A stretch of 28,090 nucleotides of DNA from a virus: IMG/VR virus record IMGVR_UViG_3300027513_000041, positions 1 through 28,090 of that record, one strand, 5' to 3'. Positions within the stretch are counted from its first letter, which is position 1. Every line of letters begins with the position of its first letter. This document shows, piece after piece, positions 1-28,090 of the stretch. A program made the position numbers and the translations under genes. A model generated the notes under the pieces. It searched no databases and was not told the origin of the DNA. It worked only from the letters and a program-made list of their open reading frames with translations.

Positions 1-57
1 GGGCGAAACGAGCGCGGAATTTCGTTAGCGGTAGACCGCTATAAGGGGTTGATGTAA
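1..57 (+). other. Possible 3' end of an upstream gene
   Basis: An open frame enters from the left edge and ends at TAA 55-57, giving 18 residues that end RYKGLM. It could be the tail of the gene before the terminase, but it is too short to identify. A second frame stops at TAG 26-28, so the choice is uncertain. In GpA-type phages the cos site often lies just before the small terminase gene; I cannot recognise one here. Confidence 0.2.
26..41. other. Small perfect hairpin before the small terminase
   Basis: TAGCGG (26-31) and CCGCTA (36-41) form a 6-bp stem around a 4-base loop. It lies just upstream of the AAGGGG ribosome-binding site (43-48) of the small terminase. No T-tract follows, so it is not a standard terminator. 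It could be part of a packaging or translation signal, or chance. Confidence 0.3.
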
Positions 58-569
58 TTGTCACTTTACAGAAGATCGCTGCACACCTGGACCTCACCAT
101 CGAGGGCGCCCGGCTGTTTTGCCATGCCGAAGGTGTCGAGTGGCGCAAGAAAACGCTCGACGAGATCCGGATTTCCTACGTGCGCCGGCTGCGCGAGGAA
201 GCGTCAGGCCGATCGTTCGGGCTCACAGCCGAGCGCGCGCGTCACGCGGCAGCGCAGGCCAACAAGCTCGAGATGGATCTTGCCGAGGCGCGCGGCGAGC
301 TCGTGCGCGTTGATGATGTGCTGACGACATGGGCCGGGCATATCGGGACGGTGAGGCAGGCGCTGCTGGGGTTACCGAGCAAGGCGGCGGGGATGATCGC
401 GCCGGCCGGCAAGACCGCGCAGGCGGAGGCGACGCTGCGGCGATTGATCAAGGAAACGCTGGTGGAGCTGGCGTCTGATGGACGGCCTCGCAAACGGAAA
501 GGAAATGCTCGCCGAGGCGGTCAAGATGTGGAGCCCGCCACCAGATCTCACCGTAAGCGAGTGGGCTGA
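57..569 (+). CDS. Terminase small subunit, Nu1-like
   Basis: Small subunit of the packaging terminase, which recognises phage DNA and recruits the large subunit. The frame reads 170 residues from ATT at 57. The N-terminus (VTLQKIAAHLDL, about residues 2-13) looks like the winged-helix DNA-binding domain of Nu1-type proteins. The middle (residues about 65-90, AQANKLEMDLAEARGELV) is the charged helix typical of the family, followed by a conserved-looking LLGLPSKAAG segment and a basic tail. The only standard start in frame is GTG at 180, which would remove the DNA-binding domain. ATT at 57 has AAGGGG eight bases upstream, so I prefer this rare start. The 3' end overlaps the large subunit by 92 bases. 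Identity is fairly sure; the start is not. Confidence 0.75.
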   Translation: MVTLQKIAAHLDLTIEGARLFCHAEGVEWRKKTLDEIRISYVRRLREEASGRSFGLTAERARHAAAQANKLEMDLAEARGELVRVDDVLTTWAGHIGTVRQALLGLPSKAAGMIAPAGKTAQAEATLRRLIKETLVELASDGRPRKRKGNARRGGQDVEPATRSHRKRVG

Positions 570-2340
570 TGCACATCGCTACTTGTCGCCGGAGTCTTCG
601 GCCGAGCCGGGAAGGTGGAGGACCGAGCGCACGCCGTATCTGCGCGAGCCGATGGACGCGGTCACGGATCCCGCGGTGCGCGAGGTGGTGATGATGGTCG
701 GCTCCCAGGTCGGGAAGACGGAAGCGATCAACAACGTGGCCGGGTATTTCATTTCTCAGGACCCAAGTCCCATCCTGGTGATCCAGCCGACGCTCACCAT
801 GGCGAAAACGTGGAGCGAGGACAGATTCGCGCCAATGTTGCGGGATTCCGACGTCTTTCACGGGCTGATCAAGGATCCTCGATCAAGAGACTCGGGAAAT
901 ACGGTCTTTCACAAGACTTTTCCGGGCGGTCATATCACCGTGACAGGGGCTAATTCTGCGGCGGGTTTAGCGTCGCGGCCGATCCGGGTGTTGCTGTTCG
1001 ATGAGGTCGATCGCTATCCGCCGAGCGCTGGGACTGAGGGCGATCCGGTGACGCTCGCGCGTAAGCGCACGGCGACGTTCTGGAATCGCAAGGTCATCAT
1101 GGTGAGCTCGCCGACGCGCAAGGATGCCTCGCGGATCTCGCAGGCGCACGAGCGAAGCGACAAGCGCGAATATCTGGTCGCCTGCACGCACTGCGGTTTT
1201 GAGCAAGTGCTGCGCTGGTCTCACGTGCGATGGACCGATGGCGATCCTGAAACGGCGCACCTGGTCTGCCAGGACTGCGGCGTTGTGCTCGAAGAGTCGG
1301 ACCGTCACGAGATGATCAAGCGCGGACGGTGGCGCGCAACGGCTCCATTTCGCGGCGTGGCGGGGTTCTGGATGTCGGGGTTGTATTCGCCCTGGCAGAG
1401 GCTCGCGGACATCGTGAGCGAATTTCTGGCGGCCAAGGGTTACCCGGAAACGCTGATGGCGTTCACCAACACCACTCTGGCGGAGTTGTGGGACGACGGC
1501 GGGGAGAAGGCGCAACCGGATGCGCTGGCGGCGCGCGCGGAATCGTATCCGCTGGGCTTCGTTCCCGCCGGCGGGCTCCTCTTGGTGGCTGGCGTCGACG
1601 TGCAGCATGACCGCTTGGCAGTGACGATCGCGGCATATGGCGCGCGCGAGGAGTGCTGGATCGTCGGCTGGGATGAGCTCTACGGCAACCCGGCAACGGC
1701 GGAGCTGTGGCAGCGCCTGGACGATCACCTCGAGCTGGAATTCACGCACGAAAGCGGCGGGAAGGTGCGCGTCTCGGCAATCGCGGTCGACGAGGGCGAC
1801 GGGGTGACGACGGGGTACGTGCGGGACTACTGCCGAGCGAAGCACGCGCGGGCCATCCCGCGGATCAATTGCAAGGGTGCATCGCATGCGGTCAAGAAGC
1901 TCTTGGGCAAGTCTGACGGCAAGAAGCGCGAGGCGAAGCCGTGGATGGTCGACGTCGGGACGATCAAGGGGATGCTGCTACCGCGCCTCAAGATGGCCGA
2001 TCCGATCATGGTGCACTTCTCGACCGAGCTGCCGGCGGACTATTACGCGCAGTTGACGAGCGAGTCGCTGGTGCGGCGCCTGGTGCGAGGCTTTCCGAAA
2101 CTGGAGTGGAAGAAAGACCCGAAGGTGAACAATGAAGGGCTGGATACGCTGGTGCTCTCCTATGCGGCCGGGTTGTTCGTCGGGCTGAAGTCGATGAATT
2201 GGGAGCGGCTGCGTAAGCATGTGGAGTCAAGCAAGGCGCAGGCGCCGGTTGTTGTGCCGCTGGACGCCATTCAACCGATGCAGAAACTGATTGCGAGGCC
2301 GCCGCAAAGGGGCGGGTGGGTGAGGGGGTATCGCAGATGA
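478..2340 (+). CDS. Terminase large subunit, GpA family
   Basis: Motor and nuclease of DNA packaging; it cuts concatemeric DNA and drives it through the portal using ATP. At 620 residues it is close to the usual GpA-family length. The N-terminal stretch TVSEWADAHRYLSPESSAEP (25-44) and PYLREPMD are hallmarks of this family. A deviant Walker A, GSQVGKT, lies at 75-81 and Walker B, VLLFDE, at 171-176. A four-cysteine zinc-finger-like site is formed by C236, C239, C264 and C267. The nuclease half carries the acidic residues D374 (GVDVQHD) and D438 (AVDEGDG). The ATG at 478 overlaps the small subunit; a later ATG at 505 is possible. GpA-type terminases usually make cohesive ends, so cos packaging is likely. 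Confidence 0.95.
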   Translation: MDGLANGKEMLAEAVKMWSPPPDLTVSEWADAHRYLSPESSAEPGRWRTERTPYLREPMDAVTDPAVREVVMMVGSQVGKTEAINNVAGYFISQDPSPILVIQPTLTMAKTWSEDRFAPMLRDSDVFHGLIKDPRSRDSGNTVFHKTFPGGHITVTGANSAAGLASRPIRVLLFDEVDRYPPSAGTEGDPVTLARKRTATFWNRKVIMVSSPTRKDASRISQAHERSDKREYLVACTHCGFEQVLRWSHVRWTDGDPETAHLVCQDCGVVLEESDRHEMIKRGRWRATAPFRGVAGFWMSGLYSPWQRLADIVSEFLAAKGYPETLMAFTNTTLAELWDDGGEKAQPDALAARAESYPLGFVPAGGLLLVAGVDVQHDRLAVTIAAYGAREECWIVGWDELYGNPATAELWQRLDDHLELEFTHESGGKVRVSAIAVDEGDGVTTGYVRDYCRAKHARAIPRINCKGASHAVKKLLGKSDGKKREAKPWMVDVGTIKGMLLPRLKMADPIMVHFSTELPADYYAQLTSESLVRRLVRGFPKLEWKKDPKVNNEGLDTLVLSYAAGLFVGLKSMNWERLRKHVESSKAQAPVVVPLDAIQPMQKLIARPPQRGGWVRGYRR

Positions 2341-2498
2341 GTAGACGACGCATAACTAACAATTCGCTGATGGAAATTGAAGCGCGGATAACAACCGACG
2401 ACGGAGAGCAACTACTGCTGGCGCGCGAGATTTTCACTGCGCAATTGAGCAGGAAATTGCCATCTGTCGAACCGTTAAGGCTTGCGTCTGAATCGTGA
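2337..2498 (+). CDS. Small hypothetical protein (53 aa)
   Basis: Starts at an ATG that overlaps the TGA of the large terminase (ATGA), so translation is probably coupled. The 53-residue product begins MSRRRITNNS and contains charged residues with a possible helix (LLLAREIFTAQLSRKL). I do not recognise it. Its base composition is more AT-rich than its neighbours, which suggests separate acquisition. It sits where lambdoid phages carry gpW, but it shows no gpW pattern. It could be a small regulator or an assembly factor. Confidence 0.55.
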   Translation: MSRRRITNNSLMEIEARITTDDGEQLLLAREIFTAQLSRKLPSVEPLRLASES

Positions 2499-2761
2499 AC
2501 GTCAAATCCATCGTCGATCGCGTGCTGCAACTGAGCGAGGAATACGCGACGCACGAGCCGCAGCAGCGCGTGTTGCTCATTCACCAGAAGGTCGGCGCGG
2601 AGTACGGTGGGCTCACGGTGTACGTGCCGAAGCGCTTAGCGAGACCTTCAGGCGGATTCGTCGGCGCGGCACGGATGGGGCCGGCGAGTGACGTGCGCGA
2701 CGTGATGCGTGACCATGGCGTGTCGTTACGGACGGCCTGGAGGTGGGTGCGCGGGCGCTGA
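2495..2761 (+). CDS. Mor-like small DNA-binding protein
   Basis: An 88-residue protein starting at GTG 2495, overlapping the previous stop (GTGA). The segment EYGGLTVYVPK (about 36-46) resembles the YGG-x-x-Y-x-P motif of the Mor/C family of phage transcription activators. The C-terminus (DVMRDHGVSLRTAWRWVRGR) looks like a helix-turn-helix. Mor-family proteins activate middle or late phage promoters. Its place right after the terminase is unusual for an activator but such genes are scattered among phages. The last 36 bases overlap the 3' end of the convergent minus-strand gene. The family call is by motif only. Confidence 0.55.
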   Translation: MNVKSIVDRVLQLSEEYATHEPQQRVLLIHQKVGAEYGGLTVYVPKRLARPSGGFVGAARMGPASDVRDVMRDHGVSLRTAWRWVRGR

Positions 2762-3088
2762 CGCCTTCTTCTGCTCCACCGCCTGGCGGATTCTGGCCAA
2801 CACTTCCTCCTGTGGAACGTGGGACTGATACGCCTTATCCCCGTCCCACATGTTCTCCTTGATACCAACCTCATCGACCTGGGAACGCTCCCACTCGGCG
2901 AGGACTGCGGCCTGATACGCCCGGCGGTAGCGGTAGTATTTCCATGCTGTGGCGATGAGCACAACCACGCCGATACACACGACCGTCCCGATCGACCAGC
3001 GCCAGAACGGCACGCATATTCCCGCTGACGGGTTGTGGCTGAAGCAGTAGTCGAAGTATTGCCACCAAGGGGCAAATGACTCAGGCAT
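2726..3088 (-). CDS. Minus-strand small membrane protein, possible moron
   Basis: The only convincing minus-strand gene in the window. It starts at ATG 3088-3086 with GGGGAGG about seven bases upstream and encodes 120 residues. An aromatic N-terminus (MPESFAPWWQYFDYCF) is followed by one membrane segment at about 32-49 (SIGTVVCIGVVVLIATAW) and a charged, partly helical cytoplasmic-like tail ending in a Pro-rich stretch. The 3' end overlaps the Mor-like gene by 36 bases. Being alone, opposed to the late operon and preceded by its own control region, it resembles a moron expressed apart from the late genes. A superinfection-exclusion role is possible but not shown. I do not recognise a named family. 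Confidence 0.7.
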   Translation of the reverse strand: MPESFAPWWQYFDYCFSHNPSAGICVPFWRWSIGTVVCIGVVVLIATAWKYYRYRRAYQAAVLAEWERSQVDEVGIKENMWDGDKAYQSHVPQEEVLARIRQAVEQKKASAPAHPPPGRP

Positions 3089-3119
3089 GGCACCTCCCCG
3101 CGCCAGGCGATCAGCCACA

Positions 3120-3149
3120 TTGTGCCATTTTTGACTATTTTTGGCACAA
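3120..3149. promoter_or_regulatory. Operator-like inverted repeat in divergent promoter region
   Basis: TTGTGCCA (3120-3127) and TGGCACAA (3142-3149) form a perfect 8-bp inverted repeat around a 14-base AT-rich centre. It lies in the 84-base gap between the divergent starts at 3088 (minus) and 3173 (plus). It is markedly more AT-rich than its surroundings. The size and symmetry fit a dimeric regulator site. No T-tract follows either arm, so a terminator is unlikely. Confidence 0.55.
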
Positions 3150-3158
3150 CGGTATGAA
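3131..3158 (+). promoter_or_regulatory. Candidate sigma70 promoter overlapping the operator
   Basis: TTGACT (3131-3136) matches five of six bases of the -35 box and TATGAA (3153-3158) four of six of the -10 box, 16 bases apart. The right arm of the palindrome lies between them, so a bound regulator would block it. It would drive the connector gene at 3173. A promoter for the minus-strand gene must also lie nearby, but its boxes are less clear. Confidence 0.4.
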
Positions 3159-3172
3159 TATCGTCGCGGTCC

Positions 3173-3709
3173 ATGGCTGCGACCATACCGCTTACCGAAC
3201 CTGCAAGCGTTACCGCCGGGGATCGGTGGCAGTGGGACCGCGAAGACTTGTCGGACTATCCGGCGAGTTCGTGGACGCTGAGCTATGCCCTGACGAAGGT
3301 CGACAAGCTCATCACCCTCACCGCCACGGCGAACGGTGACTATCACCGGATCGACGTGACCGCGGTAGTGACCGCGGACTATCCGGCGGGCAAGTATCAC
3401 TGGCAGGCGTACGTCACCAACGGCAGCGATCGGAGATCGATCGGCGCCGGCACGCTCGAGATCAAGCCGAACCTGGCCCTGCAGACGCAGGGCTATGACG
3501 CGCGCTCGTTCGCCGAGCAGCGCGTCGACCAACTCGAGAAGGCATTGATGGCCCGTGATCCCGCAATCGCGGCCTACACCGTCGCCGGCCGCACGGTGCA
3601 ATACCACTCAATGCAGGATATCCGGGAAGACCTGGACTACTGGCGCTCGCGGCTCGTGCAGGAAAAGGCGAGCGTGACGGGCGCGAAACGACTGATGGTG
3701 AGGCTATGA
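3173..3709 (+). CDS. gpW-like head-tail connector with N-terminal beta domain
   Basis: A 178-residue protein. Residues about 1-105 look like a beta-sandwich (alternating strands, e.g. YHWQAYVTNGSDRRSIGAG). From about 115 on, a helix (FAEQRVDQLEKALM), the strand pair YTVAGRTVQYHS and a second helix (MQDIREDLDYWRSRLVQEKA) follow the plan of gpW, the lambda protein that plugs the portal and receives the FII connector. It lies just before the portal gene, where gpW is expected. No strong ribosome site precedes ATG 3173. The gpW match is by pattern and position; the N-terminal domain is an addition compared with the short lambda protein. Confidence 0.6.
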   Translation: MAATIPLTEPASVTAGDRWQWDREDLSDYPASSWTLSYALTKVDKLITLTATANGDYHRIDVTAVVTADYPAGKYHWQAYVTNGSDRRSIGAGTLEIKPNLALQTQGYDARSFAEQRVDQLEKALMARDPAIAAYTVAGRTVQYHSMQDIREDLDYWRSRLVQEKASVTGAKRLMVRL

Positions 3710-3948
3710 ACCTGAGACTGCGATGCAAGGCGGGGCAACGGCTGCAAGTGCTGGACGAGAACGGCAACGAAGTGAGCGGCGTGATGTCGGTGTCCTTTCG
3801 GGCTGACGGCAAGAATCCAGTTCCGGTTGTCACGATCGAATGCCGTGCGGAGATCATCGTGGATGCTGCAGCGAACGTCGCGGATGCTGTAGCGACGCCT
3901 GAAAAGACGCGCCGCGCCGGCCCGCCAGCAGCGAATCCGACCGAATGA
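3706..3948 (+). CDS. Small hypothetical protein before the portal gene
   Basis: An 80-residue product that overlaps its neighbours by ATGA on both sides, so it belongs to the translation-coupled packaging/portal unit. The N-terminal 50 residues alternate in a beta-like way (LQVLDENGNEVSGVMSVSF), and the C-terminal 30 are Ala/Pro-rich and probably disordered. I do not recognise a family. Its position between the connector and the portal suggests a head-assembly role, but nothing in the sequence proves it. Confidence 0.6.
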   Translation: MNLRLRCKAGQRLQVLDENGNEVSGVMSVSFRADGKNPVPVVTIECRAEIIVDAAANVADAVATPEKTRRAGPPAANPTE

Positions 3949-5462
3949 CCCTCGCCGGCCGATTGCGCGGTGCGTGGAACGCGTTGGCGGGAAAACCGCC
4001 GCGTCGGCGCATCCGCAATTCCGCCTTTCCGGCCGCCGAGCTCGGGCGCCTGACCTCGAGCTGGACGACGGATCCCGGCGCGGTCAACCGGTGGCTGCGC
4101 TACGAGCTGCGCACGCTCCGCGCGCGCTCCCGCATGCTGGCCCGCGGGGATGCCTACGGCGCGCGGTACGTCGCGGCCTGCGTGAACAACATCGCCGGGC
4201 CGACTCCGTTCGGACTGCAAGTCAAGGCGAAGTTCAAGGAAAACGGCCTACCGAACCAGTCCGCCAACGCGGCAATCGAGAACGCGTGGATCGATCGGTG
4301 CATGCCGGGCGCGCTGGACGTGACCGGGCGGCTTTCGATGAGCGAGCTGCACCGGTTGACCATTCGAACGCTCGCGCGCGACGGTGAGGCGCTGTGGCGC
4401 AAATACCAGGGCGGCGAGTGGGGCTTGCAAGGGCGCATCCAGGTGCTCGATGTGGATCGCCTGGACGAACAGAGAAATGAGAGCCTGCCAAACGGCTCGA
4501 TCAAGATGGGCGTCGAGCTCGACCGCTTCGCAAAGCCGATCGCCTATCACATCCTGCGCGAGCATCCCGGAGAGATCGGCGAATGGTCGCGCGGTCAAGA
4601 GCGAGCCTCCGAGCGGGTGCCTGCCGAGATGGTTCGGCATATCTTCGTTCCCGATTGGCCAGAACAGGTTCGCGGGATTCCTTGGATGCATGCCGCGATG
4701 TTGCGGCTGTGGAACCTCGGCGCCTTCGAAGAGGCGGCCGTGATCAATGCGCGCGTCGGCGCGTCCAAGATCGCGACGATCGAGACTCCGGATGGCGATG
4801 TGCCTGACGGGCTTGTCACCGGCACAGAATCCTCCGGCAACCTGCTCTCCGATATCGAGCCAGGGCAATACTGGACGCTCCCGACCGGATCCAAGCTCGG
4901 ATCGTTCGATCCGAAATTCCCTGATGAGAGCGTGGGACCGTTCATTCAAGCGTGCCTGCGTGGTGCGGCCGCGGCCGTGTCGATGTCCTATCACTCGTTT
5001 GCGAACGATCCCGGCGAAGTGAACTACTCGACCGCGCGGGTTGCGCTGCTCGATGAGCGCGACATGTGGTCGGCGCTGCAGCAGTGGTACATCGACCACG
5101 TCTGTCAGCCTGATTTCGTCGAATGGATGTCGGGAGCGATTATCGATGGCGCTTTGGCGCCGGCCTATTTCACGCACCGCAACTCGGTGCGCTGGCAGCC
5201 GAAGCGCTGGGCGTGGATCGATCCCGAGAAGGAAGTCAACGCCAAGAAAACCGCGCTGGAGATTCGCTTGACCTCGCGCACGCGTGAGGCGTCGGCGAAC
5301 GGCGAGGACATTGAGGAAATTTTCGACGAACAAGCCTATGAGCAGGATTTGGCGAAGGCAAAGGGCATCGTGCTCGAGCCGGCCAAGCCTGCGAGCGGGG
5401 CCAACGGGGGCGCCACAAATGGACGGCCTACCGCTGATCAAGGCACAGAATCTAACGCGTGA
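3945..5462 (+). CDS. Portal protein, lambda gpB type
   Basis: Forms the dodecameric ring at the capsid vertex through which DNA enters and leaves. The 505 residues match the lambda-type portal family (Phage_portal_2) in length and features: a basic N-terminus, the RARSRMLARGDAYGARYVAACVNNIAG segment near residue 60-86 (given here only as its key residues R-x-R near 60 and NN-x-x-G near 82), VLDVDRLDEQRN, and HIFVPDWPEQVRGIPWMHAA. The AYFTHRNSVRWQPKRWAWIDP segment (key residues W and P) lies near the C-terminus before the KE-rich helical end. The start overlaps the previous stop (ATGA), and the end overlaps the protease-capsid gene by 44 bases. No SppA-type gpC protease follows, unlike lambda. 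Confidence 0.93.
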   Translation: MTLAGRLRGAWNALAGKPPRRRIRNSAFPAAELGRLTSSWTTDPGAVNRWLRYELRTLRARSRMLARGDAYGARYVAACVNNIAGPTPFGLQVKAKFKENGLPNQSANAAIENAWIDRCMPGALDVTGRLSMSELHRLTIRTLARDGEALWRKYQGGEWGLQGRIQVLDVDRLDEQRNESLPNGSIKMGVELDRFAKPIAYHILREHPGEIGEWSRGQERASERVPAEMVRHIFVPDWPEQVRGIPWMHAAMLRLWNLGAFEEAAVINARVGASKIATIETPDGDVPDGLVTGTESSGNLLSDIEPGQYWTLPTGSKLGSFDPKFPDESVGPFIQACLRGAAAAVSMSYHSFANDPGEVNYSTARVALLDERDMWSALQQWYIDHVCQPDFVEWMSGAIIDGALAPAYFTHRNSVRWQPKRWAWIDPEKEVNAKKTALEIRLTSRTREASANGEDIEEIFDEQAYEQDLAKAKGIVLEPAKPASGANGGATNGRPTADQGTESNA

Positions 5463-7488
5463 AGCGCTCTTAAGGGAGATCCGCGGCAAGACGCAACACG
5501 CGGAGGCTTCGATTGATCGTGCCGGCATCGACCGCGAGGCGCGCACCGCCAAGCTCGCCTGGTGCTCGGAAGATCCGTACGAGCGCTGGTGGGGCATCGA
5601 GGTTCTCGACACATCGCCCAAGGCGGTGCGCATGGGCCGGTTGCGCAATGGCGCCGCGCTCCTGCTGGGCCACGATACTGACAAGCAAATCGGGGTGATC
5701 GAGTCGGCATCGCTCGACAAAGACAAGAAGGGACGCGCACTCGCGCGCTTCAGCAGATCAGCTCTCGGTGAGGAGATTTTCGCCGATGTGACTGACGGCA
5801 TCCGGCAGAAGGTTTCGGTCGGATACCGGATTCACGACCTAGTCCTCGTCAAGAAAGAGGGCGACGTCTCAACCTACCGCGTCACCGATTGGGAACCGTT
5901 CGAGCTTTCGATCGTGTCGGTTCCTGCGGATGACACCGTCGGCGTTGGCCGAGGTCTCAGCGGTCAGCCTGAAAAGGCTAAGGCAATGAAGGAAGAGCAA
6001 AGCCGGGCCGCGGAAAGCTCGGAAACCAATCCGGATCCGTCGGCGGACGTAGCAGCACAGCATCAGCGCTCCGAAGCATCGGTTTCGCAATCGGTGCAAG
6101 AGCAAATCGCAGAACGCAATCGCATCATCCTCGAAATTGGCGATCAGTGGAAAGCGTACGGCGGGCAGCAACTCGCTCGCGACGCGATCGGCAATGCCAA
6201 GATGACGGTCGACGCGTTCCGCAAGATCGTCCTTGATGAAGTCTCCAAAAAGCAGGCGGCAATCGCGCCGACCGAAACCGGGCGCCTGGCGGCCGACGAG
6301 CAGCATCCCGAGTTCCAGCGCGGCGGAAACCCCGCCGGGTACGGAATGGGCGCTCGCGAGATGCTTGCGGCGACGTCACTTCGCGCCTTCCGCGGCATCG
6401 GCAAGATCATGCGAATGGAAGATCACGAAGTCGCGTATCGCGCCGGCATGTGGCTCATGGGCGCGGTGCACGGCAACGGCAAGGCGATGCGCTGGTGCAA
6501 AGAGCATGGCGTCAAGCTCCTGCAGGGCGATCGGAATCAGTTGTTTTACGATGAGCGGTCCATGACCGAAGGCGTTTTCACCTCCGCCGGCTGGCTGGTG
6601 CCCGTGGAGATGGAAGCCGCGATCATCGCGAACCGCGAGGAGTTCGGTGTTGCCCGGCGCATCTGCAACGTGATCCCGATGACCTCGGCGAGCACGAGCA
6701 TCCCGCGCATCACGTCGGACACAACCGCGTACTTCGTCGGTGAAGGCGCGAGTGCAACGCCATCAGACCCGGCCGGCGATCAGGTCACGCTGACGCTCAA
6801 GGACTTGATGGTGCACACCAACATCGGCAAGTCGACCGCGATGGATACGGTCGTCTCCCTTGCCGAGCTGGTGGCCCGCGAGCAGGCGCGCTCGTTCGCC
6901 GTGAAGGAAGACCAATGCCTGGTCATCGGCGATGGGACCAGCACCTACGGCGGCATGATGGGCGTCAAGACGCTGCTCGACAATACCGCATACAGCGCGG
7001 GCAAGGTCGACGCAGTCTCGGGTCACGATCTGATGTCCGAGATCGATATCACCGACATCACGAGCCTGATCGCGGTCCTGCCGGTTTATGCCCGCGCGGG
7101 TTCGAGGTTCCTGGTGTCCGGTGTGTTCGATGCGCTGGTCTTCGGGCGGGTGAAGTTGAACGCAGGCGGCAACACGGTGCAAACCGTGCAGGGTCGGATC
7201 GTCGAAGGTGAATTCGCTGGATTCCCGATCACGCTCGCGCACCACATGCCGACGTCGACCTCGACCATCAACGATTCAACGATGGCAATCCTCGGAAACT
7301 TCAACCTCGGCGTCGCGTTTGGCAGCGGCTCGGGGATGATGATGACCGTCGATCCGTACACGCTCGCGCACCAGAATCTCACTCGCATCATCACGAGCGA
7401 GCGTATCGACATCAATCCTCATGGCGTCGCCAAGAGCACGACCGCCGGCCAGCAAGGGCCGATCGTCGGACTCTGGGGCAACACCTAA
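5419..7488 (+). CDS. Prohead protease fused to HK97-fold major capsid protein
   Basis: One 689-residue polyprotein holding the S78-type maturation protease and the shell protein. ATG 5419 is preceded by a GGGGG stretch about nine bases upstream and the protein begins MDGLPLIKAQ; longer in-frame starts would run deep into the portal gene. Protease residues can be placed as H85 (LLLGHD), S133 (QKVSVGYR) and E162 (WEPFELSIVSVPAD). Residues about 190-320 are charged and helical and probably form the scaffolding delta segment. From about 330 the capsid part follows: GVFTSAGWLVP, the N-arm/E-loop region and a C-terminal P-domain, ending VGLWGNT. Self-cleavage between the parts is expected. Such fusions are known; here the gene is paired with lambda-type portal and terminase. 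Confidence 0.92.
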   Translation: MDGLPLIKAQNLTREALLREIRGKTQHAEASIDRAGIDREARTAKLAWCSEDPYERWWGIEVLDTSPKAVRMGRLRNGAALLLGHDTDKQIGVIESASLDKDKKGRALARFSRSALGEEIFADVTDGIRQKVSVGYRIHDLVLVKKEGDVSTYRVTDWEPFELSIVSVPADDTVGVGRGLSGQPEKAKAMKEEQSRAAESSETNPDPSADVAAQHQRSEASVSQSVQEQIAERNRIILEIGDQWKAYGGQQLARDAIGNAKMTVDAFRKIVLDEVSKKQAAIAPTETGRLAADEQHPEFQRGGNPAGYGMGAREMLAATSLRAFRGIGKIMRMEDHEVAYRAGMWLMGAVHGNGKAMRWCKEHGVKLLQGDRNQLFYDERSMTEGVFTSAGWLVPVEMEAAIIANREEFGVARRICNVIPMTSASTSIPRITSDTTAYFVGEGASATPSDPAGDQVTLTLKDLMVHTNIGKSTAMDTVVSLAELVAREQARSFAVKEDQCLVIGDGTSTYGGMMGVKTLLDNTAYSAGKVDAVSGHDLMSEIDITDITSLIAVLPVYARAGSRFLVSGVFDALVFGRVKLNAGGNTVQTVQGRIVEGEFAGFPITLAHHMPTSTSTINDSTMAILGNFNLGVAFGSGSGMMMTVDPYTLAHQNLTRIITSERIDINPHGVAKSTTAGQQGPIVGLWGNT

Positions 7489-7501
7489 TCCACTATGACC
7501 C

Positions 7502-7534
7502 GCGCTTCGCCGGATGACATGCCCGGCGGGGCGC
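7502..7534 (+). other. Strong 12-bp mRNA hairpin after the capsid gene
   Basis: Bases 7502-7513 pair with 7523-7534 over 12 positions, ten Watson-Crick and two G-U, leaving a 9-base loop. It sits between the capsid stop (7488) and the ribosome site of the next gene (AGGAG near 7541). No T-tract follows, so it is not an ordinary intrinsic terminator. It could protect the capsid message or partly reduce transcription. Confidence 0.55.
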
Positions 7535-7553
7535 CAGGATAGGAGATTTACGC

Positions 7554-7994
7554 ATGTTTCCTCAAAGCAAGGCAGTCGTGTTCCTGCAAACCACGCAGGA
7601 AACAAACGGCGGAACGATCACGAGTCAGAACCTCGATTGTCAGGGGTTCGATTTCGTGACGATCGATGTCGTGCAGACGACCTCGAACAATGTCACCAAC
7701 AACCCTAGCACGTTGAAGCTGCAGCAATCCGATACCACGGATGCAACCAACTTCGCGGATCTGTCGGGCGCTGTTGGCGATACGGATTTCACGATCCCGC
7801 AGGTCGGCACCAACACGTCCACGATCAGCTCGTACAAGTTCAACGTCGATATGCGTCACCGCAAGCGCTACCTGCGCCTGCTCGTGACGCCGATCACGAC
7901 GCAGAGCTTCACTGCGGTCGCGAATCTGTTCCGGGGCGAGCGTTCTGCGTCGAATGCGACGGACGCGAACGTTTCGGTACTCGTGGGTTTGTAA
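7554..7994 (+). CDS. Putative capsid decoration protein
   Basis: A 146-residue, beta-rich protein with many Asn, Thr and Ser (TTSNNVTNNPSTLKLQQSD). ATG 7554 has TAGGAGA about ten bases upstream. The motif MRHRKRYLRLLVTP near residues 100-113 is like a strand seen in phage decoration and head-surface proteins. It directly follows the capsid gene, the usual place for a decoration protein, and directly precedes the methyltransferase-glycosyltransferase gene. There is no signal peptide or membrane segment. Function is inferred from position and composition; a minor structural protein is the alternative. Confidence 0.6.
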   Translation: MFPQSKAVVFLQTTQETNGGTITSQNLDCQGFDFVTIDVVQTTSNNVTNNPSTLKLQQSDTTDATNFADLSGAVGDTDFTIPQVGTNTSTISSYKFNVDMRHRKRYLRLLVTPITTQSFTAVANLFRGERSASNATDANVSVLVGL

Positions 7995-8079
7995 AAAGGA
8001 TCCTCCTCCACGCAAGTGGATTTCGCCGGCGCGCTTTCGGGTGCGTCGGCATTTTCTGAAACCTGCACCAAGGTGCCAA

Positions 8080-9231
8080 GTGAAATTGAATTTAGGATCT
8101 GGCGACATCGTGATTCCAGGCTACGAAAACCTCGATGCTAAATTTGGAAGTGAGATCTTCCCGCTCCCCTATGACGACGGGACGATTGAGGAGATCCGCG
8201 CGAGTCATGTGCTGGAACACTTTCCACACGGACAGACCGAGCGTGTCCTCAAAGACTGGGTGCGTGCGCTCATGCCAGGCGGCTTACTCAAAGTGGCCGT
8301 GCCGGATTTCCCAAGCCTGATTCAGAAGTATCAGTCGCGCGAGCAATACCCGACGCATGCCGTCCTGATGGGCGGGCAGTCGGATGAGCGAGATTTCCAC
8401 AAGGCCATTTTCGATTTCGAGCAGCTCGCGCACTTGATGCGCAACGCTGGTCTCGTAGCGATCAACGCGTGGGATTCAGAGGTTGATGACTGCGCGAAAT
8501 TGCCGATCAGCCTAAACCTCTGTGGCCACAAGCGCCCGGAGAAGTGGCCGAACGTCTCGGCCATTATGAGCGTGCCGCGGCTTGGTTTCATGGACAACTT
8601 CTTCTGCGCATTCGAGGCGCTGAACCCGCTGCGCATCAATCTGCGCAAGGTGACCGGCGCATTCTGGGGGCAATGCCTCGAGCGCGGTTTCGAGATGATC
8701 GTCGGTGACGATGCACCGGAATTCATTCTCACGCTGGATTACGACACGGTCTTCACGCGCAACGACGTCGAGGACATGCTCGCGCTGATGATCGCGAATC
8801 CGGGCGTGGACGCACTAGCGCCAGTTCAGGCATCCCGCAGCAAGAACGCGCCGCTCTTTGTTGTCGCCGGCGCGGACGGGAAAGGTGTTGCGATCGTGCG
8901 CAGCGACTACTTCGATGCGCCATGCGCTGATGTCGTGACGGCGAACTTCGGCTGCACGCTGATTCGCGCGAGTGCACTCAAAGATCTGCCGAAGCCATGG
9001 TTCCATTCAAAGCCAGATGCGCAAGGGTCCTGGCACAACGGGCACGTCGACGACGACATCTTCTTCTGGCATCGCTTCAAGGAAGCCGGCAAGCGACTGT
9101 GTATCGCCTCACGCGTGGCCGTCGGACACATGGAGTTGATGGTCCGATGGCCCGATGCACAGATGCAAGCGATTCACCAGCATCACAGCGAATGGTCTGA
9201 GCTCGGAAAGCCCGAGGGCGTATGGCACTGA
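8080..9231 (+). CDS. SAM methyltransferase-glycosyltransferase fusion
   Basis: A 383-residue two-domain enzyme. GTG 8080 has AAGG six bases upstream and gives the usual methyltransferase N-terminus (M)KLNLGSG; an upstream GTG at 8041 lacks a ribosome site. Residues 1-150 form a Rossmann methyltransferase: motif I LNLGSG at 3-8, acidic D19, ASHVLEHF at 41-48 and LMPGGLLKVAVPD near 64-76. From about 165 a GT-A-like glycosyltransferase follows: SAIMSVPR, FILTLDYDT with the metal-binding DxD at 220-222, a GCTLIRAS strand, and HVDDDIFFWHRF near 322-333. It lies between the decoration and connector genes, so modification of a virion protein is possible. Substrate and donor sugar cannot be read from sequence. 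Host surface or DNA modification remain alternatives. Confidence 0.8.
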   Translation: MKLNLGSGDIVIPGYENLDAKFGSEIFPLPYDDGTIEEIRASHVLEHFPHGQTERVLKDWVRALMPGGLLKVAVPDFPSLIQKYQSREQYPTHAVLMGGQSDERDFHKAIFDFEQLAHLMRNAGLVAINAWDSEVDDCAKLPISLNLCGHKRPEKWPNVSAIMSVPRLGFMDNFFCAFEALNPLRINLRKVTGAFWGQCLERGFEMIVGDDAPEFILTLDYDTVFTRNDVEDMLALMIANPGVDALAPVQASRSKNAPLFVVAGADGKGVAIVRSDYFDAPCADVVTANFGCTLIRASALKDLPKPWFHSKPDAQGSWHNGHVDDDIFFWHRFKEAGKRLCIASRVAVGHMELMVRWPDAQMQAIHQHHSEWSELGKPEGVWH

Positions 9232-9458
9232 GACATCAACCGCGGCCGATGAAGGCTTTCCGCGTTCGCGTCGCGTATGGTCCTTATGTGAAAGGCCAGA
9301 TCATCCAGCCGACCGGAATGTATCGGCAGCTCCTCCTCTCGCGGCAGTTGATCGAGGAGGTCAAGGACGAGCAGTTCGATGTCCCGCCGGAGCTCGACAA
9401 CCGCGAGATCAGGCCATCGAAAACGCTGTTCAAGCGCGGCCAGGAAAAGCGCCGGTGA
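9222..9458 (+). CDS. Small conserved-looking head/connector protein
   Basis: A 78-residue product. ATG 9222 overlaps the end of the fusion enzyme and has GAGGG just upstream; ATG 9249 is an alternative without a ribosome site. The FRVRVAYGPYVKGQIIQPTG segment looks like a small beta-barrel (SH3-like), followed by a short helix and a charged tail. Small proteins of this form lie near capsid and connector genes in many siphophages, but I cannot name a family. It overlaps the next gene by GTGA. Confidence 0.55.
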   Translation: MALRHQPRPMKAFRVRVAYGPYVKGQIIQPTGMYRQLLLSRQLIEEVKDEQFDVPPELDNREIRPSKTLFKRGQEKRR

Positions 9459-9724
9459 ACGCAGCCGATACCGCGGCGATTTTCTCCACGGCCGATCATG
9501 GCGTGAAGGCGCGCGTGAATGGGGGCGCCGAGATCGATGTGATTTTCGATCGCGATGCGTCGATCACGCTAGGCGTTGATACGCACACCGCGGCGGTTAC
9601 ATGCGCGACCAGGCACGGGCTGAAAGCGAATGACTTCATCGTCATTGGCTCGAGCATTTACAAAACCGTCTCCCGCTTGTCGGGCGATAACGACGTTGAA
9701 TCGTGGCAAGTGCAGGCACAGTAA
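9455..9724 (+). CDS. Head-tail joining protein, FII-like
   Basis: An 89-residue protein starting at GTG 9455, which overlaps the previous stop. The pattern of a strand with an FDRD turn, then THTAAVTCATRHGLKANDFI, VIGSSIYKTVSRLSGDND and a final W-x-V follows lambda gpFII (FDDP turn, RRGDTLTIGEENFWVDRV). FII caps the connector after packaging and gives the tail its docking site, working with gpW. It lies in the correct interval after the capsid. No standard sequence search was possible, so the family call rests on pattern, length and order. Confidence 0.6.
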   Translation: MNAADTAAIFSTADHGVKARVNGGAEIDVIFDRDASITLGVDTHTAAVTCATRHGLKANDFIVIGSSIYKTVSRLSGDNDVESWQVQAQ

Positions 9725-9734
9725 GGAGCCGTCC

Positions 9735-10151
9735 ATGTTGCTGAAGCGAATCTATGACAAAGAGAAGCTGGATCACATCGAACTTCGCCACACCGGCACG
9801 AGCGCGGAGCAGAATTTTTCCCGCCGGCTGGTCGAGGGGGCGGTGTCCGAGGGATGGATGACGCTATCCAGAGGCAAGATCATCCTGCACGCGAAGCCCG
9901 AGGATCTCACCTACACGATCAAGCGCGGCCCTGGTCACTACTGTCTCCACTGCGGCGAGAAGATCGAGAGCGATGCGCTCGGCGCGGCAGCTCGAGCGCA
10001 CATGGCCGAGAAGCATGACGGCATGGAATCGCCCGACAGGCATTGGCCGGCCGGTTACATGGTGACGCACGCATTCGAGTGCGTTCTCGACGACAAGCAG
10101 CACGAGAAGTTCAAGGCGCTGCCGATGGGTGCAAAGAAAGGGAGCAAGTAG
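9735..10151 (+). CDS. Hypothetical protein with a CCHH zinc-finger motif
   Basis: A 138-residue protein with a strong ribosome site, AAGGAG, six bases before ATG 9735. A single zinc-finger-like site is formed by C70, C73, H89 and H94 (CLHC and HMAEKH), a spacing like a C2H2 finger. The N-terminal half has YTIKRGPGHY leading into the finger; the C-terminus is basic (MGAKKGSK). In a head-tail gene cluster this is more likely a structural zinc site than a DNA regulator. I do not recognise the family. Confidence 0.65.
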   Translation: MLLKRIYDKEKLDHIELRHTGTSAEQNFSRRLVEGAVSEGWMTLSRGKIILHAKPEDLTYTIKRGPGHYCLHCGEKIESDALGAAARAHMAEKHDGMESPDRHWPAGYMVTHAFECVLDDKQHEKFKALPMGAKKGSK

Positions 10152-10153
10152 CC

Positions 10154-10624
10154 ATGGCGAATATTGTCTTCAACATTTCCTTGGGTCGCGCGGCCGAGTT
10201 TTACAACAGGGTCGACTCAAATGACCCGTCAGCATCCGAGCTCGTCGTTTCCGTGCTCGCGACCTCGGGGATCGAGTCCGACGCCGTGCTGAAGGACAAG
10301 GACACGTTCTCGGCTGTGGTTTCCGGTGCCACGAACGAAGTCACGAATTCGGGCTATGCGGCGAAGGTGCTCGGCGATGCCGATCTGACCGCGTTCGCGC
10401 CGGACGACACGAACGATCGAGTCGACCTCGACATTCCTGATCAGACCTGGACCGCCGTTGCTGCGGGTGATGGTTGGAACGATATCGTCATCAGCTACGA
10501 CCCAGTCGGATCGCAGACGACATCGGACATGATTCCGATGACGCTGCATGATTTTGTGGTCACGCCCGACGGAAGTGACATTACAGCTCAGATTGCCAGC
10601 GCCGGGTTTTTCAGGGCGAGCTAG
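10154..10624 (+). CDS. Conserved phage structural protein (156 aa)
   Basis: ATG 10154 lies three bases after the previous stop with GGGAGC upstream. The protein begins MANIVFNISLGRAAEFYNRV, a start that recurs in phage head/tail clusters, and ends with a strand containing DGSDITAQ and GFFRAS. The middle is helical, then beta-rich with DDTNDRVDLDIPDQTW. This type of protein is widespread in siphophages and usually placed near the head-tail junction, but its role is unknown to me. It ends eight bases before the HNH gene. Confidence 0.65.
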   Translation: MANIVFNISLGRAAEFYNRVDSNDPSASELVVSVLATSGIESDAVLKDKDTFSAVVSGATNEVTNSGYAAKVLGDADLTAFAPDDTNDRVDLDIPDQTWTAVAAGDGWNDIVISYDPVGSQTTSDMIPMTLHDFVVTPDGSDITAQIASAGFFRAS

Positions 10625-10631
10625 GACACCT

Positions 10632-11114
10632 ATGAATCTGTGCATTGAGTGCGACACCGAGATCAGCGCCAAGGCGACTCGCTGTCGTAAGTGTAACTGT
10701 CGACTTGTTCAACCGTTGGCGCCTGTTAGCAAGCCCTTGGGGCCGAGAGCGCTAACGGTCGCAGAACGACAAGCGAAATGGCGCGTAGAGCATCCAGGCC
10801 GCGCTCGTGGCGCGAATCGTCGCGCGAAGTCATCCATGCGCAAGCGCGTCGCCGAATACAAGGCCGAGAGAGGTTGCGAGGACTGCGGCATAACGGACGC
10901 GCGTTGCCTTGATTTGCACCATCGCGACGGCGAAGAAAAGGTCATGGCCGTCAGCGAGATGATGTACCGATCAAGTTGGAAGAAGGTCCAATCGGAAATG
11001 GACAAGTGCCGGGTGCTCTGCGCGAACTGCCATCGCATCGAGCACGCAGACGACTGCGAAGGCTCGGATATCACGGCTCAGAGTTGTCCGAGCGTCATAA
11101 CCGCACAGGGGTGA
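10632..11114 (+). CDS. HNH homing-type endonuclease
   Basis: A 160-residue nuclease. An N-terminal zinc ribbon has C4, C7, C18 and C21. A basic linker (WRVEHPGRARGANRR) is followed by a second zinc pair C82/C85 with C130/C133. The HNH core is LDLHH (H96, H97), N132, H134 and H138. Such free-standing genes cut related phage genomes and spread by repair. It is inserted between conserved structural genes. The C-terminal tail after H138 is unusual and contains GSDITAQ, the same seven residues as the end of the upstream protein. Composition is slightly less GC-rich than its neighbours. No intron core is evident around it. Confidence 0.88.
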   Translation: MNLCIECDTEISAKATRCRKCNCRLVQPLAPVSKPLGPRALTVAERQAKWRVEHPGRARGANRRAKSSMRKRVAEYKAERGCEDCGITDARCLDLHHRDGEEKVMAVSEMMYRSSWKKVQSEMDKCRVLCANCHRIEHADDCEGSDITAQSCPSVITAQG

Positions 11115-11119
11115 ACCTC

Positions 11120-11440
11120 ATGGCCGGCATTTGGGATCGAATTATTCCTGGGGGTGAGAACGCGGACCGCTGCTCCGCGCACTTGCTGAAAGCGGCGATG
11201 CATCTCGCTGTGTACGGGGTGTTCACGAATCAACAGTTACTCAACGGCATCAATTCAAGACTTAGTGCGCCCCTGAGCAATGCCGCTGAGAACGATCTAG
11301 GCGCAATTCGTACCAGCATAGAAGCGATGACTGCCGTTAATCGCATCGTTGGTCTTGAACGGTTCGACGCCCTTAACATCAACGCGGAGATGGGCGTACT
11401 GACGAACGAGGCCACGTACCGGGCGCAATTAGGAATCTAA
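11120..11440 (+). CDS. Small conserved phage protein (106 aa)
   Basis: ATG 11120 is preceded by AGGGG eight bases upstream, inside the end of the HNH gene. The product starts MAGIWDRIIPG and is all-helical by appearance (SAHLLKAAMHLAVYGVFTNQQ), ending with NEATYRAQLGI. Proteins of this type occur as small hypotheticals in phage structural regions; function unknown. Codon use includes more TTA/CTT-type codons and lower GC than the tail genes, consistent with a separate origin. It could be an assembly helper rather than a virion component. Confidence 0.6.
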   Translation: MAGIWDRIIPGGENADRCSAHLLKAAMHLAVYGVFTNQQLLNGINSRLSAPLSNAAENDLGAIRTSIEAMTAVNRIVGLERFDALNINAEMGVLTNEATYRAQLGI

Positions 11441-11441
11441 C

Positions 11442-12692
11442 GTGGCGCAGTCTGTCGCTATCGCAACTGGCGCGCTTCAAGGAGTTGCGGGCAGTACCGA
11501 CTTCACCGTTTCTGGATTCGGCACGCCTGCTGCTGCAATCGTTGTGTTTGGCGAAGCAAATTCGGGGTCGAACCCACAGGTCGATGGCGGGATGGGGATC
11601 GGCTTTTGGGACGGAACCACACAGAACGTCGCCCGCAACAACAACGTCGATGGGGGCGCAACGTCTGATGGGCTGCGAGCGCAGGTGAGCGGACTCATTG
11701 CGTATAGCTCGACCCTCGGCGCTGAATACACGATCAGCAATATCACTGACGGCGTGCGTATTACGCTGACATCCGGCGCTTCAAGCAGGGATCGATTTGC
11801 GACGGTCATGCTGTTCGCCGGGGTGTCTGCCAAAGCGGGCATGTTTACGCCGAACGCCACGCAGGACAGCACAGCGAGTTCCGCCTCGCTGGGGTTTGCC
11901 CCGAAGATCGTGTTCGTTACATGCGTAGGACTCGGTGGTGACGGGTCAGGAACGGACCATTCGATTCTGACGTTCGGCTTCGCCGATGCCACGATGAATC
12001 GGGGCATTTTGCGTTCATCGGAGCTTGCGATCTCGGACGAGAGTGCGACTATTTGGGCATCAGAAACACGCTGTTGCGGACAGTTGCTTGCGGGCGGACT
12101 GACGTGGGCGGGCGAGATCACGACGCTTGGAGCAGACACGTTCACCATGACCACGCGCGACGGTGGATCTGGCGGGGATACCGTCTTTTACCTTGCTCTT
12201 GGCGGCGCGGACTGTTCGTTTGATGTTGGCACGCTTACGACGCCGACCGCAACGGGTGATTCTGTCAACGCAACAGACACCTCCCCCGACGCTTTGCTGT
12301 TGATGCTCAGTACAGCAACTGGCACGACTGCGCACACGGATTCCGGTGCGAACGGTTCAATGGTTGGCATGGCGACCGACGCGAACGAATACGCCGTCGG
12401 GTATCAGGTTGAGGATGGCGCTGCGACGATGAATTGCAACAGCGCCTATTCATCGGCAGCGTGCCTTAACCTGGATTCATCGTCCGCTGGCTCGCTCACG
12501 CATATGTGTGATGCCACGGTCACGCTCAACTCAAACGACTTCACGCTGAACTACTCCGCGGTCGATGCGACGGCGCGTAAGGGTTGGTGGGTTGCGTTTG
12601 GCCCGCCTGCAGCACCAGTGCCGGCCCCGGAAGTGTTGCGCTCGACACAAGCAAGTCTCAGTTGGGAAAGGTGGAGCACATGGACGAGATAG
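11442..12692 (+). CDS. Beta-rich putative virion surface protein (416 aa)
   Basis: Starts at GTG 11442, one base after the previous stop. The 416 residues are rich in Gly, Ser, Thr and Ala with many short predicted strands (TDFTVSGFGTPAAAIVVFGEA; here key residues G and V alternating), with no signal peptide or membrane segment. Two similar-looking halves may be present: the segments TPAAAIVVFGEANSG near 28 and SLGFAPKIVFVTCVG near 150 share a strand pattern, suggesting repeated beta-sandwiches. The Pro/Ala-rich linker PPAAPVPAP precedes a short tail. It probably belongs to head fibres or tail decoration. I cannot name a family. Confidence 0.6.
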   Translation: MAQSVAIATGALQGVAGSTDFTVSGFGTPAAAIVVFGEANSGSNPQVDGGMGIGFWDGTTQNVARNNNVDGGATSDGLRAQVSGLIAYSSTLGAEYTISNITDGVRITLTSGASSRDRFATVMLFAGVSAKAGMFTPNATQDSTASSASLGFAPKIVFVTCVGLGGDGSGTDHSILTFGFADATMNRGILRSSELAISDESATIWASETRCCGQLLAGGLTWAGEITTLGADTFTMTTRDGGSGGDTVFYLALGGADCSFDVGTLTTPTATGDSVNATDTSPDALLLMLSTATGTTAHTDSGANGSMVGMATDANEYAVGYQVEDGAATMNCNSAYSSAACLNLDSSSAGSLTHMCDATVTLNSNDFTLNYSAVDATARKGWWVAFGPPAAPVPAPEVLRSTQASLSWERWSTWTR

Positions 12693-12952
12693 ACGCACTC
12701 AAGCTGAACGTCGCTGACATTCGCAAGCGCGTTGTGGCGAACGTGTCGGCGGCCGAAGCGAGCGAGAAGGCTGACGCCGCGAAGCAAGGGGAGAAGGTAC
12801 GACCGGACGGAACGAAGGAAGCGCCTGTCGCGCGCGATCCATTCAAGAGTGTCGCGAACAACTTCCGTCGAGCGCTGATGCACATCGACGAGTTGGATGC
12901 CGATCTCACGCGCGCGCAGCGTGATCTCGCGATGTCGAAATTGGAGAACTAA
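12680..12952 (+). CDS. Small coiled-coil-like charged protein (90 aa)
   Basis: ATG 12680 lies inside the end of the previous gene, with GGTGGAG about five bases upstream. The protein is very charged: a first helix (IDALKLNVADIRKRVVANVSA), a disordered centre rich in Lys/Glu/Asp, and a second helix (FRRALMHIDELDADLTRAQR; 20 residues) that could form a coiled coil. It begins MDEIDALK. No membrane segment. It may be an assembly adaptor for the beta-rich proteins on either side; this is inferred only from position. Confidence 0.55.
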   Translation: MDEIDALKLNVADIRKRVVANVSAAEASEKADAAKQGEKVRPDGTKEAPVARDPFKSVANNFRRALMHIDELDADLTRAQRDLAMSKLEN

Positions 12953-12957
12953 AAGCT

Positions 12958-13392
12958 ATGTCTCAATTCTCGGTCGGCGGCCGTGCCAGTATCGCAGGCA
13001 CAACGGTGCGCGCAATTTTCTCGCTGTTCGCAAGCGCGTCGTTCGGCGCTCGCGTGCGCGCGATCTCGATCACGAACACCACGGCAGTCGCCGCGTGCTT
13101 CGCACTTCAGAAGTTCTCTGCGGCGACGAACGTCGGCTCTGGGCTCACGGAGAACGCACACGACATCAATCCCCCGCAGTGCACCGCATTCGCCGGCCAC
13201 ACTGGCGACGGCACGCTGACGGGCTCTCCGTTCCGGCAGATATCACTCGGCGCTGCGATCGGCTCGAACTACACCTGGGTCTTCGGCGGCGCGGGCATCC
13301 TGATCCCGATCGGCACCGCGAACGGAATCGGTGTGATCGTTCCGACAGGCACAGGGCAAGTCTGCGACTTCGATATCGAATGGGAAGAATGA
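12958..13392 (+). CDS. Beta-rich putative structural protein (144 aa)
   Basis: A 144-residue protein, ATG 12958, with GGAG eleven bases upstream. Composition is Gly/Ala/Thr-rich with strands such as RVRAISITNTTAVAACFALQ and a C-terminal FGGAGILIPIGTANGIGVIV pattern that recurs in small phage surface proteins. It ends with an acidic strand, CDFDIEWEE. Probably a jelly-roll-like decoration or fibre-base protein. Position in the accessory structural block supports a virion role, but direct evidence is lacking. Confidence 0.55.
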   Translation: MSQFSVGGRASIAGTTVRAIFSLFASASFGARVRAISITNTTAVAACFALQKFSAATNVGSGLTENAHDINPPQCTAFAGHTGDGTLTGSPFRQISLGAAIGSNYTWVFGGAGILIPIGTANGIGVIVPTGTGQVCDFDIEWEE

Positions 13393-13395
13393 TAC

Positions 13396-14118
13396 ATGGC
13401 GATTGCCTACAAGTCCGCGGGAGCTGGCGCATCGACTGAAACGAGCGCCGCTGCACTCTCGCCTGCTTGTCCGGCGACCGTCGATGCGGGCGACGTACTA
13501 ATCGCTCACGTTTTTTGGGAAGGAACGACGAGTGCCCCGAGCACTCCATCAGGATGGGAGCCTTTGACGGGTCCACACGTCATCGAGACGACGATCGCGC
13601 GTCACTGGATATTCGGGAAGATCGCGGACGGCAGCGAAGACGCAGCGGCAGTCGCGTTCGGTTCGCCTGCTGTCACGACGCAGCGCGCAGCGCGCGTCTA
13701 CAGTTTCAGCGGATGGATCGACGGTGCGATCTCGGAACTGTGTGGAGGATTCTCGCATCAGTCGCACGCGACGGACCCGCAGATGCCGAGCGTGACGACT
13801 CCGCGCGCTGAAGCGCTCGCAGTCGCTTTCGCTGCGCAGAACGACGACAACGCGCACGCGAGCGCGACGGGAGAATCCGGGGGCGATTGGACGGAAGCAG
13901 TCGCGGAGTACACCGTCGCGCTCACTCCTGGTTTGACGATCTCTCTGCAAACCTGCACGCCAACAGCGAACCCTGGAACTGTGTCGGGCGGATCAATTTC
14001 GACGACCAACGACCCTTGCGGCGTGATCGGCTTCTACATTCAGGATCGACTCGGACTGCCGAACGTCGTTGCGGGTCCGCGTGCGATCGTCCGTCCGATG
14101 AATAGGTGGCATTCGTGA
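13396..14118 (+). CDS. Putative structural protein of phage jelly-roll type (240 aa)
   Basis: A 240-residue protein starting at ATG 13396, four bases after the previous gene. The pattern PATVDAGDVLIAHVFWEGTT, then TPSGWEPL, then strands ARHWIFGKIADG and AARVYSFSGW recurs in phage proteins thought to be surface sandwiches. The C-terminal segment holds a SLQTCTPTANPGTVSGGS strand pair and the final VVAGPRAIVRPMNRWHS. It overlaps the repeat gene by GTGA, so both are probably made together and may form one appendage. Family name not known to me. Confidence 0.6.
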   Translation: MAIAYKSAGAGASTETSAAALSPACPATVDAGDVLIAHVFWEGTTSAPSTPSGWEPLTGPHVIETTIARHWIFGKIADGSEDAAAVAFGSPAVTTQRAARVYSFSGWIDGAISELCGGFSHQSHATDPQMPSVTTPRAEALAVAFAAQNDDNAHASATGESGGDWTEAVAEYTVALTPGLTISLQTCTPTANPGTVSGGSISTTNDPCGVIGFYIQDRLGLPNVVAGPRAIVRPMNRWHS

Positions 14119-15677
14119 GCATCTATTCCAGATACACGCCGCGCTCGTACGGTTGGCCTGAACGTCGTCAGGTTTCGCGCGCTGTCTACGGTCTCACGCC
14201 GACGGCGGCGCTAACCGCAACCGTCGAGCAGGTCACAGAAACAGATCTCGCGCAGTCGATTGCGGTCGCACCGAAGATTCGGCTGGTCGGTCAGGTCACC
14301 GAGACCGATGTCGCGCAGGCCATCACGCCTCTCAAGACCCGTAGCGTCGGGCAGGTTTCCGAGACAGACCTCGCCCAAGCAATAACAGCGCGTAAGACTC
14401 AAACGATCACGCAGGTCACGGAAACCGACCTCGCGCAAGCGATTACGTGGTCACCGAAGGCTCGCCTGGTTGCGCAGGCGAATGAAACAGATCTCGCGCA
14501 GGCGATCACTTCCTCGAAGGTGCGCTCGATCGGGCTTGTCAGTGAGACCGATCTTGCTCAAGCGATCACATGGGCGCCGAAGCATCGTCTAGTCGGGCTC
14601 GCGACCGAGACTGACGCAGCGCAAGCGCTGACCGCAGTCAAGTCCCGAACGCTCACGCAGTCTGCAGAGACGGACGCAGCGCAGGCAATCACGGCGCGGC
14701 GGACGCTTGCAATCGGGCTCTGCTCCGAGACGGACCTGGCGCAGGCGATATCGGTCAGCGTGGCCAACGCGCTTGGAGCCTGCACAGAAACGGACGCCGC
14801 GCAGGCCATCACCGCGCACAAGACGCGGGCGATTGCTCAGTCCTCAGAAACAGATGCCGCGCAGGGCGTCACGGCCCGAAAAGCCTATGCGCTCGGTCAG
14901 GCATCGGAAACAGATGCGGCTCAAGCGTTCACAGCACGCAAGACCAACGCGCTTGCACAGGCTTCGGAGACAGATGCTGCGCAAGCCATCACGCGCGGCG
15001 CGGCGATCGTCCTGCTCGACCAAGCGCAAGAGACCGACTCGGCTCAGTCGATCACCGCTCGGAAGACGAAGCAGATCGGACAAACAACCGAGACCGACGC
15101 CGCGCAGGCGATGACTGCGCGCAAGACTGCAGCCGTGGCGCAGGCGACGGAGACGGATCTCGCCCAAGGCATGACGGCGCTCAAGCGGAGCTCCGTCGCC
15201 CAGGCATCCGAGACTGACACCGCACAGGCCATAACGGCACGCAAGACTCTCGCCATCGGGCAACCGACCGAGACCGATCTCGCCCAAGGGATCACCGTGG
15301 TCATCTCCCATGTGATCCTGCTCAATCAGTCGTTCGAGACTGATGCATCGCAAGCGATCACTTGGACGCAGCGCCGGTTGCTGCAACAGGTCATCGAGAC
15401 CGACGTCGCCCAGCTCATCAGCGTGCTCAAGCTCCGCTCGGTCGGTCAGGTGCTCGAGGCCGATCTCGCGCAGGCGTTCGCGGTGAGCAAGAGCATCAGC
15501 GTCGCGCAGGCGATTGAAACGGACATCGCGCAAGAGATTGCGGCCACTGGCGGGAGCTTCCTCATCCCGTTGTCGCATGTGCTCTACGCGAAACGCGGGT
15601 CCCGCATGCATGTCGCGGCCAAGGCATCCCGAACGCATGTCGTCGCCAAGGCGTCCCGATTGTTGAGGCCACATTAA
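14115..15677 (+). CDS. ETDxAQ tandem-repeat protein, putative fibre component
   Basis: A 520-residue protein. GTG 14115 overlaps the previous stop and has AGGTGG five bases upstream; a GTG at 14106 is less likely. After a 36-residue leader (SIYSRYTPRSYGWPERR), residues 37-477 hold 22 near-identical units of about 20 residues, core (T/S)ETD-x-AQ-x-I-T followed by a basic segment such as ARKTxAIGQ. Three or four units carry W and 1-2 extra residues. The tail ends in two copies of a HVxAKASR motif. Such regular short repeats suit a fibrous or solenoid element. It follows a likely surface protein and precedes a CBM-like protein. Similar repeats occur in phage and bacterial proteins but, to my knowledge, their function is not established. 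Confidence 0.75.
   Translation: MSIYSRYTPRSYGWPERRQVSRAVYGLTPTAALTATVEQVTETDLAQSIAVAPKIRLVGQVTETDVAQAITPLKTRSVGQVSETDLAQAITARKTQTITQVTETDLAQAITWSPKARLVAQANETDLAQAITSSKVRSIGLVSETDLAQAITWAPKHRLVGLATETDAAQALTAVKSRTLTQSAETDAAQAITARRTLAIGLCSETDLAQAISVSVANALGACTETDAAQAITAHKTRAIAQSSETDAAQGVTARKAYALGQASETDAAQAFTARKTNALAQASETDAAQAITRGAAIVLLDQAQETDSAQSITARKTKQIGQTTETDAAQAMTARKTAAVAQATETDLAQGMTALKRSSVAQASETDTAQAITARKTLAIGQPTETDLAQGITVVISHVILLNQSFETDASQAITWTQRRLLQQVIETDVAQLISVLKLRSVGQVLEADLAQAFAVSKSISVAQAIETDIAQEIAATGGSFLIPLSHVLYAKRGSRMHVAAKASRTHVVAKASRLLRPH
14223..15545 (+). repeat. 22-unit coding tandem repeat, period about 60 bp
   Basis: The region encodes 22 copies of the ETDxAQ unit. Most are exactly 60 bases, with a few of 63-66. 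DNA copies differ mainly at third positions and at the variable residues, so the protein core is kept more strictly than the DNA. The first and last units are the most divergent. This suggests expansion by unequal exchange followed by selection on the core residues. Confidence 0.85.
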
Positions 15678-16180
15678 TGCGCGGCGAATTTGTCTGGAAC
15701 GAGCAGCAGCAGATATTCGAGATCGAAAAGGATCCCGACGAGGATGCGCCGTTTTCGATTCATTGGTATGACGCACTCCGCGGCGCAGATCGTTACTGGA
15801 CGCCACGCTCCTACTTTGTCCCTGGCGACACCGTCACGCCGCCGCGGGAGGCCATCAACGGACACCGGTATCGCTGCACGATCGGCGGACGCACGGGCGG
15901 ATCGGCACCTGTTTGGCCGACCACTGGAACCAACACGGTCACGGACGGCGGTGTCACCTGGACGCGCATCGGGCTTGAAGACCGGATCGCGACGAGCACC
16001 TGGACCGTGGAAACCGGAATCGACGACGGCACGGACTCGATCGATGCCACGGAATGCGTCACGACGCTGCGGCTATCTGGCGGTACGCTCGGACGGGGCT
16101 ACATCGTGACCAATGCGATCGTCACCGATGCGGGATACGACTTCAATCAGCGCTTTCGCGTGCTGATCAGGCAGAACTAG
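15677..16180 (+). CDS. Putative carbohydrate-binding-like tail/head protein (167 aa)
   Basis: ATG 15677 overlaps the stop of the repeat gene (TAATG), so the two are coupled. The middle part has the pattern YWTPRSYFVPGDTV, then GHRYRCTIGGRTGGSAPVWP (20 residues) and DGGVTWTRIG, which resembles small aromatic carbohydrate-binding modules often found on phage fibres. The C-terminal 60 residues form an additional beta-rich part (TLRLSGGTLGRGYIVTNAIV). Binding to host glycans is plausible. The family match is by pattern only. Confidence 0.6.
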   Translation: MRGEFVWNEQQQIFEIEKDPDEDAPFSIHWYDALRGADRYWTPRSYFVPGDTVTPPREAINGHRYRCTIGGRTGGSAPVWPTTGTNTVTDGGVTWTRIGLEDRIATSTWTVETGIDDGTDSIDATECVTTLRLSGGTLGRGYIVTNAIVTDAGYDFNQRFRVLIRQN

Positions 16181-16636
16181 ATGGCGCACGTTCGAAAACA
16201 GATCCGGGATGCCGTGTTGACGCTGATCACGAATCTCGCGTCGAGCGGCGGGCGGGCGTTCGCCGGGCGCGTGTCTCCGTATGCGGAGGACGAATTGCCG
16301 GCCGTGAACGTGCGCGTTGGTGACGAGACGATCACGCAGTCATCGATTCACTATCCCGCGGTTCTGCTGCGCGAGCTCGAGGTGTCGATCGAATCCGTCG
16401 TCAAGCTGACCGATCAAGCCGATGATGATCTCGACGCCATGGCGCTCGAGGTCGAGGGCGCCATCGCTGCCAGTTCGTCAACGGTCACGTTGAGCGGGTT
16501 GCTCAACTGCGCGCTGACGCCGACCGGTATCGTGGTCGAGCGCGAGGACCAGGGCGAGGTCCCGATAGGTCGCCTCACGCTTGCCTACAGGACGCAGTAC
16601 GAAGTGATGAACAACGCGGCGGACACGGCGCTATGA
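16181..16636 (+). CDS. Putative tail terminator protein
   Basis: A 151-residue protein directly after the previous stop. A helix (HVRKQIRDAVLTLITNL) is followed by strands (AFAGRVSPYAEDELPAVNVRV; key residues R, P, V) and a two-layer alpha/beta pattern with DQADDDLDAMALEVEGAIAA. This arrangement, with RE-x-E-V-x-I in the middle, is typical of tail terminator proteins (gpU-like), which cap the tail tube and join it to the head. It is placed just before the tail tube gene, as expected. Minor tail protein of another type is the alternative. Confidence 0.7.
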   Translation: MAHVRKQIRDAVLTLITNLASSGGRAFAGRVSPYAEDELPAVNVRVGDETITQSSIHYPAVLLRELEVSIESVVKLTDQADDDLDAMALEVEGAIAASSSTVTLSGLLNCALTPTGIVVEREDQGEVPIGRLTLAYRTQYEVMNNAADTAL

Positions 16637-16755
16637 ACCCGGCGACGCGTGCGCTGCACGAGGCATTGATCAAGCTCGCCAAGGGTGTAATCACCGCTTG
16701 GGAGCGATGGGTAGAAGCGAAGGCGCAGGAAGGACGTAGCAGCACTACACGGTAG
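16633..16755 (+). CDS. 40-residue small phage protein
   Basis: ATG 16633 overlaps the terminator stop (ATGA) and the frame runs to TAG at 16753-16755. The product has the helix LIKLAKGVITAWERWVEAKA, an amphipathic pattern with two Trp, then a short polar tail. Short proteins of this look occur near phage tail genes, and the coupled start and helix argue that it is real. It would be missed by length cut-offs. Function unknown. Confidence 0.5.
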   Translation: MNPATRALHEALIKLAKGVITAWERWVEAKAQEGRSSTTR

Positions 16756-16785
16756 GTTTTTAACAGTCTCACCCGAGAGAGCACC

Positions 16786-16811
16786 AGGGCCTCGCCGTTC
16801 GGCAGAGCCCT
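16786..16811 (+). other. Imperfect hairpin in the leader of the tail tube gene
   Basis: AGGGC (16786-16790) pairs with GCCCT (16807-16811) and GCC (16794-16796) with GGC (16801-16803) around a GTTC loop, with a three-base mismatch between the two stems. It precedes a second hairpin covering the ribosome site. No T-tract follows. The pair of hairpins may form a regulatory leader. Confidence 0.4.
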
Positions 16812-16818
16812 CAAACGC

Positions 16819-16839
16819 CTCCTTGGAACTTTCAAGGAG
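16819..16839 (+). promoter_or_regulatory. Hairpin sequestering the tail tube ribosome-binding site
   Basis: CTCCTTG (16819-16825) pairs perfectly with CAAGGAG (16833-16839), and one G-U and one A-U pair can extend it to nine. The right arm contains the AAGGAG ribosome-binding site (16834-16839) of the tail tube gene at 16846. Closing it would hide the site, so translation of the most abundant tail protein may depend on opening by upstream ribosomes or a factor. Confidence 0.6.
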
Positions 16840-16845
16840 AGCGTC

Positions 16846-17490
16846 ATGGCATTTTCAAAGTGGAGCAATGTTCAAGTAGCAATCGGCACTCTCGGGACCG
16901 CGGTTCCGATCAATACGTTGAGCAAAGCAAATCCAGGTCTGGTCGAGTACACCGGCACAGACCCGGCGACTGGCGACTATGTCGCGTTGACCAGCATTCT
17001 CGGGATGGTCCAGGTCAACAATCGGATTTTCCGTGTTGGCAACGAGGACACCGTCGGCGACGACTTCGAACTCGAGTCAGAAGATACGACCCTTTACGAC
17101 ACGTTCGTCAGCGGCAATTTTCAGCCCGTCACCTTTGGAACGTCGCTGTCGGTGGCCGCCGGCGTAGCGGTCAGCGGCGGTGACTTCGCGTTCCTGGATA
17201 CCACAACCATCCACGACACGCAGCAAACGCAGATCCCTGGCCTGGCGGCCGCGACGGCGTTCACGTTCGATTGCTTCTGGGATCCGAGCGATGCCGGCTT
17301 GGCTGCGCTGGTTGCGGCCAGCAACGCGCAGGCACAGCGCGCGCTGCGTCTCACGTTCGCCAATGCCTACAAGTACCTGCTCCTCGGGTACGTGGGCGCG
17401 ACGTTGAGCCCGACCGGTAACGCGCAGGAGATGGTCAAAACCTCCGTGGTGTTCACGGCATTTGGACGTTCGAAGACCTACACGACATAA
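16846..17490 (+). CDS. Major tail tube protein
   Basis: The 214-residue protein forms the stacked-hexamer tail tube. ATG 16846 is six bases after AAGGAG. The sequence is beta-rich: MAFSKWSNVQVAIGTLG, a NNRIFRVGNEDTVGDDFELE loop, then strands with PGLAAATAFTFDCFWDP, and a Gly/Ala-rich end (FTAFGRSKTYTT). Length and order (terminator before, chaperones after) fit a tail tube protein of siphophages. A helix with an AALVAASNAQAQRALRLTF pattern separates the two sheet parts. It would be expected to be among the most strongly translated genes, which makes the covered ribosome site notable. Confidence 0.85.
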   Translation: MAFSKWSNVQVAIGTLGTAVPINTLSKANPGLVEYTGTDPATGDYVALTSILGMVQVNNRIFRVGNEDTVGDDFELESEDTTLYDTFVSGNFQPVTFGTSLSVAAGVAVSGGDFAFLDTTTIHDTQQTQIPGLAAATAFTFDCFWDPSDAGLAALVAASNAQAQRALRLTFANAYKYLLLGYVGATLSPTGNAQEMVKTSVVFTAFGRSKTYTT

Positions 17491-17499
17491 AGGAGTTGC

Positions 17500-17880
17500 A
17501 TGACTGATGATCAACTAGCGCAGCGCATCGCGCAGGCGAGGGAGTACGAGCGCACGATCAAAGCGATGACCTTCCGCCTGCGCATCCCGACTCGAAATGA
17601 GATGCGGGTCATGTGGGCGGAAGCGCGCGACGGTGGCGGTGACGCGGCATTGAGGATCGCTGCGTCATTCACCATCCTGCGGACCTCGCTTCTATCTGTG
17701 CGCGGGGCTACCACGGCGGATTTGAAGTTGCCGGGGGATGTGGAGCCGCTTCCGTCGACCCTCGCGTCAGCGCTTGCGCTGGTTGATCACCGGGACGATC
17801 TGGCAATGGAACTGAACGACGAGCTTCTGGAAAAAATGCGCGTCCGAAATGAGGAGCTCGAGGCCGACGAAAAAAACTGA
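17500..17880 (+). CDS. Tail assembly chaperone, gpG-like
   Basis: The 126-residue product is the short form of the tail assembly chaperone, which helps load the tape measure before tube growth. ATG 17500 follows AAAGGAG by about five bases. It is helical, with RIPTRNEMRVMWAEARD near residue 28-44 and a very charged C-terminus (LLEKMRVRNEELEADEKN). The gene ends in the slippery sequence A-AAA-AAC followed directly by TGA. That end, size and location between the tail tube and tape measure identify it, even though sequence similarity in this family is low. Confidence 0.85.
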   Translation: MTDDQLAQRIAQAREYERTIKAMTFRLRIPTRNEMRVMWAEARDGGGDAALRIAASFTILRTSLLSVRGATTADLKLPGDVEPLPSTLASALALVDHRDDLAMELNDELLEKMRVRNEELEADEKN

Positions 17881-18143
17881 ACGAACGCATCCACTTTGAT
17901 TTGGTTGAAGAGGGTGCGTTCCAGCAGGCGGGCTTCCTGATGCGTGACATCAGCAACCAAAGGCCGGTTTTGAACAACAGAGCGGCAGAGGCATGCGTCA
18001 TATGGGGGCAGTTGGGCGGATGGTTTCCCGAACGACTGCCGCTCGTGGCTGCCGCTTTCGGAATTGTCTACTGGGACGGATTGATCGATCGGCTGCTCGT
18101 CATTCGAGCGGCGATCGAAGCAGCTCGAGCGGAGCTTAGTTAG
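17500..18143 (+). CDS. Frameshifted long tail chaperone, gpGT-like
   Basis: A -1 frameshift at 17871-17877 would join the chaperone to the frame running from 17877 to TAG 18141-18143, giving about 214 residues. The joined segment begins LNERIHFDLVEEGAFQQAGF and includes PERLPLVAAAFGIVYWDGLI. That frame has no ATG or GTG near its beginning; a TTG at 17901 has no good ribosome site in place. In lambda the equivalent gpGT protein binds the tape measure through the T domain. Most ribosomes should make the short form and a few percent the long form. Efficiency cannot be told from sequence. Confidence 0.85.
17871..17877 (+). promoter_or_regulatory. Programmed -1 frameshift slippery heptamer
   Basis: A AAA AAC read in the zero frame as AAA (17872-17874) and AAC (17875-17877), then TGA. 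Slipping back one base gives AAA AAA and then CTG in the open downstream frame. This is a classical X-XXY-YYZ site at the end of the upstream tail chaperone gene, where phages use frameshifting to make the long chaperone. An adjacent stop may add a pause. A downstream stimulatory structure was not identified. Confidence 0.88.
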
Positions 18144-20509
18144 TGGCACAACCGAAACTAGAACTGACGGCAGTCGACCAGACGCGAGCGGCGTTCGCTT
18201 CCGTTGCAAAGAACTTGGACCAGCTCACGGTCAGGGTTCAGGCAACGGGCGCGCGCATCAAGGGCATCCTCGGTGCGAGCTTCGCCGGGATCTCGGGTGC
18301 GGTAGCGTTCACGGCGCTGACCGAGACGGCAAAGGAAGCAGAGCAGGCGAGCGCACGCGTCGCCGCGGTTCTGCGCGCGACCGGCCACGCCGCCGGCATT
18401 GCACAGAAGGAGATCGACGAGCTCGCCGAGTCGCTCGCCGAAACGACCCAGTTCGACGATGAGAGCATCCGCAACGCTGCATCGCAGTTGCTTGTGTTCA
18501 AGAATGTGCAGGGCGACACGTTCCGCGAGGCGTTGAAGCTGTCGGCCGACGTGGCCGCATTCTTTGGCGAGGACTTGCCAAGCGCTGCAGCCAAGCTCGG
18601 GCGCTCGCTCGAAGACCCAGAGACGGCTTTCGGGCTGTTGCGTCGAGCGGGCATTCTGCTCACGGAGCAGCAGAAGGACATGATCAAGGAGATGGCCGAG
18701 GCCGGCAACGTGGCCGGCGCTCAGGCCGTCATCATCGACAAGCTGAAGGGCGCGTTCGAAGGCACCGCCGCCGCGATCAACACCGGTATGACCAAGGCCA
18801 CGGCCGACGCGAAGAAAGCGCTCGATGAATTCCTCGAGTCGCTCGGGCGCAGCGAAGCCGTTGGCGGGAGCTTCAAGAGAGGGCTGGAGGGCGTGAAAAC
18901 GCTCCTCGTGCAAATGAAGGCGGCCGTGGAGGACGGACCCGCGGCGGTGCGCAACCTCGGATCGAGCTTGATTGGTTTCAGCGCCGATCTGCTCGGGAAA
19001 GTAAACCCTGCGCTCGGCGTGACGCTCGAGCTCATGTCGAAACTCGCCAAGGCCGAGGACGACAGGAAGCGCCGCTCTAGCGGCATCATTGGCGGCGGCC
19101 CGCTCGACCCCAAAGTCATCGAGGCTGCAGCGGCCGAACAGAAAGCCGCGCAGGAACGAGACGCTGCCTACGTCAAAGCGCGCGAGGCGGCAAAGAAGGC
19201 TGCCGAGGAGGCCAAGAAGGCATCGGCCGAGGCGCAGCGCGCGGCGAAGGCGGACCAGGAGCGGTTCACCAATGCGAAGCTGTCGTTAGAAGAGCAGGCC
19301 GCGGCGGTCGAAGACATCACCGAGTTTGAGAAGACCCGAATCGCGATTGAGCAAGGCAAGCTCGGGAAGACGGCGCAGGCGAACCGCGATCAACTGCTGG
19401 CGCTGGCCGCGAATATCGATCTGCTCCGCGATGAGAAGAAGGTCCGCGAGGAAATCGAGCGCGTCATCGAGGCACAGAACCGCGAAGACGCAGAGCGGAG
19501 CAGGACGGAGTCAGAACGCCGGGCGGCCGTGCGAGATTCGATCGTCGCCCTCATCGACCCGCTGGAGCAGTACCGCAAGAAGCTGGTCGCGGTACGCGAG
19601 GCTGCCGAGAAGGGCGACATCACGCCGGAGCAGCAACTCGAGGCCGAGTTCAAGATTCAGGAGTTGATCGACGAGGCGCTCAAGCTCGAAGCGCAAGTCG
19701 ATAAGACCAAGTCGGTAGCCGAGGAGCTCGGCCTGACATTCGTATCGGCATTCGAGGACGCGGTCGTTGAGGGCGAGAAATTCCGCGACGTCGTCAGGGC
19801 GCTCGAGAAAGACATCATCCGGGTCTTGTCCCGCAAGTTCGTGACCGAGCCGTTGGCCAACAGCGCGGGCAAGTTCGCCGAAGAGCTCACCAAGGGCGGC
19901 AGTGGCGACTTCGTCAGCGACCTACTGAAAAAGACCGGTGAATTTTTCTCCGGCCTCTTCCGGGCAGAGGGCGGCCCGGTTGCGGCGGGATCTCCCTACA
20001 TCGTCGGGGAGCGCGGCCCAGAGCTCTTCGTCCCGAAGGCGAGCGGCCATATCGTACCGAACACAGATCTGCTCACGAGCATCGCGTCCAGCACCAAGGC
20101 GCTGACCTCGATGTTCCGAGCTGAAGGCGGGCCCGTCGCCGCAAACTCCCCTTATATCGTTGGCGAGAAAGGGCCGGAGCTGTTTGTCCCGAAGGCGAGC
20201 GGGAACATCGTACCGAATAGCTCGCTTCTGACGAGCATCGCCTCGAGCGCTAAGGCGCTCACGGCCATGTTCCGCGCCACCGGCGGGCCGGTGACTGCGG
20301 GTGCTCCGTACATCGTCGGCGAAGAAGGCCCTGAGTTATTCGTGCCGGCCGCCAGTGGGAACGTCACGCCGACCCGAGAAACCCGGAGCGGCGGCAACCA
20401 CATCAACATCACGATCAATGTTCCGCAAGGGATCCGCCACGACACGGCGGCGCAAGTCGCCGCATCCGTCGGCCGCGCGGTGCGAAGCGCGATGCGAAAG
20501 AACGGCTGA
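18143..20509 (+). CDS. Tape measure protein
   Basis: The 788-residue protein sets tail length and is ejected into the cell. GTG 18143 overlaps the chaperone stop (TAGTG) with GGAG eight bases upstream. The N-terminal 300 residues are helical with an Ala/Gly-rich stretch (ILGASFAGISGAVAFTALTE, 39-58). A long charged coiled coil runs from about 333 to 470 and again to 600. The C-terminus has three copies of a 52-residue unit starting at residues 606, 658 and 710, with GGPV, PYIVGE and GPELFVP motifs. By the usual rule of about 0.15 nm per residue, the tail would be about 118 nm. Three copies instead of the usual one is unusual. Confidence 0.93.
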   Translation: MAQPKLELTAVDQTRAAFASVAKNLDQLTVRVQATGARIKGILGASFAGISGAVAFTALTETAKEAEQASARVAAVLRATGHAAGIAQKEIDELAESLAETTQFDDESIRNAASQLLVFKNVQGDTFREALKLSADVAAFFGEDLPSAAAKLGRSLEDPETAFGLLRRAGILLTEQQKDMIKEMAEAGNVAGAQAVIIDKLKGAFEGTAAAINTGMTKATADAKKALDEFLESLGRSEAVGGSFKRGLEGVKTLLVQMKAAVEDGPAAVRNLGSSLIGFSADLLGKVNPALGVTLELMSKLAKAEDDRKRRSSGIIGGGPLDPKVIEAAAAEQKAAQERDAAYVKAREAAKKAAEEAKKASAEAQRAAKADQERFTNAKLSLEEQAAAVEDITEFEKTRIAIEQGKLGKTAQANRDQLLALAANIDLLRDEKKVREEIERVIEAQNREDAERSRTESERRAAVRDSIVALIDPLEQYRKKLVAVREAAEKGDITPEQQLEAEFKIQELIDEALKLEAQVDKTKSVAEELGLTFVSAFEDAVVEGEKFRDVVRALEKDIIRVLSRKFVTEPLANSAGKFAEELTKGGSGDFVSDLLKKTGEFFSGLFRAEGGPVAAGSPYIVGERGPELFVPKASGHIVPNTDLLTSIASSTKALTSMFRAEGGPVAANSPYIVGEKGPELFVPKASGNIVPNSSLLTSIASSAKALTAMFRATGGPVTAGAPYIVGEEGPELFVPAASGNVTPTRETRSGGNHINITINVPQGIRHDTAAQVAASVGRAVRSAMRKNG
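19958..20392 (+). repeat. Triplicated GGPV-PYIVGE-GPELFVP unit in the tape measure
   Basis: Units start at 19958, 20114 and 20270, exactly 156 bases (52 residues) apart. The first two are complete, including the LLTSIASS-x-KALT-x-MFRA joint; the third is shortened after the GN-x-TP part. The pattern GGPV-x-G-x-PYIVGE-x-GPELFVP is a known C-terminal element of tape measure proteins, normally single. DNA identity between units is moderate, so the duplications are not very recent. Confidence 0.85.
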
Positions 20510-21141
20510 TGGCCTTCATCGAGTCGCCGCGCTTCCCAGAGACCATCGGCTATCAATCGGCGGGCGGTCCAGTGTTTCGGACCTCGGTCGTTCCGACGAT
20601 CTCCGGTCGTGAGTACAGAAACGCGAGATGGTCACAGTCGATGCATCGGTTTGACCTGGAGCATGCCGTCAAGACCGATACCCAGCTCACCGAACTGCAG
20701 ACCTTCTTCGAGGCGGTCGGGCAGGGCCGCGCTCATATGTTCCGCTTCAAGTGGAAGCGGGACTATCAATTGCTGATCACGAATGGCGTGCTCGGGAATG
20801 GCGTCGCCGTTTCTGGAACGACCTACCAGATTCGGAAAAAGTACACGACAGGCTCGTCCACATACTATCGCGACATCAAGAAGCCGGTCATCACGCCGAC
20901 GTTGCGCGTCTACAAGAACGCGGTCGAGGTCACGCAGGCGCCGGGCGCGGGAAACTTTCAATACGACTCGACGACCGGGATCGTCACGTTCGGCACAGCA
21001 CCGACACCCGGCGATGCGCTCACCTGTACGGGTGAGTTTGACTTCCCGGTGCGCTTCGACACCGATGAATTCCTGGTGCGTGTGGTGGGGCCCGGCTCCT
21101 ATGAAATCGACTCCTTGCCCCTGATCGAGCGGCGCGTATGA
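20509..21141 (+). CDS. Distal tail protein, DUF2460 family
   Basis: The 210-residue protein matches the DUF2460/TIGR02217 family of distal tail proteins, the ring that connects tube and tip. Start ATG 20509 overlaps the tape measure stop (TGATG). Features are the N-terminal FIESPRFPETIGYQSAGGP, the RWSQSMHRFDLEHAV strand, a FKWKRDYQ segment and the PTLRVYKNAVEV-x(10)-Y-x-T-G-I-V-x-F pair. It ends with RFDTDEFLVRV and a ...EIDSLPLIERRV tail typical of this family. It is the first of four genes in the same order as gene transfer agent genes g12-g15. In gene transfer agents g12 is a tail ring. Confidence 0.9.
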   Translation: MAFIESPRFPETIGYQSAGGPVFRTSVVPTISGREYRNARWSQSMHRFDLEHAVKTDTQLTELQTFFEAVGQGRAHMFRFKWKRDYQLLITNGVLGNGVAVSGTTYQIRKKYTTGSSTYYRDIKKPVITPTLRVYKNAVEVTQAPGAGNFQYDSTTGIVTFGTAPTPGDALTCTGEFDFPVRFDTDEFLVRVVGPGSYEIDSLPLIERRV

Positions 21142-21998
21142 GCAAGACCATATCCGGCGCCTACGAGGCGCACCTCGCGCTCTACACCACGACGATCGCG
21201 ACCTGCTGGAAAGTCACCCGGCGCGATGCTCAGGTGTTTGCCTTCACGGATCACATCGAAAATATAACGTTCGATGCCGTGACGTACTTGGCTGCAACTG
21301 CCTACACGGCATCTGCCATCGAGTCGAGCGCGGGGCTGAACGTCGACAACCTGGAGGTCAGCGGCTATCTCGATGCGGCCGCGATCACCGAGGAGGACTT
21401 GCTGGCCGGCAAGTGGGATTTTGCCGAGGTGCTGATTTTCGAGGTCAATTACAACGACCTCAGCATGGGCTCTATGAAGCTCCGCCGCGGCTGGCTCGGC
21501 GAAGTGAAGTCGACGGACGTGTCATTCATCGCGGAACTGCGCGGCATGATGCAGCGCCTTCAAGGGCTGATTGGGCGTGTCATCACGCCGGCCTGCAATG
21601 CGGACGTCTTCGATGCCCGGTGCGGACTCAGCACCGGTAGCGTCACGAACGGCTTGGTGTCCAGCACGATCACCGGTGCCGGCGCGACCAATAACGACGC
21701 CTTCTCGGACACGGCACTGACCGCGGCGACGGCATGGTTCGACTATGGTCTGGTCACCTTCACCGGCGGCTTGAATGACGGCCTTTCGATGGAAGTCGCG
21801 GCGTATACGCTCGGCTCTCCACCGACCGTCACACTCAAGCTGCCGATGCCGTTCCTGATTCAAGTCGGCGACACCTACGACATTCGCGCCGGCTGCGATA
21901 AGACGATCGCGACCTGTCGCGTCAAGTACAACAACGTGATCAACTTTCGCGGCTTTCCACATGTGCCAGGGCCGGGCCGGTTGGCGGGCGGAATATGA
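21138..21998 (+). CDS. Tail hub protein, DUF2163/BR0599 family
   Basis: The 286-residue protein (TIGR02218 type) has two parts: residues about 1-145 of DUF2163 type (CWKVTRRDAQVFAFTDH, FEVNYNDLSMGSMKLRRGWL) and a C-terminal BR0599 part. Four cysteines, C153, C162, C253 and C260, lie in the patterns C-x8-C and C-x6-C. Related hubs (lambda gpL and the gene transfer agent hub) are reported to bind an iron-sulfur cluster, and these four are candidate ligands. The ending NFRGFPHVPGPGRL is characteristic. It lies between the distal protein and the peptidase and starts by an ATGA overlap. Confidence 0.9.
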   Translation: MSKTISGAYEAHLALYTTTIATCWKVTRRDAQVFAFTDHIENITFDAVTYLAATAYTASAIESSAGLNVDNLEVSGYLDAAAITEEDLLAGKWDFAEVLIFEVNYNDLSMGSMKLRRGWLGEVKSTDVSFIAELRGMMQRLQGLIGRVITPACNADVFDARCGLSTGSVTNGLVSSTITGAGATNNDAFSDTALTAATAWFDYGLVTFTGGLNDGLSMEVAAYTLGSPPTVTLKLPMPFLIQVGDTYDIRAGCDKTIATCRVKYNNVINFRGFPHVPGPGRLAGGI

Positions 21999-22441
21999 CC
22001 GTCCAGTACATCGACCGCGCGCTCATCGTCGAGACGGCGAGGGCATACATTGGCACCCCATTCCGGCATCAGGGCCGGGTGCGTGGCGCCGGCATCGACT
22101 GCGCCGGCGTGCCGATCGGTGTTGCGTACGACCTCGGCGTCGTCGACGCGTGCATCACCGGCTACGATCGCCAGCCGAACGACACAGAATTCCGCGCGAT
22201 CCTCGATCGCTACACGTTCGAGATTCCGTTCCAGGATGTGCTTCCTGCGGACATGCTGACGTTCGCCTTCCTGAAAGAGCAACACATCGCGATCGTCACG
22301 CAAGTAGACCCGATCTGCATTCTCCACGCATACGAGAGCGTAGGGCGGTGCGTCGAGCAACCGCTCGACAAAGTGTGGCTGCGACGCATGCGCGGATGCA
22401 GACGCTTCCCGTGGGCAGCTCCGATGCTGCTGGTCGCATAG
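21995..22441 (+). CDS. NlpC/P60 tail-tip peptidase
   Basis: A 148-residue cysteine peptidase of the phage NlpC/P60 type (TIGR02219), carried at the tail tip and thought to open peptidoglycan during DNA entry. The catalytic Cys is C36 in GIDCAG, near the ETARAYIGTPFRHQGR start; the His is H97 in QHIAIVT, with H111 in ILHAYE as third residue candidate. The PADMLTF loop (usually PGDLLLF) precedes the His. The C-terminal segment WLRRMRGCRRFPWAAP closes the domain. Start by ATGA overlap with the hub gene; it directly abuts the large tip gene. Confidence 0.9.
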   Translation: MTVQYIDRALIVETARAYIGTPFRHQGRVRGAGIDCAGVPIGVAYDLGVVDACITGYDRQPNDTEFRAILDRYTFEIPFQDVLPADMLTFAFLKEQHIAIVTQVDPICILHAYESVGRCVEQPLDKVWLRRMRGCRRFPWAAPMLLVA

Positions 22442-25400
22442 ATGGCAGTCCTCGCTCTCGGAGCGGTTGGCGCCGGAGCGGGAGCGCTTATCGGCGGATC
22501 GTTCCTTGGCGTATCTGCCGCGGCGTGGGGATGGCAGGCCGGCGTCTTCGCTGGCAATTATTTCTTCGGACCAAGGCCGCAAGATCAGCACACCGAAGGA
22601 CCGCGCGCATCTGACACGCGAATCGTCAGTAACGCGTATGGCGAGATGGTGCCGATCGTGTTCGGCACCTATCCGGTGCAAGGGAAAGCCATATGGGCAT
22701 CGGCCGTGCGCGAGGTGCCAAACACCACGACACAGCGCGTCGGTGGCAAGGGCACGCGCAAACAGACGGTTTCGAACACGACGTACTCCTACTTCGTCGA
22801 TGTCGCGTATCTGCTGTGCGAAGGCGAGACCGGCGGGCTTCTCAGCGTCAAAGTCAACGGCGTCACGAAGTACGACGTGAGCACCGGGGCGAGCTCGCAG
22901 ACGCTGGCGGCGTCGGCGATTCTCGCAGCGGCGCTGCGCTTCTACAGCGGGAGCGAAACACAGGAGCAGGATCCGCTGATCCTCGCGGCGGAAGGCCTTG
23001 AGACACCAGCTTATCGAGGCTATTCGATCTGCGTGATTGAAGGATGGGACATCACGGAGTACGGAGGCAAGCTGCCTTCGCACGTCGAATTCCTGGTCAG
23101 CCGCACCGGGAGTCAAGGCGATCTCGATGTCGTGACCGTTGCCGATCTGGGCGCGACCGATAGCTCGAGCTATGTCGTTCTCAGTCTGAACGGCGACATC
23201 TATGCCGGCGCGGACACATCGAGCCGAGCGAATCGCTGGAACTTCTACTCAGGCTCAAAGGTTGGCACATACGTTCCGCCGACATTCACGTACAACCCGG
23301 TCGGGTTAACAATCGAAGGCTACGCGGTTGCGGCAGGATTCGGCGGCGGGCTCACCGTGCTGCGTCCTGACGGAACGACACAAGCGTACACGGGCGGCTT
23401 CGCATTCATGGGCCAGGGCTCGTTCTCAAATTTCTATTCATCGGGATTGGCAGCGGAGAGCTCGAGCGTCTGGTGGGCGCGAGGCGATAGCGGAAGCAGC
23501 AATAGCTTCTTTCGAATTGCGGTAAACAACACTGCCTTCACACTTTCAGCGACGCAACTGACGGGCGTCTTCTGCTCGCAGATGGCTAAGAATGCGTGCG
23601 GCATTGCGGGCCGCGTATACATGCACGCGGCCGTTGATGGATCCTCGCAGAAGTATGTGTCCTATGTAGACACCGGATCGTCGTCGCTCGTGCAGCTCGT
23701 CGCGCTGACTGCAATCTCGGGCATTCTCGTCAGCGCGTCCGGCCACATCTGGGTCGGGCCAGCGAACAGCACCGCGGAACGGAAGACGATCCGCAAGTAC
23801 GACCAGGACGGCACACTGCTCCTGACGGTGGACATCAACAACACCGAGGGGCTGACGTCAGGCTGGCATCCGTTCGAGGATCCCGCAGGTTTCATCTGGG
23901 CGATCGGGATCGAGTCCGGCAGCAACAAACGCGCGTTTCAGATCCACCCGACGACCGGTCTCATCATCGCGCGCTCCGAGCACCACGTCGGATTCATGCT
24001 CGGGTTCACCGAGGACGGCCGCTCGGTGATTTGGGATTCGTCGACAGGCAATGTTCTGCTGAAGGAAATAGAGCGCCTCGGGCGCGTGACCGGAGGATCG
24101 TATCCGCTAGATGACGCTGTCGGCGAGCTGCTCGAGCGCGTCGGCTTCTCCTCCGGCGATTACAACGTCTCCTCGCTGTCGAGCGATGATCTGTTGGGCT
24201 ACGGGATCGGGCGCGTGAACTCCCTGCGCTCGATCATTGAGCCGCTCTTGCCGGCGTTTCGCTGGGATCTCATCGAGTCGGACTTCCTACTCAAGGCCGT
24301 CAAGCGTACCGGCACGGTTGCCGTGACGATCGACGAGGACGACCTCGGCGCCTATGAAGTGGGCAGCGAACCGCCTACCAAGATGATCTCGACGCGGTTG
24401 GTCGAAACGGATCTACCGCTCGAGGTGTTCGTCCAATACCAGGACGCAGACAACGACTACGAGCCCGGCACGGAATACGACCGACGCCTCATCGGCGCTT
24501 CATTGGAGCCGATGGTCATGCAGGTCCCGATGGTGATGACTAAGACCGGCGCCAAGCAGCTCGCCGAGACATCCCTGTATGACCGCTGGGTGTCGCGCAT
24601 GCTGCATGAACTGACTCTCCCGAGAAAGTACGGAAAGATCGATCCGGGAGACGTGATCGGCGTCGGTGATCACACGCTGATGGTCCGCGAGATGAAGTCA
24701 TCGGATGGCGTTCTCAGCCTCTCCTGCGTGGCCGATCGGGCGGCGGTTTATGAGCCGACCGGGATTGGCGCAGGGATCCCAGCGGCGCCGACGGGCGTCA
24801 CTATGATCGGGCCGACGTTGCTGCGCCTGCTGGACATCCCGCTCCTGCGGGACGTTGACGACGGCATCGGCTTCTACGCCGTCGCTTCCGGCTATTACAA
24901 CGGCTGGTCGGGCGCTGAGATCTGGAAATCGATCGACGGTGGCGTCACGTACCTGCGCACGGATTCGGTCATCACGCAGGCTGCGCCGATAGGCTCTGCG
25001 CTGACGGTTCTGGCGACGTGGACGGGCGGGAATTACTTCGACACCGTGAACAGCTTCGAAGTCCTGATGATGAACGACGAGGAGCTGAACAGTTCAACCG
25101 ATGAACTCGTTCGCGCCGGAGCGAATCGCGCGTATTGCGGCAACGGAGAGCTGATCGGGTTCGTCGATGCGACTTTCATCTCGGCTCGACGTTATCGCGT
25201 GAGCCGATTGCTGCGAGGCGTGCAAGGGACCGAGCAGCACATGACGACGCATACCATCGGCGAGCTGTTCGCGGTGCTGTCGGTCGATAGCGCGATCCGC
25301 GTGAGCGTGCCGTCGTCCGAGATCGGTGCGAGCCGACTCTACAAGGCGGTGACGTTCGGCCAGGTCGTGACAGAAGCAACGCCGATCGCATTCACCCTCT

Positions 25401-25756
25401 CTGCTGTCGGACTCGAACCGCTCGCGCCTGTGCAAGTCACTGCGGGCAGGAACGCCGGCTCGAACTGGGACATTCTCATTAACTGGATGCATCGCCCGCG
25501 CATCAGCGGGGAATGGCGTGACTACGTCGATGTTCCGGTGGGAGAGGCAACGGCGTCCTATGAGGTCGACATCTGGGATTCGTCCTTCACAACGCTGAAG
25601 CGCACGCTGACATCGTCGACTGAGACGGTCACCTACACGAACGCGCAAATGACTACGGACTTCGGCAGCAGTCAAACGACCATTTACATCGACGTCTATC
25701 AACTATCCGCAACCGTCGCGCGCGGCTTCGCTGCGAGAAGGACGATCACCGTATGA
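22442..25756 (+). CDS. Large tail-tip/host-specificity protein with inserted beta domain
   Basis: The 1104-residue protein corresponds to the large tip protein of GTA-like tails (g15 position, Phage-tail_3 type). Residues 1-40 are Gly/Ala-rich and hydrophobic; about 50-225 form the first conserved part (VPIVFGTYPVQGKAIWAS). Residues about 228-550 look like an insert made of short strands with Gly, Ser and Trp (SGHIWVGP, DPAGFIWAIG, SVWWARGD), like a propeller. The conserved part resumes with PLDDAVGELLERVG, LLPAFRWDLIESDFLL, VFVQYQDADNDY, and LTLPRKYGKIDPGDVI near 720-735, then tip domains. It is the likely receptor-binding or hub-extension protein. The receptor is unknown. Confidence 0.88.
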   Translation: MAVLALGAVGAGAGALIGGSFLGVSAAAWGWQAGVFAGNYFFGPRPQDQHTEGPRASDTRIVSNAYGEMVPIVFGTYPVQGKAIWASAVREVPNTTTQRVGGKGTRKQTVSNTTYSYFVDVAYLLCEGETGGLLSVKVNGVTKYDVSTGASSQTLAASAILAAALRFYSGSETQEQDPLILAAEGLETPAYRGYSICVIEGWDITEYGGKLPSHVEFLVSRTGSQGDLDVVTVADLGATDSSSYVVLSLNGDIYAGADTSSRANRWNFYSGSKVGTYVPPTFTYNPVGLTIEGYAVAAGFGGGLTVLRPDGTTQAYTGGFAFMGQGSFSNFYSSGLAAESSSVWWARGDSGSSNSFFRIAVNNTAFTLSATQLTGVFCSQMAKNACGIAGRVYMHAAVDGSSQKYVSYVDTGSSSLVQLVALTAISGILVSASGHIWVGPANSTAERKTIRKYDQDGTLLLTVDINNTEGLTSGWHPFEDPAGFIWAIGIESGSNKRAFQIHPTTGLIIARSEHHVGFMLGFTEDGRSVIWDSSTGNVLLKEIERLGRVTGGSYPLDDAVGELLERVGFSSGDYNVSSLSSDDLLGYGIGRVNSLRSIIEPLLPAFRWDLIESDFLLKAVKRTGTVAVTIDEDDLGAYEVGSEPPTKMISTRLVETDLPLEVFVQYQDADNDYEPGTEYDRRLIGASLEPMVMQVPMVMTKTGAKQLAETSLYDRWVSRMLHELTLPRKYGKIDPGDVIGVGDHTLMVREMKSSDGVLSLSCVADRAAVYEPTGIGAGIPAAPTGVTMIGPTLLRLLDIPLLRDVDDGIGFYAVASGYYNGWSGAEIWKSIDGGVTYLRTDSVITQAAPIGSALTVLATWTGGNYFDTVNSFEVLMMNDEELNSSTDELVRAGANRAYCGNGELIGFVDATFISARRYRVSRLLRGVQGTEQHMTTHTIGELFAVLSVDSAIRVSVPSSEIGASRLYKAVTFGQVVTEATPIAFTLSAVGLEPLAPVQVTAGRNAGSNWDILINWMHRPRISGEWRDYVDVPVGEATASYEVDIWDSSFTTLKRTLTSSTETVTYTNAQMTTDFGSSQTTIYIDVYQLSATVARGFAARRTITV

Positions 25757-26409
25757 GCGATCTCACCACAAAAATCACACAGATCACCGCAGCGCAGGCG
25801 CGCAAGGAAGAGACCGCCAACGCGAACTTCGGCAGCGTCTCGATCGCTTCGTGGTTCGGCAAGCTGCCCGCTTCGACAGGACTCACGTGGCATTACACCG
25901 GCGTCGATCGCTGGTACATCAACGGCACCGCGACCGTCAAGGCGAACACTTCGATCGCGCTCACCGGATCCAGTACACGCTATCTCTCGGCCGATCGCGC
26001 ACTCGCGGTCACCGAGAATGCGACCGCGTTTCCCGCCGCGCAACTGGCGCTCTACGAGCTGACGACAAGCGGCAGCGCTGTCACTGGCGAGCTCGATCAT
26101 CGCAACGCCAAGCATCAGGTGCGCTTCCTTTACGACCGGCAGACAAGCGCGATGGGGGATGCGAACAAGACGCTGACTTACGCACAGGCGATGGCCGACT
26201 CTCTCGAGCTGACGGGCGCTCTGACTGCGCTTCGCGATGTGATCGTGCCAGTCGTGCCGCGCTGCTACACCATTTACGCCAACACCAGCGGCGGATTCGG
26301 TGTGCGGGTGATCGCCGCAAGCGGGACTGGCATCACGATCGCAGATACCAAGCGTGCGATCGTTGAATTCGACGGAACCAATGTAGTACGGATTACGGCG
26401 GACGTCTGA
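25753..26409 (+). CDS. Putative tail fibre-like protein (218 aa)
   Basis: A 218-residue protein starting by ATGA overlap with the large tip gene. A short helical start (TKITQITAAQARKEETANAN) could be a trimer-forming attachment segment. The rest is rich in Thr, Ala and Ser with strand-like repeats (YINGTATVKANTSIALTGS). Mid-part YAQAMADSLELTGALTAL is helical; the end is beta-like. Position between the tip protein and the lysis region fits a small tail fibre or fibre-tip protein. There is no enzymatic motif that I recognise. Confidence 0.6.
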   Translation: MSDLTTKITQITAAQARKEETANANFGSVSIASWFGKLPASTGLTWHYTGVDRWYINGTATVKANTSIALTGSSTRYLSADRALAVTENATAFPAAQLALYELTTSGSAVTGELDHRNAKHQVRFLYDRQTSAMGDANKTLTYAQAMADSLELTGALTALRDVIVPVVPRCYTIYANTSGGFGVRVIAASGTGITIADTKRAIVEFDGTNVVRITADV

Positions 26410-27065
26410 TGAACAACGTACTCGGCAACGGCACCATCTGCAAGCTCGGTCTGTCACTCGCGCCGGATGTGGCGATTCGCTGGGGCGGCGCGCTGTGGGA
26501 AGCATCCGGTGAGTTCGGCATCCGTGACCCGCATCATCAAGCGCTGTGGCTCTCGCTCATCATGCAATCGACATCCGGGCTGACGCGGTTCGAGGAGAAC
26601 TTCACCGGATGGACCGCCGAGGACATGGCGCGCGCCTGGCCGACGCGCTATGCCGAGTATCCGCGGGACCCGAACATGGGACCGACGGAAGCCGCTCGGC
26701 GACTAGCGAACAACCCGCGCGAGTTGGCAAACCATCTCTATCACCAGCGCGCCGGCAACGAGGGGCCGGATGACGGCTGGACGTTTCGCCCGCGCTATAC
26801 CTGCAACCTGACCGGCAAATGGATCTACAACCAGTGCTTCATGGCGATCGGCATCCCGAACCTGGACGACCCTGACGCGCTGCTCGCGGACATTCCCGGC
26901 ATGGCGCGCGTTGGCGCATGGTACTGGCGCACGCGCTGCGAGCTCTCGGTGTCGATCTCCGGTGGCAGCTTGGATGCAGTTGCAGAGGCGTGGCTGATCG
27001 CAACCGCCGATCTGTTGCAGGTCAAAGAGTGGCACCGCAGGATCACCGAGGCGATGGGGGTGTGA
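26409..27065 (+). CDS. GH19-like protein with a missing catalytic Glu
   Basis: The 218-residue protein aligns in order with phage GH19 lysins (chitinase-like muramidases): SGLTRFEEN at 56-64, AEDMARAWPTRY, ANNPRELANHLYHQRAGNEG, WTFRPRY, LTGKWIYNQ. In active enzymes the first catalytic Glu lies in a HES motif directly before the -GGF/-AGL segment. Here it reads Q53-S54-T55, so Glu is replaced by Ser54. E62/E63 are kept. The usual YRGRG is FRPRY. A second GH19 gene starts at 27951. It may bind but not cut the cell wall, or act in the virion. A rearranged active site is the alternative. Start ATG 26409 overlaps the previous stop. Confidence 0.75.
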   Translation: MNNVLGNGTICKLGLSLAPDVAIRWGGALWEASGEFGIRDPHHQALWLSLIMQSTSGLTRFEENFTGWTAEDMARAWPTRYAEYPRDPNMGPTEAARRLANNPRELANHLYHQRAGNEGPDDGWTFRPRYTCNLTGKWIYNQCFMAIGIPNLDDPDALLADIPGMARVGAWYWRTRCELSVSISGGSLDAVAEAWLIATADLLQVKEWHRRITEAMGV

Positions 27066-27439
27066 TGAGTGATGACCATGAAGATGCGGCGAAGATGGAA
27101 CTGCTGCGGTCGTTCTACGTCCCGCGATCTGAATATGACGAGACGCATAGGAACGTGGAATTGCGGCTAAACGATCTGCGACGTGATGTCGATGGTTACG
27201 ACCGCCGTGTAACGGTCGTCGAGAGCCGGATAAAAGATGCCGAGATTGAACAAAACATAGCCAAAGCGGAGCGCATCGGCTTGCTGGCAATCGCGCAAGC
27301 CTTGGAGCACGGCATCAGGACGATCGAGACGGAGATCATCACCACATCGGTGACCGTCCGTAAGATCGAGCACCTTCAGATGCTCGGCTGGGCGATCGTT
27401 GGCGTGCTCGTCGTTTGCGTGCTCATCAAGGTATGGTAG
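27065..27439 (+). CDS. Coiled-coil protein with C-terminal membrane anchor
   Basis: A 124-residue protein; ATG 27065 overlaps the previous stop (TGATG). Residues about 25-95 are charged and helical (ELRLNDLRRDVDGYDRRVTV, 20 residues, and a second stretch), consistent with a coiled coil. The last 19 residues (MLGWAIVGVLVVCVLIKVW) are one membrane segment. This shape fits a tail-anchored membrane protein placed in the lysis cluster, perhaps a holin partner or spanin-like protein. There is no signal peptide or lipobox. The role is inferred from place and topology only. Confidence 0.6.
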   Translation: MSDDHEDAAKMELLRSFYVPRSEYDETHRNVELRLNDLRRDVDGYDRRVTVVESRIKDAEIEQNIAKAERIGLLAIAQALEHGIRTIETEIITTSVTVRKIEHLQMLGWAIVGVLVVCVLIKVW

Positions 27440-27630
27440 CGCCCCGCGATGAGCCGCGTTGCTCCGACTGCCGATTCTTCGCGCTCGAGGAGCTGGACTC
27501 TTACTGCGCGCATCCGGTCGTGTTCGATCAGACCGGCTTTGGGCAGGAGGTTCTGGTGATGCGTGCGCCTGGCGGATTGTGCGCAGGAGGGAAACTGTTC
27601 CGCGCGAAACCGGAGCGCCGCGGTGACTGA
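27433..27630 (+). CDS. Small Cys-rich protein (65 aa)
   Basis: ATG 27433 overlaps the previous gene by seven bases. The 65-residue product has C10 and C13 in CSDCRFF, a Cys in YCAHP and one in GLCAGG, a four-cysteine set that could bind one zinc ion. Such small zinc-ribbon-like proteins occur near phage lysis genes; their role is not known to me. The C-terminus is basic (FRAKPERRGD). It overlaps the next gene, which begins at GTG 27623, by eight bases. Confidence 0.6.
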   Translation: MVAPRDEPRCSDCRFFALEELDSYCAHPVVFDQTGFGQEVLVMRAPGGLCAGGKLFRAKPERRGD

Positions 27631-27862
27631 GGAGCAGCTCGATCGCCGCGAGACTGAACGTCGCCAAGGCGAGCGCCGAAGCCTGGGCTGGCGTTCGAAG
27701 TGGCAGGGCGTCGTGGCCGTGCTCGCCGCAGTCGGGTCGTTGATGATGCCGACCTATGACTTCCTCCAGAAGCAGGCGGCGCTCAAGTATCAGTTCGAGC
27801 TCGATCTGAAAAAGGCTGAGATCGAGCTGCTGCGCAAACAACTTGCGGAGCCGCCGAAATGA
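27623..27862 (+). CDS. Small membrane protein with cytosolic/periplasmic helix (79 aa)
   Basis: GTG 27623 has CGGAG seven bases upstream. The 79-residue product has a very charged N-terminus (EEQLDRRETERRQGERR), one membrane segment at about 28-47 (QGVVAVLAAVGSLMMPTYDF) and a helix (LKYQFELDLKKAEIELLRK) with coiled-coil pattern. This topology could be an inner-membrane spanin or a holin. No second spanin gene with a lipobox is visible in the window. Placed directly before another tiny membrane gene and the GH19 lysin, it belongs to the lysis set. Confidence 0.6.
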   Translation: MTEEQLDRRETERRQGERRSLGWRSKWQGVVAVLAAVGSLMMPTYDFLQKQAALKYQFELDLKKAEIELLRKQLAEPPK

Positions 27863-27954
27863 GCAACGACGGCATCGTGCTCCTGCAGCTCGCCGGCATC
27901 GTTCTGTGCCTCGTGGGCGTTTGCGTGCTGTGGTGGCTGTGGAGAAACCGATGA
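27859..27954 (+). CDS. 31-residue single-span membrane peptide
   Basis: ATG 27859 overlaps the previous stop (ATGA) and the frame ends at TGA 27952-27954. The product is almost all one hydrophobic segment (about residues 6-27, rich in Leu, Val, Cys and Trp) with the end WRNR. The tight coupling on both sides suggests it is real. A role as a mini-holin or holin modulator is possible; nothing proves it. It is too short for routine gene calls. Confidence 0.5.
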   Translation: MSNDGIVLLQLAGIVLCLVGVCVLWWLWRNR

Positions 27955-28090
27955 CTCCGGTGCCGATGACTCTGACCTACGATCACCTGCGCGCCATCAT
28001 GCCGCACGCGCCGCCGGACCTGTTTCGGTTCGTGACGCCGCTGAACATCGCGATGGATGAATTCGGTATCGACACCAACGTGCGCCGCGC
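27951..28090 (+). CDS. GH19 endolysin, partial (cut by window end)
   Basis: ATG 27951 overlaps the previous stop (ATGA) with GGAGA six bases upstream; ATG 27966 is an alternative. The 46 residues visible read YDHLRAIMPHAPPDLFRFV and LNIAMDEFGIDTNVRRA, the typical first helices of phage GH19 lysins, where the catalytic HES motif follows soon after. The catalytic region lies past the window end. Because it has the standard beginning, it is the likelier working endolysin, in contrast to the degenerate copy at 26409. Confidence 0.7.
   Translation, partial: MTPVPMTLTYDHLRAIMPHAPPDLFRFVTPLNIAMDEFGIDTNVRR

Follow-up and report, generated by a model that had tools for sequence, protein, structure and literature searches.

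A 20-residue ETD-repeat protein, probably the shaft of a phage appendage, and its partner gene p157

The window analysed here, a virus record of 28,090 bases whose late operon is of siphovirus type, encodes a protein of 22 ETD repeats that probably serves as the shaft of a fibre on the virion, whether at the neck, on the tail or as a whisker; a transferable cassette would encode this appendage, including a second protein, p157. Appendages determine what a phage attaches to, and most of the genes for them in environmental phages lack annotation. The ETD repeat would mark one appendage class in many uncultured phages; it is linked to a partner gene whose product has a recognisable arm fold, and it suggests how such appendages swap their heads, shaft and plug. 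Furthermore, PHROG_14065 and PHROG_26662, families of unassigned function, gain a predicted role that can be tested in culturable phages, Hiyaa and Keanu among them. The features of the repeat gene and the gene that follows it are:

14106..15677, plus strand: ETD-repeat protein gene, an open frame with a GTG start encoding 523 aa, with a PHROG_14065 match; proposed fibre shaft
14208..15545, plus strand: array of 22 units of 20-22 residues each, xKxRx[VLI]GQAxETDxAQx[ILV]T
15546..15674, plus strand: C-terminal tail of short sub-repeats (SRMHVAAKA, SRTHVVAKA, SRLLRPH); proposed docking strand for the next gene's product
15677..16180, plus strand: Gp77-type fibre-tail adaptor, with PF23148 in the C-terminal domain and an N-terminal stretch resembling PHROG 'head decoration'

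Counting each unit from ten residues before its E to nine after it (E-10 to E+9) places the array at residues 35-480, or 14208-15545, and agrees with the initial annotation, which had put 22 repeats in one protein at 14223-15545. The 523-residue protein contains 22 matches to E[TA]D..Q, with ETD in 21 units and EAD in unit 21, spaced mostly by 20 residues, otherwise by 21 and once by 22. The description of a strictly kept (T/S)ETD-x-AQ needs slight loosening: the motif is retained and its Q is invariant, but E can also follow A, N, Q, F, I or L, one unit has EAD, and unit 19 has S in place of the A before Q. A pattern of three ExDxA units set exactly 20 aa apart has 10 matches in the window, against none in 100 shuffles that preserved dinucleotides, so the array is not a product of chance. 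Over the 12-residue core of the unit, the window copies share 65% identity in DNA and 65% in protein, and core residues shared between units use different codons in 56% of cases. The 21 ETD triplets are encoded by 11 different 9-mers; such mixed codons at conserved residues indicate that selection acts on the protein, and the units point to old repeats under protein-level selection rather than a recent duplication of DNA.

The only family that matches the repeat protein is the function-less PHROG_14065 (E 3.6e-32, 112.6 bits, three stretches, the best at residues 266-492). A Pfam search of the window protein gave nothing above cut-off (best CBS, 16.5 bits against 24), the repeat parts of its relatives all fell below the Pfam cut-off, and an NCBIfam scan of 68 segments returned scattered weak matches and no repeat family. 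The repeat-profile search proposed with the initial annotation therefore yielded no characterised repeat family in Pfam or NCBIfam, and the statement that no established function was known for the repeat is correct as far as the searched libraries show. The names that Pfam suggests for the repeats (CBS, COMP and TRF) lie below cut-off and are chance matches. A weak PDB profile match (7qlr, the tail fibre of phage CDHS1, E 0.07) is an alignment of alanine-rich repeats and was set aside. A literature search on the ETD motif or on the fibre of the carrier phages found no paper. As such, the 20-residue repeat, its breadth and its near-obligate p157 partner are undescribed as far as the searched libraries and literature show.

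Further loci were retrieved with a three-unit DNA pattern (ExDxA) and with single-protein queries. The pattern matches at least 120 IMG/VR stretches. Most matches in GTDB genomes are chance, and about a dozen loci there have real arrays, among them loci in isolates of Actinomadura, Acrocarpospora, Rhodococcus rhodnii, Frankia and Sedimenticola; prophages carrying the repeat are found in Actinomycetota and Proteobacteria. Isolated phages with a relative of the repeat protein are few (five Hiyaavirus records), and two Streptomyces plasmid records also match it. The consensus from 134 distinct proteins and 1563 units is x-K-T-R-A-[VLI]-G-Q-A-T-E-T-D-T-A-Q-A-[ILV]-T-A, from which a general motif xK-x-R-x-[VLI]-GQA-x-ETD-x-AQ-x-[ILV]-T was derived, and the median protein has 11 units, with up to 45. 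An array of this kind could be a flexible low-complexity linker that has no regular fold and is kept for its length only, as the dominance of small and polar residues and the low AlphaFold confidence described below would allow. This is very improbable in view of the tight register, with 1220 of about 1480 spacings in the 134 proteins being exactly 20, of the strong conservation of several positions over the 1563 units, and of the free variation of synonymous codons. Near relatives at 90-96% DNA identity also align gapless; the comparison of copy number between close relatives that had been proposed was possible for six pairs, all gapless, and says little, several of them being contig-truncated or identical.

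A shaft of regular units is the preferred reading, and AlphaFold2 modelling of seven units (68-row alignment) gave an all-beta structure with about two strands per unit at low confidence (pLDDT 56, pTM 0.47). Foldseek with this model reached E 0.25 at best; curli, FapC and ice-binding proteins, which appear at that value or worse, are meaningless as relatives. The structure prediction suggested initially thus gave beta strands only, at a confidence too low to speak for or against a monomeric solenoid. So poor a model could mean that the units fold properly only with other chains, or simply that the prediction is weak. In the proposed mechanism the repeat protein would be a stalk, probably an oligomer of beta-rich units. 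Triple beta-spiral shafts of adenovirus and reovirus are likewise built of short, regular repeats in which small and hydrophobic residues alternate, placed between an anchor and a binding head; their unit length and consensus differ from those of the ETD repeats, and no structural match was obtained.

The initial annotation had also raised the possibility that ETD binds metal. The repeats would then be a binding surface, for instance a metal-stabilised beta-solenoid in which a ladder of ETD motifs binds ions or a ligand, and the length of the array would provide avidity and not reach. Such a role would be consistent with beta strands being the only predicted structure and with E and D being the most conserved positions of the unit, although the frequencies of E, D and A across loci are inflated because most loci were retrieved with ExDxA. 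It is nevertheless quite unlikely, as the model is untrustworthy and Foldseek finds no fold for it, and as the GGxGxDxxx signature of RTX calcium beta-rolls is absent from the sequence (no GGxGxD motif in the window units, whose period is 20 residues). Moreover, lectin-type heads often occur as distinct parts beside the repeats, which then need not bind themselves.

The reading as a fibre shaft draws on a partner gene, which in the window lies upstream together with a further small ORF:

10154..10624, plus strand: p157, 156 aa (157 codons), phrog_26662 (function-less); proposed virion-side fibre arm with a tail wing arm fold
9738..10151, plus strand: second frequent partner ORF, 137 aa, with relatives in 28 repeat loci, window included

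The pairing of p157 with the repeat gene is near-obligate and new here. Among the 68 repeat loci with at least 3 kb of upstream sequence, 63 have p157 near the repeat gene on the same strand. A reciprocal IMG/VR search with p157 alone found repeats downstream in 31 of the 36 loci with 5 kb available, the repeat-found and p157-found locus sets sharing some contigs, and a shuffled-ORF control for array detection gave 0 false arrays in 1694. The pair appears to move between distantly related phages, since the capsid, terminator and tail-tube proteins of the window are recognised in few loci (the major capsid and major tail proteins in only 9 repeat loci each, the terminator in 3). p157 is much better conserved than the repeat gene, with 34-86% identity to the window copy by alignment, and one IMG/VR scan found 263 relatives; it serves well as a marker of the cassette. 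Only six GenBank phage records contain it, namely the five repeat carriers and Pseudanabaena phage Pam4. The distance within the pair varies: in the window, 3.5 kb with several ORFs separates p157 from the repeat gene, and in a Streptomyces plasmid p157 lies 12 bp before it. In the Streptomyces plasmid L336 (NZ_CP107756.1, 4005-6361), probably a phage-plasmid, p157, the repeat gene and a Gp77-type gene are consecutive and an integrase lies about 3.4 kb further. The ORF at 9738-10151, which has no PHROG match, is a third frequent member of the cassette.

The AlphaFold2 model of p157 (77 sequences) has high confidence (pLDDT 96.6, pTM 0.90). Searches by sequence found no match in the PDB, no Pfam family reached its cut-off (among fibre-related names, Gp80 of GP4 came closest, with E 0.027 in 3 members), and Foldseek of the model against the PDB gave no significant match. 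VIA-align puts structural proteins of phages or archaeal viruses in all of its best 11 rows, with the T4 baseplate (Z 9.9) first and Bxb1 next (Z 8.9, 101 of 105 residues, rmsd 2.5 A); weight is placed on these two, as rows with Z under 8 may reflect common arrangements. Lower rows include the Bas63 connector (6.6), the HFTV1 tail (6.5), at Z 5.1-5.3 A511 gp105, tail fibres of Agrobacterium phage 7-7-1 and the phi812 arm, and also phiKZ gp139; unrelated proteins reach Z 4.7 at most. The matched Bxb1 chain is gp31, the 'Tail wing arm' (PDB 9d93), on which the p157 model superposes with 20% identity. Similarly, the p157 HMM aligns to the last 50 residues of gp31, and a BFVD search with p157 returned uncharacterised phage proteins and weaker 'tail-collar fibre' entries. 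gp31 differs in having 106 aa and lacking the first approximately 35 residues of p157. Judged by the predicted model, p157 shares the tail wing arm fold with gp31 over most of the domain, a likeness of fold and not proof of position in the particle; p157 is probably a small arm attached to the virion.

Relatives of the repeat protein share a plan of an optional N-terminal or inserted head, the repeat array and a short C-terminal tail. Fibres whose heads can be exchanged are already known from phages. Pfam identifies LamG heads in the repeat chain of 12 of 83 scanned segments, and further heads are BNR, FG-GAP, CBM_4_9, pentaxin-like, Ig and beta-helix domains. Glycan-binding heads, for host or environmental glycans, would be fused at the N-terminus as in many relatives. 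The repeat chain of the window has no head, and its proposed heads are separate ORFs just upstream of the repeat gene that match no Pfam family:

13396..14118, plus strand: ORF directly upstream, 240 aa, beta-rich and head-type by eye; proposed separate fibre head
11442..12692, plus strand: ORF, 416 aa, with relatives that adjoin the repeat gene in L003, L051 and L113; proposed head domain

The first has no family match in PHROG or Pfam and one relative, in the p157 locus L323. For the second, an iterated HMM finds its domain fused to repeats in L023, where direct BLASTP reaches only E 0.001; adjacency and fusion together hint, short of proof, that this ORF encodes the separate head in the window. 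The initial suggestion of a spacer or fibre shaft beside glycan-binding proteins is thus supported by the LamG, BNR, CBM and FG-GAP heads in the chains of relatives, by the fibre-arm fold of p157 and by the Gp77-type next gene. Other arrangements were also observed. The array is interrupted by or fused to a BNR propeller in L015 (4066-7053), occurs with an FG-GAP domain and a second, adjoining repeat gene in L016 (2-4553), and with the domain resembling ORF 11442-12692 in L023 (2-2134). Degenerate repeats are fused to proteins that by eye resemble siphovirus tail tips in L093 (7997-9403), L228 (4685-7999) and L256 (13552-17424).

At the other end, repeat proteins usually finish in a few short sub-repeats whose sequence differs by locus; in the window the tail region contains a 27-bp tandem repeat at 15600-15659. 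This tail may dock onto the protein encoded next, which is of Gp77 adaptor type in the window and can be a neck connector elsewhere. The next gene in the window passes the gathering score of PF23148, the family of Gp77 of podophage GP4 (39.2 bits against 27, residues 90-162), its N-terminal stretch matches phrog_20658 'head decoration' (E 8e-7), and it has no PDB match by sequence. Pfam applied to 73 next genes recognised 7 gp6-like connectors, 6 Gp77 (PF23148) and 4 BppU_N (PF10651) proteins, and about 19 next genes match PHROG head-tail adaptor families. Five proteins (window, L003, L015, L051 and L336) have an R.Y.V.AE.R-type tail; a small local Gp77 model finds four of their five next genes and Pfam the fifth, that of the window, so that tail type is associated with a Gp77-type next gene (Fisher P 8e-6, classes post hoc). 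Tails with Arg/Pro/Ser motifs (L035, L059, L084, L090, L094) tend by eye to precede gp6-like connectors, the formal class being weak (P 0.02). Pfam assigns only 6 of 73 next genes to Gp77, so docking is proposed from a small number of loci and from classes drawn up post hoc.

The position of the gene bears on where the protein would be found in the particle. From the head side, the window encodes a terminase, a head-tail joining protein, the portal, a protease/major-capsid fusion, a methyltransferase-like ORF and small ORFs before the repeat gene, followed by the Gp77-type gene, the tail terminator, the major tail protein, the tape measure, a GTA-like tail tip and the endolysin. The repeat gene lies in the late structural operon between the head genes and the tail terminator and beside the adaptor gene; its frame overlaps the upstream ORF by 13 nt and adjoins the downstream ORF at 15677. 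The cassette borders on the transition from neck to tail, which is marked by:

16181..16636, plus strand: tail terminator (phrog_4204, E 2.4e-16)

Streptomyces phage Hiyaa has gp13 in the corresponding slot, between head genes and head-tail connectors, with the p157 homologue gp12 directly upstream. Hiyaa gp13, a 'minor tail protein' by annotation label only, and its counterparts in Keanu, Spocter and Galactica keep the 20-residue register of the window in degenerate form; unlike the window protein, gp13 has 1110 aa, a long N-terminal part and 6 units by profile with the ETD core mostly lost, at 22-26% identity. A place after the head genes, in the window as in Hiyaa, could mean that the repeat protein decorates the capsid, with head-surface fibres tethering the phage to mucus, extracellular polymer or other carbohydrate. 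The 'head decoration' resemblance in the first half of the next gene and the general carbohydrate-binding folds of the heads would suit this. It is unlikely, however, because the fold of p157 matches tail and baseplate arm proteins and because neck connectors or Gp77 fibre-tail adaptors are often the next genes. Moreover, p157 of Pam4 lies after the tape measure and baseplate genes, adjoining a 'polysaccharide lyase' and a tail-region protein with degenerate repeats (by eye). A neck, tail or whisker-type fibre is preferred, in which the repeat protein would be present in the virion as an oligomeric shaft, with its heads outwards, towards a receptor, and its C-terminus inwards. A wider proposal, held with slightly less than even confidence, is that p157 and the ETD-repeat protein make up a self-contained fibre cassette, not described before, which passes as a unit among unrelated tailed phages (of Actinomycetota, Proteobacteria and others); its shaft would have a new 20-residue fold, and both its glycan-binding heads and a C-terminal plug that fits the adaptor of the carrier virion would be exchangeable.

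Several other features of the structural block were observed. The major capsid protein appears to be fused to the head maturation protease (5284-7488), and this frame, as called from its first GTG, overlaps the end of the portal gene by 179 nt. The ORF after the capsid gene (7954-9231) has an N-terminal methyltransferase match and a C-terminal part that is glycosyltransferase-like by eye, and its product could modify virion glycans; Hiyaa has a methyltransferase gene in the equivalent slot. An HNH endonuclease, possibly a homing endonuclease, is encoded inside the structural block at 10548-11114, and the tape measure gene contains a 156-bp tandem repeat of 2.4 copies at 19970-20347.
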